From NCBI GenBank assembly GCA_021646405.1, contig SOER01000001.1, positions 62,001 through 126,000 of the forward strand: DNA of 64,000 nucleotides, read 5' to 3'. Positions within the stretch are counted from its first letter, which is position 1, and each line of letters begins with the position of its first letter. The position numbers were made by a program, and so were the translations under genes. This stretch comes from Candidatus Loosdrechtia aerotolerans (GTDB taxonomy: Bacteria > Planctomycetota > Brocadiia > Brocadiales > Brocadiaceae). Positions 1 through 64,000 of this stretch are shown here, piece by piece. Under the pieces are notes generated by a model. That model had not been told where the DNA came from. It saw only the letters and a program-made list of their open reading frames with translations, and searched no databases.

Positions 1-1619
1 TGGGTTATTTTTTGGATGGCGTTTTGAATCAAAATCTCGGAGATTGGGTCCATACTGGAGGTTGCTTCATCAAGAATTAACACCTGTGGATCGTAAATGA
101 TAATTCGGGAAAGAGAAATAAACTGGCGCTCACCAGCAGAAAGGTTTGCTCCCCGCTCAGTAATTTCCGTATCCAACCCCTTCGGCATACGTTGTATAAA
201 AGGCATAAGCCCCAATGAATCAATCGTCTCCAATACCTCTGAATCAGATATGGGTCTAAATAACGTAATATTATCTCTCAATGTACCTGCAAAGAGAAAT
301 ACGTCCTGACTCACCAGTCCAATGATGTACCGTAATCCAATCTTTTCTATCTTTTGTATGTCGATTCCGTCTAACCAAATAGTACCCTTTTGGATTTCAT
401 AAAGTCGTGTCAGTACATTTACGATCGAACTCTTTCCGCTACCAGTTACACCTACAAGAGCAACAGATTGACCAGATTCTATCTCAAAGGTAATATCCTT
501 CAGTATATAATTACAACCATTGTAGCTAAACCAGACATGTTCGAATTTTATTGCCCCTTTGAAATCTCTCCTCGGAACTTCTCTTGCGAAAGTAGAAATA
601 ATATAATCAACTTCTGCAGGTTCTCCCATAAGGGTAAAAATACGCTCTAGTGATGCCATAGCACCCTGAAATATGTTGTACTTTTCCACAATATCCCTGA
701 TAGGTTCAAATAAATAATGAATGTATGCCAGAAAGGTAACCAATATTCCCAGGGTAAGAAAACCCTGCATGTACCGCAATGCGCCATACCACAGAATGAG
801 GCCTACCGTGAATGCATTCACGATAGTTATTGCCGGCTGGAACACAGCAAAATAACAGATATACTTTACCTGTTCTTTTAAATAATAATCGTTAATTTCG
901 TCAAATTTATCATAGTTCTTTTTTTCCCGGTTGAAAAGCTGAATAACCTTCATCCCGGTAATATTCTCATTGAGATAGGCATTAATACGCGCCAGTTTAC
1001 GCCGTATCTCTCGAAATGACTTCTTCATCCGGTTTCCAAATAAAATGGCAATCACGACAATAACAGGAAAAAAGGAGAGTGTAATAATTCCAAGAGTTGG
1101 GTTTAACATGAACATGGCAATGAAAATACCAATAATAATGCAGATATCTGCGATTACTACAATGACACCTGCAGAGAAGAGTTCACCGACAGCTGAAATA
1201 TCATTTGTTAAACGGGTAACGATTCGCCCAACGGGGGTTTTATCGAAGAAGGAATTGGGAAGCGACTGAACATGATGAAAAAGATCCATACGCATGTGGA
1301 GCATAACCTTCTGTCCTATGGCCTGGATATTATAGCTTTGCACTAATATAAGGAATAACCGGAGTGTTTCTATCCCAAACAAGGCAAATGCGACCTTATA
1401 GAGTATAACCCTGTTCCCCTTGCTTATACCCTGATCAATAGCATACCCGAAAAGATAGGGCCCCAGCAGAAACAGAACAGTAGTGATCATTACCATAAGG
1501 ACAGACAGGATAGCGGATATTTTATAGCGCAGGATATAAGACATAAATTGTCCCATAACCGTCCTGCCCGATAATTTACCTGCTAAAACATCTTCAGCAA
1601 AAAATTCTTCTCTTTCCAT
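1..1619 (-). CDS. ABC exporter half-transporter, consensus-ATPase subunit (C-terminus cut by window edge)
   Basis: This is a fused membrane/ATPase half of an ABC exporter; 539 codons are visible and the 3' end lies outside the window. The N-terminal part is hydrophobic. The nucleotide-binding domain shows Walker A VALVGVTGSGKSS (near 430-460), signature LSAGERQ (near 120-150) and Walker B VLILDEATSSMD with the catalytic Glu (near 60-90). It lies 78 bp downstream of a second half-transporter on the same strand. That partner has Asp in place of the catalytic Glu, while this subunit has a non-standard signature (LSAGE for LSGGQ), the arrangement expected of a heterodimeric exporter with one degenerate ATP site. 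The start is the ATG at 1617-1619, with only a weak ribosome site. The substrate (lipid, drug or peptide) cannot be told. Confidence 0.9.
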   Translation of the reverse strand, partial: MEREEFFAEDVLAGKLSGRTVMGQFMSYILRYKISAILSVLMVMITTVLFLLGPYLFGYAIDQGISKGNRVILYKVAFALFGIETLRLFLILVQSYNIQAIGQKVMLHMRMDLFHHVQSLPNSFFDKTPVGRIVTRLTNDISAVGELFSAGVIVVIADICIIIGIFIAMFMLNPTLGIITLSFFPVIVVIAILFGNRMKKSFREIRRKLARINAYLNENITGMKVIQLFNREKKNYDKFDEINDYYLKEQVKYICYFAVFQPAITIVNAFTVGLILWYGALRYMQGFLTLGILVTFLAYIHYLFEPIRDIVEKYNIFQGAMASLERIFTLMGEPAEVDYIISTFAREVPRRDFKGAIKFEHVWFSYNGCNYILKDITFEIESGQSVALVGVTGSGKSSIVNVLTRLYEIQKGTIWLDGIDIQKIEKIGLRYIIGLVSQDVFLFAGTLRDNITLFRPISDSEVLETIDSLGLMPFIQRMPKGLDTEITERGANLSAGERQFISLSRIIIYDPQVLILDEATSSMDPISEILIQNAIQKIT

Positions 1620-1697
1620 AAATTTTTATATTTTTTCACCACATAATGGATTGATTCTTTTCCATCTATCCTTTTTCGTTTTCACGGTAAATTTCAA

Positions 1698-3464
1698 TTA
1701 CTGTACCAGTTTTTCTTCCAGTACCTCTTTCGAATATAAAGAGGTATATACCCCATTCAGTTTTATAAGCTGTCCATGTGTACCTTTTTCAACTATCATA
1801 CCGTTTTTCATGACGATAATCATATCAAAGCTCTTTATAGCAGGTAACCTATGGGTTACAACGATAATCGTTCTCCCTAAGAAACACCCTGAAATATTTT
1901 TAATAATCATTTCTTCTACCCGGGCATCCACAGCAGAAAGACAGTCGTCAAGGATGATGATATGGGGGTTTATAGCAAGTGCACGTGCAATGGTAAGGCG
2001 TTGCTTTTGTCCACCCGATAGGTTGGCTCCTCGTTCCCCTAAGTATGTCTCTAGCTTATGGGGAAGCTCCTCCATTTCTCTTTCAATTGCAACCATACGA
2101 ATAAGTTCATGAACACAATACCCTCTGATCTTCTCATCCTCTACACCAAACAATACATTATCCACAATCCTTTCGGAGAAAAGAAACGTTTCCTGCGGAA
2201 CAAAACCAATAGCTTTTCGCAAGGCCTTAAGATCAATCGTATTAATATCAGTACCATTTATAAAAAGACTCTGACCCGGTACAGGAATTATCCGGGGAAT
2301 GAGGTTTACCAGTGTGGATTTACCGCTTCCTATAGGACCTACGATAGCAACACGCTGCCCTGCAGAGATTTTTACATTTATCCCCCGTAAAACCCATTCA
2401 CGTTTCCCCTCGTAACGGATACTTATATCCCTGAATTCAATATCCCCCTGAGGTACGTATGGTAGAGCATTCTTTGATATAATCTCCGGCTTTTCATTCA
2501 TCACTTCATCTACACGTTTCATAGAGGCATTTCCACGCTGCAAAAGAGATATGCTCCATCCAGTAGCCGTCATAGGCCAGACCATCATTGAGATATAACG
2601 CTGGAAGGCAACCAGGGTGCCAAGGGTAATGGCCCCCTCAATAACCATCCCTCCACCTATAAGAAGGAGTATAATAATACCCATGTACGTTGTATACTCG
2701 AATACCGGTCCCAGGAGTGCCTGTGGAATTGCTAAAGAAAGGTTTTTTCTCATGAAATCCTTACCCAGCCTCAAAATGGTTTGTTCCTCTTGTTGTGATA
2801 TATTAAAAGATTTTACAACACGGATACCCGATATATTCTCTTGCACCTTCTCACTAATCCTCGAGAACTGTTCCTGAACCATCCGGAACCGTTTATCAAT
2901 AACGTTCTTAATCTTATATGCAATAAATGGTATCAATGGCATTAATAAAAACGTATATAGGGACAGCCTGGGAGAAAGATAAATAATAATCGGTGGTATT
3001 ACAAAAAAATAGAATACAGCATCCAGTCCGACTAACAGGCCGGGACCTACAGCCATACGGACAGCACTGATGTCATTTGTTGCACGTGACATGAGGTCAC
3101 CAGTTTTATATTTTTGAAAAAATTTTCCAGAGAGTGTCTCGATATGTTTAAAAAATGCCATTCTGATATCGTAATCACAACGAAAAGACGTTCCAATAAA
3201 ATTCATTCTCCAGATGTATCGACATATGCCCTGAAAAAAACTTATGAAAAGATACAAAAATGAAAGGGTGGCGATTTCCGTAAGATTAACCTCGCGAGAA
3301 AGGATATCGAGCGCCTTTTTTATGACAAGGGGTGGGAAGATATTAATTATATCTATAGCGACAAGTGATATGGTACCTATAATAAAATACCGCTTATATT
3401 TCTTTATAAAAACCCGATAAACAAGATTCTTCTCCCAGAATCTTCTCAAGTTCTTAAAAAACAT
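1698..3464 (-). CDS. ABC exporter half-transporter, degenerate-site subunit
   Basis: About 588 residues with the order of an MsbA/LmrA-type exporter: roughly six transmembrane helices in residues 1-310, then a nucleotide-binding domain. Walker A is AIVGPIGSGKST and the signature is LSGGQKQRL. Walker B is HIIILDDCLSAVD, so the catalytic Glu is Asp (codon 1944-1946), and the H-loop is VVTHRL. The Asp marks it as the degenerate-site half of a heterodimer with the gene at 1-1619, as known for TM287/288 and BmrCD-type exporters. I chose the ATG at 3464 because a GAAGAG ribosome site lies 6 nt before it; the ATG at 3470 touches that site directly. It is the first gene of a two-gene operon divergent from the methyltransferase. 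Confidence 0.9.
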   Translation of the reverse strand: MFFKNLRRFWEKNLVYRVFIKKYKRYFIIGTISLVAIDIINIFPPLVIKKALDILSREVNLTEIATLSFLYLFISFFQGICRYIWRMNFIGTSFRCDYDIRMAFFKHIETLSGKFFQKYKTGDLMSRATNDISAVRMAVGPGLLVGLDAVFYFFVIPPIIIYLSPRLSLYTFLLMPLIPFIAYKIKNVIDKRFRMVQEQFSRISEKVQENISGIRVVKSFNISQQEEQTILRLGKDFMRKNLSLAIPQALLGPVFEYTTYMGIIILLLIGGGMVIEGAITLGTLVAFQRYISMMVWPMTATGWSISLLQRGNASMKRVDEVMNEKPEIISKNALPYVPQGDIEFRDISIRYEGKREWVLRGINVKISAGQRVAIVGPIGSGKSTLVNLIPRIIPVPGQSLFINGTDINTIDLKALRKAIGFVPQETFLFSERIVDNVLFGVEDEKIRGYCVHELIRMVAIEREMEELPHKLETYLGERGANLSGGQKQRLTIARALAINPHIIILDDCLSAVDARVEEMIIKNISGCFLGRTIIVVTHRLPAIKSFDMIIVMKNGMIVEKGTHGQLIKLNGVYTSLYSKEVLEEKLVQ

Positions 3465-3591
3465 ATACATCTCTTCTTATAAAACAAAAATTGATACGAT
3501 CTTCTTAAATTTATTTCTGTATTTTTTTTGATTTCTTTATAAAATATTCACAATATCATATATATCCTGAATTGTATAGGAGTATTTTTAG

Positions 3592-4335
3592 ATGGAAAAG
3601 AATGCTTTAAGAAAAACGGTTTATGCCTTCAATAATACGGATACTGTTGCTACGTATGATTTTGATATGGATGTCTGGCATCCGAATCGTGCAAAAATGG
3701 CATCTATTGTATGTGAGATATTGCCTTTTCAAAGGACAGAAAAACTTAGCATACTGGATCTTGGTGTGGGAACCGGGTACTTAACCTCCAGGATTCTGGA
3801 GACATTTCCCAGCGCAAAAATTATAGCCGTAGACGCAGCAGAACTTATGGTAGAAAAGGCCAAATTACGGCTTAAGGATTATCAGAAACAAGTGCTATTT
3901 CGCATTTCTACCTTTCAGGAATTACCTGATAAGGGAAATACCACCCTTGCCAACCTCGATATCGTGGTTTCTTCTTTTGCTCTCCATCACTTATATAAGG
4001 AAGAAAAGCTGAGATTACTCACCTATATCTATTCGGTATTAAAGCCAAATGGCTGGTTTATCAATTGCGATATTGTTAAAATAGCCAATACCTTTCTCGA
4101 GGGTCGATTTCGGTACCTCCACCACCGGGGAATACAACAAAGGATAAAACAGATTGATCATATAGAAAAACCCATAGATCAGATTTCTGCTGAACTGATG
4201 GAGAGAGAAAAGAAAGGTGGTGACCACCCTTTACTTCTTACGGATGATATACAACTCCTGAAAGAAGCCGGGTTTTCGGCTGCTGAATGTTTCTGGAAGG
4301 AATACCGGGAAACCGTATATGGTGGAATAAAATGA
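3592..4335 (+). CDS. class I SAM-dependent methyltransferase
   Basis: A 247-residue Rossmann-type methyltransferase. The SAM-binding motif I is ILDLGVGTGYLTSRIL (about residues 60-75), followed by an acidic residue at the end of strand 2 (IIAVDAAELM) and the post-motif LDIVVSSFALHHL (about 125). The substrate is unknown; the fold is that of ubiquinone/menaquinone-type and small-molecule methyltransferases. The stop codon overlaps the next gene as ATGA (4332-4335), so translation is probably coupled to the ABC-F protein. It may modify rRNA, a ribosomal factor or a small molecule, but the sequence does not decide. Confidence 0.85.
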   Translation: MEKNALRKTVYAFNNTDTVATYDFDMDVWHPNRAKMASIVCEILPFQRTEKLSILDLGVGTGYLTSRILETFPSAKIIAVDAAELMVEKAKLRLKDYQKQVLFRISTFQELPDKGNTTLANLDIVVSSFALHHLYKEEKLRLLTYIYSVLKPNGWFINCDIVKIANTFLEGRFRYLHHRGIQQRIKQIDHIEKPIDQISAELMEREKKGGDHPLLLTDDIQLLKEAGFSAAECFWKEYRETVYGGIK

Positions 4336-6281
4336 TTCGTCTCAATACTATCAGTTTATCTTTTAGCGGCAAGACTATTTTAGACACTATTTCTCTCCAT
4401 ATCCGGAGAAATGACCGGATCGGCTTAATCGGCCCCAATGGTACAGGAAAATCCACGTTATTTAAAGTTATCGGTAAACTCATAGAACCTCATGCAGGCG
4501 AACTTATCTTTGCAAAAGACCTTATCATTGGTTATCTTCCCCAGGAAGGTTTTGTTTTTAAGAAAAAGACTATCTTCGAAGAGGCAAGCTCCGCCTTTGA
4601 GGATATCCTTTCCCTAAAAAATCAACTTGCCAAGATTCATACACAACTCGAGGATCTCTCCATACAGAATAACGAACGTCAGTTGCTTTTAGATAAATAT
4701 ACACACTTACATCATCAATTAGAAGTCGTTCATGGTGCCAAGATTCATGCAGAGACGGGCAAGGTCCTGAAGGGTATAGGGTTTAAAGAATCAGATTTTG
4801 AAAAGAGTATTGATACCTTAAGCGGCGGGTGGCAAATGCGGGTGGCTCTTTCTAAATTGTTATTACAGGAACCCAGCCTACTCCTTCTCGATGAACCGAC
4901 AAATCATCTCGATATTGATTCTATTCTTTGGCTAGAGGATTATCTCAGGGAATTTCAAGGCGGATTAATTATCATATCACATGATCGTGCATTTCTTGAT
5001 CGCAACGTAAAGAAGATCTGGGAACTGGAGAGGGGGAGTATCACCGAATATCATGGTAATTATTCGTTTTATGAAGATGAAAAGGAGAAACGGATAGAGC
5101 TACAAAGGGCACGCTACAATAATCAACAGAAAAAGATTAAAGAAGTAGAACGTTTTATAGAACGGTTTCGGGCTAAAAACACAAAGGCCTCTCAGGTACA
5201 GAGCCGGATTCTTATGCTTGAGAACATGGAGAAGGAGGAATTGCCTGAAACTGCCCTGGAAAAGGTACAATTTAGATTTCCTGCATCGAAACAGAGCGGT
5301 GTATCCGTGCTCGAAGTGAAAAATGTCTCCCATAGCTACAACGGACATTGTATCTTTCAGGACATTCATCTTTCAATTGAACGGGGGGAAAGGGTGGCCC
5401 TCGTAGGGCAAAATGGGTCGGGAAAATCAACCCTGTCACGTATCATAGCGGGGATTGAACAACGTTATTCCGGGACAATCAAGATGGGGCATAATGTCCT
5501 CTTTGGGTATTTTGCGCAAGAACATGCAGAAAAATTAGAGAGTAGCAATACGGTATTAGAAGAGATGGAATCTGTTGCTCCATTTTCCATGATTCCGCAT
5601 ATCCGGCATCTATTAGGCACATTTCTTTTTTCAGGTGATGATGTCTTTAAGACGGTTAATGTCCTGAGTGGCGGTGAAAAATCCCGTTTATCCCTTGCCA
5701 GGATACTTCTAAAACCTACCAACTTTTTGATTCTGGACGAACCAACAAACCATATCGATATTACTACCAAAAAGATTTTAAAAGATGCATTATTGAATTA
5801 TTCCGGAAGTCTGCTCATTATTTCGCATGACAGATATTTTTTAGACGGCTTAGTATCAAAAGTTTATGAGTTAAAGGATAAGAAGATATATACCCATTTA
5901 GGTTCTTTTCATGACTTTCTTGAAAAGAAGACCTTGGGTTTACATACAGAAAATGTGGAGATAAAGGAGAAAACCACTACAACATACGTAAAATCCGAGG
6001 AATGTAGCTCACAAAAACAGCAGTACTTGTTAAAAAAAGAACAGAATGCCAAAAAGCGGAAACTCACAAAAGAAGTTCAGTGCATTGAAGAAAATATCTC
6101 TTTACTGGAAACCCAAAAGAAAGAACTGGACCAAATATTCTCTGATGTAACACTCTATACGAATAAGGACAAATCTGTAGAAATTCATAAGCAATATAAA
6201 GCCATTACCGAAGAACTACATCAGTTGTATCAGAGGTGGGAATCAGTTCATACCGAATTAGAATCGGTAAATAATAATTAA
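4332..6281 (+). CDS. ABC-F family ATPase (Uup/YdiF-like)
   Basis: A 649-residue soluble protein with two ABC domains and no membrane segment. Domain 1 has GPNGTGKSTLFK, LSGGWQMRVALSK and LLLLDEPTNHLD. Domain 2 has GQNGSGKSTLSR, LSGGEKSRLSLAR and LILDEPTNHID. A charged helical linker lies between them (about residues 240-320) and a Lys/Glu-rich coiled coil closes the protein (about 540-649), as in Uup/YdiF. The family acts on ribosomes, as translation factors or antibiotic-resistance proteins. The start is the ATG at 4332, which overlaps the methyltransferase stop; upstream in-frame ATGs have no separate ribosome site. Which subfamily role applies cannot be told. Confidence 0.92.
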   Translation: MIRLNTISLSFSGKTILDTISLHIRRNDRIGLIGPNGTGKSTLFKVIGKLIEPHAGELIFAKDLIIGYLPQEGFVFKKKTIFEEASSAFEDILSLKNQLAKIHTQLEDLSIQNNERQLLLDKYTHLHHQLEVVHGAKIHAETGKVLKGIGFKESDFEKSIDTLSGGWQMRVALSKLLLQEPSLLLLDEPTNHLDIDSILWLEDYLREFQGGLIIISHDRAFLDRNVKKIWELERGSITEYHGNYSFYEDEKEKRIELQRARYNNQQKKIKEVERFIERFRAKNTKASQVQSRILMLENMEKEELPETALEKVQFRFPASKQSGVSVLEVKNVSHSYNGHCIFQDIHLSIERGERVALVGQNGSGKSTLSRIIAGIEQRYSGTIKMGHNVLFGYFAQEHAEKLESSNTVLEEMESVAPFSMIPHIRHLLGTFLFSGDDVFKTVNVLSGGEKSRLSLARILLKPTNFLILDEPTNHIDITTKKILKDALLNYSGSLLIISHDRYFLDGLVSKVYELKDKKIYTHLGSFHDFLEKKTLGLHTENVEIKEKTTTTYVKSEECSSQKQQYLLKKEQNAKKRKLTKEVQCIEENISLLETQKKELDQIFSDVTLYTNKDKSVEIHKQYKAITEELHQLYQRWESVHTELESVNNN

Positions 6282-6361
6282 TAATTTGATTTTATAGAAT
6301 AATTTTTATAAGATTTCACAACCTGTATCGACTTTCACTTTTTAAAGAGAATACATCATGG

Positions 6362-7282
6362 ATGAATCAGAATAACATGTATTATACCATAAATACTGTA
6401 CCCCTGACATATTCTGATAGTATTCAGAAGTATCTTGTTAAGGTAGTATCCTTACTCTCAATCATATTTATTTATCTCTCCCTTCAGGCAGTATGGGCCT
6501 CTACCATGCAGGGGAATATCTATAAAACCTCAAATAAAAAATACAGTGCGAAGAAATGGATGAAAAACGGAGAGGCGAAATATAAACGGGGCCAGTTTGA
6601 ATATGCGGCAAAGGCATTTCATAAATCTATCGCATCGTATCCAGGGTACTTTGAAGCATGGGAAGGACTGGGGAATACACTATACAATTTGGGCGATTAT
6701 AATGCAGCTATTCAAGCATACGATAAGGCATTACATATCGAACCAGATAATCATGCGATACGGATAAATAAGGGAATTGTTTTCTATAAGAAGGGCGATT
6801 ATGAAGAGGCCTTGAAATTATACAATACAGCTCTTGAGTCGAATCCTACCCTTTCGCGCGCCCTGTATAATAAGGGCGTTGTCCTTATTGCAATGAAGAG
6901 GAATGAAGAGGCATTGAAGGCGTTTGAAAAAGCTATTGAGATTAATCCCCAGGAAGACCTGGCATGGCATGGAAAGGGATATCTTTTAATCATGTTTGAG
7001 AAATATGATGAAGCGCTCCGGCTCTTTACCAGGGCTGCTGAAGAAAATCCCGGCAGGACATGGGCCTGGAATAATATGGGTATTACCCTTGGCAGGCTTT
7101 CCATGTATAATGAAGCAATTATGGCATTTGATAAGGCTATCAGCATGAATCCGAAAAATGCAAGGGCATGGCATAATAAAGCAAACACACTTTATAATAT
7201 GGGTAATTACAGAGAAGCGATGAAGACATATAATAAGGCTATGGAATTAGACCCGCTTCTGTACGTAGATAATAAAAATTAA
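6362..7282 (+). CDS. membrane-anchored or exported TPR protein
   Basis: 306 residues. An N-terminal hydrophobic stretch (about residues 27-45, ending LSLQAVWAS) is a signal peptide or anchor. It is followed by about seven tetratricopeptide repeats of 34 residues from about 70 to 300, with repeated AW..KG..L and EA...Y.KA...P patterns. TPR arrays are protein-protein scaffolds. The ATG at 6362 is used because an ATG four bases earlier runs into a stop after five codons. It is probably co-transcribed with the secreted propeller that starts 55 bp downstream, so it may help in envelope assembly. No specific partner is visible. Confidence 0.85.
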   Translation: MNQNNMYYTINTVPLTYSDSIQKYLVKVVSLLSIIFIYLSLQAVWASTMQGNIYKTSNKKYSAKKWMKNGEAKYKRGQFEYAAKAFHKSIASYPGYFEAWEGLGNTLYNLGDYNAAIQAYDKALHIEPDNHAIRINKGIVFYKKGDYEEALKLYNTALESNPTLSRALYNKGVVLIAMKRNEEALKAFEKAIEINPQEDLAWHGKGYLLIMFEKYDEALRLFTRAAEENPGRTWAWNNMGITLGRLSMYNEAIMAFDKAISMNPKNARAWHNKANTLYNMGNYREAMKTYNKAMELDPLLYVDNKN

Positions 7283-7337
7283 ACAAGATGCAAGGAATTA
7301 CTTGCAATATTTGTAATTAGATGAGGAGCATTTTCCC

Positions 7338-8765
7338 GTGAAGATCATAAAGAATATAACGTTTGTATTCCCTGCGTGGCTTATAACAGGCTTTTTTACC
7401 CTCGCAAACTTACAGCACCCTGCTATTGCTGCATGGCCTTCAGATTCAAAAGGAAATACAGCGGTGTGTACTGCACCAAGTCAACAGGGAAATCCACTCA
7501 TCATAAGTGATGGCGCCGGAGGTGCTATCATTGTCTGGGAAGACACTAGAAATATCCATTTTGATATTTATGCCCAGCGGATTGATACACACGGAAACGT
7601 CCAGTGGACAAAGGATGGCATTCCCGTCTGTACCGCCCCTGAAAAACAAAATCGGCCAAGGATCATCAGCAACGGAGACGGAGGGGCTATTGTTACCTGG
7701 CAGGATATAAGAAGCGGTATTCATAACTCTGATATTTATGCCCAGTATATCAATGCCGACGGTACTCCCCGATGGGCGGAGAACGGAATCCCGGTCTGCA
7801 AAGAGGTAAACGCCCAAAGTAGCCAAAGTATCGCATCAGACGGTGCAGGGGGAGCTATTATCGTCTGGCAGGATTATCGCACCAATTATGCAGATCTGTA
7901 TGCCCAGCGTATCAACAAAAATGGAGAATTATTGTGGAAAAAGGAGGGAGTACTCGTCTGCGGAACTTCTGGTGCACAGAGCGCACCAGTAATCGTGGAA
8001 GATGGTACAGGTGGCGTTATTGTGGCGTGGCTGGATTTCAGGAAAAGTTATGCGGATATTTATGCGCAAAGAATTGATGGGAGCGGCAACGTATTGTGGG
8101 AAAAGAGAGGGGTTCCTCTCTGTACCGCACTGGGACATGAAAACTTACAGGTAATAACGGGTAATGGCGCTGAAGGAGCAATTGTAGCCTGGGTTGATAC
8201 CCGCAACGGTAATAACGATATCTTTGCCCAACAGGTAGATGGTAACGGAACTATGCATTGGAAGGAAAACGGTATTCCGGTATGTACTGTATCAGGCGAT
8301 CAAAATTATCCTGTAATCATCAGTAACGGAGCAGGTGGTGCCATCCTCTCATGGTGGGACAAGAGAAACGGCGAATACGATATCTATGCACAACATATTG
8401 ACCTTGCAGGTAATCCTTTATGGGAAGCTGATGGTCTTGCTGTTTGTGTTGAACCAGGTATTCAGAATAATGTGAATATAACGGGTAACGGTGCTCACGG
8501 CGCTATTCTGGCCTGGAACGATAACCGTACAGGAGGCCCTACGTTTGATCTCTACGTTCAACAGATTGATGCAAAAGGGGCTGCTGTATGGGCCAGAAAC
8601 GGTGTAGCCTGCAGCACTGCGCCAGATACACAATGCTTTCCCGCACTTGTAAGTGATGGTGCTGGCGGTGCTATCATTACCTGGCAAGACGGTCGTAATA
8701 GAGACACAAGTTATTGGGATATTTATGCCCAGAAGATCAATGAACAGGGTTTCTTGGGAGAATAG
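7338..8765 (+). CDS. secreted eight-repeat beta-propeller-like protein
   Basis: 475 residues with an N-terminal signal peptide (to about residue 35, ending IAAW). The remainder is eight repeats of about 50 residues, each holding a D/NGxGGAIIxWxDxR core followed by a D-I-YAQ-I segment and a W-x-x-G-V/I-x-V/L-C segment. The regular strand pattern suggests a beta-propeller. Start is a GTG at 7338 with a GAGGAG site at 7323-7328, 9 nt upstream. The role is unknown; extracellular recognition or a surface coat are possibilities. A different repeat family of similar style occurs at 59865-62363. Confidence 0.85.
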   Translation: MKIIKNITFVFPAWLITGFFTLANLQHPAIAAWPSDSKGNTAVCTAPSQQGNPLIISDGAGGAIIVWEDTRNIHFDIYAQRIDTHGNVQWTKDGIPVCTAPEKQNRPRIISNGDGGAIVTWQDIRSGIHNSDIYAQYINADGTPRWAENGIPVCKEVNAQSSQSIASDGAGGAIIVWQDYRTNYADLYAQRINKNGELLWKKEGVLVCGTSGAQSAPVIVEDGTGGVIVAWLDFRKSYADIYAQRIDGSGNVLWEKRGVPLCTALGHENLQVITGNGAEGAIVAWVDTRNGNNDIFAQQVDGNGTMHWKENGIPVCTVSGDQNYPVIISNGAGGAILSWWDKRNGEYDIYAQHIDLAGNPLWEADGLAVCVEPGIQNNVNITGNGAHGAILAWNDNRTGGPTFDLYVQQIDAKGAAVWARNGVACSTAPDTQCFPALVSDGAGGAIITWQDGRNRDTSYWDIYAQKINEQGFLGE

Positions 8766-8769
8766 GTCA

Positions 8770-8789
8770 GCCGGAAGGTCTTATCCGGC
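8770..8789. terminator. possible bidirectional terminator hairpin
   Basis: GCCGGA (8770-8775) pairs with TCCGGC (8784-8789) around an 8-nt loop, between two convergent genes. The T-run is poor on both strands, so the call is weak. Confidence 0.3.
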
Positions 8790-8805
8790 CGTTGAATACG
8801 TTGTG

Positions 8806-9558
8806 TTATTTGTGTTCTCTATATCGATGAAACATATCCTGAAGTTTTTGGAAAATATCTCTAATGCGACCATTATTATTCAGATATATATCCCCCGGGA
8901 ACTGTGCATTTTCAAAAGGCTTTATGAATGACGGAATCATTTCATCTACCACATGATTTACCTGATTATGCTTTAAGAGCAGGGTTGGTACCCGTTCTTC
9001 CACGGCATTTATGATCTCTACAGGGATAATCCCGTTCCATCCTTTTGAAAACCCTTCAATAATATAAAGTTTGCCCTCCTTGTCAAATACCTGATACCAG
9101 ACATGGGCAAAGCTCATCGTGCTCTCTTTATCTACCACCCAACCCCATACAATATCTCCATCTATATTTACCTCTGAGAGTTGTGAAAAGAATAGAAAGA
9201 TGGAATCTTCACAATCCCCCTGTTTTCTTCGAACGGTCTCCTGAGGTGTCTGCCAGTAATCAGTTCTTGGCGGTTCAGCACGATAATCAATAGTAAATGC
9301 TATTTCCCGATATGCCTCATAGATCTGTTCACCATAGTTGAAGGTATTGATACACCATTCTTTATAAGCCTGATTATCCGGTATGGCATCATCCCCCTGG
9401 AAATCTGCAGGAAAAGACTCTAATGACCAGGAGTCCTCAACCGGTTTATATCCTCTTTCCTGAAGAAAGATATCTGCATATGAGACGTCTGCAAACGTTT
9501 TCATGCAGAATGTACCAGATAAAATAAAATAGATTATACTTATAAATAAATACTTCAT
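8806..9558 (-). CDS. secreted transglutaminase-like (papain-fold) protein
   Basis: 250 residues from the ATG at 9556-9558, chosen because a typical signal peptide (MKYLFISIIYFILSG) begins there. The upstream in-frame ATG would place 12 extra residues before it. The mature part has the pattern of a transglutaminase-like cysteine protease: QGDCEDS with the candidate nucleophilic Cys, and FAHVWYQVF with the candidate His about 45 residues later. Such proteins cleave or cross-link peptides in the envelope, or have lost activity. It converges on the propeller gene. The substrate is unknown. Confidence 0.7.
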   Translation of the reverse strand: MKYLFISIIYFILSGTFCMKTFADVSYADIFLQERGYKPVEDSWSLESFPADFQGDDAIPDNQAYKEWCINTFNYGEQIYEAYREIAFTIDYRAEPPRTDYWQTPQETVRRKQGDCEDSIFLFFSQLSEVNIDGDIVWGWVVDKESTMSFAHVWYQVFDKEGKLYIIEGFSKGWNGIIPVEIINAVEERVPTLLLKHNQVNHVVDEMIPSFIKPFENAQFPGDIYLNNNGRIRDIFQKLQDMFHRYREHK

Positions 9559-9794
9559 AACAAAAATTTTACAATATAGTATTGATATTGTCAAACAGGT
9601 GACATACAGGTTACCGGAAGTGTATATTCAATTTTGCATGCCGGTCTGTTTTAAAAATATTCCTATAATCAGGAACACAAACTACATCAGTTTAATAACA
9701 CCGTAAATTTACCTTGCATTTTTATTTATGTTGGGATAATGTAAAGGAATTCAGATAAATATAAAATGTAAACAAATACATAGGTGCTTTTCTT

Positions 9795-10808
9795 ATGGTT
9801 TTTACCGTTGAAAAACTTACAGAGTCCGATGTAGAAGCAACAGTCAATCTCTTCCACAGTATCATAGACGAACTCCATGCCGAAAGTAAAGAGATCGAAC
9901 GTCTCCATTTTAAGGATATGTACCCTTGTGAAGAGGTTAGGAAGAGGGTACATAACAGAGATTGTATTTACCTTGTCGGTAAGGAAGATGAAAAAATCGT
10001 AGGATTCATGTTTGCCTGGGTATCTGAGAGTACAGGTAACATTCACTGGATGGGTTTAGCACCAGGGTATAGGGGAAAAGGGTATGGGGATAAAATCTTG
10101 CAAGAAACACTGAGACTTTTTATGGAACGGGGTTGCTATGAGGCAAAGTTATTTACCTACCCTTCTGAAAGAGCAGCATACCATCTTTTTCAAAAACATG
10201 AATTCCAGGAAATAGCTTTTATTGATAACCGGTTTTTTGGAATAAACATTATTTTTATGGTACGGAAATTCACAAAGGTGCCCGAAGAGTACCGCACGAA
10301 AAAGATAATACTTGCGGGTGAGGCAGGTCAGGGTATTAAACTTATGGCACATGCGCTGGCTAATATTTTAGCTAAATTGGGAAAGGAGGTCTCTCTAAAC
10401 CTCATTTATGATGCTGTGGTACGCGGGGGGAACATTCGGGCAGAGATTGTATATTCTCATGATACAATAGATATTCCGTTTTTTGAAGAAGCGGATATCG
10501 GGCTTCAGCTTTCAAAAACACCCGATCCAGCAGTAAAGGCAAAACACATCCTCATTGAATCATCTGCCTGTGATGCAGCATGTAAAAAATGCGAACTCCG
10601 TTGTCCTGTGAGCGACCGTATTCCATTCGAAAAATTGGCTGTAGAGCAATTTAATAGTCCTGTTTTTGTTAATATGATCGCCCTGGGGAGGTTACTCAGC
10701 ACAATTGGTATTAATATTGAAACCATAAATTTTGCATCTGAATTCCCATCACAATTTCTCGTTGAAAATATAAAGGCAGTACGCTATGGATACACGTATC
10801 GAGATTAG
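9795..10808 (+). CDS. GNAT acetyltransferase fused to a 2-oxoacid:ferredoxin oxidoreductase gamma (KorC-like) domain
   Basis: 337 residues with two domains. Residues 1-155 are a GNAT N-acetyltransferase with the acetyl-CoA loop YRGKGYG and the preceding MGLAP strand. Residues about 165-337 match the gamma subunit of 2-oxoacid:ferredoxin oxidoreductases: AGEAGQGIKLMAHALA, VVRGGNIRAEIV and EEADIGLQLSK. A CX3CX2CX3C cluster (about residues 258-268) is inserted in the gamma domain. No alpha or beta subunit lies beside it, and the por cluster at 24.5-27.5 kb has its own gamma gene. The 3' end overlaps fumarase alpha by 23 nt, so the gene belongs to the TCA-type operon. The fusion is visible in one uninterrupted frame. 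Confidence 0.85.
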   Translation: MVFTVEKLTESDVEATVNLFHSIIDELHAESKEIERLHFKDMYPCEEVRKRVHNRDCIYLVGKEDEKIVGFMFAWVSESTGNIHWMGLAPGYRGKGYGDKILQETLRLFMERGCYEAKLFTYPSERAAYHLFQKHEFQEIAFIDNRFFGINIIFMVRKFTKVPEEYRTKKIILAGEAGQGIKLMAHALANILAKLGKEVSLNLIYDAVVRGGNIRAEIVYSHDTIDIPFFEEADIGLQLSKTPDPAVKAKHILIESSACDAACKKCELRCPVSDRIPFEKLAVEQFNSPVFVNMIALGRLLSTIGINIETINFASEFPSQFLVENIKAVRYGYTYRD

Positions 10809-11643
10809 GGCATCGGAGATAACTGAAAAAGTAGCCCAGCTTTGCGTAGATGCCAACTTCAATGTAAACAGCGATGTATTGAATGCCATTAAGGAATCAT
10901 ATACAGCAGAGGTTTCCCCTGTTGCAAAAGAAATTTTTACCGAATTACTTGAAAATGCAAAGATTGCCCGTACCTGCCAAATACCCATATGTCAGGATAC
11001 CGGGGTAGCGGTTGTTTTTGTCGAAATAGGAGAACAGGTAGAAATCACCGGCGGACATCTTTACGAGGCTATTCATGAAGGTATCCGGAGAGGATATAAA
11101 GAGGGTTTCTTGCGAAAATCCATAGTTGCAGACCCTCTTAACCGGGTGAATACAGGTGATAACACACCAGCTATTATCCATACGGAATTTATCCCTGAAG
11201 GGCGGATAAAAATTACCTTCATGGCCAAAGGTGGTGGTTGTGAGAACATGAGCCGAATTACTATGTTAACTCCGGCAGATGGCAGAGAAGGAATTATGCA
11301 TTTTGTGGTAGAAACGGTAAAAGTAGCACGGGCAAATCCCTGTCCACCTATTATCGTAGGCGTCGGGATCGGTGGTACATTCGATTATGCAGCTCTGTTA
11401 GCAAAGAAATCACTACTAAGACCCCTGGGAACACAACATACGAATCCTGATACCGCTGTTCTGGAACAAGAAATGCTCGAGAGAATAAACAACCTTGGCA
11501 TTGGTGCACAGGGACTCGGAGGTCGGATTACAGCACTGGCAGTTCATATAGAACGCTACCCGTGCCATATTGCTAGTCTGCCCGTAGCTGTTAATATTGA
11601 CTGTCATGCACATAGGGTAAAGACGGTTATTTTAGGTTCATGA
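10786..11643 (+). CDS. fumarate hydratase class I, alpha subunit (TtdA/FumA N-terminal type)
   Basis: 285 residues of the heterodimeric, oxygen-sensitive [4Fe-4S] fumarase/tartrate dehydratase family, which interconverts fumarate and malate. Candidate cluster cysteines are C69 (PICQDTG), C152 (GGGCENMS) and C186 (NPCPPI). Length is usual for the alpha chain. It overlaps the GNAT-KorC gene by 23 nt and is followed 82 bp later by the beta chain. Fumarase is favoured over L-tartrate dehydratase by the company of a 2-oxoglutarate-type oxidoreductase gene, but motifs do not separate the two. Confidence 0.9.
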   Translation: MDTRIEIRASEITEKVAQLCVDANFNVNSDVLNAIKESYTAEVSPVAKEIFTELLENAKIARTCQIPICQDTGVAVVFVEIGEQVEITGGHLYEAIHEGIRRGYKEGFLRKSIVADPLNRVNTGDNTPAIIHTEFIPEGRIKITFMAKGGGCENMSRITMLTPADGREGIMHFVVETVKVARANPCPPIIVGVGIGGTFDYAALLAKKSLLRPLGTQHTNPDTAVLEQEMLERINNLGIGAQGLGGRITALAVHIERYPCHIASLPVAVNIDCHAHRVKTVILGS

Positions 11644-11725
11644 AAAAACCCGATATCCCTGTACTGCCCGATTGTTATCAAAGAAATGTATTAAATTTCA
11701 AATAACAAATATCAAACAAATTCCA

Positions 11726-12328
11726 ATGCATATACAAACACCTCTGAGAGAAGATGTAATCGGAAATCTTCAAATCGGGAGTAAGGTCCTTATCAGTGGA
11801 ACGATATATACAGCACGGGATGCTGCACATATGCGGCTTGCGGAACGTATTGATCAGGATAAAGACCTTCCCTTTGATCTTCAAAACCAGATCATCTACT
11901 ATACCGGACCAAGTCCTGCACGACCCAATATGCCCATCGGCGCTTGTGGTCCTACCACAAGCTACCGGATGGACGTATATACACCAAAATTATTATCAAG
12001 GGGCCTAAAGGCAACTATAGGGAAAGGCAGTCGTTCAGAAATAGTTATTGAGGCCATGAAAAAATACAGGTCTGTTTATTTTGCGGCCACAGGCGGTGCT
12101 GCTGCCCTCCTGGCAAGAGCAGTAAAAAAATCAGAGATTATTGCTTACGAAGATCTTGGAGCAGAAGCTATTATGAGGCTTGAGATAGAAAATTTTCCCG
12201 TAATAGTTGTCAACGATATTTATGGAAATGATTTGTATAAGGAAGGAATTGCAAAGTATACTAGGTTTATCAGGATTCAGGAATGTAATCATTACCAACG
12301 GAATATACATTTGGATAATAACATGTGA
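11726..12328 (+). CDS. fumarate hydratase class I, beta subunit (TtdB/FumA C-terminal type)
   Basis: 200 residues covering the C-terminal swivelling half of class I fumarases: SGTIYTARDAAHMRL near the N-terminus, YYTGPSPARP and GPTTSYRMD for substrate binding, GKGSRSE, then ATGGAAALLA and LGAEAIMRLEIENFP. The start is the ATG at 11726 because family members begin just before the TPLxxD segment; a TTG-started extension upstream has no family character and neither start has a clear ribosome site. It pairs with the alpha chain upstream. Confidence 0.9.
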   Translation: MHIQTPLREDVIGNLQIGSKVLISGTIYTARDAAHMRLAERIDQDKDLPFDLQNQIIYYTGPSPARPNMPIGACGPTTSYRMDVYTPKLLSRGLKATIGKGSRSEIVIEAMKKYRSVYFAATGGAAALLARAVKKSEIIAYEDLGAEAIMRLEIENFPVIVVNDIYGNDLYKEGIAKYTRFIRIQECNHYQRNIHLDNNM

Positions 12329-12366
12329 TTCTACAGAATCAAAAATGCTATGGGGAGATCAATGCT

Positions 12367-13665
12367 ATGAAGAAAATTTTATATATTGTATTAGATGGCC
12401 TTGGAGATGGAAAGTATACTTATAAAGAACTTGGTAACCGTACCCCTTTAGACGCAGCATCCACACCTACCATGGACAGGTTAGCCGCAGAGGGACAAAC
12501 GGGGTTGATGTATACCGTAGGAAAAGGTATTGCGCCCGAATCCGATATCGCAGTGATCAGTATCCTGGGATATGATGCTGTGAAATATTATACAGGCCGG
12601 GGCCCGTTAGAGGCCCTTGCAACAAGAATAAGAATCAAAGAAGGTGATCTTGCCTTTCGTGCAAATTTTGCTACGAGGGGAAAAGGAAGGTCCATCGAGG
12701 ACCGTCGCGCGGGAAGAAATCTTACTACGGAAGAAGCATCCCGGCTATGCGAAGAAGTTAATGAAAAAATAAAACTCGTCTCCGTACCTGCCACGTTTAC
12801 CTTCAAAAATACCCTTGAGCATAGAGGCGTATTGGTAATTCGAGGCAAAAAGAGCCCTTTGTCCGGCTACGTTACCAATACAGATCCGGCATATGCAAAA
12901 CACGGTCTTTTAGGAGTTGCACGGGAAACAGGAACATATGAAAGTATCGTGGAATACTGTATGCCGGTAAAGGACAGCCCTAACCCAGAGGCATCGTATC
13001 GTTCTGCACTCCTGGTAAATGAATTCACGCTCAAGAGTTGTGAAGTACTGGACCGATCCGAAATCAATAAAAAGCGGATAGAAAAAGGGTTTCTTCCTGC
13101 AAACCTTATTCTTCTGAGAGACGCGGGAGACCATTTACCCAAACTCCCCCCTATAAAGGACAAATTTAAAAAGAATTTTGCATGTTTCGTAGAGATGCCA
13201 ACTGAAGAGGGTATTGCCCTGCTGACCGGTATGAAAATAGTTTCCATTCCTGCCCCTACCGATAATCTGGAGAAGGATTATACCCTGCGAGCAGATATGA
13301 CTCTTAAAAACATTAAGAAATATGACGGGCTGTACATCCATATAAAAGGACCCGATATCCCTGGTCATGATGGTGATGCGAACAGAAAAAAGACAATCAT
13401 TGAGATAATTGATCAGTATTATCTTACACCATTGATGAATAATATCGATATCGAGAAAACTGTTGTTGCCGTTACAGCTGATCATTCGACACCATGTGCA
13501 TTAAAATCACATTCTGACGACCCTGTTCCCCTGCTCATTTGCGGCGGAAAGATCAAACCGGATACTACAGAATCTTTCTCAGAAAAAGCCTGCGCAAAAG
13601 GTATGGTTGGGAAAATACAGGGTGTTCAATTTTTACCACTCTTGATTAAACATGCAAATAAATAG
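12367..13665 (+). CDS. apgM: archaeal-type 2,3-bisphosphoglycerate-independent phosphoglycerate mutase
   Basis: 432 residues of the ApgM family (alkaline phosphatase superfamily), interconverting 3- and 2-phosphoglycerate in glycolysis and gluconeogenesis. Metal-site motifs are IVLDGLGDG at the N-terminus, APESDIAVISILGYD with candidate nucleophile S59, GPDIPGHDGD and VTADHSTP near the C-terminus. The start is set by GGGGAG at 12352-12357, 9 nt before the ATG. It sits in the fumarase operon, consistent with a central-carbon gene block, and its last 14 nt overlap the next gene. The archaeal form is found in scattered anaerobic bacteria. Confidence 0.92.
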   Translation: MKKILYIVLDGLGDGKYTYKELGNRTPLDAASTPTMDRLAAEGQTGLMYTVGKGIAPESDIAVISILGYDAVKYYTGRGPLEALATRIRIKEGDLAFRANFATRGKGRSIEDRRAGRNLTTEEASRLCEEVNEKIKLVSVPATFTFKNTLEHRGVLVIRGKKSPLSGYVTNTDPAYAKHGLLGVARETGTYESIVEYCMPVKDSPNPEASYRSALLVNEFTLKSCEVLDRSEINKKRIEKGFLPANLILLRDAGDHLPKLPPIKDKFKKNFACFVEMPTEEGIALLTGMKIVSIPAPTDNLEKDYTLRADMTLKNIKKYDGLYIHIKGPDIPGHDGDANRKKTIIEIIDQYYLTPLMNNIDIEKTVVAVTADHSTPCALKSHSDDPVPLLICGGKIKPDTTESFSEKACAKGMVGKIQGVQFLPLLIKHANK

Positions 13666-14776
13666 CACAAGGGCTTCAATAAAATGGATAATAATTTTTC
13701 TTGGTATAGTACTTTGTATCACCTTAGCAAGTATTCTCATTTCTCCGTCGCTTATTTCTGAAAACTTTATAAAGCAAAAGATTTCTCAGATACTGGAGAA
13801 TAAACTAGAGTCTTCATGCGAAACCGGGGAGGTTTCTTTCCACTGGCCGAATCGGATCAATATCTCCTCTCTTACCACTCAAAGGCAAGAACGGAGCAGA
13901 AATACTCCAATACACTTTGAAAATATACAATGTAAGGTGGGTTTACTTCCATTACTTACAAAAAAATTTGTTGTTAAAAAAGTATACATAGAGTATATTA
14001 ACTATGAGAATCAATTCCTGATAAGAGATCTTATTACCAAGAAATTTTCACTGAAAGACGATATTCTTTTCATCCATGCAGGATTCCTTTTGAACGGTGG
14101 TCCTACTACGATAAAAGGAACAATCATACCTCGTAAAAGGGAACCACCCATCTTTGATTTCTTGATTGATGTAACAGATGCCCGCATTAACCACGATACA
14201 GTTACTCCTCGCATCCTTCCTTTCTTTATCATAAAAGAGGGTGAAGTCGGAGGAACCCTTAGTGTCAAAGGTTTTGTAAAAGGTAAAGGTCTAGATAAAA
14301 AAACCCTCATGGAGGATCTTACTGCAGATATACAACTTGTCGTGAAGGATGGATACATTCAGGGTAACAAAGTAATCTCTTCCATTTTAGAAATTGCAGG
14401 AATACAGAATGTATATTCGTTTGATGTACTAGAATCGGTGGTTCAGATCAGGGATGGTAAAATCTATACACCGAAAATGGAGATGAGCGGACCATTTATG
14501 AACTTGAGCGCATCGGGTGTAGCCGAATTTGAAGGAGCATTATCTTATGATGCTGTAATCATGTTTCACAAAAAACATCTGAGGAAAGATATTGAAAAAA
14601 TTGTGAGTTTGGCCCTGAAAGAGAATACCTTGCCAATTGAAATACGGGGTACAACAGAAAATCCAAAGGTTTCAATAAAATTACAGAAAAATATGCTTGA
14701 ACATTTTATCAAAGACTTAGTAAATGATTTTTTATCAACTCCGGGAAAAAAACAGAAGGACAATAGAGGGCGATGA
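13652..14776 (+). CDS. AsmA-like membrane-anchored envelope protein
   Basis: 374 residues: one N-terminal transmembrane helix (about 12-32, WIIIFLGIVLCITLASILI), then a long beta-rich periplasmic part. The region about residues 225-330 (TADIQLVVKDGYI, ILEIAGI, DGKIYTPKMEMSGPFMNLSASG) resembles the C-terminal section of AsmA/DUF748-type lipid-transport and outer-membrane assembly proteins. It overlaps apgM by 14 nt and cvpA by 4 nt (ATGA), so it is translated as part of the same operon. The function is inferred from weak similarity only. Confidence 0.6.
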   Translation: MQINSTRASIKWIIIFLGIVLCITLASILISPSLISENFIKQKISQILENKLESSCETGEVSFHWPNRINISSLTTQRQERSRNTPIHFENIQCKVGLLPLLTKKFVVKKVYIEYINYENQFLIRDLITKKFSLKDDILFIHAGFLLNGGPTTIKGTIIPRKREPPIFDFLIDVTDARINHDTVTPRILPFFIIKEGEVGGTLSVKGFVKGKGLDKKTLMEDLTADIQLVVKDGYIQGNKVISSILEIAGIQNVYSFDVLESVVQIRDGKIYTPKMEMSGPFMNLSASGVAEFEGALSYDAVIMFHKKHLRKDIEKIVSLALKENTLPIEIRGTTENPKVSIKLQKNMLEHFIKDLVNDFLSTPGKKQKDNRGR

Positions 14777-15351
14777 ATTGGATTGATTACACAATCTTTA
14801 CTCTTGTATTTTTTACCGCTATTTTTGGTCTCGCCGGTGGTCCTGTGATTCAATTTATCAGGATTATTTGCCTATTCATCTCCTTTTTTGCAGCATTCTT
14901 TTTTTATCCCATTTTGGGAAACGTTTTAAAGGGTGTTTTTACTTTTCCCGTAGCAAACCTATTGGGCTATTTTATTATTTTCGGGACAGCATTTATTCTC
15001 ACATACGTCCTCTCGGATCTTGTAAAAAGGGCGCTAGAAAGGTGGAACATAGGAATCGGACTCAGATTATTCGGTGCGCTCTTAGGAATTGTTAAGGGAC
15101 TTATCTTCTGTGGTGTCATTATTTACGGCGTTCTCCTCTTCTGCAGCAAACCAACGTGTAATCAGGTTTATCAATCCAGGGTTGCAGTTCCTATCGGAAA
15201 AGGTATGCATACTATAACATCTCTCATTCCTGAAAATACTTTAAAAAAGATCATGAATGGAAACGGAGAAGAGGGCAGAAAAGATAAGATACTACCGGAT
15301 ACAGATTCATCTCGTGATGTAGATTTTAAATCGACCCTATCCAATGAATAA
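14773..15351 (+). CDS. cvpA: CvpA family inner-membrane protein
   Basis: 192 residues. Four hydrophobic helices in about residues 5-125 carry the CvpA hallmarks: an N-terminal NWIDYTIF, and LKSLVKRALxxW/GxxLRLFGALLGIVKG-like text with G-x-x-R-L-F-G-A-L-L-G-I-V-K-G near residue 95. A polar tail follows. CvpA proteins affect envelope homeostasis; the biochemical role is unsettled. The start overlaps the stop of the AsmA-like gene. It is the last gene of the operon, convergent with the SprT-like gene. Confidence 0.8.
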   Translation: MNWIDYTIFTLVFFTAIFGLAGGPVIQFIRIICLFISFFAAFFFYPILGNVLKGVFTFPVANLLGYFIIFGTAFILTYVLSDLVKRALERWNIGIGLRLFGALLGIVKGLIFCGVIIYGVLLFCSKPTCNQVYQSRVAVPIGKGMHTITSLIPENTLKKIMNGNGEEGRKDKILPDTDSSRDVDFKSTLSNE

Positions 15352-15406
15352 TATATTTGAATATCAACATCCTGAAATGATTATACCATGCCGGCAGGTA
15401 TAGGGA

Positions 15407-15877
15407 TTATATCCCCTTCGTTAATTTTTTCATCATATCACCGAGTCTGTAATAAAAACCTGCAGTATGCAAACTTGTTGATAATTTGAGTATCTCATAA
15501 TCGTAATGATGCATAAATTCGTGAATCAGAGTATCAAGGAATGTCTTGGAAGCAACGACTGTCTGCCGTACCGCAGTCTTATTATTAATCGTAATATTTC
15601 CCGTCTTATACGTTCCGTAAGTCTTTCGCATAAGTTTGCCATTCTTCAGTGAATGATTCTGGCGTTTATCGTGCACCGTAAGCCGCGGGGTAGAAATCGC
15701 CAGGGACTGTGATATCTCGTTGAGTAATTTTTGGCCTAAAATTTGCCGTTCTGCAGCATCTTTTGAATCGAGAAGTCTTTTTGTATAGTTTGTTGCAATT
15801 TTATTCGGTATAAATTTTGTGTCCTTAATACCATTGGATTTTTTGTAAACAGTTTGATTTTTTTGTTGCCAAACCAT
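15407..15877 (-). CDS. SprT-like zinc metallopeptidase-like protein
   Basis: 156 residues with a zinc-peptidase motif HEFMH at H119-H123 (LIHEFMHHYDYE), preceded by a beta-rich segment (TYGTYKTGNITINNKTAV) as in SprT/WSS1-like minigluzincins. No signal peptide is present, so it is probably cytosolic. The nearest genes are unrelated or on the other strand, and it looks like a single-gene unit. The substrate is unknown. Confidence 0.65.
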   Translation of the reverse strand: MVWQQKNQTVYKKSNGIKDTKFIPNKIATNYTKRLLDSKDAAERQILGQKLLNEISQSLAISTPRLTVHDKRQNHSLKNGKLMRKTYGTYKTGNITINNKTAVRQTVVASKTFLDTLIHEFMHHYDYEILKLSTSLHTAGFYYRLGDMMKKLTKGI

Positions 15878-16020
15878 AATATCTCCAAAGACGAAAGGCC
15901 AGGTTCATCATCCATACAAAAATATAAATATATCAGTTATCAACCGAAAATAAAAACATTTTTCATAGGTCCTTCATTTGATGAACACCGTTAAATTTCA
16001 CTATTACCGTAATTTTTTAT

Positions 16021-16048
16021 TTGACAATCTATATTTTTTATATATCCT
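16021..16048 (+). promoter_or_regulatory. candidate sigma-70-type promoter
   Basis: A perfect TTGACA (16021-16026) is followed after 16 nt by TATCCT (16043-16048). It would give a leader of about 80 nt before the membrane-protein gene at 16136 and could drive the dehydratase genes behind it. The surrounding DNA is very AT-rich, which raises the chance of false matches. Confidence 0.4.
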
Positions 16049-16135
16049 AGTTTTTTTTAATACTTAATTTTGTTACATGTTGTACAAAAATAAATTTTTA
16101 CGTTAACGGGAAGTGCTTAAAGGAGTCTTTAACTC

Positions 16136-16525
16136 ATGAGTCCGCTATCAAAAAATTTTGTCCGTGCGAGCCTGGCCTATTTTTTTATTGCAGCTATTCT
16201 TGGTGTCATTATGATCTCCATGAGGAGTTATCCTGCTCAGCTACTCTTTACCCACGTACATTTACATCTTTTAGGATGGATGTCAATGATGATTTATGGA
16301 GTAGGCTATCATATCCTGCCAAGGTTCTCCGGAAAACCTCTTCCTTATCCCAGATTAGGCACACTTCATTTTTACCTCGCAAATATCAGTCTTGTTGGAT
16401 TGGTATGTTTTCGTCCAATACATCCGGTTGCGGAAATCTTTGCAGGCTTGCAAGTGATTTCCATAGGATTATTTATTACAAATATTTGGATGAGCCTGAT
16501 GCCGCCCAAGCCTGAGCCTGAATAA
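16136..16525 (+). CDS. small haem-copper oxidase subunit I-like membrane protein
   Basis: 129 residues with about three to four transmembrane helices. The segment HVHLHLLGWMSMMIYGVGYH with following LPRFSGKPLP resembles the start of cbb3-type oxidase subunit I or NnrS-like haem proteins, and its several His could bind haem or metal. It is far shorter than a full oxidase subunit (over 450 residues), so it is not a complete catalytic subunit. An AAAGGAG site precedes the ATG. It sits 29 bp before the dehydratase activator fusion and may share its transcript. The role is unknown. Confidence 0.55.
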   Translation: MSPLSKNFVRASLAYFFIAAILGVIMISMRSYPAQLLFTHVHLHLLGWMSMMIYGVGYHILPRFSGKPLPYPRLGTLHFYLANISLVGLVCFRPIHPVAEIFAGLQVISIGLFITNIWMSLMPPKPEPE

Positions 16526-16554
16526 CAACTATTATAACAAGGAGATTTTTCAGA

Positions 16555-18468
16555 ATGTATACGATAGGAATCGATATTGGTTCAATGTCAACCAATGGAA
16601 TTCTTTTAAATGAAAATAAGGAAATCCTCGCCTCTATTATCATTCCCACTGGTGCCAGTAGTAAAAAAGCAGCTGATAACATTTATAAGCAGCTTCTTGC
16701 AGAACATAAGCTGACAGAGAAGGATATTAATTATATTATTGCTACCGGATATGGACGTATAAAGGTACCTTTTGCTCAAGAGGTAGTAACGGAGATTACC
16801 TGCCATGCAAAGGGGGCCAATTACTATTTCCCGAAGGCAAGAACGATCATTGATATAGGAGGACAGGATAGTAAGGTTATTAAGATCGACGCACATGGAA
16901 ATGTACTCGATTTTGTCATGAACGATAAATGTGCTGCCGGAACAGGCCGGTTTTTAGAGGTTATGGCCAGAACACTGGAAATAGATTTGGAGGATATGGG
17001 TGAAATTTCACTCAAAGGAAAAGGCAGCATCTCCGTTAGCAGTCTTTGTACCGTTTTTGCAGAGTCAGAGGTTGTATCTCTTATTGGAGCAGATCATAAA
17101 ACAGCAGATATCTGCAGGGGATTACACATCTCTATTGCAAAGCGTATTACTGCACAACTGAAGAGGATCGGATTGGAAGAAGAAGTCATCATGACGGGTG
17201 GCGTAGCAAAAAATATTGGTGTTGTAACAGAATTGGAAAAAAGTCTTGGCTGTAAGATCAAGATATCGGAAGAGCCTCAAATCAATGGGGCACTTGGAGC
17301 AGCGTTGATTGCCCTGGAGAAGATACAGTCGAAAAAACCCCAAATATCCCAGTCCGTTACAGTAAATACACCACCTGATACGCCTTCTCTTATTGAGTTT
17401 TCTGCTGATGATCATACCTTGCCCAAGATCGGATACTTTTGCTCTTACACCCCGGTAGAGCTTATTCGCGCAGCAGGGTTTCATCCTGTTCGGATTAAAG
17501 GTACTGAAAAGGAATCGTGCTCTGCCAATGAAGTGCTTTGTGGCAATATCTGTCCTTATATTAAGGCAGTTGTGGATCAGAAGATCTGTGGAAATTTGGA
17601 AGATTTTAAAGGAATGGTATTCGTTAACTCGTGTGACGGAATGCGACGGCTATATGACGCATGGGTAAAATTAGATGAAGGCAAAAAAACGTTCCACTAT
17701 ATCCTTGATATCCCTAAAAATACAGATGATGCAGCCGTTTATTATTATGCAAACCTCCTGAAAAATTTAAAGGAAAAGCTGGAATCCTATTTTACCCTTA
17801 AAATCCATCATGATGATATTAATCATAGTATTTCCATGTATAATGCAGTCCGTGAAAAGGTACGATTGTTTTTACAGAAATACTGGAGCGGATATATCGG
17901 GCAATCGGGATATGAGATATTCTCCTTATTAAAGAAGGGTGTTAACGTGGTACCCGAAAAGTTTAGCGTATACCTGAGCCATGTGATGAAGCAAAAAGAT
18001 GATATCATTGATACCCGGGATATCCCGCGACTTTTTGTCTGGGGCAGCATTATGGAGAATGAAAAAATCATGAAGGCCATTGAGGATGCCGGCGCCAAGG
18101 TTATTGCCGAGGACTTGTGCAACGGCAGTAGATACTTTGATGCCGAGATTAGTGTAAGCAGCGACCCTATCCTGTCAATTGCCAGAAGGTATATTAAACG
18201 AGCTCCTTGTTCCCGTATGGTAAACATCTTTGAAAGAATCAATAACGTATTGACGGTGATGCAGGAAAAATCTATTCATGCAGCAATTTACCACACCTTA
18301 AAGTTTTGTGATCATAATCTTATGGATTATCCCCTTATCAAAAAGACCTTCCATGAAAAGAACATCCCGCTCCTTCATCTTAATTGCGATCATACAACGA
18401 GTAGTGAAGGACAGATCAAGACACGGGTCGAGGCATTCCTTGAACAATTAACGAGTACTTCAAAGTAG
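16555..18468 (+). CDS. 2-hydroxyacyl-CoA dehydratase activator fused to a dehydratase (HgdB-like) subunit
   Basis: 637 residues. Residues 1-260 are an ASKHA ATPase of the BadF/HgdC family: GIDIGSMSTNG phosphate loop, IDIGGQDSK, and the Fe-S cysteines C126 (NDKCAAGTG) and C165 (SSLCTVFAESE) that in activators bridge one [4Fe-4S] across a homodimer. Residues about 290-637 resemble a 2-hydroxyacyl-CoA dehydratase subunit, with a Cys-rich stretch near 322-340 (SC, LCGNICPY) and VNSCDGMRRLYDAW. The family uses ATP-driven one-electron reduction. The partner subunit follows after 19 bp. The substrate is unknown: a CoA thioester, or, as in double-cubane-cluster relatives, a small molecule. Confidence 0.88.
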   Translation: MYTIGIDIGSMSTNGILLNENKEILASIIIPTGASSKKAADNIYKQLLAEHKLTEKDINYIIATGYGRIKVPFAQEVVTEITCHAKGANYYFPKARTIIDIGGQDSKVIKIDAHGNVLDFVMNDKCAAGTGRFLEVMARTLEIDLEDMGEISLKGKGSISVSSLCTVFAESEVVSLIGADHKTADICRGLHISIAKRITAQLKRIGLEEEVIMTGGVAKNIGVVTELEKSLGCKIKISEEPQINGALGAALIALEKIQSKKPQISQSVTVNTPPDTPSLIEFSADDHTLPKIGYFCSYTPVELIRAAGFHPVRIKGTEKESCSANEVLCGNICPYIKAVVDQKICGNLEDFKGMVFVNSCDGMRRLYDAWVKLDEGKKTFHYILDIPKNTDDAAVYYYANLLKNLKEKLESYFTLKIHHDDINHSISMYNAVREKVRLFLQKYWSGYIGQSGYEIFSLLKKGVNVVPEKFSVYLSHVMKQKDDIIDTRDIPRLFVWGSIMENEKIMKAIEDAGAKVIAEDLCNGSRYFDAEISVSSDPILSIARRYIKRAPCSRMVNIFERINNVLTVMQEKSIHAAIYHTLKFCDHNLMDYPLIKKTFHEKNIPLLHLNCDHTTSSEGQIKTRVEAFLEQLTSTSK

Positions 18469-18487
18469 AAAAGAGAATACGTAAATT

Positions 18488-19828
18488 ATGTTATTAAATC
18501 ATAAATTCAAAATATGGAAGAAGCGGATCTTGCGCCGTACTTCTCCATTGTTTATCAGAGAATTATTGCGGTTCATGAGAATATATGCATTCTTCTTCCG
18601 GAGCGACGACAGAGAAAAAGGGTTAACTTCATTACATGTCCAGACCCGCGTTGGTATAAAACATCTCTACAATGTATATGCTAACCCAAAACGAACTATT
18701 TGGACGACCATGTTCGTTCCCTCGGAAATCCTTTTTGCCATGGGATTATATCCCTTCTGCTTAGAGATTGGTGCAGCACTATTTGCAGGTACAGGTCAGA
18801 GTTCAAATGGACTTTTAGAAGCAGAATCGTTTGGGGTTCCTACCGATATTTGCTCTTTTCACCGATCCGCTATCGGACATGCACTCAGAAACAAGTTTCC
18901 AAAAAATATTCTTCAGGTTGCTACCACAACGTTATGTGATAACAACACAAAAACAATAAAAATTTGTGAAACAGTAACGGGAAAAGATACCATTATTCTG
19001 GATGTTCCCTATGAGGCAGATGATTATTCTGTCAAATATCTCGCACAACAACTTGAAGATCTTACAAAACAACTAGAGGCAGTAACGGGAAGGAAGATGA
19101 AACAGGAGGCATTTGAGAAGGCTATTGAATATGCAAACCAAACACGCGAAAAAATGATAGAAGTTAACGAGTTAAGGAAAAATCTGAATAGTCCCCTTCA
19201 GGGGAGTAACGCCCTGGGATTTATGTTTCCTGGATATCTTCTCATAGGCTCAGAATTATCTTTAAAATTTTTCTCTAGCCTGGCAGCCGAACTGCGTGAA
19301 AAGATTGCGGAAAATACAGGAAAGAAGGAAAGCTCTCCGAAAGATCTGATTAGAATCCTCTGGCTGGAACTAAAACCTTATTTTAAAGTTGATTTTTTAA
19401 CTAAATTAGAAAGAGAACAGGGTGTGAGGATTGTTTTTGAGGAAACAAATTACGTCTATTGGGACAAACTAGACCCTAAAAATCCTTATGAGAGCCTGGC
19501 AAAGAAACTTATAACCAACCATTATAACGGTCCTTTAGAACGCCGTATTGAGGTTACCAGGAAACTTGCAAAAGAATATAAAGTAGATGGTGTTGTGGTG
19601 TTCTCAACATGGGGATGCAGAAGAAATAATGCTGCTGTGCCCACACTAAAAAGAGAATTAAACAAGGCCGGCTATCCGCTTCTCAGTCTTGATGGAGATT
19701 GCGTAGATGATCACAACTATATGCCGGGACAGTTTGCAACAAGGATAGAGGGTTTCCTGGAAATGCTGCATGGAAGAAAAACTACCCGTATTTCGCAAAA
19801 TGAAACATCTCCGGTTGGTATAGTTTAA
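18488..19828 (+). CDS. 2-hydroxyacyl-CoA dehydratase family, second subunit
   Basis: 446 residues of the HGD-D family (HgdA/FldB/BcrB-like). Candidate Fe-S cysteines are in TDICSFHRSAIG, TTTLCDNN and STWGCRRNNAAVP, each followed by typical family text. A basic N-terminus (KIWKKRILRRT) precedes it, with no clear membrane segment. It presumably forms the heterodimeric reductase/dehydratase with the C-terminal half of the preceding fusion protein. Without the CoA-ligase and transferase genes that usually flank amino-acid fermentation operons, the substrate stays open. It ends 17 bp before the stop of convergent bioB. Confidence 0.87.
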   Translation: MLLNHKFKIWKKRILRRTSPLFIRELLRFMRIYAFFFRSDDREKGLTSLHVQTRVGIKHLYNVYANPKRTIWTTMFVPSEILFAMGLYPFCLEIGAALFAGTGQSSNGLLEAESFGVPTDICSFHRSAIGHALRNKFPKNILQVATTTLCDNNTKTIKICETVTGKDTIILDVPYEADDYSVKYLAQQLEDLTKQLEAVTGRKMKQEAFEKAIEYANQTREKMIEVNELRKNLNSPLQGSNALGFMFPGYLLIGSELSLKFFSSLAAELREKIAENTGKKESSPKDLIRILWLELKPYFKVDFLTKLEREQGVRIVFEETNYVYWDKLDPKNPYESLAKKLITNHYNGPLERRIEVTRKLAKEYKVDGVVVFSTWGCRRNNAAVPTLKRELNKAGYPLLSLDGDCVDDHNYMPGQFATRIEGFLEMLHGRKTTRISQNETSPVGIV

Positions 19829-19845
19829 GGAGGCGAAATGCGTTT

Positions 19846-20832
19846 CTACGATCTTTTTAATTCTAATTTCAGATCCTTTATCATCTGCAAATCATTTTCA
19901 ATTCCTCTCCCCTCTGTTGTCAGATAATTTCCAATCATTGTACTGCTGGCACCGGCATAGAACATCCAGGATTGTAAATCCCGTAAATTCTTTTCACGCC
20001 CGCCTGCAATCTTAATTTCTTTATCAGGTAAAACAAACCGGCATACAGAAATAATTTTTAATACTTCTAGGGGAGTTAATAAAGCCGTATCCTCTAATGG
20101 TGTACCTGGTATTGGGCATAAGAAATTGAGAGGAATAACATCAACATCCAGATGTTTCAGGGTAAAAAGAAGATCAATGCGGTCCTCCGTTTCCTCTCCC
20201 ATACCAAAAATCGCACCGCTGCATACCTCTAACCCTGCCTCTTTCGCAATGCGAATGGTACTTACCCTTTCTACAAACGTGTGTGTTGAGCAGACATGTG
20301 GAAAATATCTTTCGGATGTCTCCAAATTATGATTAATCCTTTTTAATCCACTCTTCGCTAGGTATTGAGCAGTTTCCCTTGTTAATATACCAAATGAACC
20401 GTGCGGGTGGATACAGGTATTCTCAGCAATACTTTTTATTGCCCTGGAAATATCGGCAAGTTCGCAAGAACTGTTTATCCTATACCCGCTCGTAACAATA
20501 CCAATGGAACCGGAACCTGTCTGCTCTGCAGATTTAGCAACATTAAGTATCCTATCCGGATCAACAAGCGGAAAGACATTTGTGCTTGTATGGTAGCGGG
20601 CAGACTGAGAACAAAAGCTACAATCTTCAGTACACAGTCCCTGCTTTGCACTCATGATAGAGCATGTGCTTACACAATTTCCAAAATACTTTAATCGTAT
20701 TCGATTGGCCCAGTAGAACATATCATATATTTCGTCACTATCGATATTCATGAGATAGCTCGCATCATCACGGCCAATGGGCTTATTTTGTAAGGACTGG
20801 TCTGCAATATTTTTAATAGTACTATTCATCAT
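19846..20832 (-). CDS. bioB: biotin synthase
   Basis: 328 residues of the radical-SAM biotin synthase family, which inserts sulfur into dethiobiotin. The SAM-cluster cysteines are C67, C71 and C74 (GLCTEDCSFCSQ). Family motifs follow: YHTSTNVFPL, INHNLETSE, GAIFGMGE, PLNFLCPIPGTPLE and GGREKNLRDLQ, then MFYAGASSTMIGNYLTTEG. The start overlaps the stop of the upstream TIM-barrel gene as ATGA, so the two are translationally coupled. No other bio gene is in the window. Confidence 0.93.
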   Translation of the reverse strand: MMNSTIKNIADQSLQNKPIGRDDASYLMNIDSDEIYDMFYWANRIRLKYFGNCVSTCSIMSAKQGLCTEDCSFCSQSARYHTSTNVFPLVDPDRILNVAKSAEQTGSGSIGIVTSGYRINSSCELADISRAIKSIAENTCIHPHGSFGILTRETAQYLAKSGLKRINHNLETSERYFPHVCSTHTFVERVSTIRIAKEAGLEVCSGAIFGMGEETEDRIDLLFTLKHLDVDVIPLNFLCPIPGTPLEDTALLTPLEVLKIISVCRFVLPDKEIKIAGGREKNLRDLQSWMFYAGASSTMIGNYLTTEGRGIENDLQMIKDLKLELKRS

Positions 20833-21842
20833 ACATGATATTTTAAATAGGCATTACGGACATTTTGCCAAACGATCTCAGGGCGTTCAGACCGGACGTA
20901 GGTTATACAATCTGTTCCGTCAAAGCTCCAGGTAGCTATATTCCGGATTCCTGAACGAAAAGCCACATCAATAGCCATTGCAATTTCTTCTTCTCTGTAT
21001 GCCGGAACCCTGTAACCCTGTATCCAGATTTGAGGTTCTTTGTCATATTTCCCCGAAAGTATCCTGACATCTTCAGATATGCGACCTACAAATTCCACTA
21101 CATCCTGATTATAACTGTACCAGTAGGGATCACTTCCCAGGACATCTATACTCTTAATCATAGCAACTTTTTCCCAGTCATAGATACCATATTTGGGGTC
21201 CTTTATCGGAAATAAACATACAGAATTCTTTAACCCTTTCTTTGACGCCTCATCTGCCAGAAATTCCAAAAAATTAACAATAGTCATCTGGCGGAATGCC
21301 TTGATATCATCAGTAAAGTCCGGGGGAATTTCATAACCGTATATACTCTTAAAAACATCATTACATCTCTCGCAGTTGCAACCCCAGATATCCCTTTTCG
21401 TATCTCCAAATAAAGGGGTAAATTCTCCAAAAAACAGATGTGGTTCATCCCACAATACACCTTCTGCACCTGTTTTTGCTGCAAGTTCAATCCAGGTCAG
21501 CATGTTGTCTCTAAATGTTTTTGCATTCAAACATGCCTTGTTTACCCATAGCTCACCTTCAGGAAAGTTTAACCGCTGCCTGCATTTTGGATATGTCTGT
21601 ACAAAACTGGAAAACGACTCTCCACCAAATACGCGTCCCACACCCCATGGATCAAGAAAAACCTCTAATCCAACCTCCTGGCTTATTCTCACAATATCAA
21701 TCATTGTCCCTGAATGGTAGGTAACATCGTGTTCACTCATGGTGTGAACAACGAAGTTACACCCGTCACCAACCATCATTTTCATGTCTTCTTTGACATG
21801 ACGCAGTATACGACTCCCAAAATAACTTGCCCCAAGTTTCAT
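20829..21842 (-). CDS. TIM-barrel protein of unknown function (glycoside-hydrolase-like)
   Basis: 337 residues without a signal peptide. Alternating hydrophobic strands and helices suggest a (beta/alpha)8 barrel. EGVLWDEPHLFFG (about residues 135-150) and NIATWSFDGTDCITYV (about 300) sit where barrel hydrolases often carry catalytic acids, and GCNCERCNDVF may bind a metal. I do not recognise the family. It is the first gene of a unit with bioB (4-nt overlap). No sugar-pathway genes are near, so carbohydrate hydrolysis is only a guess. Confidence 0.6.
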   Translation of the reverse strand: MKLGASYFGSRILRHVKEDMKMMVGDGCNFVVHTMSEHDVTYHSGTMIDIVRISQEVGLEVFLDPWGVGRVFGGESFSSFVQTYPKCRQRLNFPEGELWVNKACLNAKTFRDNMLTWIELAAKTGAEGVLWDEPHLFFGEFTPLFGDTKRDIWGCNCERCNDVFKSIYGYEIPPDFTDDIKAFRQMTIVNFLEFLADEASKKGLKNSVCLFPIKDPKYGIYDWEKVAMIKSIDVLGSDPYWYSYNQDVVEFVGRISEDVRILSGKYDKEPQIWIQGYRVPAYREEEIAMAIDVAFRSGIRNIATWSFDGTDCITYVRSERPEIVWQNVRNAYLKYHV

Positions 21843-22323
21843 ACCGGCTATGTTAACCTTATAAAAGGTACTCTGTCAAGTAAATCCGCCTGGATGATTT
21901 TTTTTCCTTGCTTAGATAACCATTAATTGCTAGCATGACAGGAAATCAGGCTCTGCTATGTACGTGTTTTGAGGTTGTCATTTTAAGGACCTATAATAGT
22001 ACCCCGTAACCCGTCTTTGTTAGCAGTATGTTATTCTCGATTGAGAAAGACACAAAACTATCATAGGGTTAACCTTAAAATATACGGGTCCAAAAATAAA
22101 CCTTTCACGGCATTAGAGTGGAGCCTAGTCTGCACACCTTACCAACCCATTCAAGGCATTATCACTAAATTTTTTATAGAAATTTATAAGATCTGATTTT
22201 TCGCAAGCCCTATATTAGCTTGAATTTAAATACATGAGCCTATATAATAACGTGAAAAGATGGAACCTTATATAAATTTTTTTTGTTTTTCTGAGTATCT
22301 CGAATGTTTGGAAACGATAAACA
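21843..22323. other. divergent intergenic region (481 bp)
   Basis: This gap lies between the divergent TIM-barrel and sigma-factor genes. Besides the candidate promoter at 21969-21997 I see no coding ORF, tRNA or clear riboswitch fold. The right part (22140-22320) is strongly AT-rich. Confidence 0.5.
21969..21997 (+). promoter_or_regulatory. candidate sigma-70-type promoter upstream of the ECF sigma gene
   Basis: TTGAGG (21969-21974), a 17-nt spacer and a perfect TATAAT (21992-21997). The start of transcription would be near 22004, leaving a long leader of about 320 nt before the sigma gene. Confidence 0.4.
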
Positions 22324-22914
22324 ATGAGGGATGAAAAAAACAGCAGGAAAGAATTTGAAGAAATTGCCATAAGACATATTGATTCCCTCTATAATATGGC
22401 TCTACGGTTAGTGCTGAATAGAGAAGAAGCAGAAGATCTTGTTCAAGAAACCTATTTAAAAGCGTACCGGTTTTTCAATACTTTTGAAAGAGGAACAAAC
22501 ATAAAAGCATGGCTCTTTAAAATTCTCCGGAACACGTTTATCAATAAGTATCGGAAAACGGTAAGCGCACCAAATGAATTCAAATATGAGGACATTGAAA
22601 TATTAAACTCGACTACGGCATATAGTAAAGAAAATACCGTTGAAGAGCTGGCAGATAAACTGGAGGATAAATATGCCGATTTAAGCAATTTAATGGAAGA
22701 TGATGTAAAACATGCGATAGATAGCTTGCCGCTTGAGTACCGCGAGGCTATCCTGCTCTCAGATGTTGAAGGTCTGTCTTATAAAGATATTGCAGAAATC
22801 ACGAATGTACCAATCGGGACGATAAAATCCAGACTGAACCGTGGGAGAAAGTTGCTTCAGAGAAGTCTGTGGGAGTATGCAAAAGATAAGGGTTTTATTA
22901 AAAGGGAGAAATGA
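22324..22914 (+). CDS. ECF-type RNA polymerase sigma factor
   Basis: 196 residues. Region 2 (about 12-80) has LYNMALRLVLNREEAEDLVQ and KAWLFKILRNTFINKYRK. Region 4 (about 130-185) has LPLEYREAILLSDVEGLSYKD then a helix-turn-helix IAEITNVPIGTIKSRLNRGR. It directs polymerase to a special promoter set. The next gene overlaps it and encodes a zinc-finger anti-sigma factor, the usual pair. No copy of a clear ECF-type promoter was found in front of it. Confidence 0.93.
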   Translation: MRDEKNSRKEFEEIAIRHIDSLYNMALRLVLNREEAEDLVQETYLKAYRFFNTFERGTNIKAWLFKILRNTFINKYRKTVSAPNEFKYEDIEILNSTTAYSKENTVEELADKLEDKYADLSNLMEDDVKHAIDSLPLEYREAILLSDVEGLSYKDIAEITNVPIGTIKSRLNRGRKLLQRSLWEYAKDKGFIKREK

Positions 22915-23762
22915 TGTTTTGCGCTGATGTTATTAAACACCTCTACGAATTCATGGATGGAGAAATAGATGAACCAAACCATCTTACTATTCAAAAACAT
23001 GTTAATCATTGTGGAGAGTGTCGTCAAAGATATGAAATTGAAAGGGATATCCGGTCTCTCATAAAATCCTGTGGTAAAAAATCACCGGCTCCGCCGCACC
23101 TCTATGATAGGATCATTAAAGGCCTTAATGCAATTGATTTAGAAAACACCCGCCTTACCGATAAAATCATACACCCTGATACAAATATTATTCAAAACCA
23201 AAAAACAGAAAAACGTATCCTCTTTTCATCCCGCTTCTTTACCATAGCAGCATCCTTCCTTCTCGCTGTAGCAATGAGTATTTTTTACTATTCAATTTAT
23301 CATAAAAACTCACTCTCGATTGTTGATAGTGCTGTAGAAAATCACGTTGTAGCAGTAAACGATAATAACCTCGTGTTTAATGAAAAGACTTCCGTTGTTG
23401 GCAACATAAACGATTATCTTGAACGGGAAATAAATACAAAGCTGGAGAGTTCATCGCCCATTCTCGGCGCAAAGCAGGTCCGTGTTGTAGGAGGAATACC
23501 AGTAAGACTCGGAAGTACAGATAGTTCATGTGTTATCTTTGATAAGGGAGGAAATAAACTATCGCTCCAGACTATCCACAATAACAGATTCCCAATGAAA
23601 AACCTTAAAAGGGTTCAACTGGATTCCAAAGAATTTTATGTAGGGAACTGCCGGGGATTCAACTCAGTATTATGGCAGGAAAACGACCTCATCTACTGCC
23701 TTACCTCAGATATTAATATAAAAGAAATACTAAAATTTGCGGAAGCCCTTACTTCTTATTAG
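22911..23762 (+). CDS. anti-sigma factor with zf-HC2 domain and one transmembrane helix
   Basis: 283 residues. The N-terminal domain has the zinc-binding HX3CX2C motif HVNHCGEC within CADVIKHLYEFMDGEID and KHVNHCGECRQRYE, which binds the partner sigma factor. A transmembrane helix follows (about residues 103-125, FFTIAASFLLAVAMSIFYY), then a periplasmic domain of about 155 residues of unknown type (VRVVGGIPVRLGSTDSSCVIF). The ATG overlaps the sigma stop (ATGATG; a second ATG at 22914 is equally possible). The outer domain is likely the stress sensor. Confidence 0.88.
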   Translation: MMFCADVIKHLYEFMDGEIDEPNHLTIQKHVNHCGECRQRYEIERDIRSLIKSCGKKSPAPPHLYDRIIKGLNAIDLENTRLTDKIIHPDTNIIQNQKTEKRILFSSRFFTIAASFLLAVAMSIFYYSIYHKNSLSIVDSAVENHVVAVNDNNLVFNEKTSVVGNINDYLEREINTKLESSSPILGAKQVRVVGGIPVRLGSTDSSCVIFDKGGNKLSLQTIHNNRFPMKNLKRVQLDSKEFYVGNCRGFNSVLWQENDLIYCLTSDINIKEILKFAEALTSY

Positions 23763-23857
23763 CAACCCTGATACAGGTGAGGAACTGAACAGGTTAAATT
23801 CTATTGGAACCCGATACTTTAGTCCAATCACATACAAAAGAGTAATGTATACAGAAA

Positions 23858-24487
23858 ATGAATTTTCTCGATGTTACCCTTACCATATCTGAAACCCTTA
23901 TCACCTGGCCTTCTGACCCAACCATCTCTATTCAAAAAACAAGCTTGATTTCTCAAGGTGATTCTTGTAATGTATCCGAATTAAGGTTTAGCTCGCATTG
24001 TGGAACACATATTGATGCACCCTATCATTTTGAAGAAAACGGGATAAAAATTGATCAGACCCCTTTAGACAGCCTTATAGGAAATGTAACGGTATTCGAG
24101 ATAAGAAACAGAGAAAAAATTGATTTAGAGGATGTAAAACCATTACAATTAAAGGATAAGGCAAGAGTAATTTTTAAAACAGTAAATTCCAGCTACTGGA
24201 GATGTTCCGAATTCAAAAAAAACTTTGTTTATATCACAAAAGAGGCAGCCCAATATATAGCAGATGCTGATGTGAGGCTTGTAGGAATAGATTATCTCTC
24301 TGTTGAGAAGTTTAATAATACAAATGCAGACACCCACCATATATTGTTAAAAAAAGGAATTATTATTATAGAAGGACTTGACTTGAGCAATGTAAAAGCT
24401 GGTAATTACGAACTTATTGCATTACCACTGAAAATACAGGATGGTGATGGGAGCCCGGCGCGGGTAATTTTAAAAATTTTGTCATAG
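23858..24487 (+). CDS. cyclase-family hydrolase (kynurenine formamidase-like)
   Basis: 209 residues with the metal-binding signature HCGTHIDAPYHF (about residues 48-59), and WPSDP and GIDYLSVE typical of the cyclase/arylformamidase family. Members hydrolyse N-formylkynurenine or related amides or esters using a divalent metal. No other tryptophan-degradation gene is present, so the substrate is open. It lies 45 bp before porG on the same strand and may share the transcript. Confidence 0.8.
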   Translation: MNFLDVTLTISETLITWPSDPTISIQKTSLISQGDSCNVSELRFSSHCGTHIDAPYHFEENGIKIDQTPLDSLIGNVTVFEIRNREKIDLEDVKPLQLKDKARVIFKTVNSSYWRCSEFKKNFVYITKEAAQYIADADVRLVGIDYLSVEKFNNTNADTHHILLKKGIIIIEGLDLSNVKAGNYELIALPLKIQDGDGSPARVILKILS

Positions 24488-24532
24488 TCAAGAAAAATTA
24501 ACTATAACAGCCATATAGGAGGTACAGATTCA

Positions 24533-25081
24533 TTGATTGAGATTAGGGTACACGGACGAGGGGGGCAGGGTTCTGTTACAGCAGCAGAATTATTAGGTTT
24601 TGCGGCCCATAGTGATGGGAAATATGCTCAGGCGTTCCCGTCATTCGGGTCTGAGAGGATGGGAGCACCTGTTCAGGCATTTGTTCGGATTAGTGATAAG
24701 CCTATCCGCATCAGAAGCCAGGTTTATAAACCTTATTATGTCATTGTACAAGACCCCACTTTATTAGAAGTAGTAAATGTCTTAGACGGATTGCATGAGG
24801 AAGGACTATTGTTAATCAATTCAAAGAAAAAGGTGTCTGAATTAAATATCGATACAAAGACACGGGTAAGTACAATCCCGGCCATGGAAATTGCCTTAGA
24901 AGTGATTGGAAGACCCATTATGAATACAACCCTTCTCGGGGCTTTTGCTGCAGCCACGAATGAAATCAGTCTAGAGGGCATCAAGAAGGCAATACAACAT
25001 AAATTTCCGGGTTCGGTCGGGGAAAAGAATATTGCAGCCGTATTAAAGGCTTTCGATTTTATTAAAAAGGAGTCGTCATGA
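24533..25081 (+). CDS. porG: pyruvate/2-oxoacid:ferredoxin oxidoreductase, gamma subunit
   Basis: 182 residues: HGRGGQGSVTAAELLG at the N-terminus, then PSFGSERMGAPVQAFVRIS, and a C-terminal GALAAATNEISLEGIKKAI-like segment (GAFAAATNEISLEGIKKAI). With the alpha, beta and delta chains it oxidises a 2-oxoacid to acyl-CoA and CO2 with ferredoxin as electron acceptor, or runs in reverse. The start is a TTG at 24533, supported by AGGAGGT at 24517-24523, 9 nt upstream. The stop overlaps porD by 4 nt. Confidence 0.92.
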   Translation: MIEIRVHGRGGQGSVTAAELLGFAAHSDGKYAQAFPSFGSERMGAPVQAFVRISDKPIRIRSQVYKPYYVIVQDPTLLEVVNVLDGLHEEGLLLINSKKKVSELNIDTKTRVSTIPAMEIALEVIGRPIMNTTLLGAFAAATNEISLEGIKKAIQHKFPGSVGEKNIAAVLKAFDFIKKESS

Positions 25082-25338
25082 GATTAGATTTAGGTGCAAT
25101 TGCTAAGGCCGGTACCAGTAAGGCCAATCAAACAGGGGGATGGAGAAATTATAAACCGATCTTTCACCAGGAAAAATGCATTGGTTGCGGCCTCTGTAAA
25201 ATTTATTGTCCTGAAGGATGTGTTACCATGATAGAAAAAAAGAAATACACGGTCGATTATACCTACTGTAAAGGTTGCGGAATATGTGCTGAGGAATGCC
25301 CTTCAGGAGATATCGAGATGTTTGTGGAGGAAAAATAA
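25078..25338 (+). CDS. porD: 2-oxoacid:ferredoxin oxidoreductase, delta (ferredoxin) subunit
   Basis: 86 residues carrying two [4Fe-4S] motifs, CIGCGLCKIYCP and CKGCGICAEECP, the usual PorD layout. It passes electrons from the thiamine enzyme to external ferredoxin. The ATG overlaps the porG stop (ATGA) and its stop overlaps the porA start (TAATG), so the genes are tightly coupled. Confidence 0.95.
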   Translation: MRLDLGAIAKAGTSKANQTGGWRNYKPIFHQEKCIGCGLCKIYCPEGCVTMIEKKKYTVDYTYCKGCGICAEECPSGDIEMFVEEK

Positions 25339-26510
25339 TGGGTACAACAACATTTATTGAAGGTTCAATTGCTGTAGCAAAAACCATAGGCGTCTGCAGG
25401 CCGCAGGTAATCTCTGCTTATCCTATCACACCTCAAACGCATATTGTTGAGCACCTGTCAGAACTGGTTGCTGAGGGAGAACTCAAAACAGAATACGTAA
25501 ACGTAGAAAGTGAACATTCAGCTGCGTCTGTAGTCCTCGGTGCAAGTGCAACAGGTGCAAGGGCATATACCGCAACTACCTCGCAAGGGTTTTTACTCAT
25601 GATCGAAGTACTTTTCAATATTGCCGGAATGCGGCTCCCTATCATCATGACCTGTGTCAATCGGGCAGTATCCGCCCCTATTAATATCTGGAACGACCAG
25701 CAGGACTCTCTAACGGCCCGTGACAGTGGTTGGATACAACTCTACGCAGAGGATAATCAGGAAGCGAGCGACATGCATCTCCAGGCATTTAAAATCGCTG
25801 AAAATAAAGATATTATGCTGCCCGTTATGGTTTGTATGGATGGATTTGTTCTCACCCATTCATTTGAACCAATAGAGCTTATTTCGCAGGAAGACGCAGA
25901 TAAATTTCTGCCACCTTACAAACCTCAATACTACTTGAATCCAAAGAATCCTCTCTCTTTCGGAACTATGGTAGGGCCTGATGGATACATGGAAACACGC
26001 TATTTTCTTGAGAAGACAATGAGGGATTCACAACAGGTTATTAGCGATGTTGCAGCCGAATTTCATAACCAGTTTGGCCGCTTCCACGGCGGGCTTATTG
26101 ATACCTATAAGGTTGAAGATGCTACCCATGTATTTGTTGCTATGGGTTCAGTTATTGGTACGTTAAAAGATATTGTTGATGAACAGAGGGCAAAGGGACA
26201 GAAGATCGGCGTCTTGAAAATCCGTTCATACCGGCCTTTCCCAAAAGATGAAATTTACAAAGCATTAAATCATGTAAGAGAGATCATTGTGTTAGAAAAA
26301 GCCATTTCGTTGGGATACGGTGGCATATTGGCAAATGAGATAAAGAGTGTGTTCTACGGTAAGCCAAAGACACCAAAAATCAATGGATATATCATAGGTT
26401 TGGGCGGCCGCGATATTACCATAGATACAATACACCATGTTATAAAAGATGCTGTAAATACTTCATTTGAAGAAAAATTTATTGGACTTAACGAGGCATT
26501 GATTAAATAA
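25338..26510 (+). CDS. porA: 2-oxoacid:ferredoxin oxidoreductase, alpha subunit
   Basis: 390 residues: SAYPITPQTHIVEHLSELV near the N-terminus and VNVESEHSAASVVLGASATG, followed by TATTSQGFLLM, the thiamine-pyrophosphate/substrate domain. The C-terminal half carries the transketolase-C-like KIGVLKIRSYRPFP. The start is the ATG at 25338 sharing one base with the porD stop; a longer in-frame reading upstream lies inside porD. Sequence alone cannot separate pyruvate from 2-oxoisovalerate specificity, though the subunit order gamma-delta-alpha-beta is the classic POR/VOR order. Confidence 0.93.
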   Translation: MGTTTFIEGSIAVAKTIGVCRPQVISAYPITPQTHIVEHLSELVAEGELKTEYVNVESEHSAASVVLGASATGARAYTATTSQGFLLMIEVLFNIAGMRLPIIMTCVNRAVSAPINIWNDQQDSLTARDSGWIQLYAEDNQEASDMHLQAFKIAENKDIMLPVMVCMDGFVLTHSFEPIELISQEDADKFLPPYKPQYYLNPKNPLSFGTMVGPDGYMETRYFLEKTMRDSQQVISDVAAEFHNQFGRFHGGLIDTYKVEDATHVFVAMGSVIGTLKDIVDEQRAKGQKIGVLKIRSYRPFPKDEIYKALNHVREIIVLEKAISLGYGGILANEIKSVFYGKPKTPKINGYIIGLGGRDITIDTIHHVIKDAVNTSFEEKFIGLNEALIK

Positions 26511-26632
26511 TAAGAGTTTTTTATCCCCTTCCATCAGAGAGTTTATCGCCACCTTAAAGTATGGAAACAAGAAAGGCAGGATGAAGAGAGGGAAAGGGTG
26601 AATTAATAATGCAAAATGGAGGAAATAATTGT

Positions 26633-27550
26633 ATGACAACGACAACAGTAACAGGTCCGAAGGAGCAAGCATGTGATACCCTTTTAGCGGCCGGACATAC
26701 AGCCTGTACAGGATGCGGCGAAGCACTTGCGGCAAAACTTGTGCTGGGCGCAGCCGGGCGAGATATAATTGTAACAGATGCTACAGGATGTCTGGAGGTA
26801 TTCACAACACGATTTCCACAATCCTCATGGGAAGTACCCTTCATCCATTCCCTGTTTGAGAATTCAGCTGCAGTAGCTTCAGGTGTTGAGGCAGCCTTGA
26901 AAGCGCTGGGAAGGCAAAACGAGGCAAAGGTTATTGCACAGGGCGGCGATGGTGGAACTGCCGATATTGGCTTGCAAGCACTTAGTGGTATGCTGGAAAG
27001 AGGGCATAATGTCCTCTATGTGTGTTATGATAATGAAGCATACATGAACACCGGCGTCCAGCGAAGCGGTTTGACACCATTTGATTGTATGACAACAACC
27101 AGTCCTTACGGTGAATATTCATGGGGAAATAAACACAACAAGAAAGATATGCCCGGTATTGCTGCCGCTCATGGTATCCCTTATGTTGCCACAGCATCAG
27201 TAGCATTCCCAAAGGATATTGAAAACAAGGTAAAGAAGGCACTTACCATACCGGGTCCGAAATACCTCCAAATTCATTCTCCCTGTCCCCTTGGCTGGAG
27301 ATCAAATCCGCACCTCACGATTAAGGTTGCAAAACTAGCGATAGAGACAGGATTATACCCTGTTTTTGAAATGGAGAATGGCAAGATAACAAAGGTGAGG
27401 AAGGTAAAAACCCCAAAAACCCCTGTTGAAGAATACCTGAAGATTCAGGGCCGCTTTGCCCATCTCTTCAAGTCTCCAAAGGGACAGGAAGAGATACAGA
27501 AGATCCAGGAGATCGCAGACCGGAATATTGAGAAGTATGGATTAGCTTAA
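26633..27550 (+). CDS. porB: 2-oxoacid:ferredoxin oxidoreductase, beta subunit
   Basis: 305 residues: [14 protein letters not shown] with two proximal [4Fe-4S] cysteines, TDATGCLE, then the thiamine-binding [10 protein letters not shown] and [10 protein letters not shown] with the downstream TPFGA-like SPYGEYSWG, and a late cluster Cys in HSPCPLGW. I chose the ATG at 26633, because GGAGG at 26618-26622 stands 10 nt before it; an ATG at 26609 would add eight residues. It lies 122 bp after porA and completes the complex. Confidence 0.93.
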
Positions 27551-27604
27551 GTTAATACTGTTACAGAAGCTTTTTACTCATACCAAGAAAGAGGAGAAAC
27601 CATA

Positions 27605-27667
27605 ATGGAGCCTCTTTTCCAGGCGATATCAAATAGGGAAGAATACGCCGTGACTATATCGGTATAG
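27605..27667 (+). CDS. possible 20-residue peptide ORF after porB
   Basis: An ATG at 27605 follows GAGGAG (27591-27596) with ideal 8-nt spacing and encodes MEPLFQAISNREEYAVTISV before a TAG. The ribosome site is as good as those of real genes here. It may be a decayed gene start, or a real small protein; no similarity is recognised. Confidence 0.25.
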   Translation: MEPLFQAISNREEYAVTISV

Positions 27668-27765
27668 CAGGGCAGAATGTCTTTATACATCGTCGCCTTA
27701 TACTTTTGCATAATTTCCCAACAGAGAGTGGTGTATTGATACCCTGAAACGATGAAATGGATTGT

Positions 27766-29208
27766 TTACCTTACTTTTATTCTTGCATAACCCTGGTGTT
27801 CTCCATACCTGTCTGACCAGACAATGCCTATTTCCCAGATGTCTCCCTTTTGCATGAGTTTGAGCAGGGCACCCAGCTCTTCAATGTTATTAATGCGGTA
27901 CTGGCCAACGGCTACCAGTACATGACCTGGCTTTATTCCAATACGTGCCGCAGGGCTATTTTCCTCTATATCTGCAATTAATACACCGCTCTTGATCCAC
28001 CACAGGTTTAATTGCTTTGCGAGTTGTGGGGTTAAGTCTTGTACATAGAATCCCAATTTCCTGAGTGCAAGTTTTTCTATAGAGGGAAGAGGTGCCTTCT
28101 CAAGGGTAACCGTAAGCTTGATCCTGCTTCCACCCCGATTAACATATATATGGAGTTTATCTCCTGCGTTCTTTTTGAGTATGTATTTTTCAAAGTCCAG
28201 TATGTCTGAGATGTCTTTTGAATCTATCTTCGTTATATAATCTCCAGCCTTAATCTTTGCCTTATGGGCAGGACTATCTGGTTCAACGGATGTGACGATA
28301 ATCCCCTTTGAGATGTCCCCCTGCTGTTCTTCAACCTGAGCACCAAACCAGATCTTATTCAATTCCCTAAAATTAAAGAGTTTAATGAGGGTCTCTCTCA
28401 CTTTATCGACAGGAATGGCAAAACCGATGCCCTGTGCTTGATTCACAATAGCAGCATTAATACCGATAAGTTCTCCGTCAATGTTAAGAAGAGGCCCTCC
28501 GCTATTCCCCGGATTAATTAATGCATCGGTTTGGATAAGATTATCATACTTGATATCACCATATTCACTGTTAAAGGTAACCATACGATTTTTTGCGCTC
28601 AGTACACCCGTTGTAACAGAGTTCTCTAATCCAAAAGGATTTCCGAGTGCTATAACGGTCTCACCGATCATAAGGTCTTTGGAGGTACCCATTTTGACAT
28701 AGGGAAGAGGGGTTGGTGAATTTATCTTTAATATAGCAAGATCACTGATTGGGTCAGAACTGATCATTGTCGCCTCAAAATCCCTGCCGTCAGATAATCT
28801 TACCTTAATTTTTGAGGCACGGCTTATGACATGCTCATTTGTAACAATGTAACCGTCTTCATCAATAATAACGCCCGATCCTAAAGGCCTCTCAACCATC
28901 TGTCTTTGGTGCTGTCCGAAAAAATCTTCAAAAAATCGTTCGAACAATTCACTCCGTGATCCAAAAAAAGGATCGACGTGCCTCTGGGTAATAAGCCTCT
29001 CTGTACTAATATTGGCCACGGCTGGCCCTGCCTTCTCAACGGCAATAACAATAGGGGTTTTGCGGTTGGAATTGGATTGGGAATTAAGAGAACTTACATC
29101 TGAGCCAGGATTGGGAATAAAACCATCAAGGGCCGGAGCCCAGTTGTAGACCATGAAGGTATAAACGAGGGTAAATACCAAAGGCAAAAAAATAAGTATT
29201 TTTTTCAT
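27766..29208 (-). CDS. htrA: HtrA/DegP-like periplasmic serine protease
   Basis: 480 residues. An N-terminal hydrophobic segment (about 4-25) is a signal peptide or anchor. The trypsin-like domain carries the triad H126 (VTNEHVIS), D156 (ISDLAIL) and S236 (NPGNSGGPL). Two PDZ domains follow, about residues 275-375 (GIIVTSVEPDSPAHKAKIKAGD) and 390-480 (GVLIADIEENSPAARIGIKPG). The family degrades misfolded envelope proteins. It is the last gene of the minus-strand series and converges on porB. No heat-shock promoter was recognised. Confidence 0.95.
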   Translation of the reverse strand: MKKILIFLPLVFTLVYTFMVYNWAPALDGFIPNPGSDVSSLNSQSNSNRKTPIVIAVEKAGPAVANISTERLITQRHVDPFFGSRSELFERFFEDFFGQHQRQMVERPLGSGVIIDEDGYIVTNEHVISRASKIKVRLSDGRDFEATMISSDPISDLAILKINSPTPLPYVKMGTSKDLMIGETVIALGNPFGLENSVTTGVLSAKNRMVTFNSEYGDIKYDNLIQTDALINPGNSGGPLLNIDGELIGINAAIVNQAQGIGFAIPVDKVRETLIKLFNFRELNKIWFGAQVEEQQGDISKGIIVTSVEPDSPAHKAKIKAGDYITKIDSKDISDILDFEKYILKKNAGDKLHIYVNRGGSRIKLTVTLEKAPLPSIEKLALRKLGFYVQDLTPQLAKQLNLWWIKSGVLIADIEENSPAARIGIKPGHVLVAVGQYRINNIEELGALLKLMQKGDIWEIGIVWSDRYGEHQGYARIKVR

Positions 29209-29276
29209 GGAAAATACCTAACCAAAAAAGGTAATGAAATTTAAGACTTACAATGTCTTATTCCCGGTTCTTTATT

Positions 29277-29305
29277 GTAGGGGTGTATTTGCAATACACC
29301 CCTAC
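29277..29305. repeat. perfect 13-bp palindrome with 3-nt loop
   Basis: GTAGGGGTGTATT (29277-29289) is followed by TGC and its exact reverse complement (29293-29305). It lies between htrA and the DUF4340 gene. No T-run follows on either strand, so it looks more like a dispersed REP-type palindrome than a terminator. Confidence 0.7.
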
Positions 29306-29336
29306 TCTCTGTAAGGGTAAAACCCGTATATAATTT

Positions 29337-31850
29337 TTAATGAAATTCCCCACCATGGGGTGCACTATAAGATTTCTCATGAGGGCTTCCGTATGAACCC
29401 CCATGAGGACCTCCGTGTGCTCCTCCCCCATAAGGACTTCCATGTGAACCTCCATAAGGGTTCCCGTGAGGCAGATTCATAATTGCTGGGTTTTCTCCGG
29501 TAACGGGTATTGATATCTCATCAGCAACCGTAGTAAAACCATCTTCATCTTTTGTGAGTCTGGCAAACGATTCTTTATCAATCACATAGATATAATCCGA
29601 ATCTTTACTCTTTGCATAGTAGCCCTGAGTATCTTTCTTCTTGCCAAGGTAAAGTACAGCATCGCGGCCATCTAAACCAACGGTAATAACGAGCTGAGGT
29701 TTATCTAAAGAGAACTGTGTCAGGTTTGTTGGTTTATATTGCTCAATATAAATAGCTTTTAATTCAGAAAGCTTGCGAACATAGTAATCTACCTCCCTAC
29801 CCTGTATATCTTTTTGGTCAGGGTTTCTGTTTTTCCAGCGCCATACATTATTTGCCCTTTCTAACTGAAGTGATTTGTCAGGGTAATCAAGGGTAAGCCT
29901 GGACGCATTAAGACTTTCAAAATCAAATATTTTAGTTGGCACCAATTCTGCATTAAAATCCCTGATCTTCGGCCAGGAAAGCTCAAATACAAGATCGTTA
30001 TCAGTAAACTTGGCATAAGAACTTACCTTATCACCATCCTCAATCTTTTTACCAATGAGTAGGGTTCTTGTCTCGATAGTCTTCTCTACAGGAGGCACTT
30101 CAGACTTCACAGTAAGGGCAGCTTCCCTGCCATACTCATTCTCCTTTGGCGCATTTTCTGTAACCTTCTCATATGTTACGGATACTTTGATCTTCGGATC
30201 ATGTAATCCAAACATTTTGAGATCACCCGGTGCCTCGACAACATGCCTCTCTGCTTTTAAAAAGGAAAGATTCCAAATAATCTGATTGATCACATCGGTA
30301 TCGGCTGTTGTCTGAATAGGTTGAGAAAGTTCCCATAAAACTTGACCATCAAGACCTTTTCTATTGGTTATATCACATTCATAGGTACGATCTGGTTTTT
30401 CAATCACAATCTTTTTCACCAAATCTTTATTAAAATCACAAACAAGCCTGTCGCGGAACGCTAAGAGTGCATTTTCTATTTTATCATAAAATTCTGCGGT
30501 AGGGACTGTATATACAGGCTCTTCATCAACACGCTTTACATAACATGCCCTGCCTTCGGGCAGCTTTTTGCCGACAAGGAACTTGGCTAATTCTTTATCC
30601 TCTTCTTTTGTTACAGAAATCTCAAAAACAGGGTTCTCTAAACCGTATACAGCTAAATCCGTTGGTTTATCTGCCACAAATTCTTCGATTTCCAGTGTCT
30701 TGATTTTCTCAAGAAAATTCTTGACGGTATCCTGATCGGCATAAATATCAATCGGACTCTTAATTACCCAGTCCAGGTCCAGTGATTTTTCAATAGAAAT
30801 GACATCGGATGCCCTCTTAATTTCTAATTTGTTTATGCCGTATGTTCCAATAGAATCAAATCTGACTACTTTCCTATCTCTGAGGTCATTTGGCTTTTTA
30901 CTGATATCGACAAGTATAGTGTCCTTGAGAAGGAAAATAGTTGGTTCATCTGTACGCTTTGCATACACTTTATTATCTAAAGAATATCCAAAAATGACAG
31001 ATTGACTAGTACCCTTTTCCTGAATGGTTACCGTATATTGCGGGTTATCCAGACCGTATTTAGCAAGGTCTGTTTCCTCTTCCGGAAGAAAATCCGTATA
31101 TTCAATTTGCAGGTTTTTCAGTTTATCCAGAATATCCTTGATTTTTCGTAAATCTGCGAGGTCATTCACCGGTTCATCGAGTCGCCAAAAACTGCCTTTT
31201 TTATTACAGACAATATCATATTCTCTTGTTTTAATCTGTAAACCGCTCACGGCATCTTTATCGTAGGAAAGCACCCACTTGCTTCTTAAATCGAGAATAT
31301 TCTTACTCACCTTATCGCTGAGGATTCCCGGTACAACAATAACCTCATCATTGTTATCGAGTTTAACGTATACGTTATCACCCGCGGCAAGCTTTTGACC
31401 TACAAATACCGTATATTTATCTTTCGGCCCGGTTACCCGTATCTCGTCACGTCTTGCCGGAATACCTGTATACATGGTGAGCGTAGCCTTTGGAACATCC
31501 AGCCCGTAATCTTTAAGGTCGAACGGTTTATCTCCTTCTTGCTCAAACGAACCAACCTTACTCATAAATTCAAAATCAGAAAGTATGCTATTTACCTCTG
31601 AATTATCTGCACGCAGTCTTTCTGGCTCAACGATATACCAAAAATCGTCCTCCGCTTTTTCTAAAAGGATCCGGCCGCTCTCATTATTCAATTCAATCTT
31701 CTTGATCATAGATGATTTAAAGTTAGGGATTACCTTTTTTTGCAGCCTTTCCCATTCCTCGTGAGGAATCCGCTCCTTCTCATACAAGAAGATATATGAG
31801 ATACCAATAATGGCTACAACGAAAAGGATAATTGTTGTTTTGAATTTCAT
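29337..31850 (-). CDS. membrane-anchored DUF4340-repeat protein with His/Gly-rich tail
   Basis: 837 residues: an N-terminal transmembrane anchor (about 5-22), then several similar beta-rich units, each with patterns like LxxYGLDxPxxxVTV followed by xFLVGKKxxxGxxxYVKxxDExxVYxV, as in DUF4340 proteins. The last 44 residues are low-complexity, built from HGxPYGG and PHGG units with seven His. In other bacteria DUF4340 proteins are encoded next to GldA/GldF/GldG-type ABC genes, as here (151 bp after the GldG-like gene), so it is probably the extracytoplasmic part of that system. The process served is unknown. Confidence 0.85.
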   Translation of the reverse strand: MKFKTTIILFVVAIIGISYIFLYEKERIPHEEWERLQKKVIPNFKSSMIKKIELNNESGRILLEKAEDDFWYIVEPERLRADNSEVNSILSDFEFMSKVGSFEQEGDKPFDLKDYGLDVPKATLTMYTGIPARRDEIRVTGPKDKYTVFVGQKLAAGDNVYVKLDNNDEVIVVPGILSDKVSKNILDLRSKWVLSYDKDAVSGLQIKTREYDIVCNKKGSFWRLDEPVNDLADLRKIKDILDKLKNLQIEYTDFLPEEETDLAKYGLDNPQYTVTIQEKGTSQSVIFGYSLDNKVYAKRTDEPTIFLLKDTILVDISKKPNDLRDRKVVRFDSIGTYGINKLEIKRASDVISIEKSLDLDWVIKSPIDIYADQDTVKNFLEKIKTLEIEEFVADKPTDLAVYGLENPVFEISVTKEEDKELAKFLVGKKLPEGRACYVKRVDEEPVYTVPTAEFYDKIENALLAFRDRLVCDFNKDLVKKIVIEKPDRTYECDITNRKGLDGQVLWELSQPIQTTADTDVINQIIWNLSFLKAERHVVEAPGDLKMFGLHDPKIKVSVTYEKVTENAPKENEYGREAALTVKSEVPPVEKTIETRTLLIGKKIEDGDKVSSYAKFTDNDLVFELSWPKIRDFNAELVPTKIFDFESLNASRLTLDYPDKSLQLERANNVWRWKNRNPDQKDIQGREVDYYVRKLSELKAIYIEQYKPTNLTQFSLDKPQLVITVGLDGRDAVLYLGKKKDTQGYYAKSKDSDYIYVIDKESFARLTKDEDGFTTVADEISIPVTGENPAIMNLPHGNPYGGSHGSPYGGGAHGGPHGGSYGSPHEKSYSAPHGGEFH

Positions 31851-32001
31851 ATTTTAATTCTTTCCTCCAGAAACGTAGAATATCATGATATTGAAACAGT
31901 GGTATACTCGCATTTTCATTATGATACATCAGGTATTCAGTAATTAAACGTATATATAGTCCCTGTTCTGCAAGGGTACATACAGGTAATCCTCTCCATT
32001 A

Positions 32002-33699
32002 TTAGCGGCGTCTTCTCCACCAAACAAAGCTACCAACGATGATTGGTATAACAGGAATTCCTGCAATTGAGACCCAGAATATAACCTTCATCTGTGCAGG
32101 ACTAATTGTTGCCTTACGGAAATCCGGTGGTTTAGCGGAGATACCGAGTTGCGTCTCCTTTTTGCCAAGCCAGTTAATAGAATTACGGAACAAATCTGAA
32201 TTTCCCGGATTCTCTATATATTCATTTGTAGCAAAATCTACATCTCCAAAAACAACCAATCGCGCACCTTGAGGTTTAGCCTTTGGATCATTTGCATATT
32301 CAGGATGCGATTGAGTAACGGCCTTCGGCAATTCCTTTACCTGGGAAGCAACACCAAGGGAGACCGGACCTTGCAAATCAATATCGCTGTTATTCTCAGG
32401 TTTTTTCGACCGTAAATTTTCAACATCCCTTTCCCCCCACGATCTTTCAGGTGCATGCATAAGCACGGTAGCCTGATACGGCATCTGGTCATTCGGTGGA
32501 GTGGCATCAACACTACATGCACCAAAGAAAATGGTATTAAAACCCTTGAGATCTTTAGTAATTGGATGTTCTGCTGCATACTCATCATTACCGATATAGA
32601 TCTCTGCAACGGTTTGAATACCAAAAAGGGGCATATTAACCTTCGAGTAAACAACAACATCATCGTGAGCCATGATTCCATATTCTGCTAAAAGGGTTTT
32701 AAATCCCGTAGGGGTATTTGGGGTTGCCGCTGGTTCCAGTAAAAGTAAGAGTTTACCCCGTTTTTCAAGATATTCACGAATACTATTTAACTCTTCTGTT
32801 AGATAGGCCTTTGTTGGCCCTGCAACAACCAATACATCACAATCATCGGGAATCTTCTTTCTTGTTAAGATATCAAGCGGGGCTATACGGCAGTTATCCC
32901 GTTTAAGGGCATTCGCAATTCCAGAAATTCCTGCCCGATCATAATCCTCAAAACTTCGTTCACCGTGTCCGGTAACAAAATAAATCGCACTCTGCTTCTC
33001 CTGAGTAACATTGAGAATAGCTGCAGTAAATGCCTCTTCCCCTTTAAACTTAAAAGGATACTGTCTTTCCATAACCTCATTCTGCGGTACATGCTTACTC
33101 TGTTCCCCGCACTCGAACACGACCGTATTTAATTGAAGACCATCTATCTTAAGACGCTTGGCTAATTCTTCAACCTTCGTACGGTTTCTTAAGGAATCGA
33201 CATGGTCTAGCTTAATATTATCGGAATGATATGCATATTCTTTCAGGATATCAGTAATCTGCTCATAAAACATCTCACTGGGATTGAATAGGGTCGTGAT
33301 AACAATGGGTTTATCGAGATGTTTCAGTATGTTTTTCGTTTTTTGTGAAAGGGTATATTTCCCCGTCAGGGTAAGGTCGAAACGGTGATAGTGCCGGACA
33401 TTTAAAAACCCGGTGATAGCAAAAATACCGGCAGCGATAATGGACATGACCGCAACGTTGGTTCCAACGAGTGCTTTTCTTTTCGATGCCTCAGTCGAAA
33501 ACCATTTATATTTAACAGCCATAAAAATGTTAAATCCGATAATAACCCCTCCGCCAATACCCATTGGTACTATAGAGGATAATCCCCATGCATTAAAAAT
33601 CCTTGATATACCAAAACCTGCTATAACAGCAATAATACCTGCGAGGATAATATATACACAAAACTTATCAAACCAATCGTTCTTTTTCAAAGTACTCAT
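32002..33699 (-). CDS. GldG-like ABC transporter auxiliary membrane protein
   Basis: 565 residues. About three N-terminal transmembrane helices (20-110) precede a large extracytoplasmic domain with NITQEKQSAIYFVTGHGERSF-type text (VTQEKQSAIYFVTGHGE) and PDDCDVLVVAGPTKAYLTEEL, then a C-terminal helix and basic tail (VWWRRRR). This is the GldG/ABC-type auxiliary layout. The start is the ATG at 33699: it forms a 4-nt ATGA overlap with the permease stop and has AGGAG 6 nt upstream. The ATG at 33705 touches the ribosome site. Confidence 0.85.
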   Translation of the reverse strand: MSTLKKNDWFDKFCVYIILAGIIAVIAGFGISRIFNAWGLSSIVPMGIGGGVIIGFNIFMAVKYKWFSTEASKRKALVGTNVAVMSIIAAGIFAITGFLNVRHYHRFDLTLTGKYTLSQKTKNILKHLDKPIVITTLFNPSEMFYEQITDILKEYAYHSDNIKLDHVDSLRNRTKVEELAKRLKIDGLQLNTVVFECGEQSKHVPQNEVMERQYPFKFKGEEAFTAAILNVTQEKQSAIYFVTGHGERSFEDYDRAGISGIANALKRDNCRIAPLDILTRKKIPDDCDVLVVAGPTKAYLTEELNSIREYLEKRGKLLLLLEPAATPNTPTGFKTLLAEYGIMAHDDVVVYSKVNMPLFGIQTVAEIYIGNDEYAAEHPITKDLKGFNTIFFGACSVDATPPNDQMPYQATVLMHAPERSWGERDVENLRSKKPENNSDIDLQGPVSLGVASQVKELPKAVTQSHPEYANDPKAKPQGARLVVFGDVDFATNEYIENPGNSDLFRNSINWLGKKETQLGISAKPPDFRKATISPAQMKVIFWVSIAGIPVIPIIVGSFVWWRRRR

Positions 33700-34406
33700 C
33701 TCCATCTCCTGCTCTCAACAATACGTATAACGACAAATAAGATTAAAGCGGTAAAACTAACGTAGTAGATAATATCCCTGCTGTCAATTATTCCTTTCGT
33801 AAAGGTTTCCCAGTGCTCATAGGTACCAATGTATCTTAAAGTACTGTAAAACCATCCTTCACTTCCGGTACTGGCCAGGCCAATAACAAGGAGTATAAGA
33901 AGGGCAACAATTCCAATAACGGCTGCAATAATCTGATTTTTTGTAATAGCAGATACAAGCAACCCGATGGATACAAAGAGCCCACCCATGAGGACTAATC
34001 CGATGTAACTAGCAATAATTGCACCATAATCAGGAGAACCTACCCAGGCTAAAAATATGGTATAGAAGATTGTTGGGGCAATCATGATGTTATAGAGTGC
34101 CCAGGCCGATAAGAATTTTCCGAACACTACCTCGAAGTCGGTAACAGGTGCTGTCATGAGAGGTTCCACGGTCCCTGTCTTACTCTCTTCAGCAAGTAAT
34201 CTCATCGTGATAACAGGGGTGAGAATGGAAAGAATAAACTGCGTATAAGCAAGGCTGTACCGTAATGTAGATTCCTGGGTTATTCCAAGCATTACTGAAA
34301 AGAAATAACCGGAAAAAACAGTAAATACTGCAATAACTACGTAAGCAATTGGTGATAGGAAATAGGAATTGATTTCCCTTTTAAAAATAGTACCTATGCT
34401 TGTCAT
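33696..34406 (-). CDS. ABC-2 type permease (GldF-like)
   Basis: 236 residues with six hydrophobic helices, an N-terminal IFKREINSYFLSPIAYVV, and TMRLLAEESKTGTVEPLMTAPVTDFEVVFGKFL in the cytoplasmic loop, typical of ABC-2 permeases of the Gld/NosY kind. It begins directly after the stop of the ATPase gene (no gap) and overlaps the GldG-like gene by 4 nt. It works with both neighbours; the substrate is unknown. Confidence 0.9.
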   Translation of the reverse strand: MTSIGTIFKREINSYFLSPIAYVVIAVFTVFSGYFFSVMLGITQESTLRYSLAYTQFILSILTPVITMRLLAEESKTGTVEPLMTAPVTDFEVVFGKFLSAWALYNIMIAPTIFYTIFLAWVGSPDYGAIIASYIGLVLMGGLFVSIGLLVSAITKNQIIAAVIGIVALLILLVIGLASTGSEGWFYSTLRYIGTYEHWETFTKGIIDSRDIIYYVSFTALILFVVIRIVESRRWR

Positions 34407-35351
34407 TTATATTGTTACCTCCTGTTCGTGCGTCGTTATCTGATGGAATATTTCTTCGAGAGTAACCGGCGCCTGCCTCATTTCTCTAATAATTCCATTA
34501 TTCTTTACAACATTTAAGAAGATATCTTCCCGGGTATCCATACCCTTTTCCGCCTCCACGGTAAAATTATTGATCTCGCCCCCATCCTGCCATATAACCT
34601 TTTTTACGCCCTGAATGCCAAGCAAGGCATCCTGGATTTTCTTTCCATCTCCCTTCACTTCTAATAGTATATTACTTCCGGCCTTCATTTGAGTAGCCAG
34701 GTTTGATGGTGTATCCATAGCAACTATCTTCCCTTTGTTTATAATAATAACGCGGCCACAAATCATCTCAACTTCCGGAAGAATATGGGTCGAGAGTAAT
34801 ATCGTGTGTTTTTCACCTAATTCTTTTACCAGTTGCCGAACCTGACGTATCTGATTGGGATCAAGCCCAATCGTCGGTTCATCAAGGATGAGGATCTTTG
34901 GATCATGGACGAGGGTATCTGCCAAACCGACCCTCTGGCGATATCCTTTTGAGAGTGTTCCAATAATCTGATTTTCAACCTCTTTAATCCGGCATTTTTC
35001 AATTGACTCGCCAATCTTCATCTTTCGGTCCCGATAAGGCACTTTCTTAAGCCTTGCACGGAATAAAAGATACTCTTTGACTCTCATCTCAGGATATAAT
35101 GGTACGTTTTCCGGTAAGTACCCTATTTGCCTGCGCACACTAATTGAATTATGGAAGACATCATAGCCTGCAACGGTAGCGGATCCGGAGGTCGCTGGCA
35201 TATAGCAGGTTAATATACGCATAGTAGTAGTCTTACCTGCACCATTAGGACCCAAGAGACCTAAAATTTCACCCTGCTCGACCTCAAAAGAGATATCGTT
35301 TACCGCGTATACATCTGCATAACGCTTTGCCAAATGTTCAACTTTGATCAT
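34407..35351 (-). CDS. ABC transporter ATPase (GldA-like)
   Basis: 314 residues with Walker A GPNGAGKTTTMRIL, Q-loop IGYLPENVPLYPEM, signature LSKGYRQRVGLADTLVHDP and Walker B ILILDEPTIGLDP, then a C-terminal regulatory domain of about 90 residues. It energises the permease encoded directly after it. A candidate promoter and a small palindrome lie upstream (35403-35459). The ATPase-permease-auxiliary-DUF4340 order is a recurring bacterial cluster. Confidence 0.93.
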   Translation of the reverse strand: MIKVEHLAKRYADVYAVNDISFEVEQGEILGLLGPNGAGKTTTMRILTCYMPATSGSATVAGYDVFHNSISVRRQIGYLPENVPLYPEMRVKEYLLFRARLKKVPYRDRKMKIGESIEKCRIKEVENQIIGTLSKGYRQRVGLADTLVHDPKILILDEPTIGLDPNQIRQVRQLVKELGEKHTILLSTHILPEVEMICGRVIIINKGKIVAMDTPSNLATQMKAGSNILLEVKGDGKKIQDALLGIQGVKKVIWQDGGEINNFTVEAEKGMDTREDIFLNVVKNNGIIREMRQAPVTLEEIFHQITTHEQEVTI

Positions 35352-35402
35352 GTTAAGAGTTCCCCCAATATGTTATCCTGTAAAAAGGTTCTCCCTAGCT
35401 AT

Positions 35403-35423
35403 ATTCCTTAGCTCATAAGGAAT
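35403..35423. promoter_or_regulatory. palindrome upstream of the GldA-like gene, possible operator
   Basis: ATTCCTTA (35403-35410) and TAAGGAAT (35416-35423) form an 8-bp inverted repeat around a 5-nt centre. It lies just downstream of the candidate promoter at 35432-35459, where a repressor could act. No regulator gene is nearby. Confidence 0.3.
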
Positions 35424-35431
35424 TAATAATG

Positions 35432-35459
35432 ATTCTGTATTTATACACTTTATCGTCAA
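35432..35459 (-). promoter_or_regulatory. candidate promoter for the GldA-like operon
   Basis: Read on the minus strand: TTGACG (35459-35454), 16 nt, then CAGAAT (35437-35432), a fair match to sigma-70 boxes. The rest of the 304-bp gap between rpoZ and this operon (35352-35655) shows nothing else that I recognise. Confidence 0.3.
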
Positions 35460-35655
35460 TATGAAATTTACGTCAAAAAGATACAGTTTCCGCATACCGT
35501 TTCTTAAAGAAATATTTTTTGTGATGTACTATTTCAGGTAGGTTAATTATGATGCAGTGTTAATAAATAGAATCCTTGTCTCGTCTTAATACTACATACC
35601 TTTTAGAGTTCACCCCTCACCCTATAAAACTATTTCTTCCCGGACCACTTACCCT

Positions 35656-35910
35656 TTATGATACTTCCCCTGAACTTTCTCCGGGTTCTTTAAATTCAAG
35701 CATTTGGGGCGGCTGTTCTGTCCCTTCCCGGATCATAATCTTTTCCTGCATTAATTCCAGAAATGCAATACGAACCGGATCATCAACATTCGTCTCAATC
35801 AATACAGGTGCTTTTTTCACAATTTGTCTTGCCCGGCTTATAATTAATACGGTAAGCCGTAATGAACCGCCAACCTGTTTTGCCAATTCATCAACACTTT
35901 TATAATTCAC
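35656..35910 (-). CDS. rpoZ: RNA polymerase omega subunit
   Basis: 84 residues with the omega core: LAKQVGGSLRLTVLIISRARQIV, then DPVRIAFLELMQEKI. Omega stabilises the beta-prime chain in the polymerase core. The start is a GTG at 35910: AGAGG stands 8 nt before it, whereas the upstream GTG at 35919 touches that site. The acidic C-terminal tail (PGESSGEVS) is common for omega. It is upstream of, and on the same strand as, the GldA-like operon. Confidence 0.85.
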   Translation of the reverse strand: MNYKSVDELAKQVGGSLRLTVLIISRARQIVKKAPVLIETNVDDPVRIAFLELMQEKIMIREGTEQPPQMLEFKEPGESSGEVS

Positions 35911-36060
35911 AATTAACACCTCTTTTCTGAGATATGTTCCAAAAATTTATACGATTAAAAAATTATTTATAAAACATGGTAATCGAATAACATTGCCTAA
36001 AACTTTATATGCTACCGGCAAATATTTTTTTGTCAAGGAAAAAGGCCTGTCAAAAACTTC

Positions 36061-36088
36061 TTGAGAAATGGCTTTTACCTGTGATAAT
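36061..36088 (+). promoter_or_regulatory. candidate promoter for cysK-cysE
   Basis: TTGAGA (36061-36066), 16 nt, GATAAT (36083-36088), each one base off consensus. The leader would be about 68 nt and includes a GGGGGG ribosome site before the cysK ATG. No S-box or T-box leader structure was seen. Confidence 0.45.
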
Positions 36089-36162
36089 ATACTCGTTTTA
36101 TATTCTTATATTTAATTAATATCTGTAATAAAAAATTTATCTTATACTTTTTCGGGGGGATT

Positions 36163-37086
36163 ATGGCAAGGATATATGAAGATATTACAAAAACTATCGG
36201 CGGTACACCATTAGTTAAATTACACCATGTTACAAAAGGATTAGATGTGACAGTTATTGCTAAACTGGAATCCTTCAACCCTATGGCAAGTGTTAAAGAC
36301 CGTATTGGGATTGCTATGATTGAAGCAGCAGAAAAAGCGGGCTCTCTGAAGAAGGACACGGTCATTATAGAACCCACCTCGGGTAATACCGGTATTGCCC
36401 TGGCCTTTGTAGCAGCCTCAAAAGGTTATAAGATTATTTTAACGATGCCTGATACCATGAGTGTAGAACGTCGAGCACTCTTAAGGGCATTTGGTGCAGA
36501 AATTGTATTAACACCTGGGTCTGAGGGGATGAGGGGTGCAGTTAATAAAGCAGAAGAAATTGTAAAGAATACCCCTAACTCTTTTATGCCGCAACAATTT
36601 AAAAACCCGGCAAATGCAGAAATTCATCGAAAGACAACAGCGGAAGAAATATGGAATGATACCGATGGTAAAATCGATTTCTTTATTAGCGGTGTGGGTA
36701 CCGGAGGAACAATTACCGGTGTCGGTGAGGTTATTAAGAAACGGAAACCATCATTACATGTCGTTGCCGTAGAACCTTTTGATTCACCTGTTCTTGCGGG
36801 TGGAAAACCAGGTCCACATAAAATCCAGGGACTCGGTGCCGGCTTTATACCTGACATCCTTAATATGGAAGTAATTGATGAAATTATTCCTGTAAAAAAT
36901 GAAGATGCATTCACCCTTGCTCGCCAACTGGCACGGGAGGAAGGGATTTTAGCAGGAATTTCTTCCGGTGCTGCTGCATATGCAGCACTCCAGGTGGCGG
37001 CAAGACCAGAGAATAAAGGAAAGTTAATCGTCGTGGTGTTTCCTGATACCGGCGAAAGATATCTCTCTACCGTTCTATTTCAGTAA
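36163..37086 (+). CDS. cysK: cysteine synthase (O-acetylserine sulfhydrylase)
   Basis: 307 residues of the PLP fold-type II family making cysteine from O-acetylserine and sulfide. The PLP lysine is K45 ([11 protein letters not shown]). The substrate loop is [12 protein letters not shown], the phosphate loop [11 protein letters not shown], and the C-terminal [10 protein letters not shown] closes the protein. The next gene, cysE, starts 9 bp after the stop, so the two-step serine-to-cysteine path is one operon. Confidence 0.95.
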
Positions 37087-37095
37087 GGAACCTTC

Positions 37096-37833
37096 ATGTT
37101 CAAACGCCTAAAAGAAGATATAAACGCCGCTCTTCAGAATGACCCGGCCGCAAAGAGTAAGCTTGAAATTATTTTATGCTATCCGGGTGTACATGCCCTC
37201 TGTATGTACCGGATATCGCACTATCTCTGGAAAAAGGGATGGGTCGTCCTGGCCCGTTTTATCTCTCATGTTAATAGGTTTTTAACCGGCATTGAGATTC
37301 ACCCTGCTGCCGAAATAGGCCACGGTGTATTTATCGATCACGGCATGGGCGTTGTTATAGGTGAAACTGCGATAGTAGGAGATGGATGTCTTATTTATAA
37401 AGGAGTTGTCCTTGGGGGAACCACGATGGAAAAAACCAAAAGGCACCCGGAACTGGGAAAAAGGGTTATCATAGGTTCAAACGCATGTGTGCTAGGCCAT
37501 ATAACGGTAGGAGATCATGTACGCATTGGATCAGGCTCAGTGGTGGTTAAGGATGTACCACCCCATGCGACGGTAGTTGGAGTACCGGGGAGAATCATTG
37601 AGCAACGAAAAAAGAAGCTGCACGATACACTCCTGGACCACGGACAATTGCCAGACCCCATTGCTGAAGCCCTTAAAATTATACTCACTGAGAACCGGAA
37701 ACTCAGAGAACATATAAAGAAATTAGAAGAACACTTAAATATCTCATCCAAAGAAATCGATTGTATTACAGAAATGGAATCAAAAATAATGACCATGTTC
37801 ATGAGAGATTATAAGGATGGAGAAGGAATATAA
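37096..37833 (+). CDS. cysE: serine O-acetyltransferase
   Basis: 245 residues, a hexapeptide-repeat acetyltransferase. The N-terminal helices (YPGVHALCMYRISHYLW) precede left-handed beta-helix turns GIEIHPAAEIGHGVFIDHG, VVIGETAIVGDGCLIY and GGTTMEKTKRHPELG with the catalytic HPE. The C-terminal tail of about 60 residues is longer than in enteric CysE and charged, ending MFMRDYKDGEGI rather than the isoleucine used for CysK binding. It makes O-acetylserine for the preceding CysK. Confidence 0.93.
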   Translation: MFKRLKEDINAALQNDPAAKSKLEIILCYPGVHALCMYRISHYLWKKGWVVLARFISHVNRFLTGIEIHPAAEIGHGVFIDHGMGVVIGETAIVGDGCLIYKGVVLGGTTMEKTKRHPELGKRVIIGSNACVLGHITVGDHVRIGSGSVVVKDVPPHATVVGVPGRIIEQRKKKLHDTLLDHGQLPDPIAEALKIILTENRKLREHIKKLEEHLNISSKEIDCITEMESKIMTMFMRDYKDGEGI

Positions 37834-37857
37834 TCTTTCAATTGAAAGGATGAATCT

Positions 37858-38085
37858 ATGTCAATAAAAGGATATACCGATTATAAACGAAGGGAATTTT
37901 GTAATGATATAAGGTGCCCGATACAGGTGGACCTTAATACACAGCAGGAAGGTTCTGCAGAATACGAGAAAATCAGAGCTATTTGTAAAACAAATTGCAA
38001 ATATACTACCTATCAGTTCCATCATTGGCTGATAGAAAAAGGATATTTTATTGTCAGACCGGAACAACCGGGTACCAGTTATTAA
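37858..38085 (+). CDS. small four-cysteine protein of unknown function
   Basis: 75 residues with cysteines arranged FCNDIRC near residue 15-20 and ICKTNC near 42-47, followed by KYTTYQFHHWLIEKGY. The two Cys pairs suggest a small zinc or Fe-S site. It lies 24 bp after cysE and 25 bp before the aldolase-like gene on the same strand, so co-transcription is likely. I do not recognise the family. Confidence 0.65.
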   Translation: MSIKGYTDYKRREFCNDIRCPIQVDLNTQQEGSAEYEKIRAICKTNCKYTTYQFHHWLIEKGYFIVRPEQPGTSY

Positions 38086-38110
38086 TATTTTGGATAGGAG
38101 GAATAAAAGA

Positions 38111-38911
38111 ATGCCTTGGGGAATGAAAAACCGTTTATCTCAGTTAATCAGACCAAATGGTCATTGCATGTTTATGCCAATAGATCATGGATATTTTCAG
38201 GGTCCCACGTCAAAACTGGAAAGGCCGGGAGAGACAATTCAACCAATTATCGATTATGCTGATGCCCTGTTCTGCACCCGTGGAGTATTACGCTCATGTA
38301 TTAATCCTGTAAACAGTAAACCAATTATTCTCAGGGTATCAGGCGGTACCAGTATGGTAGGAAAGGATTTGGCAAATGAGGGCCTTACGACTACCATGGA
38401 AGAGGTTATTCGTCTGAATGCCGCTGCAGTAGGCATCTCTGTCTTTATCGGCAGCGATTATGAACACCAGACACTCTTAAATCTTTCAAAACTGGTTAAT
38501 GAAGGGGAGAAATATGGTATCCCTGTAATGGCAGTTACGGCGGTGGGAAGAGAGTTAGAAAAACGAGATGCCCGTTACCTTGCTCTGTGTTGCCGTATTG
38601 CAGCAGAGCTGGGCGCCCGGGTTGTAAAGACATACTGGTGCGAGGATTTTGAGAAGGTTACCAACGGCTGCCCTGTACCGGTGGTTATGGCAGGAGGACC
38701 AAAAACAAATTCGGACCTCGAGGTACTGGAATTTGTTCATGACGGAATGCAGAAGGGTGCCATTGGTGTAAATCTCGGAAGAAATATCTGGCAAAATGAA
38801 TATCCCGTCGCTATGATCAAATCTCTGTATGCTATTATCCATGAGAACGCAACAGTAGAGCAGGCACATGAGATATTTAATGGTGAAAAGGACAAGAAGT
38901 CAAAAGAATAA
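38111..38911 (+). CDS. class I aldolase of the DhnA/LsrF family
   Basis: 266 residues, a Schiff-base TIM-barrel aldolase/thiolase: MFMPIDHGYFQGP near the N-terminus, RVSGGTSM, ARVVKTYWCED with the candidate lysine, VVMAGGPKTNSDLE and GAIGVNLGRNIWQ for phosphate binding. LsrF (autoinducer-2 phosphate breakdown), DhnA-type fructose-bisphosphate aldolase and ADH synthase share this frame. No lsr genes are near. The start is the ATG at 38111, 8-9 nt after AGGAGG; an upstream in-frame start lies inside the previous gene. Confidence 0.82.
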   Translation: MPWGMKNRLSQLIRPNGHCMFMPIDHGYFQGPTSKLERPGETIQPIIDYADALFCTRGVLRSCINPVNSKPIILRVSGGTSMVGKDLANEGLTTTMEEVIRLNAAAVGISVFIGSDYEHQTLLNLSKLVNEGEKYGIPVMAVTAVGRELEKRDARYLALCCRIAAELGARVVKTYWCEDFEKVTNGCPVPVVMAGGPKTNSDLEVLEFVHDGMQKGAIGVNLGRNIWQNEYPVAMIKSLYAIIHENATVEQAHEIFNGEKDKKSKE

Positions 38912-38976
38912 GCATGGTATTTTAGTGTAAGTCCCTCTGTTTTTGCCTGTTTTCAGCCTTAGGAGTCAAAAATAGT

Positions 38977-40002
38977 ATGCGTGTAGCAATGTATTATAAC
39001 AATCGTGATATTAGAATCGAGGAGATGCCAACCCCAGGAATTAATCGTGGTGAGTTACTGGTAAAGGTAATTGCTAGCGGAATTTGTGGTAGTGATGTAA
39101 TGGAATGGTATCGTATCAGGAAAGCACCGCTCGTCCTGGGACACGAAATTGCCGGCGAGGTAGTTGCCCTTGGAGAAGAGGTAAAACATTACAAGGTAGG
39201 TGATCGGGTAACGGTAGCCCACCATGTTCCTTGTAATACCTGCCATTATTGTTTGGACGGTCATTACTCAGTATGTGAGACCTTACGAACTACCAACTTT
39301 TCCCCCGGTGGTTTTTCCGAATACATCCGCATTCCTCACATCAATGTCGACCGGGGCACCTTTATCCTGCCCGATGAAATCTCCTATGAAGAGGGAACTT
39401 TTATCGAGCCCTTAGCATGTACCCTTCTTGCTCAGAGAAAAGCACATTTACGACCGGGACAGACTATACTTATTCTTGGTAGTGGTATCTCTGGTTTACT
39501 CCATATTAAACTAGCACGTGCATTAGGGGTTGGGCGGATTTTTGCAACCGATATCACAGAATACCGGCTGAAAATGGCTAAACAGTCAGGGGCAGATTAC
39601 ACCGTTCATGCGAAAGAGGATATCCCTGCGTACCTCCGTAGTTTAAATAACGGACGGTTGGCAGATCTCGCCATCGTATGTACCGGCGCACCCCCCGCCA
39701 TTGCACAAGCATTTAACTCTGTAGATCGTGGCGGAACAATCCTTTTCTTTGCCCCGACAGAACCGGAGGTTATGACATCTATGAACCTGTGGAATCTCTG
39801 GCGTAATTGTAATTCTCTTATCACGTCCTATGCCGGTCCTCCAGCCGATATGAAAGCAGCCATAGAATTGATTCATGCAGGTAGGGTTACCGTACGGGAT
39901 TTAATAACACATACATTAGGCCTTGCCGATACTGCATACGGCTTCAAACTGGTTGCCGAGGCAAATGACTCCATTAAGGTTATTGTTAAACCTCATAAGT
40001 AA
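38977..40002 (+). CDS. zinc-dependent medium-chain dehydrogenase (sorbitol/threonine dehydrogenase-like)
   Basis: 341 residues: catalytic-zinc residues in SGICGSD and GHEIAGEVV, structural-zinc cysteines in CNTCHYCLDGHYSVC, and the NAD(P) Rossmann loop GSGISGLLHIKLA with ATDITEYRL. It oxidises a polyol, alcohol or threonine-like substrate. It follows the aldolase-like gene by 65 bp, so the pair could handle one sugar or polyol phosphate, which is inference. No regulator or transporter gene flanks it. Confidence 0.87.
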   Translation: MRVAMYYNNRDIRIEEMPTPGINRGELLVKVIASGICGSDVMEWYRIRKAPLVLGHEIAGEVVALGEEVKHYKVGDRVTVAHHVPCNTCHYCLDGHYSVCETLRTTNFSPGGFSEYIRIPHINVDRGTFILPDEISYEEGTFIEPLACTLLAQRKAHLRPGQTILILGSGISGLLHIKLARALGVGRIFATDITEYRLKMAKQSGADYTVHAKEDIPAYLRSLNNGRLADLAIVCTGAPPAIAQAFNSVDRGGTILFFAPTEPEVMTSMNLWNLWRNCNSLITSYAGPPADMKAAIELIHAGRVTVRDLITHTLGLADTAYGFKLVAEANDSIKVIVKPHK

Positions 40003-40012
40003 TGATAAAAAA

Positions 40013-40094
40013 CCAGGGTTGAGACCGAATTTACTATGAAGAATTGAGTTTTTAAGTTGTACCCTAGTTTACATATATTCGGTTTCATCCTTGG
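40013..40094 (+). repeat. long imperfect inverted repeat, candidate RNA hairpin
   Basis: Bases 40013-40030 pair with 40077-40094 at 17 of 18 positions (two G-U) on the plus-strand RNA, around a 46-nt loop. The right arm contains GGTTTCATCCTTGG, a motif that recurs with small changes at 50051-50064 and 51671-51684. It sits between the dehydrogenase and a 42-residue membrane protein. Confidence 0.5.
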
Positions 40095-40166
40095 AGTACT
40101 CTAAAATTTTTTTTATACTTACAATATATATCTGATTTTTTGACTCCAGAAAGAGGGATAAGAACA

Positions 40167-40295
40167 ATGGAACTTATCTATTTTATTGTAAGTGTGGCAA
40201 CGTTGATTATCGTTGGTTTCCTGTTTTACGGAAAATATCTCTTTAAGGGTAGGAAAACGAATGAAAACGTTAAAGATGATACAGATGAGAAATAA
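40167..40295 (+). CDS. 42-residue single-pass membrane protein
   Basis: An ATG at 40167, 9 nt after AGAGGG (40152-40157), opens a 42-codon frame: a hydrophobic helix (LIYFIVSVATLIIVGFLFY) followed by a charged cytoplasmic-type tail (KGRKTNENVKDDTDEK). The strong ribosome site, a compact helix-plus-tail design and no overlap with other genes support it. The function is unknown; small oxidase or transporter accessory subunits have this shape. Confidence 0.55.
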   Translation: MELIYFIVSVATLIIVGFLFYGKYLFKGRKTNENVKDDTDEK

Positions 40296-40341
40296 TTATT
40301 ATAAAGGTTCTACCACACCCGTACTGCTGCTAAAACCCTAT

Positions 40342-41190
40342 TTAACGGCAGAGTAATATTGGACAATCAGTAAACCTCATTACTCTTACCGTCGCGCTTC
40401 CCAAAATCATCTCTTGAAGCCTGGAGTGACCATATGCACCCATCACGAGAATATCGAATCTGCTCTCTTCATCATTACATACTTCCAGAATGCCCCCGGC
40501 ATGATCATATCCACCTTTTATAATAGTGTGCACGGTAAGATGGTAACCTTCGAGAAAGTGTTTCGCCTTTGATATTATTTGAGAAGCCTCATCTTTATTC
40601 GCTGATACATGGACTACCGTCACGGGTAATTTCATAGCTTGTGCTATTTCGGCGCCACTTCGTAAAGCTCTGTCCGCATATTCACTTCCATCATAAGCAA
40701 TGAGCATCCTGGTGAAAGGTTTGTATCCGGAAGGGGTAATGAGTATCGGTTTATGGATTTGTCGTACTACAAATTCAACAGTAGTACCCAGAAATACATC
40801 ACGCCATTCAGCATGAGCACCCATCTTCCCCATAACAATCATATCACATTTCTCGGCAGACTTAACAATTTCCCGGCTTACCACTCCTTCGCGTATTTCC
40901 CGGGCAAATGGCACCTGTGATTGATTACATTTTCCCTCTACCTGATTCAGGGCTGCATCAGCTTGTGCCTCCAATACCTGCCGGACAATCTGGTTAAATG
41001 TTCCATAGGGAACCATTCCTCCAATGCTCGTTCCGATATCGTGAATAATCGGACCTGTTAGTATTTTTACATCCTTGACAAATAACCCCTGAATGCTGGC
41101 GTTATATATCCGTGCTATATTTATCGCATAATCAGCAGCAGTAAAGCTGTTCTCTGATCCATCAGTAGGAACAAGAATTTGCTTTATCAT
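40342..41190 (-). CDS. tandem universal stress protein (two UspA domains)
   Basis: 282 residues with two UspA folds. Domain 1 (about 1-150) opens IKQILVPTDGSENS and ends MGKMGAHAEWRDVFLGTTVEFVV. Domain 2 (about 153-282) opens MLIAYDGSEYADRAL and ends VMGAYGHSRLQEMILGSATVRVM. Both keep the GX2GX9G(S/T) ATP-binding pattern. The role is in stress survival or adenine-nucleotide sensing. It is a single gene, convergent with the small membrane protein. Confidence 0.9.
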   Translation of the reverse strand: MIKQILVPTDGSENSFTAADYAINIARIYNASIQGLFVKDVKILTGPIIHDIGTSIGGMVPYGTFNQIVRQVLEAQADAALNQVEGKCNQSQVPFAREIREGVVSREIVKSAEKCDMIVMGKMGAHAEWRDVFLGTTVEFVVRQIHKPILITPSGYKPFTRMLIAYDGSEYADRALRSGAEIAQAMKLPVTVVHVSANKDEASQIISKAKHFLEGYHLTVHTIIKGGYDHAGGILEVCNDEESRFDILVMGAYGHSRLQEMILGSATVRVMRFTDCPILLCR

Positions 41191-41342
41191 ACATTAACAT
41201 CTCCATACTATCAGGCTTTTATCTTCTAAGAAAAACCGTTGTTTTTTTGTGTTGTTGTTAAAAATCAGTGCGATTATTACCGAATCATAAGTTTTTGTCA
41301 AGTTCAAATATTTCAGGAAAATAATAAACTGTTACAATTTTA

Positions 41343-41372
41343 TTGACCGCTTACCTTTACTTAATATATAAT
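41343..41372 (+). promoter_or_regulatory. strong sigma-70-type promoter for the DUF4912-GH57 operon
   Basis: TTGACC (41343-41348), an 18-nt spacer and a perfect TATAAT (41367-41372). Transcription would begin near 41379, so in-frame start codons before that, such as 41378, cannot be used. This is the best promoter match in the window. Confidence 0.6.
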
Positions 41373-41434
41373 TTTTAATGATGCTTCTGATACAGGTTAA
41401 ATTTGTATTCTGTAATTATTTAAAAATGCTCATT

Positions 41435-42388
41435 ATGGATAAAACAATTATAAAAGAAATTTTCTTACTCAGTATTGAAGTTATCAAGGCCCTCGGGCAA
41501 ATACTCTGGAAGAAGATGAGACATTTCGTAGGGTTTATCCGGGATAAAATCTTTCGAATAATTGGTATCTCACAACAGAAAGAAGCCACCGAGCAGGAGT
41601 GGGGAGTTACCGGTGAAGATATATGGCCCAGCACCCTGGAAACAGAACACGAAGAGTCAAAAGAGGTTCAACAAGAGAAAAAAGAGGTTCAACCAGTCTA
41701 TGAATCTCCATTCACCTCTGAAGAAAAACAGGGCATTACGGATGAAGGAGCCTTGTCCATTACTGCAGAAGCACCCCGCAGGCGAGAAGATATTGAGCAA
41801 AAGTATGGAGATGGGAAAAAGAAAGAGTTTGCACCTCCTCCCCCGATCCCTGAATTACCAGAAGGCTACAAAGATAACCGAATTGTGCTCATGATGCGGG
41901 ACCCATCATGCTTGTTTACTTATTGGGAACTTCGCCAGGATCTGATACAGAACGTCTTGTCAACCCTCGGTCCACTCGCACAAAGGATTACATTAGTCCT
42001 GAGGGTATATATTGTGACCGGTACTACTTTCACAGGTAATAACGCCCGGAGATATTTTGATATCGAAGTAGCCGATACGACACGAAGCAGGTATATCCAT
42101 GGAGAACCAAATACATCGTACTGCATAGACATTGGATTCCTTTCTCCGAACGGAACGTTCCGTATTCTTTCCCGGTCAAATACCGTACAAACACCTCCTG
42201 TGGGGATATCTGAAATCGTTGATGAAAAATGGATGTATAGTAAAGAATTATACGAGGAAGGATATTTCTCGTTAGGCCCCGGCAGTGAATTCATGTTTAA
42301 AAGGGTGCAGAAAGACCGGCATAAAATACTGAAAGAAGGTGCACTTTCATTCATATCCTCGGGTGACTTTGTGACCTCGAAAGGATAA
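41435..42388 (+). CDS. DUF4912 domain protein
   Basis: About 317 residues. A basic, partly hydrophobic N-terminal helix region (LSIEVIKALGQILWKK) is followed by an acidic, Glu/Gln-rich linker (about 60-140). The DUF4912 domain starts at about residue 145 with LPEGYKDNRIVLMMRDPSCLF and continues with YWEL. Because the promoter at 41343-41372 excludes the ATG at 41378, I use the ATG at 41435 (one at 41426 is also possible; neither has a clear ribosome site). It is 5 bp upstream of a GH57 branching enzyme, so a role in alpha-glucan metabolism is likely, but the biochemical job is unknown. Confidence 0.8.
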   Translation: MDKTIIKEIFLLSIEVIKALGQILWKKMRHFVGFIRDKIFRIIGISQQKEATEQEWGVTGEDIWPSTLETEHEESKEVQQEKKEVQPVYESPFTSEEKQGITDEGALSITAEAPRRREDIEQKYGDGKKKEFAPPPPIPELPEGYKDNRIVLMMRDPSCLFTYWELRQDLIQNVLSTLGPLAQRITLVLRVYIVTGTTFTGNNARRYFDIEVADTTRSRYIHGEPNTSYCIDIGFLSPNGTFRILSRSNTVQTPPVGISEIVDEKWMYSKELYEEGYFSLGPGSEFMFKRVQKDRHKILKEGALSFISSGDFVTSKG

Positions 42389-42393
42389 CTCAT

Positions 42394-43980
42394 ATGGGGA
42401 AGGGATATCTTGCACTGATTTTGCATGCACACATGCCGTTTGTTCGTCATCCGGAATACGATGAATATCTGGAAGAAGACTGGCTCTTTGAGTCTATTAC
42501 GGAGACTTACATCCCCCTTATTCATGTCTTCGATTCATTAATCGAAGAAGCTATCGATTTCCGTATAACCATATCCTTAACTCCCCCGCTGATTTCTATG
42601 CTTACCGACGCACTCTTACAATCCCGCTATATCCGATATCTTGAAAAACGAATTGAACTTACAGAGAAAGAAATTAAAAGAACAGAGCATAAGCCTGAGT
42701 TTAACCGGCTTGCCCGGTGGTATTATAAGTATTTTACTCAGGCGAGGTATGTATACGACGAAAAATATCAACGGAATATTGTACAGGCATTTAAAAAATT
42801 CCAGGATATGGGCAGGCTGGAAATAATAACCTCTGCAGCTACCCATGCTTTTTTACCGCTCATTAGTAACAATATAAATGCAATACGAGCCCAGATCCAT
42901 ATAGCAGTAAACCACTACAAAAAACATTTTGACAAAAAACCACGGGGGATATGGCTGCCCGAGTGTGCGTACGATCAGAGAATCGATCAAATTCTCAAAG
43001 AGGAAGAAATACGTTTTTTTATTATGGAAACCCACGGGATCCTGTTCGCATCACCAAGACCAAAGTATGGCGTATATGCTCCTCTTTATTGTCCTTCAGG
43101 TATCGCGGCGTTTGGAAGGGATGGAGAATCTTCTAAAGAAGTATGGAGTTCTACAGAAGGATATCCGGGTGATTTTTCATATCGTGAGTTTTACCGGGAC
43201 ATTGGTTTTGATCTCGATTATCATTATATACGGCCATACCTGCATGGAGATGGTAAACGCTCAAATATAGGTATTAAGTATTACCGGATTACAGGCAAGA
43301 CAGATCATAAAGAGCCTTATTCAGTGGAAAATGCCTTACAAAAAGCGGCTGAACACGCAGGAAATTTTCTTCATAACCGCGAAAAACAAGTAGAATACCT
43401 GGCAGGGATAATAGACAGAAAACCTGTTATTGTCGCACCTTACGATGCAGAACTCTTTGGCCACTGGTGGTTTGAAGGACCGAGTTGGATTCATTTTTTA
43501 ATAAGAAAAATTGCCTTTGACCAGAAAACGATCTCTCTCATTACTCCCATAGAATACCTTAACCTGTATCCGGATAACCAGATCTCAACCCCGTCCCCTT
43601 CCAGTTGGGGATACAAGGGATACAATGAGTACTGGCAGAACGAGAATAACGACTGGATCTACCGGCACCTTCATAAGGCAGCAGAACGTATGGTTGAATT
43701 GGCAAAAAGATATTCGTATGCCAACGGAAATTCCATACAAAACCGTGCACTTAACCAGGCAGCAAGGGAGCTTTTGTTGTTACAGAGTAGCGATTGGGCC
43801 TTTATTATGAGCACCGGAAGAATGGCAGAATATGCTGTAAAGAGAACAAAAGAACACATCTTCAGATTTAATAAACTATATGAAGATATCCAGTCCAACG
43901 CGATTGATGACCTATGGCTTTCCGATATTGAGAGCAAGGATACTATATTTCCTGATATTGACTATCGTATTTATCAATGA
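42394..43980 (+). CDS. GH57 1,4-alpha-glucan branching enzyme-like protein (DUF1957)
   Basis: 528 residues, close to the usual length. The GH57 barrel starts YLALILHAHMPFVRHPEYDE. The nucleophile candidate is E190 (WLPECAYDQ) and the acid/base candidate is D351 (PYDAELFGHWWFEGP). A helical DUF1957-type C-terminal region follows, with ASRELLLLQSSDWAFI-like text (ARELLLLQSSDWAFIMSTG). It forms alpha-1,6 branches in glycogen-like glucan. The DUF4912 gene upstream is a probable partner. No glycogen synthase is in the window. Confidence 0.92.
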   Translation: MGKGYLALILHAHMPFVRHPEYDEYLEEDWLFESITETYIPLIHVFDSLIEEAIDFRITISLTPPLISMLTDALLQSRYIRYLEKRIELTEKEIKRTEHKPEFNRLARWYYKYFTQARYVYDEKYQRNIVQAFKKFQDMGRLEIITSAATHAFLPLISNNINAIRAQIHIAVNHYKKHFDKKPRGIWLPECAYDQRIDQILKEEEIRFFIMETHGILFASPRPKYGVYAPLYCPSGIAAFGRDGESSKEVWSSTEGYPGDFSYREFYRDIGFDLDYHYIRPYLHGDGKRSNIGIKYYRITGKTDHKEPYSVENALQKAAEHAGNFLHNREKQVEYLAGIIDRKPVIVAPYDAELFGHWWFEGPSWIHFLIRKIAFDQKTISLITPIEYLNLYPDNQISTPSPSSWGYKGYNEYWQNENNDWIYRHLHKAAERMVELAKRYSYANGNSIQNRALNQAARELLLLQSSDWAFIMSTGRMAEYAVKRTKEHIFRFNKLYEDIQSNAIDDLWLSDIESKDTIFPDIDYRIYQ

Positions 43981-44171
43981 GACAATAAAACACCGTTGTA
44001 TTCCTTAATTTTGTTTTATATAGAAAGGGAATATTGAAAATTACCCTGCCAACGTGTAAAAAATCTGAGGTAAGAAAGATTCCTGTAAGGAAGATATGAG
44101 AATACTGTTTTCGAAATATACGTTTATTATCTAATCTGATAGCCCGCAAACTTTATTCAGGAGTTGATACC

Positions 44172-44636
44172 ATGATTAAAATCGAAAGAATCCTGTTTCC
44201 TACCGATTTTTCTACCTATGCAAAACATGCCTTAAAATATTCCCTGGATTTTGCTGTAGAGCATAACGCCAAACTTTACATTATCCATGTAATTCCGGAA
44301 CTAACCCTTCCTACAGGACCAGGAGGAATAATATATCCTTTAGATGAAATATACGACAGGATGGAGGAAGAGGCAAAAAGCCAGCTCCGTCACATGGTAC
44401 CCAAGCGATTTCTTGAGAAAATTACCGTCGAAAATATCGTAGAACATGGGGTACCTTTTCTGGAAATCGTAAAAGCCGCTAAAAAATATACTGTTGATTT
44501 GATTGTCATTGCAACGCATGGCCGTACAGGATTATCACATACCCTCCTGGGAAGTACAACTGAAAAGGTAGTAAGGAAAGCCCCCTGTCCCGTTTTATGC
44601 GTTAAATATCCTGAACATGAATTTGTACTACCATAA
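44172..44636 (+). CDS. universal stress protein, single UspA domain
   Basis: 154 residues beginning IKIERILFPTDFSTYAKHAL and ending IATHGRTGLSHTLLGSTTEKVV, then RKAPCPVLCVK, the full ATP-binding type UspA pattern GX2GX9GS. It differs from the two-domain copy at 40342-41190 and is not a recent duplicate. The AdoMet synthetase gene starts 18 bp downstream, so they are probably co-transcribed. Confidence 0.92.
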   Translation: MIKIERILFPTDFSTYAKHALKYSLDFAVEHNAKLYIIHVIPELTLPTGPGGIIYPLDEIYDRMEEEAKSQLRHMVPKRFLEKITVENIVEHGVPFLEIVKAAKKYTVDLIVIATHGRTGLSHTLLGSTTEKVVRKAPCPVLCVKYPEHEFVLP

Positions 44637-44654
44637 AGAGATCTTTTCACTCGT

Positions 44655-45836
44655 ATGGAAATACTTATTGAAAGAATAGAAGGCGTATCATATCAGAAAT
44701 CTCCTATAGAGATTGTTGAACGCAAAGGTTTAGGACATCCGGATACCCTTTGTGATTATGTAGCTGAAGAGCTGAGCATCACCCTCTCACACTATTATCT
44801 GAAGAAATTCGGAAGGATATTCCATCATAATATCGATAAATGCCTTCTGGTAGGAGGGCATTCCGAAGTTTATTTTGGGGGTGGTAAGATAACAACCCCT
44901 CTTCAATTAATTGTTGTGGGCCGGGCAGTAGAAAATGTAGGAAATGAGAACGTACCTCTGGGGGAAATCGCAAAAGAAACGATCTATACATTACTCAATA
45001 AACGGTTACGGTTCTTGGAGCCTGAAAAAAATGTTCTTGTTGAGACAAAAATCAGGGCAGGCAGCGTTGACTTATTGGCAACGTTTGAGAATTTAATCCC
45101 GCTCGCAAATGACACTTCAATAGGTGTTGGTTTTTCCCCTTTAACAGAAACAGAGGCCCTCGTTTACCGGACCGAGCACTTCTTAAATTCAGCAGACGTA
45201 AAAGAAGCATATCCTATGATTGGCGAAGATGTTAAAATTATGGGCATACGGGTTCATAACCATGTAACCCTTACAATAGCAATGGCTATAGTTTCAAGAT
45301 TTGTTTCGTCAAAAGATGAATATTTTAAAATAAAAGAGAAAATCCTTGAGCATATCCAGTTTTTTGTTAAAAAAATAACATCGCTTGAAGTCACCATCAT
45401 ACTGAATGCAGCAGACAATTACGAAAACGATATTGTATATTTGACAGTAACCGGAACAAGTGCTGAAGGCGGAGACGATGGTCAAGTAGGCAGAGGAAAC
45501 AGGGCAAACGGGTTAATAACTCCTTACCGGCCAATGACCCTTGAGGCTACCGCAGGAAAAAACCCGGTTACCCATACTGGTAAATTATATAGTTTAGTTG
45601 CCAGCGAAATATCTGCAGAAATGACCCGGGATCCTCATATTTCCCAGGTAGAGTGCTATCTTGTAAGCCAAATAGGAATGCCAATCATTGAACCACAGAT
45701 CATCCATGTAAAAATACATTCTGATCTCACAAAAAAAGCAATAGAGGAGAAATGCAGGAGTGTCATAAAAAAACAGATCCATCAAATGCCACAACTATGG
45801 ATTGGGATTCTGAAAAGGCACTATTCACTTTTTTAA
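44655..45836 (+). CDS. mat: S-adenosylmethionine synthetase, archaeal type
   Basis: 393 residues of the archaeal MAT family, making S-adenosylmethionine from methionine and ATP. Signatures are ERKGLGHPDTLCDYVAE near the N-terminus, DKCLLVGGHSEVYFGGG, and GTSAEGGDDGQVGRGNR then NGLITPYRPM with EATAGKNPV. It is not related in sequence to bacterial MetK, and its presence in bacteria is taxonomically patchy. No SAM riboswitch was seen upstream. It supplies methyl and radical-SAM enzymes such as BioB. Confidence 0.95.
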   Translation: MEILIERIEGVSYQKSPIEIVERKGLGHPDTLCDYVAEELSITLSHYYLKKFGRIFHHNIDKCLLVGGHSEVYFGGGKITTPLQLIVVGRAVENVGNENVPLGEIAKETIYTLLNKRLRFLEPEKNVLVETKIRAGSVDLLATFENLIPLANDTSIGVGFSPLTETEALVYRTEHFLNSADVKEAYPMIGEDVKIMGIRVHNHVTLTIAMAIVSRFVSSKDEYFKIKEKILEHIQFFVKKITSLEVTIILNAADNYENDIVYLTVTGTSAEGGDDGQVGRGNRANGLITPYRPMTLEATAGKNPVTHTGKLYSLVASEISAEMTRDPHISQVECYLVSQIGMPIIEPQIIHVKIHSDLTKKAIEEKCRSVIKKQIHQMPQLWIGILKRHYSLF

Positions 45837-45922
45837 AGTTTTTCCACAAGGAAGTTAAAAGAGATTCATTGAGCAGAAGAGCGTGTTACAAAAATGTTAA
45901 AGATCAAAGAGGGGGCTGATTT

Positions 45923-46963
45923 ATGTCTGAAGGTTTTTCAGGTAAAGGCACCCTGGTCTCCTTTCTCGTAGGAATTACGAACCTCCGCATTGATACAGCA
46001 GAAGTCATCGATGTTAAGAAGGCCAAAAGCTCTCCCTCATATCCCGATGTAATGCCTAAACAGACGATAGTTAAAATAGAGAAAAAGACTATTGAAAACA
46101 GAACTGTTGATTTTTTAGTAAAATACTGTCCGCCGGGAATTATTATTGTGGAGGCATCTGCCGATGTAGAGAATATCTTAGATGAATATGTTTTTGACAT
46201 AAAACAATCTCTCATTATTGAATGCAGAGCTATCTTATGGGAATACCGGTGTGACCCCTTTTTTGATGAAGAATACAGCGTTTACTGTATATCCGATTAT
46301 CGGGGAGACCCGGAAGATATTCTCTCAGAATATAAAGATAGCATTACAAGGCTTCTCAAGACAGAACGAATACCTCTCGATGAAGAAGAGATTAATGCAA
46401 CACTAAAATTCAATATTAAATATACAAAGGATGATATAACGATCGTGGACTGGGATGGAGCCTTTGTGTTTGATCCGCGCGGTGATTTTGCCAGCAATAT
46501 CGAACTTTTCGAAATCGCAAATCTTCAATTGTTAAAATTACGGGTATTAGAATATGAATTAGAACAACGGTTAGAAAAGGCTGCTCAACTCTTACAGCAT
46601 ACCACCGCCAAAAGAATACCCTGGCTTAAGTCGCATAAGATTAGATATTCACTCCGTGAAATTATAGAAATACGTAGCAAATCAATCCTGGAATCAGAGG
46701 CAACCGAACGGAATATTAAACTCATTGGAGACTGGTATTCAGCACGATTATTCGACCTGGTAGCAAAAAAATTCCACATGGAAGCATGGAAGACAAACAT
46801 TAATAAGACACTCGATGCCTTAGAAGATATTTACAGCATGCTTTCTGAAAACTTCTCGATGTCTTTTTCCACAACCCTTGAATTCATAATTATCTTTGGT
46901 TGGTTTATTTTACTGATCGGCTATTTTTTATTATTTATCCTGGAAGCATATCATCAAAAATAA
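45923..46963 (+). CDS. DUF155/RMD1-like membrane protein
   Basis: 346 residues: a soluble N-terminal part with an acidic segment IKYTKDDITIVDWDGAFVFDP, a helical section, and a C-terminal WYSARLFDLVAKKFHMEAW followed by LDALEDIYSMLSENFSM, then one transmembrane helix (about 318-340). This order resembles the RMD1/DUF155 family, in which a helical hairpin precedes a C-terminal membrane anchor. The match is by eye and partial. A good GAGGGGG ribosome site precedes the ATG. The function is unknown. Confidence 0.5.
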   Translation: MSEGFSGKGTLVSFLVGITNLRIDTAEVIDVKKAKSSPSYPDVMPKQTIVKIEKKTIENRTVDFLVKYCPPGIIIVEASADVENILDEYVFDIKQSLIIECRAILWEYRCDPFFDEEYSVYCISDYRGDPEDILSEYKDSITRLLKTERIPLDEEEINATLKFNIKYTKDDITIVDWDGAFVFDPRGDFASNIELFEIANLQLLKLRVLEYELEQRLEKAAQLLQHTTAKRIPWLKSHKIRYSLREIIEIRSKSILESEATERNIKLIGDWYSARLFDLVAKKFHMEAWKTNINKTLDALEDIYSMLSENFSMSFSTTLEFIIIFGWFILLIGYFLLFILEAYHQK

Positions 46964-46994
46964 TCATTTTTTTCTCTCTGAAAGGAGAATGTGT

Positions 46995-47603
46995 ATGAAG
47001 ATACGATTCATCTTGTTTTCTGTAGCACTCTTTGTCATACCAACCCTTGTACTTTCTGTAGATACAAAAGAAGCTCACTCCGGCGAGATTCGGGGTACTG
47101 TCACAGCAAAAAGACCCAAATACCTCAAGAATACTATTGCTTATATCGAAAACGTTCCGGGTAAATTTGCCCCTCCGGAAGAACATGCCGTTATGGACCA
47201 AAAAAATATGACATTTATCCCTCATGTACTCCCGATACTCAAGGGGACCACAGTTGACTTTCTCAACAGCGATACCGTTCGCCATAATGTCTACTCCCCG
47301 GATGATGTAGCAGATAATATGAACCTGGGAACATGGTTTATGGGTGAAGTAAGATCATATACCTTCAACAAGCCAGGGGTTGCATCCATTCGATGCAACG
47401 TACATGTTGATATGCTCGCGTATATCCTCGTATTACAAAACCCATATTTTGGAAGGGTTGACGCTGAGGGACGTTTTTCCATCCCTGATGTACCAGCAGG
47501 AAACTATACGGTAAAGCTGTGGAATGAACGGCTCAAAACAGAGGACCAACAGGTGAGAGTCATATCCGGTCCTCCCGCCAAAGTAGAATTTATATTGAAA
47601 TAA
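46995..47603 (+). CDS. secreted cupredoxin with C-terminal carboxypeptidase-regulatory-like domain
   Basis: 202 residues with a signal peptide (to about 22). The cupredoxin part (about 28-148) shows copper-ligand candidates in DTVRHNVYSP (His), then SIRCNVHVDMLAY (Cys, His, Met), the type I copper order. A short carboxypeptidase-regulatory-like beta-sandwich follows (GRVDAEGRFSIPDVPAGNYT). It resembles MauL-like plastocyanin relatives. The start is the ATG at 46995, 7 nt after AGGAG; ATG 46989 is too close to that site. A strong terminator follows the stop. It is probably a periplasmic electron carrier or copper protein. Confidence 0.85.
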   Translation: MKIRFILFSVALFVIPTLVLSVDTKEAHSGEIRGTVTAKRPKYLKNTIAYIENVPGKFAPPEEHAVMDQKNMTFIPHVLPILKGTTVDFLNSDTVRHNVYSPDDVADNMNLGTWFMGEVRSYTFNKPGVASIRCNVHVDMLAYILVLQNPYFGRVDAEGRFSIPDVPAGNYTVKLWNERLKTEDQQVRVISGPPAKVEFILK

Positions 47604-47613
47604 TACACCACAG

Positions 47614-47649
47614 AACATGCATGCATTTCCCTACTGCATGCATGTTTTT
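47614..47649 (+). terminator. strong Rho-independent terminator after the cupredoxin gene
   Basis: AACATGCATGCA (47614-47625) pairs perfectly over 12 bp with TGCATGCATGTT (47635-47646) across a 9-nt loop, and a run of T (47645-47649) closes it. It ends the transcript from the cupredoxin gene. Confidence 0.85.
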
Positions 47650-47965
47650 ACACTCAGATAGGCTCGATATAAGATATCATACAACAATCACTTACAACAA
47701 CAAAGAATAAATGTATTTTTCTCTATACAAGCACCGGATTAGACCTCTCTCTTTAAAAAAAGCAATTCTTTTCTCCTCCCTTATTATTCGTCATAAGTAG
47801 CAACTACCAGGGCAATTAAACGTCCCCTATTTCCTTTTCAATTTAATTCCATCAGAAAAATATTTGGCAAGCACATTGCGAAAAACAAGATAGGTTCAAT
47901 GAATATATTGGCGTATTTTATAATAATATGGTCAGGTTTTATTCAAGATAAGTGAGGTAATAAAC
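47650..47965. other. non-coding gap with a possible promoter
   Basis: No gene is seen in these 316 bp. A perfect TATAAT at 47919-47924, with only a poor -35 (TTCAAT at 47895-47900), may drive the secreted-protein array that starts at 47966. Confidence 0.35.
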
Positions 47966-48373
47966 ATGGTAAAAAAATTTCATAACAGTCTTATTACTGC
48001 ATCGATTTTTAGTATAAGTATTACCATCGGGCTTGGAAGTTTCGTAATGGCACAACATTCACCGATTCATCCTCTGGAAAAACCAGGAGGAAAAGATGTG
48101 ATAAAAGATGATGGAAAACAGAGGGAAAGAGAAGAAAAGAAGAGAAAATCAGTAGAAAAATATCAAAAAGAAGGAGGTAAAGGAGTTCACAGACATGAGG
48201 AAGAAGAGGCACGAAAAGGTGAAGAGGCTCATGGAATATCCGGCAGGGGAGAGGCTGAAGGAGGTGCAGGCATAGCCGGAGGAGGAATCGTTGGAGGTAA
48301 AGAGACAGAAAAGGAGATACGAGCAGAAGAGGCTCAGAAGCAAAGGGCAAGAAAAGAATTAGAAGAGGAGTAA
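47966..48373 (+). CDS. secreted highly charged low-complexity protein
   Basis: 135 residues: a signal peptide ending near VMAQ (about residue 29) and a mature part rich in Lys, Glu and Gly (KQREREEKKRKS, GRGEAEGGAGIAGGGIVGG), ending in a charged helix. It has no recognised domain. A GAGG ribosome site precedes the ATG. It heads the array of secreted-protein genes that ends at 53237 and lies 54 bp before the first paralogue. An envelope-associated filler or binding protein is possible. Confidence 0.6.
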   Translation: MVKKFHNSLITASIFSISITIGLGSFVMAQHSPIHPLEKPGGKDVIKDDGKQREREEKKRKSVEKYQKEGGKGVHRHEEEEARKGEEAHGISGRGEAEGGAGIAGGGIVGGKETEKEIRAEEAQKQRARKELEEE

Positions 48374-48427
48374 AAAAAGCTGTTAAAATAAAAGATAGAG
48401 AGAACCAATATTTTGAGGAGTGAAAAA

Positions 48428-49912
48428 ATGCTAAAAAAATGGAACCTTGTTCTTCTCATTGCAGCGGGAGTTATTTTTAGTGCTGCTCATAATGCATTTT
48501 CCGCCCGGGAAGACCAAAGAACATACGACGAATATGAATACGATACCGAAGGCACGCCAAGAAGCCATGCTGAGGGACACAGCCCGCAAACCCACGGATT
48601 AACAGGTGCTGAAGGCAGCTATGGTAAATCAGGAAGCGGGACCGATGGGTATATAGTTGGAGGAACCCCTGAAGAGGAGGAAAGATACGGAGAAAGAGAA
48701 CCCGACATAGAGAGATTTGAAGCAGAGAGAAGATATGAACAAGAAAGGACAAGTACTTATCCAGAAGGTGCTCGTATCGGGAAAGGAAAGGTTGACGAAA
48801 AAACCGCTGAAAAGATTATCTCCGGATGGAAAGACCAGCCGAAAAAGGTTGCCCAACGGCTCATGGAAAAATACGGTCCACCTGATGCAGCAAGCCAACA
48901 TCATCTTATCTGGTATGATAATGGTCCATGGGTAGAAACAAAAGTGGTAAATGAGGAAATTCTCCATAAATTTCCCAAAAAACACTACGACGTAGTCACA
49001 CAGACGGTTAAGTATAAAGTCCCTGTCGATAAAGTCGATGAACTTATCGACTTTGACGGCGGTCTTATCATTGACAGAACAGCAGGAGAACTCTCTGCAA
49101 TGTGTCATAACGAAAGGATGAATACCCTGGCACTCAACCTTGCAGATGATATCGTCAAAGAAAATCTCAGTGTGGAAGAGGCACGAGAAAAATATGCCGA
49201 ACAGGTAGAGGCTGCTACAAAAGGGCAATCAGCACCACTTACTCAGAGACTCCAATTCGATACGAAGGTAGCAGGAACGGCTGACCCCGGTGAATCAATT
49301 ATGGGTAAGGTCACCCGGAAAGGAAGGGAAGGAGCCATACCTGAAAAACCTGACGAAACAACCGTTCAGCAGATTATTTCAGAATGGAGAGAAGCACCCC
49401 GGACTGTTGCCCAACAGATGATCGATGAGTATGGTGTTCCGGATGAAGCAACCAATGAGCGTCTTATCTGGCATAACAATGGCCCATGGAAGAGAACCGA
49501 GGTGGTAAATCAGGAAATCCCTCATGACTTCCCGGTTAAACATAAAGATATCATCATCCAGACGGTTGACTATCAGGTACCTTCACAGAAGGTTGATGAA
49601 CTTGTCCAATATAATGGAAGTATCGTTGTAAATAAAACACGGGGAGAGATCTCTTCCCATTCTGCCAATGAAAAAATGAATATCCTGACATTAAATCTCG
49701 CAGGTGACATTGTTGAAGAAGATCGTGACCCTGAAGAGGTACGAGAGGTCTATACCGATCAGGCAAGGGAGATCCTGGAAGAAGACCGTACTCCCTCCCT
49801 TGCGAAGAAATTACAAATCAAAGGTGGGAAACGGGAAAAAGAAGAATACCGTGATGAGGAATATGAAAAAGAGGAAGAGGATGAGGGATTCCTTGAGAGA
49901 GTTTTTAACTAG
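48428..49912 (+). CDS. secreted two-domain protein, paralogue 1 of the tandem array
   Basis: 494 residues from the ATG at 48428, 7 nt after GAGGAG. A signal peptide (to about 25) leads into a 90-residue acidic, Gly-rich linker. Two copies of a domain of about 150 residues follow (about 120-275 and 307-460). Each has IISxW near the start, then KYGPPDAASQHHLIWYDNGPW-like text (shared core LIWxxNGPW), and KVDEL. Between and after are helices ending NxLxLNLAxDIV. The tail is a run of Glu, Lys and Asp. I recall similar uncharacterised domains in other bacteria. The function is unknown. Domain 1 is nearly identical in DNA to that of the next paralogue. Confidence 0.82.
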   Translation: MLKKWNLVLLIAAGVIFSAAHNAFSAREDQRTYDEYEYDTEGTPRSHAEGHSPQTHGLTGAEGSYGKSGSGTDGYIVGGTPEEEERYGEREPDIERFEAERRYEQERTSTYPEGARIGKGKVDEKTAEKIISGWKDQPKKVAQRLMEKYGPPDAASQHHLIWYDNGPWVETKVVNEEILHKFPKKHYDVVTQTVKYKVPVDKVDELIDFDGGLIIDRTAGELSAMCHNERMNTLALNLADDIVKENLSVEEAREKYAEQVEAATKGQSAPLTQRLQFDTKVAGTADPGESIMGKVTRKGREGAIPEKPDETTVQQIISEWREAPRTVAQQMIDEYGVPDEATNERLIWHNNGPWKRTEVVNQEIPHDFPVKHKDIIIQTVDYQVPSQKVDELVQYNGSIVVNKTRGEISSHSANEKMNILTLNLAGDIVEEDRDPEEVREVYTDQAREILEEDRTPSLAKKLQIKGGKREKEEYRDEEYEKEEEDEGFLERVFN

Positions 49913-49984
49913 GTATAAGTATTCACAAGATGACATTGAACGTCGTTAGTCCCTGTGTATATAAAAACTTTAACATGAAAAGGT

Positions 49985-50014
49985 CGGCGTGAACAAACTG
50001 GTTTGTTCACGCCG
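49985..50014. repeat. 14-bp hairpin in the spacer between paralogues 1 and 2
   Basis: CGGCGTGAACAAAC (49985-49998), two bases, then its exact reverse complement (50001-50014). No T-run follows. The equivalent spacer between paralogues 2 and 3 has a longer hairpin that begins with the same CGGC-TG frame. Confidence 0.7.
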
Positions 50015-50125
50015 GTATCGGGTGGAACCAAATCTGATTTATTTTGTTTGGTTTCATTCTTGGGTTACCACAAGCACCTGGTTTTATTGAAGTATAGGTA
50101 CCGAGCTTTGTATAAGGAGTGAAAA

Positions 50126-51436
50126 ATGATAAAAAAACAGTGTTTTAATCTCGTTATCTGCAGCACGCTTATTTTCGGTGTTGTTATTGCAAATGCGGCT
50201 TTCATGAGCCCCGCTACGGCGGCCGGTGAAAAATCCAGGGAAAATACCCGTGGTGAGGGTATTTTTTCTGGAACAGGTGGTAAAGTTGACAAAAAAACTG
50301 TTGAAAAGATTATCTCCGGCTGGAAAGGCCAACCGAAAAAGGTTGCCCAACAGCTCATGGAAAAATACGGTCCACCTGATGCAGCAAGCCAACGTCATCT
50401 TATCTGGTATGATAATGGTCCATGGGTAGAAACAAAAGTGGTAAATGAGGAAATTCTCCATAAATTTCCCAAAAAACACTACGACGTAGTCACACAGGCG
50501 GTTAAGTATGAAGTCCCTGTCGATAAAGTCGATGAACTTATCGACTTTGACGGCGGTCTTATCATTGACAGAACAACAGGAGAACTCTCTGTAATGTGTC
50601 ATAATGAAAGGATGAATACCCTGGCACTCAACCTTGCAGATGATATCGTCAAAGAAAATCTCAGTGTGGAAGAGGCACGAGAAAAATATGCCGAACAGGT
50701 AGAGGCTGCTACAAAAGGGCAATCAGCACCACTTACTCAGAGACTCCAATTCGATACGAAGGTAGCAGGAACGGCTGACCCCGGTGAATCAATTATGGGT
50801 AAGGTCACCCAAAAAGAAAAGGAAGAAGAGAGAAGAACAAAAATAACAGAAGGAGCCATACCTGAAAAACTTGACGAAACAACCGTTCAGCAGATTATTT
50901 CAGAATGGAGAGAAGCACCCCGGACTGTTGCCCAACAGATGATCGATGAGTATGGTGTTCCGGATGAAGCAACCAATGAGCGTCTTATCTGGCATAACAA
51001 TGGCCCATGGAAGAGAACCGAGATTATCAATCATGAGATCACGCATAATTTCCCCATTGAACATAAAGATGTCGTCATCCAGACGGTTGACTATCAGGTA
51101 CCTTCACAGAAGGTTGATGAACTTGCCCAATATAACGGAAGCATTATTGTAAATAAAACACGGGGAGAGATCTCTTCCCATTCTGCCAATGAAAAAATGA
51201 ATATCCTGACATTAAATCTTGCAGGTGACATTATTGAAGGAGATCGTGATCTCGAGGAGGTACGAGAGGTCTATGCCGATCAGGCAAGGGATATCCTGGA
51301 AGAAGACCGTACTCCCTCCCTTGCAAAGAAATTACAAATGAAAGGAGCAGGATGGGGAAAAGAAGAATATCGTGATGAGGAATATGAAGAAGAAGAAGAA
51401 GAAGAAGAAGGACTCTTTGAGAGGATTTTTGAATAG
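50126..51436 (+). CDS. secreted two-domain protein, paralogue 2 of the tandem array
   Basis: 436 residues with AAGGAG at 50114-50119 before the ATG. The signal peptide (VICSTLIFGVVIANAAFMSPATAAG) joins domain 1 (about 52-210) after a short linker, then domain 2 (about 249-401) and an acidic tail with seven consecutive Glu. Bases 50300-50810 differ from 48807-49315 at only a few percent of sites, while the leader and linker are unrelated to paralogue 1, which points to recent duplication or gene conversion of the domain. The function is unknown. Confidence 0.82.
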   Translation: MIKKQCFNLVICSTLIFGVVIANAAFMSPATAAGEKSRENTRGEGIFSGTGGKVDKKTVEKIISGWKGQPKKVAQQLMEKYGPPDAASQRHLIWYDNGPWVETKVVNEEILHKFPKKHYDVVTQAVKYEVPVDKVDELIDFDGGLIIDRTTGELSVMCHNERMNTLALNLADDIVKENLSVEEAREKYAEQVEAATKGQSAPLTQRLQFDTKVAGTADPGESIMGKVTQKEKEEERRTKITEGAIPEKLDETTVQQIISEWREAPRTVAQQMIDEYGVPDEATNERLIWHNNGPWKRTEIINHEITHNFPIEHKDVVIQTVDYQVPSQKVDELAQYNGSIIVNKTRGEISSHSANEKMNILTLNLAGDIIEGDRDLEEVREVYADQARDILEEDRTPSLAKKLQMKGAGWGKEEYRDEEYEEEEEEEEGLFERIFE

Positions 51437-51517
51437 GTATATAGTATACAAAGGATGAAATTGAACATCTTAGTCTCTGTATACATACGATAAAGACTTA
51501 AACATCAAAAGAACGGA

Positions 51518-51635
51518 CGGCATGGGGCTGTTCAAAAAGTTCCAAATACCGGTTTTGGCATACAACATGGAGAGCGAAATAGCATTTCGCTCTCCATGTT
51601 ATGTGTAGAAAAACTTCTTGAACAACCCCATGCCG
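51518..51635. repeat. 118-bp nested palindromic element (MITE-like or structured RNA)
   Basis: An outer inverted repeat of 24 bp (51518-51541 with 51612-51635, two mismatches) encloses a perfect 17-bp inner stem (51564-51580 with 51584-51600, loop AGC). The outer arms start CGGCATGGGG. Both outer mismatches are C-A or A-C on the plus strand and become G-U pairs on the minus-strand RNA. It lies between paralogues 2 and 3. Confidence 0.75.
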
Positions 51636-51748
51636 GTGTCTAACGTAATCAAATCTGATTTATTTTGTCCGGTTTCATTTTTGGATTACTATAAGAAGCA
51701 CCTGGTTTTATTGAAATATAGGTACCGAAGGGTGGAAAGGAGGGAGAA

Positions 51749-52639
51749 ATGATAAGAATACGGCGATTTAGTCTCGCTATTGGCAGCACATTTATTTTCG
51801 GTGTTGTTATTGCAAATGCTGTTTTCATGAGTTCTGCTACGGCAGCCGGTAAAAAATCCGAGGGAAATACCGGTGGTGAGGGTATTTTTTCTGGAACAGG
51901 TGGTAAAGTTGACAAAAAAACTGTTGAAAAGATTATTTCCGGCTGGAAAGATCAACCGAAAAAGGTTGCCCGGCAACTCATAGAAAAATACGGCCCGCCT
52001 GATGCAGCAGGTCAACGTCACCTTATCTGGTATGATAATGGTCCATGGGTAGAAACAAAAGTGGTAAATCAGGAAATTTTCCATTATTTCCCAAAAAAAC
52101 ACAGAGACGTAGTCACACAGACGGTTAAATATGAAGTCCCTGCTGATAAAGTTGATGAACTCATCGAATTTGACGAAAGCCTTATCATCGACAGAACAAA
52201 AGGAGAACTCTCTGTAATGTGCCATAATGAAAGGATGAATACCCTGGCACTCAACCTTGCAGATGATATCGTGAAAGGGAAGCGCAGTGTGCAGGAGGCA
52301 CGAAAGACATTTGCCGAACAGGTACAGGCTGCCGTGAAAGGACAACCGGCGCCGCTCACCCAGGAACTCCGGTTTGATACGAAGGTAGCAGGAACAGCCG
52401 CCCCCGGCGAACCAATTATGGGTAAGGAGGTTACTCAGAAAGAAGAGGAAGAGGAGAAAAGAATCAAAATGGAAGGAAGGGAAGGAGCCATACTTGAAAA
52501 ACCTGACAAATCAACCGTAAAGAAATTACAAACCAAAAATAGAGATACAGACCAAAGAACAGAATATCGTGATACAGAATATCAACAAAAAGAAGAGAAA
52601 AAAGAAAAAGGATTCTTCGAGAGGACTTTTGACTTTTAA
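51749..52639 (+). CDS. secreted one-domain protein, paralogue 3 of the tandem array (domain 2 deleted)
   Basis: 296 residues: a signal peptide like that of paralogue 2 (SLAIGSTFIFGVVIANAVF), domain 1 (about 52-205), linker, and tail. The linker reads EKPDKSTVKKLQTKN: in paralogue 2 the same flanks, DETTV and KKLQ, stand about 146 residues apart, holding domain 2. So domain 2 has been removed cleanly in frame at about 52518, and the acidic tail is kept. AGGAGG precedes the ATG. The intact frame suggests a working protein. Confidence 0.82.
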   Translation: MIRIRRFSLAIGSTFIFGVVIANAVFMSSATAAGKKSEGNTGGEGIFSGTGGKVDKKTVEKIISGWKDQPKKVARQLIEKYGPPDAAGQRHLIWYDNGPWVETKVVNQEIFHYFPKKHRDVVTQTVKYEVPADKVDELIEFDESLIIDRTKGELSVMCHNERMNTLALNLADDIVKGKRSVQEARKTFAEQVQAAVKGQPAPLTQELRFDTKVAGTAAPGEPIMGKEVTQKEEEEEKRIKMEGREGAILEKPDKSTVKKLQTKNRDTDQRTEYRDTEYQQKEEKKEKGFFERTFDF

Positions 52640-52694
52640 AAGCATGTAATTTTTGCAGAACGTATTTATACACCTTGTGTGAGGAGAAAGAAAG

Positions 52695-53237
52695 ATGGTA
52701 GGAAAACGTAGTTTGAATCTCATTATTGGCAGCACCTTAATTCTTGGCACTGTTATTGCAAACACAACGTATGTTGGCTCTGCCATAGCAACAACCCCTG
52801 AAGAAGAATTAAGTGGTACACAATCAAGAACAGACCGGAGATCAACAGGGATAGAAAGTAAAACAGGTGGTCAAATGGGGACAACAAGAGAAAGACCATC
52901 TGGAAGTGATAGAGGAACTACCGGCGAAAGGAGAACCGGAAGGCGAGGCGGTGGTATAGAAACCGGTCCTGGTGCCGATGTACCCGGAATACAAGGGCCA
53001 ACCCCGGGTACCCCGGGAAGACCATCCCCTGAGGCACCCAGAGGAACAACTGACAGAAAAAGAAGTGAAAGAGAAGGGAGAGGAACTATTGGTGGTGAAA
53101 CGGAAACTACCAGAGGACCAACGGATAGTGCAACTGGCGGTGCACGAAGCGGATCACCAGGAGGTACAACTGCACCACAAACACCCGGAGCAGGTGGCGG
53201 TACAACGGATAGTAGCGGTGGCACAGGTGGAAGATAA
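52695..53237 (+). CDS. secreted Gly/Thr/Arg-rich protein with the array's leader peptide
   Basis: 180 residues. The first 32 (RSLNLIIGSTLILGTVIAN) match the leader of paralogues 2 and 3, but the mature part is unrelated: a disordered chain rich in Gly, Thr, Pro, Arg and Ser (GTTGERRTGRRGGGIETGPG, GTTDSSGGTGGR). There are no Cys. GAGGAG precedes the ATG and the gene is 55 bp after paralogue 3. It may be a surface or matrix polymer; the function is unknown. Confidence 0.7.
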   Translation: MVGKRSLNLIIGSTLILGTVIANTTYVGSAIATTPEEELSGTQSRTDRRSTGIESKTGGQMGTTRERPSGSDRGTTGERRTGRRGGGIETGPGADVPGIQGPTPGTPGRPSPEAPRGTTDRKRSEREGRGTIGGETETTRGPTDSATGGARSGSPGGTTAPQTPGAGGGTTDSSGGTGGR

Positions 53238-53304
53238 ACAGAGAACTATCCATTATCTATTCTCTCTTGAATAAGATTACAGATTCTTCTCTGAAAAATG
53301 AGCA

Positions 53305-53360
53305 ACCTTGTAGAGAACGCTTTCTATAAAAGGCATCTTTACAAGGTCAACTTTTATTTT
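53305..53360 (+). terminator. probable terminator of the secreted-protein array
   Basis: ACCTTGTAGAGA (53305-53316) pairs over 12 bp (one G-U) with TCTTTACAAGGT (53336-53347) across a 19-nt loop, followed by a T-rich stretch to 53360. The rest of the gap 53238-53600 holds no gene that I can support. Confidence 0.5.
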
Positions 53361-53513
53361 TATTCTAGTAAAGGAAAATGTTACATAAGAGCTTGTTCTA
53401 TGGCATCATAAAAATATCGTGAAACAGGATCCGTTAACTCAGCTATTCAGTACATGGGAAGACGAATGGTACGGATAATACTTGGAAGTCTGGAAATTTT
53501 TTAACTACTGCAC

Positions 53514-53549
53514 AGGTGGCGGCTCTCTGGGGCTGCCTTTTTCTTTTTC
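53514..53549 (+). terminator. weak second terminator-like hairpin
   Basis: AGGTGGC (53514-53520) can pair with GCTGCCT (53532-53538), including two wobble pairs, and TTTTTCTTTTT follows. It stands just upstream of the membrane-protein gene at 53601, where it could act as a leader attenuator or simply as an upstream terminator. Confidence 0.3.
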
Positions 53550-53600
53550 CTGCAAAACCCCTAAGGATCAGCAGGAACACCCTTTTTCATAAATTTCACC

Positions 53601-53939
53601 ATGTACCCTGCACTTATACAAGGAATATACTATATCATCACCGGTATCTGGCCCCTCATGAGCATGAGAACATTTCAAATGGTAACAGGTCCTAAAACCA
53701 ACCACTGGCTCGTTAATACTGTTGGGGTTCTCATAATTGTTATTGGCGGAGTATTGATCATTACAGGAATCCGGCGCACTGTATATCCCGATATCGAAAT
53801 TATCCTGCTTGCTCTTGGGAGCGCTATTGGATTAGCAGCAATTGATATCGTATATGTTGTAAAAAAGCAAATTAGCCCTATATATCTTCTCGACATGTGT
53901 ATTGAGGTTGTGTTCATTATAAATTGGATTTTTGTTTAG
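53601..53939 (+). CDS. small four-helix membrane protein of unknown function
   Basis: 112 residues with about four hydrophobic helices: LIQGIYYIITGIWPL, VNTVGVLIIVIGGVLIITG, IILLALGSAIGLAAIDIVYVV and a last one ending INWIFV. Between them is GPKTNHWLVNT. It resembles small uncharacterised membrane proteins of many bacteria. No strong ribosome site is seen (the ATG follows CATAAATTTCACC). It stands alone between two hairpin-rich gaps. Confidence 0.6.
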   Translation: MYPALIQGIYYIITGIWPLMSMRTFQMVTGPKTNHWLVNTVGVLIIVIGGVLIITGIRRTVYPDIEIILLALGSAIGLAAIDIVYVVKKQISPIYLLDMCIEVVFIINWIFV

Positions 53940-54152
53940 GCATTGTCTGCCCTTTCTCTCGCCTCTCATACATTTATCCATAATACCTATACTGAATTTA
54001 AGGCAGACTGGACTGCAGGTTTACCCTTACTTTACATTCCTGTTCTTAAAGGACAAATAATACAGGAACAGATGAATAAAAATTAAGAAAGAATTAAAAG
54101 AAAAAACGCATACAGATAAACGGTATATTCATACCCGGGGAAGGAGTTTATT

Positions 54153-54524
54153 ATGGTATACCTAACATCAGAAGAGATGTCTCAAGAATTAGATCAGTGT
54201 ATTAAAGACTGCCTGGAATGTTATAACGTATGTATCAAAACAATATCGCATTGCCTGCAAATGGGGGGAAAGCATGCAGGGGCCGGACATATTTCTTTAT
54301 TAAGAGACTGTGCTGATGTCTGCCGGGCCAACACGGATCTTATGCTTCGTAATTCCGGCTGGTCCGGAAGGACATGTTCTCTCTGTGCAGATATCTGTAT
54401 AGAATGTGCCAGTAATTGTGAAAAATTTACAGACGATCAAATAATGAGGGAATGTGCCAATGTTTGTAATCATACTGCCGAATCATGCCGGAAAGTAGCA
54501 GAAGCAGTAATACAACGTATTTAA
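54153..54524 (+). CDS. four-helix-bundle copper-storage protein (Csp/DUF326 type)
   Basis: 123 residues with 15 cysteines spaced along four helices: QCIKDCLECYNVC, DCADVC, CSLCADICIECASNC and ECANVC, with His among them. In Csp proteins such cysteines line the core of a four-helix bundle and hold many Cu(I) ions. There is no signal peptide, so it is cytosolic, like Csp3. An AAGGAG site precedes the ATG. It is 67 bp upstream of the molybdopterin oxidoreductase gene; whether they share a transcript is unclear. Confidence 0.85.
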   Translation: MVYLTSEEMSQELDQCIKDCLECYNVCIKTISHCLQMGGKHAGAGHISLLRDCADVCRANTDLMLRNSGWSGRTCSLCADICIECASNCEKFTDDQIMRECANVCNHTAESCRKVAEAVIQRI

Positions 54525-54591
54525 ACATACGGTGAGGTTTTTCGCTCATCAAAGACAAATTTAGTTTTTAAAAGTGATGAGGAGTATACCT

Positions 54592-57471
54592 ATGACTGAA
54601 ACAATGATTGAGGTTATAAATGAAACAAGAAATAGTATTACCGATATCTGGGGCCCGCGAACACCATATAAAGGAGATTGGCCGGAAAGAATAGATCAGC
54701 GCATTCTGGAAGAGCCGGATCGTTGGGTTCAGTCAACCTGTGTTCTCTGCTCAAATGGCTGTGCATTGGATATTGGAGTAAAGAATGGAAAAATTGTCGG
54801 GGTGAGAGGTACCGGTGTAGACCCTGTAAATCACGGCAGGTTAGGTCCAAAAGGTCTGCACGGGTGGGAGGCCAATAATAGTACCGACCGGCTAACACAT
54901 CCATTGATATGGCGTAACGATAAGTTGGTAAAGGTAACCTGGGAAACTGCGATGGATCTCATCGTTCAACGATCAAAAGAGGTTATGAACCGATGTACAG
55001 GGAATGCTATCGGGTTCTATAACACAGGTCAACTCTTTCTTGAAGAATACTATACGCTCTCAATGATTGGTGATGCCGGTATTCATACTCCCCATATGGA
55101 TGGTAACACCCGCCTGTGTACAGCAAGTGCTGCTATGGCACTCATTGAGTCTTTCGGAACGGATGGTGACCCGGGTACGTATGCCGATATTGATACTACG
55201 GACGCAATTTTTCACGTTGGACATAATCCTGCCAATACACAAACGGTTCTCTGGATGCGTATTCTCGACCGGCTCCATAGTACAGATCGCCCGAAACTTA
55301 TTGTAGTTGATCCGCGCAAAACGGATACTGCCAGGGAAGCCGATGTACACATCGCACCGCGCCTCGGTACAAATGTCCCGGTATTGAACGGTCTCCTTAA
55401 CCTGATAATTCAGAAAGGATATAGTAACCGGGATTTTATCGAGGCACACACTGTTGGTTTTGATACATTGGCAGGAATGACAGCCAAGTGGTCACCGGAA
55501 CGTGTTGAAGCGGTAACAGGGGTACCAATTAAGACACTGCAGGCAGCAGCAGAAATTCTTGGTACAACACCAACACTGGTATCTACCGTCCTCCAGGGCG
55601 TCTATCAGTCATGGCAGGCAACTGCTGCTGCCGTTCAGGTTAACAATGTGCACCTTATTCGGGGAATGATTGGTAAGCCGGGCTGCACGGTCTTTCAAAT
55701 GAACGGACAACCAACGGCTCAGAACACCCGGGAATGTGGTGCAAATGGCGAACTTGTTGCCTTCCGCAATTGGAATAACCCGGCACATATCGCAGAACAG
55801 GCGAGGATCTGGAATGTAAGGCCGGAGGATATCCCCCATGCCAATCCCCCGTCGCATGCTATGCAAATATTTCGCTATGCCGAAACCGGCTCAATTAAAC
55901 TCCTGTGGATCATCGGTACGAACCCGGCAGTAACGCTGCCTGAATTAGCACGAATTCGCCGGATTCTTCAGAAAAAAGACCTCTTTGTTATTGTACAGGA
56001 TGGATTCCTTAGTGAAACTGCTGCGCTTGCAGATATTGTTCTTCCGGCGGCAATTTGGGGTGAGAAGACAGGATGTTTTACCAATGCAGACCGGACAGTC
56101 CACATCTCTCATAAAGCAATAGAACCACCGGGTGAGGCACGTTCCGATTTAGATATCTTTCTTGACTATGCACAGCGAATGGATTTCCGGGACAAGGATG
56201 GCGCCCCGCTTATAAAATGGAATGATCCTGAAAGCGCATTTGAAGCCTGGAAGAAATGCAGCAAAGGCCGCCCGTGTGACTACTCAGCGTTAACGTATGA
56301 TAAACTTACGAATCGATCAGGGATTAAATGGCCATGCAATTTTGATAATCCGGGCGGCGCAGACCGTCTGTACACAAATGGCATATTTCATACAAGCTTT
56401 GATTATTGTGAAACCTACGGCCATGATTTAATTACCGGCGCTGCAATTACACCGGAACAATATAAGGCGAATGACCCCGGGGGAAAGGCAATTATTAAAT
56501 GTGCTGATTATATCCCTCCGGAAGAACAGCCGGATGAAAACTATCCGTTGTGGCTTACAACCGGCCGGGTTGTCTATCACTGGCATACACGTACAAAAAC
56601 AGGCCGGTCTCGTGAACTCAGTGATGCTGCACCGGATGTGTACATACAAATTTCTCATGAAGATGCCCTTCGTTACAAAATTTCGAACGGTGATGTCGTT
56701 GAGGTAGAATCACGCCGGGGAAAGATTTATGGCCATGCACACTTAGGTGATATCATTCCGGGACATGTCTTCATTCCTTTCCATTATGGATATTGGGACA
56801 ATCCCGAGTATCCCCGTGCCGTTAACGAATTAACCATTACCAGTTGGGATCCTGTTAGTAAACAACCCCACTTTAAATACGCCGCTGTACGGATCCATAA
56901 AAGTGATGAAACAGCGTTAAAAGGGAAAATGGGTGGAATGACAAAAGGATTGGTAAAGGAGATGAGAGGTGTTGTTGAGAAGGTGAGAGATGCTATCACC
57001 GGTGAGACAACAAAGGCACATGTTGCAGAGTATCTTGAATTACTCAGAAGCAGTGAACAGGAATTCATAAATGCGTCTCGTAAGATAAGAACAGATCATC
57101 CGGATGAACATGATGTTGTATCAATGTCCCGGTTAATGATCTCCTGGTCAGAAAAGCACCTCCAGGCACTTTCTCCTTTTATTGAACGGTATACCGGAAA
57201 AAAAAGCAGAGAGCCAAAGAAACACGATACGAAACGTTTCTACGGAACCCGCACCGGCAGCATAGGTCTCCTGCGTGATCTCCATGATCTCTCTGTACTT
57301 GCCAGCGATATAGAAATGTGCTGGATAATCCTTTCACTAGCTGCAAAGCAGCTTATTGATAAAAGGCTTGAGGATGTCTGTAATGAATTTATTCTGGAAA
57401 CAGAACGTCAAATTGATTGGCTTAAGACACGCATTCGTCATACAGCGCCGCAGGTGCTTATTGTTGGATAA
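54592..57471 (+). CDS. molybdopterin oxidoreductase, NapA/Nas-like, with altered Fe-S motif and helical C-terminal extension
   Basis: 959 residues from the ATG at 54592 (GAGGAG 7 nt upstream; a GTG at 54574 overlaps that site). The N-terminal Fe-S motif is C50-X2-C53-X3-C57, but the fourth ligand position, 28 residues on, is G85 (HGRLGPKGL, codon GGT at 54844-54846) instead of Cys. K87 is kept. The Mo ligand is probably C176 (TRLCTASAAM), as in NapA. Molybdopterin-binding text continues to about residue 790, followed by a helical extension of about 165 residues (LLRDLHDLSVLASDIEM). No Tat signal, so cytosolic. Substrate unknown; nitrate, formate or another oxyanion are options. Confidence 0.88.
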   Translation: MTETMIEVINETRNSITDIWGPRTPYKGDWPERIDQRILEEPDRWVQSTCVLCSNGCALDIGVKNGKIVGVRGTGVDPVNHGRLGPKGLHGWEANNSTDRLTHPLIWRNDKLVKVTWETAMDLIVQRSKEVMNRCTGNAIGFYNTGQLFLEEYYTLSMIGDAGIHTPHMDGNTRLCTASAAMALIESFGTDGDPGTYADIDTTDAIFHVGHNPANTQTVLWMRILDRLHSTDRPKLIVVDPRKTDTAREADVHIAPRLGTNVPVLNGLLNLIIQKGYSNRDFIEAHTVGFDTLAGMTAKWSPERVEAVTGVPIKTLQAAAEILGTTPTLVSTVLQGVYQSWQATAAAVQVNNVHLIRGMIGKPGCTVFQMNGQPTAQNTRECGANGELVAFRNWNNPAHIAEQARIWNVRPEDIPHANPPSHAMQIFRYAETGSIKLLWIIGTNPAVTLPELARIRRILQKKDLFVIVQDGFLSETAALADIVLPAAIWGEKTGCFTNADRTVHISHKAIEPPGEARSDLDIFLDYAQRMDFRDKDGAPLIKWNDPESAFEAWKKCSKGRPCDYSALTYDKLTNRSGIKWPCNFDNPGGADRLYTNGIFHTSFDYCETYGHDLITGAAITPEQYKANDPGGKAIIKCADYIPPEEQPDENYPLWLTTGRVVYHWHTRTKTGRSRELSDAAPDVYIQISHEDALRYKISNGDVVEVESRRGKIYGHAHLGDIIPGHVFIPFHYGYWDNPEYPRAVNELTITSWDPVSKQPHFKYAAVRIHKSDETALKGKMGGMTKGLVKEMRGVVEKVRDAITGETTKAHVAEYLELLRSSEQEFINASRKIRTDHPDEHDVVSMSRLMISWSEKHLQALSPFIERYTGKKSREPKKHDTKRFYGTRTGSIGLLRDLHDLSVLASDIEMCWIILSLAAKQLIDKRLEDVCNEFILETERQIDWLKTRIRHTAPQVLIVG

Positions 57472-57553
57472 TAGGATAGAAACATACGATGTGTTTACCT
57501 CTATTATTCCCTCTTACAAAAAGAAAAAATACATTATACAGAGGAGTCTTTAT

Positions 57554-57895
57554 ATGGGAGATACCACTATCGTGAAAGTTCAGTCTAAATACTCACCAGC
57601 GGGAGAATTCGGCCAAAAATATCTGGCAGCAGGCATCAGGGTCGCCATGCGCCTTTGGGAGGATGAACCACCCGGCAGACAAAAGCCGGAAACCAAACGT
57701 GATTATGAAGTAATCGGTTATGTCATAAAAGGCCGGGCTGAATTACATTCAGAGGGGCAAGTTATCTCTCTTGAGCCTGGCGATTCATGGGTTGTACCCA
57801 GAGGGGCAGCCCATACTTACAAGATTCTCGAGCCATTCACAGCAGTCGAGGTAACATCTCCCCCTTATCACGTCCATGGACGTGATGTAACTTAG
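57554..57895 (+). CDS. cupin-domain protein
   Basis: 113 residues, a single cupin barrel: YEVIGYVIKGRAELHSEGQ (motif 1 region) and LEPGDSWVVPRGAAHTYKI (motif 2 with its His). The start is the ATG at 57554, 7 nt after GAGGAG; an upstream in-frame reading lies inside the oxidoreductase gene. It is flanked by the molybdopterin enzyme and a Zn dehydrogenase on the same strand. It could be a metal-dependent enzyme or a small-molecule sensor. Confidence 0.82.
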   Translation: MGDTTIVKVQSKYSPAGEFGQKYLAAGIRVAMRLWEDEPPGRQKPETKRDYEVIGYVIKGRAELHSEGQVISLEPGDSWVVPRGAAHTYKILEPFTAVEVTSPPYHVHGRDVT

Positions 57896-57942
57896 CTCAC
57901 AACATATTTACTCACATGAAACAATGAATAAGGAGAATCGTT

Positions 57943-59178
57943 ATGAAAGCCGTTGTTTTCCATGGAATTGGCGATATTCGCCTTGAAGAAGTGGATGATC
58001 CAAAAATTGAAAACCCAACCGACGCTATTGTACGCATTACCGCCAGCGCTATCTGCGGGACTGATTTACATATGATTCGGGGTACCATGGCAGGAATGAA
58101 ACCCGGCACTATCCTGGGACACGAAGGGGTAGGAATCGTTGAAGAGGTTGGACCTGAGGTTCGCAATCTGAGTGCCGGCGATAGGGTTGTTATTCCTTCC
58201 ACCATTGCCTGTGGCTACTGCGTTTACTGCCGCGCAGGCTATTATGCTCAATGTGATAATGCGAACCCTTATGGGCCACATGCAGGAACGGCATTTTTTG
58301 GAGGACCGGAAGAAAGCGGTCCTTTTCATGGTCTTCAGGCTGAGAAAGCGCGTATCCCCTTTGCCAATGTAGGACCTGTGAAGCTTCCTGAAGAGGTAAG
58401 CGATGATCAGGCCATTCTTTTATCCGATATCTTTCCTACAGGGTTTTTCGGCGCAGAATTAGCGGAAATTAAAGCAGGTGACACCGTAGCAGTTTTCGGA
58501 TGCGGTCCCGTTGGTCAATTTACGATTGTAAGTGCCAGGATCTTTGGTGCCGGAAGGATTATAGCAGTTGATACTATCCGTTCCCGTTTAGAAATGGCGC
58601 AGGAAAATGGCGCAGAAATCATAGATTATAATGCAGAAGACCCTGTCGAATCTATCCGTAAGCTTACCGGTGGCATCGGTGTTGACCGTGCTATTGATGC
58701 AGTCGGTATCGATGCAAACCTGCCGCATGAAGGCCCCGCGGCCAAACAAGCAAATAACCAGAAACCCCTGTTTGAACAAGAACTCAGGGAGGTTGCCCCG
58801 GAAACCCATCCTGAAGGTCCTAACTGGCATCCGGGCGATGCACCCTCGATAGTATTGCAATGGGCCGTAAAGGCATTGGCAAAAGCGGGAACCCTCTCTG
58901 TTATCGGTGTTTATCCACAAAAAGCTCAATTTTTTCCTGTTGGTGCTGCAATGAACAAGAATCTTACCATTAAGATGGGAAATTGCAATCACCGAAAATA
59001 CCTTCCTATGCTTGTTGATATGGTTCGCAGCGGGATGGTTGATCCGGAAAAGGTTCTTGCCCAGACTCATTACGAACCCTTCGGTTCCGCTATCGACGCA
59101 TATAAGGCATTTGATCAACGCCAGCCGGGATGGATTAAGGTAGTTCTCGAACCTGCAGAAGTTTTAGCATCAAGATAA
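57943..59178 (+). CDS. zinc-dependent dehydrogenase, formaldehyde-dehydrogenase-like
   Basis: 411 residues of the zinc MDR class with the long insertion of glutathione-independent formaldehyde dehydrogenases/dismutases: SAICGTDLHM, GHEGVGIVEEVG, structural-zinc CGYCVYCRAGYYAQC, NAD loop FGCGPVGQFTIV and AVDTIRSRLEMA, then an insertion near 265-305 with PNWHPGDAPS. Together with the molybdopterin oxidoreductase upstream it could form an aldehyde/formate oxidation route. AAGGAG precedes the ATG. It is the last gene of the unit. Confidence 0.88.
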   Translation: MKAVVFHGIGDIRLEEVDDPKIENPTDAIVRITASAICGTDLHMIRGTMAGMKPGTILGHEGVGIVEEVGPEVRNLSAGDRVVIPSTIACGYCVYCRAGYYAQCDNANPYGPHAGTAFFGGPEESGPFHGLQAEKARIPFANVGPVKLPEEVSDDQAILLSDIFPTGFFGAELAEIKAGDTVAVFGCGPVGQFTIVSARIFGAGRIIAVDTIRSRLEMAQENGAEIIDYNAEDPVESIRKLTGGIGVDRAIDAVGIDANLPHEGPAAKQANNQKPLFEQELREVAPETHPEGPNWHPGDAPSIVLQWAVKALAKAGTLSVIGVYPQKAQFFPVGAAMNKNLTIKMGNCNHRKYLPMLVDMVRSGMVDPEKVLAQTHYEPFGSAIDAYKAFDQRQPGWIKVVLEPAEVLASR

Positions 59179-59350
59179 ATTTTCACAATAGAGAATACTT
59201 ATGATTTTACGAAAGGTAATGAAGATATGCAGTAATAGTGATCCTATCGTAGTTCGTTCATCCACCCCACCCTTGATTTCTCATGAGTAAGGTGGATGAA
59301 GCGCACCAAACCCGCCTGATTACCCTCCTTGGTTTATATTCTTCCCGTCA

Positions 59351-59375
59351 TGTGTCATGCCCCCCGCATGACACA
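59351..59375. repeat. 10-bp palindrome
   Basis: TGTGTCATGC (59351-59360), five C, then GCATGACACA (59366-59375), a perfect stem. A further TGTGTCATGGCAT copy begins at 59383. It is a hairpin without a T-run. Confidence 0.65.
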
Positions 59376-59621
59376 GCGCCCTTGTGTCATGGCATACTCT
59401 TTCATCAAATTTAGCGGTACTACAATTCTGCAATCCCTTAAATAAAAACGAACAAGTACCCGGATATAATTTTTACCTACTTTACCAAAGTATCAAAGTC
59501 CCCATTGAGAATTGGTAACCTCCCCCTTTGTTCCTCCTTCTGAAGGCTCATCCTTACCCACAACTTCCCCTTCCATATATCCTGTACTCTTTTATGGTGT
59601 TTGAGCGTGAATGTGCGCAGG

Positions 59622-59678
59622 CTAAAGACCTGCGGCTACTTGTGGTTGCCCTTGGCAACTGTAGCCGCAGGTCTTTAG
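59622..59678. repeat. nested palindrome with 18-bp perfect arms
   Basis: CTAAAGACCTGCGGCTAC (59622-59639) and its exact reverse complement (59661-59678) enclose a smaller stem GTTGCC/GGCAAC (59645-59650 with 59654-59659). It looks like a dispersed REP/MITE-type unit. Confidence 0.8.
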
Positions 59679-59864
59679 GGTACGCCTCGTGCTAAAATGC
59701 GGAATAACGCAGTACTCTTTTCTATTTGTTAAGCACAGGAATTTAAAATTATTTCCTCACACATTCCTTACTTTGGCATCTTTTTTCCTTGGCTATCTAT
59801 CACTTTTTCTGTCAAAAGGGTTTTCGTTTATTTTTCATGTTAGTGAAAGAAGGAATAAAAAGAT

Positions 59865-62363
59865 ATGAATAGTAAAAAATTATTGCTCCGTTCATTGTTC
59901 GTCTTCATTTCTCTTAACCTTTTCTTCGTTGAAATTAACATCTCTCAAGCAGCATGGAAAAAAAATGTTGTAGATGCCCCAAAATGGTTCTGTGATTTTC
60001 AAAGACATTCTTCGAGGGCAATTGCAATTGATGCTGATAAACGCCCCCATATCGTGTACGGAGGCGACCATCTTTATTATGCATATCATAACGGCAAGAG
60101 ATGGGCTTACCGAACCGTAGATTCATCACCTGGTGTAGGACAATATGCCTCCCTGGTGATTGATTCTTCCGGCAAAATACATATAAGCTATTACAATGCA
60201 ACACACGGCAACCTTAACTATGCTACCAATAAATCAGGCTCATGGGTAAAAACAACGGTAGATAGTGCCGGAAATGTAGGTCTGGATACTTCCCTGGTGG
60301 TTGACCCTTCCGGCAAGGTGCATATCAGTTACGTTTACTTTGATTCTGTAAACGAAGAGGCTAAGCTCAAGTATGCAACAAATAAATCGGGTTCCTGGGT
60401 AAAGACCATTGTGGATAGCGGGGGTTGGTATAACTCTATAGCGGTTGATAGCTCGGGCAACGTGCATATAAGTTATGAAGGGTACGGGTATTCCTCCAAT
60501 TTTTTCAGCTACGCTAGTTTTCTCAACTACGCTACCAATAAAACCGGTACATGGGAGACAGTTACTCTGGATGATTACCATGCAGGGCAATCGACTTCCA
60601 TAGCAGTTGACTCGCACAATAAAGTTCATATCAGCTATTACGATCCAAAAAATAGCAATCTTGCCTATATAACTGATACATCTGGTTCCTGGGAGACAGT
60701 TACCATAGATAGTGAGGGTAATGTAGGCGGATTTACCTCCCTGGCACTTGATTCATCGGATAATGTACATATCGGCTACTATGACAGCTATCCTAATTAT
60801 AACCTGAAGTATGCCACGAACAAATCCGGCTCCTGGGAAAAAATTACTGTTGATAGTATCGGGGATGTAGGTGAATTTGCCTCTATAGCACTTGATTCAT
60901 CAGGTGGGGTACACCTTAGCTATTACAATTACTCCAGAGGTTACCTTAAGTATGCTGCCAATACATCTGGGGATTCCTGGACAAAAATCATCGTAGACAG
61001 AAACGGTATTGTAGGTGAATTTTCCTCTCTAACACTTGATTCATCAGGCAATGCACATATTAGTTATTATGATTGTTTCCGAGGCAACCTGAAGTATGCC
61101 ACGAATACGTCAGGTACATGGATAAGAACAACGGTCGATAAATCGAGAGATGTAGGCAGATACAGCTCCATAGTCATTGACAAGACAGGCAAGGTACATG
61201 TGAGCTATTACGATTACTTCAACGGTAACCTCAAATACGCTACCAACAGTTCCGGTGCATGGGTAAAAACAGTTGTAGACAGGACTGACACAGGTTCATT
61301 TACCTCTATAACGGTGGATTCATCAAATAAAGCGCATATCAGCTATTATGATTTCGGCAGCGATAGTCTCAGATATGCGACCAATGCATCCGGTTCCTGG
61401 GTTACAACAACCCTGGGTAAAGGAGGAGTATGGAGTTCTATAGCTGTTGACGCATCCAATAAAGTACACATCAGCCACTATAATTCAGGGCTCGAATACA
61501 TAAGCAACAGCTCCGGTACATGGAAAAGCACCGTTGTCGACGGTATAACCCTCATGGGCTTCTCTACCTCTCTGGCCGTTGATGCATCGGGTAAAGTACA
61601 TATTAGTTATACGAATGGCAGTCTTAAGTATGCAACCAACAAATCCGGTGTATGGATACCTATGACCATTGACCATACTGCCGGTTGGGCAGGCGATTAC
61701 AGTTCAATAGCAGTTGATGCATCGGGTAATGCTCATATCAGTTATTATGATGAAAATACCGGTAACCTCAAATATGCCACAAACGCATACGGCAACTGGT
61801 CTAAAACAGTTGTAGATGCTTATGGCGTTTCGGGTTTATATACTTCCCTGGCATTAAAAGCACCGGATAAGGTCTACATCAGTTACTATAACCTCAGTAA
61901 CGGCGACCTCAAATGTGCCACTACTATTCCCACACCTCTTTTGTCTGATTCTCCCGGAAGTGAGACGAAAAATACGGTAAAGATGGTAAATGAGAATACT
62001 GTCCCCGCACAGGATTTCCTGTCAGACGTCCCCCGGTCAGGCGCCATCGAATACAGCAATAATGACTTTCCCAATACTACTCACAGAGGGCAGCAACACC
62101 TGGTAATCTCTGGATACACCCTCAATGAAAATGGATTCCCTCTTAAAGGTGTAAGACTGCGTCTCAGGGGAAGAGGACACATCAGTACTGCAGAATCAAA
62201 TGAAAACGGATTTTTTGAATTTAAAAATCTGCCGAAAGGAGCATATCGCATTATAGCAGAAAAAGACAGTTACACAACATACAGAGAGGGAATAAAATCT
62301 TTCAGAAAAGAAGAGAAACTTATGACCATCAAACTTGTTGAGAAGAAGAGAAACACTTTGTGA
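59865..62363 (+). CDS. secreted repeat protein: 13-14 propeller-type repeats plus a carboxypeptidase-regulatory-like domain
   Basis: 832 residues. A signal peptide (to about 30, ISQAAW) leads into 13-14 repeats of about 45 residues with the pattern SLAVDSSGKVHISYY then GNLKYATNKSGSWVKT and VD. Repeats of this kind form BNR/kelch-like beta-propellers, here probably two stacked ones. Residues about 755-832 are a carboxypeptidase-regulatory-like beta-sandwich (GYTLNENGFPLKGVRL, ENGFFEFKNLPKGAYRI). There is no sorting tag visible. A role in surface binding or a matrix is likely; the ligand is unknown. AAGGAAT precedes the ATG. Confidence 0.85.
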   Translation: MNSKKLLLRSLFVFISLNLFFVEINISQAAWKKNVVDAPKWFCDFQRHSSRAIAIDADKRPHIVYGGDHLYYAYHNGKRWAYRTVDSSPGVGQYASLVIDSSGKIHISYYNATHGNLNYATNKSGSWVKTTVDSAGNVGLDTSLVVDPSGKVHISYVYFDSVNEEAKLKYATNKSGSWVKTIVDSGGWYNSIAVDSSGNVHISYEGYGYSSNFFSYASFLNYATNKTGTWETVTLDDYHAGQSTSIAVDSHNKVHISYYDPKNSNLAYITDTSGSWETVTIDSEGNVGGFTSLALDSSDNVHIGYYDSYPNYNLKYATNKSGSWEKITVDSIGDVGEFASIALDSSGGVHLSYYNYSRGYLKYAANTSGDSWTKIIVDRNGIVGEFSSLTLDSSGNAHISYYDCFRGNLKYATNTSGTWIRTTVDKSRDVGRYSSIVIDKTGKVHVSYYDYFNGNLKYATNSSGAWVKTVVDRTDTGSFTSITVDSSNKAHISYYDFGSDSLRYATNASGSWVTTTLGKGGVWSSIAVDASNKVHISHYNSGLEYISNSSGTWKSTVVDGITLMGFSTSLAVDASGKVHISYTNGSLKYATNKSGVWIPMTIDHTAGWAGDYSSIAVDASGNAHISYYDENTGNLKYATNAYGNWSKTVVDAYGVSGLYTSLALKAPDKVYISYYNLSNGDLKCATTIPTPLLSDSPGSETKNTVKMVNENTVPAQDFLSDVPRSGAIEYSNNDFPNTTHRGQQHLVISGYTLNENGFPLKGVRLRLRGRGHISTAESNENGFFEFKNLPKGAYRIIAEKDSYTTYREGIKSFRKEEKLMTIKLVEKKRNTL

Positions 62364-62381
62364 TCGGAAGGTAATTACCAT

Positions 62382-62449
62382 AGGGATGAAGCATTTGCTA
62401 GTTATATGAGGATACATCGTATGTTACTCCCGGCAAATGCTTCGCCCCT
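62382..62449. repeat. 68-bp palindromic element (REP-like)
   Basis: Bases 62382-62398 pair with 62433-62449 over 17 positions with one mismatch and one wobble; the core GAAGCATTTGC/GCAAATGCTTC is perfect. A small inner stem ATAC/GTAT lies in the 34-nt loop. It follows the propeller gene but lacks a T-run, so a mobile palindrome is likelier than a terminator. Confidence 0.7.
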
Positions 62450-62527
62450 GAAAAACCATGTATTCTATTTGTCATTGTCATATATCTTTCAGTATAAGAA
62501 TAGTTTATAGATTTCCTGTAAAACGGG

Positions 62528-62564
62528 AAATTTAATTGTCGTTGAACAGAAAGTTTAATTGTCG
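62528..62564. repeat. direct repeat of TTTAATTGTCG
   Basis: Two copies of TTTAATTGTCG, at 62531-62541 and 62554-62564, lie 23 bp apart, each preceded by GAAA or GAAAG. Such paired short repeats occur at the ends of some transposons; no partner end is visible in the window. Confidence 0.5.
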
Positions 62565-62579
62565 CTTATCATCTTTATT

Positions 62580-62786
62580 CTAATCACCTATTTCCTTCAA
62601 TATTTCCATTTCTTTGTATAATATAGTATTGATTACTCTATCGAGTTCTATATTTTTATCTAATGCCTTTTTACTATAAAACTCCTTAACTTTTTTATCC
62701 AAATAAATAGGTATTTCCAGCTCTTCTATAGGTCTGTAAAACTTACCCTGCTCTGCTTTTGAAAAGTCATATTCTTTTCGCATCAT
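62580..62786 (-). CDS. brnA: BrnA-like antitoxin
   Basis: 68 residues: MRKEYDFSKAEQGKFYRP then IPIYLDKKVKEFYSKKALDKN, a ribbon-helix-helix-type antitoxin as in BrnA. It would bind and neutralise BrnT and repress the operon. GGAG stands 6 nt before the ATG at 62786. The gene overlaps the stop of the brnT reading frame by 1 nt, the normal toxin-first order. Confidence 0.75.
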   Translation of the reverse strand: MMRKEYDFSKAEQGKFYRPIEELEIPIYLDKKVKEFYSKKALDKNIELDRVINTILYKEMEILKEIGD

Positions 62787-63052
62787 TAACCACTCCTCTC
62801 AAAATATTGTTTAATTTCATTTTTGGTAGCCTTTCTTGCTGATATAATCCTTACAAATTCTCTACCCTTAATCTTTCTAAATGTATGAACAACTACCAAA
62901 ATCTGATTATTTAGAGCTTGTCCTATTGTTATCCATCTATCCTCTTTTTCCGAATGCTTATCATTATAAAGTGTTAACATATATTTATCTGCAAATACAT
63001 GACACGCTTCTAGAAATGTTATATTATGCTTTCTTTTATTTACCTTATCCTT
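62786..63052 (-). pseudogene. brnT: BrnT-like toxin gene missing its 5' end
   Basis: The frame reads KDKVNKRKHNITFLEACHVF near the start, HSEKEDRWITIGQAL, ILVVVHTF and IISARKATKNEIKQY, a nearly full BrnT ribonuclease toxin. The normal first residues (a start plus FEWD-like text) are absent: upstream of codon 63052-63050 the sequence changes to C-rich text from the adjoining transposase end. The first internal ATG (62980) would drop about 24 residues. It was probably cut when the RAYT gene inserted, leaving the toxin without its start and promoter. Confidence 0.7.
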
Positions 63053-63059
63053 TTTAGGG

Positions 63060-63091
63060 GGTAGGACTGGGGTCAGGTAGGACTGGGGTCA
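63060..63091. repeat. 16-bp tandem duplication at the transposase/brnT junction
   Basis: GGTAGGACTGGGGTCA occurs twice in tandem (63060-63075 and 63076-63091). The second copy supplies the stop codon of the transposase frame (63089-63091). The junction with brnT lies directly after the first copy. Confidence 0.75.
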
Positions 63092-64000
63092 CACCTTGAT
63101 TAGTGATTTAATTTCTTCTAATCGTTTATGAATTTCATTTTCTTGAGAAATTCTCGATTCCATCATAGCTACCCGTCGACTTATGGAAGAATAACCAAGA
63201 CCAAACAGATTACCGATTTCCTGATTATTATACCAACCGGTACTCCATAAAAGATAAATCAATAAATCACGATTGAGTTTATTTGAATCGCTTATCCTGG
63301 AGGATTGTAAGAAATCATTTGTATCGCATTTTAACACCTTTGCCGCTTTCTCCAGGATGGTCTTAGGATTGGTATCTCTTAAAACTTGTCGTTTTTGGGG
63401 AATTTCAATATCAGGTTTTCCAGACAAATATTTGGACCTGATACGGTCGGTAAACTTCCGGGAACCCAAAAAGAGGCCATGCTGAAAATCTTCCCATATG
63501 CTTTTTTCTTCCCGGGAATATCCTTGAACCATTTCTCTATATGCTTTGTTCTTGTCTTTTGCATTAAAGTAAGAAAGAATAGGTGCTGTGTATAACCATT
63601 CTGGTGATTTTCTACCATAGGCATACACTGGATAGCTGCTCCATGGATAATCTACTAATCGCCTGACCATTCCGGCTCGTAACGGATTCCTATGGATATA
63701 ACAGGAGAGAAGCATCAGGTATTCATCATTTTATTTTCAATAAGAAAATTTTTGAATCGGCCTTGGAAAAGGTGTCCATTTCGCTTATGTTTTATATTAT
63801 AATGGCGGGTATACGTAGTTCCAAACCACTGCATTCCTTTAGAAATATTAGGCTTATTGGTTTTCAGGAGCAAATGGTAATGGTTATTCATGAGAACATA
63901 GGCATACACTTCGACCTCAAACCTTTCTGACATTTTTCCTAAAGTATCAAGAAACGAAATACGGTCATCATTATCAGTGAAAATGTCTCTTCGCTCATTT
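63089..64000 (-). pseudogene. REP-associated tyrosine transposase (RAYT, IS200-like Y1), frameshifted and running off the window
   Basis: The frame is open from the window end (NERRDIFTDNDDRISFLDTLG) through the HUH motif MNNHYHLLLK, KGMQWFGTTYTRHYN with the candidate catalytic Tyr, and GHLFQGRFKNFLIEN, then stops at 63715. The C-terminal part resumes in another frame as DEYLMLLSCYIHRNPLRAG and PWSSYPVYAYG, ending with a helix-turn-helix-like region at 63089. The break is a tandem ATTTT duplication at 63728-63737; removing one copy restores IENDEYL. Y1 transposases of this type move REP palindromes. The N-terminus is outside the window. Confidence 0.85.

Follow-up and report, generated by a model that had tools for sequence, protein, structure and literature searches.

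Probable origin of a three-gene array by leader capture, loss of a domain and gene conversion in a planctomycete related to anammox bacteria

How did three adjacent genes come to share stretches of almost identical DNA while their remaining parts kept older differences? The question is raised by an array in the 64,000-nt stretch of Candidatus Loosdrechtia aerotolerans DNA that we analysed (the window), which belongs to a draft genome of 3.26 Mb in 61 contigs; its genes and its related genomes have the look of anammox Brocadiaceae. A preliminary description had noted three neighbouring genes carrying one or two copies of a domain of about 150 residues, and had read their patchy near-identity as recombination that diversifies surface components. 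The three paralogues follow each other on the + strand in the order p1, p2, p3, and lie in a cluster of genes conserved in two related genomes (G005 and G012):

47966-48373, + strand: p0, a small Gly/Lys/Glu-rich protein, predicted to be exported; the first gene of the conserved cluster
48428-49912, + strand: p1, 494 aa, with a first and a second domain copy (D1 and D2), predicted to be exported
50126-51436, + strand: p2, 436 aa, with a p4-type leader (residues 1-52) followed by p1-type D1 and D2
51749-52639, + strand: p3, 296 aa, with a p2-type leader, D1 and a tail, lacking D2
52695-53237, + strand: p4, a Gly/Thr-rich low-complexity protein, predicted to be exported, whose N-terminal leader is homologous to the p2/p3 leader
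53601-53939, + strand: a hydrophobic protein, probably multi-pass membrane; the conserved end of the cluster in G005/G012, with 65-66% identity

p1 could also start from an in-frame TTG at 48413. A repeat search with a 300-nt reference found a single domain of about 150 residues five times, as D1 and D2 in p1 and p2 and as D1 in p3, and this 2+2+1 arrangement agrees with the gene and domain counts given before. When the locus was compared with itself by BLAST, E was 0.0 both for p1/p2 and for p2/p3, and chance likeness among the paralogues is excluded. The p2 body is 87% identical to p1 in amino acids. The N-termini of the array proteins looked like signal peptides when judged by eye, suggesting that the products of p1-p3 are exported.

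Copy number was compared across 59 genomes, this one included. Outside this genome the gene was found only in G005 and G012, which belong to genus g5 of the same family, as one two-domain copy each; the fourth match among the 59 genomes, in G020, was to the leader alone. Neither the same-genus genome G001 nor the third g5 genome, G017, yielded the gene, so that the comparison gives three copies here, one in G005 and in G012, and none found in G001 and G017. Synteny was clearest in G005, which has in common with this genome the order metK, RMND1-like, plastocyanin-like, p0, array, p4, membrane protein and DUF326 protein. A p0 relative stands in the syntenic place in G005 (L044, 60% identity) and in G012 (54%). 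The single gene of G005 carries a p1-type leader; the p1 leader matched it with z 17.5 and p4 with z 1.2, suggesting that p1 is the syntenic descendant of a single ancestral gene. The orthologue in G005 and G012 thus resembles p1 in its cluster, leader type, two domains and neighbours, but it is a single copy with a likeness of 75-78% between its D1 and D2, which form one group (support 92/84), whereas the array here comprises three genes in which D1 and D2 are 47% alike. The likeness of D1 and D2 in g5 is suggestive of homogenisation in that genus as well, or of a duplication of its own.

The leaders tell a different story for the other two genes. Compared with p4, the leader scored z 18.1 for p2 and z 13.1 for p3, as against z 0.5 for the p2 leader and the G005 gene. 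This likeness to p4 runs up to a motif GI.S.TGG just before D1, and 73 nt of the leader DNA are 74-84% identical among p2, p3 and p4. Because the p2 and p3 leaders match the gene downstream of the array, p2 and p3 are chimeras, composed of a p4 leader and a p1 body. The p2 and p3 leaders are 78-96% identical in nucleotides, upstream DNA included. The earlier view that the leaders are unrelated or diverged therefore holds for p1, whose leader alone is unrelated to the others, but not for p2 and p3. The p1 leader in turn resembled p0 weakly (z 4.8 here and 7.6 for the pair in G005), though in stretches of low complexity. The common upstream DNA is as follows:

50008-50125, + strand: upstream region of p2, common to the p3 upstream region and apparently duplicated with the gene; it holds a dispersed motif like a terminal inverted repeat
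51629-51748, + strand: upstream region of p3, 79-97% identical in parts to the p2 upstream region

In p3, positions 52473-52518 correspond to the start of D2 (93%) and positions 52519-52632 to the p2 tail (75%). This direct switch from the D2 start to the p2 tail at 52518/52519 shows that D2 was deleted from p3. The leader match in G020 lies in a gene for a Cys/His-rich peptide of 60 aa (L034 1501-1683), predicted to be exported; from this peptide, the p2/p3/p4 leader type may be a signal-peptide module shared across genomes of the family.

Base identity between p1 and p2 was 97-100% in a stretch covering most of D1, the linker after it and the initial third of D2, which upholds the near-identity seen before but extends it to about 700 bp from the previously estimated 500 bp or so. 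In 90-nt windows, identity was 93-100% from p2 50309 to 50789 and 99-100% over p2 50846-51020, dropped to about 83% in the windows that begin at p2 50990-51020 (a low zone around p2 51000-51110), returned to 88-96% (about 92%) after this dip in D2, and fell to 83% in the tail; in the leaders it was 36-64%. The divergence is therefore patchy rather than uniform, as the preliminary description had it. Synonymous divergence follows the same pattern, with dS between p1 and p2 of 0.07 in D1, 0.04 after D1 and 0.0 in the first 170 nt of D2, and then 0.57 in the middle of D2, 0.16 in the rest of D2 and 0.61 in the tail. It is uneven between the two halves of the gene pair (Fisher p = 2e-5), and the values inside the presumed tract (0-0.07) against those outside (0.16-0.61) are as expected for conversion. 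The longest identical run between p1 and p2 is 205 nt (permutation p 0.0009 on the core; 0/20000 on all columns).

48820-49500, + strand: putative conversion tract in p1; left edge from the breakpoint test, right edge from the identity drop
50314-51021, + strand: counterpart of the tract in p2, from the identity windows and the breakpoint test
49502-49520, + strand: patch in D2 of p1 that differs from p2 D2 at 7 sites, with the D1 letter at all 7 of them

The left breakpoint lies at p1 48820 / p2 50314, and 0/5000 shuffles were as extreme (permutation p<1/5000). To the left of it, 69 sites have p2=p3 and 8 have p1=p2; to the right, 11 have p2=p3 and 70 have p1=p2. The right edge near p2 51020 is placed by identity and dS, because p3 has no D2 with which to vote. 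The groupings thus conflict across a sharp breakpoint, the leader sites joining p2 with p3 and the domain sites joining p1 with p2. Since p2 and p3 share a derived leader, D1 of p2 would be expected, had no exchange occurred, to be closer to p3 than to p1. The reverse was observed: the D1 tree placed p1 and p2 together against p3 (support 99/96), and dS in D1 was 0.07 for p1-p2 and 0.35 for p2-p3, with a range of 0.35-0.45 against p3. This reversed grouping, together with the low p1-p2 dS, points to gene conversion between p1 and p2 after p3 had split off. The breakpoint test, the conflict between leader and domain, and the patchy dS indicate that the paralogues have recombined, in line with the preliminary description; that the mechanism was conversion is what we infer from the alignments. 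The array having been found in this genome alone, the further point of the preliminary description that exchange is ongoing finds no support here. The short D1-like patch in D2 of p1 (17-20 bp) is suggestive of a smaller micro-conversion from D1 to D2.

The copy numbers, chimeric leaders, loss of D2, breakpoint and patchy dS, all shown by the sequences compared, are in our judgement probably explained by duplication, leader capture and D2 loss followed by p1/p2 conversion. In the order that we reconstruct, the ancestral state would have been one predicted-exported two-domain gene, p1, which is still single in two genomes of the family. This gene would have been duplicated, probably together with its neighbour p4, and p2 would then have arisen by a deletion that fused the p4 leader to the copied p1 body. 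Duplication of p2 with its upstream region would have produced p3, from which D2 was subsequently lost. Later gene conversion between p1 and p2, reaching from D1 through the linker into the first third of D2, would have left the converted parts almost identical, while the leaders, the centre of D2 and the tails retained older differences. The products would be compact domains on disordered acidic linkers with signal-peptide-like N-termini; the extra copies may raise the dose, and the changed leader may allow separate expression or export.

A history of recent unequal crossing-over or re-duplication, in which a fresh p1 body was placed behind the p2 leader without any conversion, would also produce tandem genes with long near-identity and a copy number that varies among genomes. 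Indeed, had the p1 body been duplicated into p2 a second time, the outcome would look similar, and the three-copy array is present in only one genome of the 59 searched; both points count against our preferred history. However, a simple crossover leaves one breakpoint, whereas here the near-identity stops again within D2 (about 83% at p2 51000-51110) and the tail dS is 0.6, so that two edges are needed; we regard this alternative as rather unlikely. Still less probable is that repeats were collapsed or misjoined in the assembly. The draft does consist of 61 contigs, exact p1/p2 runs reach 205 nt and repeats stand at several contig ends, but all frames are open, D1 of p2 and of p3 are about 12% apart, the leaders and spacers differ, and the genes on either side stand in the order of G005.

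Diversification of surface components, the purpose suggested in the preliminary description, fared worst. Signal-peptide-like N-termini, tandem copies and recombination would all suit a surface antigen-like array kept for this purpose. But conversion makes the copies alike, and dN/dS between the paralogues in D1 is 0.26-0.37, which argues for purifying and not diversifying selection. The relatives, moreover, are conserved and mostly single-domain proteins in many phyla, and conservation is highest in columns of the domain itself (W, NGPW, HxFP, Q). We consider this reading hardly credible. With p1/p2 conversion as the preferred reading, the array resembles known cases of concerted evolution of tandem paralogues in its near-identical stretches with diverged bounds, its grouping conflict and its patchy dS; it differs in being small (three genes and a tract of about 700 bp) and in the capture of a neighbour's leader. 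Its history is ordinary gene-family evolution, an event of known kind, and its value is that of a small example, clear and open to checking, of how a tandem array can take over a leader, lose a domain and undergo conversion, with the one-gene state kept in related genomes.

A more useful by-product than the evolution of the array is the domain itself. Searches of p1-p3 against Pfam and NCBIfam gave no match above the curated cut-offs, DUF4142 (PF13628) included, and a sequence search of the PDB with the domain gave no meaningful match. The titles and abstracts that were searched held nothing on the domain family. The model of p2 D1 (window 50249-50818) was predicted with a mean pLDDT of 91 and shows the order HH-EEE-H-EE-HH. 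The p2 model has D1 and D2 as separately folded units, with a disordered linker and a disordered acidic tail (below pLDDT 50); the relative placement of the two domains is unsure (pTM 0.46). Foldseek with the D1 model found nothing in the PDB at E below 0.001, the best hit having E 0.19 and a TM-score of 0.14. The same threshold was passed by 11 proteins of the viral library, the best at E 1.2e-12, and every one of them comes from a giant or large DNA virus. These are uncharacterised proteins of Pithovirus LCPAC, Mimivirus LCMiAC, Iridovirus LCIVAC01 and ChoanoV1 (E 1e-12 to 1e-5). The predicted fold of Pithovirus LCPAC104 A0A481Z454 resembles D1 with E 1.2e-12, a TM-score of 0.67 and 23% identity. 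Unlike the array proteins, these proteins are viral, and the likeness is between predicted models only.

Relatives with 24-48% identity occur in Acidobacteria, Gemmatimonadetes, Armatimonadota, Thermomicrobiales, Bacillota, Proteobacteria, Bacteroidota and Bdellovibrionota, and the domain is also found on staphylococcal, rhizobial, Deinococcus and Methylobacterium plasmids. It is present in 24/261 genomes (about 9%) of one Bacillota order and in 4/392 genomes of this phylum. Some of the mostly single-domain relatives are without an evident signal peptide. W53, G57, P58, W59 and Q83 are invariant in the alignment. The anammox domains form one clade (100/98) nested among acidobacterial and proteobacterial domains, which would fit one ancient transfer. 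Phage records contained no match to the domain, and the single match among viral contigs was on L194, which is short and has lysis-type genes; the domain gene there is probably part of the bacterial DNA next to a prophage. The domain is thus widespread, carried on clinical staphylococcal plasmids and well predicted, yet it has neither a family entry nor a solved structure, and its role is a question worth following.

The neighbours of the relatives offer some clues to this role. Among 76 neighbours, counted without a background set, were Ferritin_2 (four), catalase (two) and disulphide-reductase flavoproteins (three); among 94 neighbours, likewise without a background set, were OsmC (two), UvdE, TPP enzyme (four) and CBS (three). 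A TPP-dependent enzyme and a CBS-domain protein flank the domain gene on a Rhizobium plasmid and on Bacillota chromosomes (L078 3002-6767; L172 4480-7398; L173). In four genomes (L142-L145) DUF4142 is fused C-terminally to the domain, a part that the array proteins do not have. From this family context, the likeliest role of the array products would be extracytoplasmic protection from oxidative, metal or drying stress, but we hold this tentatively; it is a guess by association, because the neighbours were counted with no background set and unrelated genes were as common among them as stress genes. Equally tentative is the broader picture of an undescribed family with a fold new to the PDB, common to many phyla, staphylococcal resistance plasmids and giant viruses, which would serve in oxidative, metal or drying-stress protection and which anammox relatives would have multiplied into multi-domain exported proteins.

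A narrower role, as an accessory protein of metal (mercury) resistance, comes to mind from the copies on many staphylococcal plasmids (L074, L075, L076, L082), which are unannotated or hypothetical and lie beside merB, convergent with it; MerA-like flavoproteins also stand near three other copies. WP_000377078.1, from staphylococcal mercury-resistance plasmids, has the same domain and is about 40% identical over 170 residues; unlike the array proteins, it is a single domain with no evident leader, adjoining merB and IS257. However, there is no mer gene near the copies in Virgibacillus, Lysinibacillus, Rhizobium or this window, and the staphylococcal copies adjoin IS257 or a recombinase, so that they may have hitch-hiked. 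As the link to merB is mostly on mobile elements, we rate membership of the mer operon low and the mercury role as quite improbable.

Repeats and mobile-element-like DNA were also observed in and around the array. A dispersed motif, TGTCCGGTTTCATNNNNNGANTACTATA, occurs at window positions 50026-50060 and 51647-51695 and at many other places in this genome, often as inverted pairs 60-100 bp apart, and copies stand both between genes that converge and at the ends of several contigs. In most cases the similarity among the copies breaks off abruptly at CTATA. A promoter or regulon site was ruled out by this edge, the inverted pairs and the locations at contig ends and between convergent genes; the motif rather resembles an IS or MITE terminal inverted repeat. 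A gene neighbouring the motif, tested to name the parent IS, encodes a ClC channel and named none. A further element lies between p2 and p3:

51518-51635, + strand: imperfect palindrome of 118 bp, terminator- or MITE-like

Weak, partial copies of this palindrome are present on contig C44, and a similar-looking one stands behind the gene for a small secreted protein in G020 (L034). Inserted DNA was also seen in two related genomes. In G017, a tyrosine recombinase and other mobile-element genes lie directly behind the plastocyanin-like gene, and in G012 about 11 kb is inserted behind the same gene. The corresponding site beside the array (window 47603-47966; L190 and L193) is possibly an integration hotspot.
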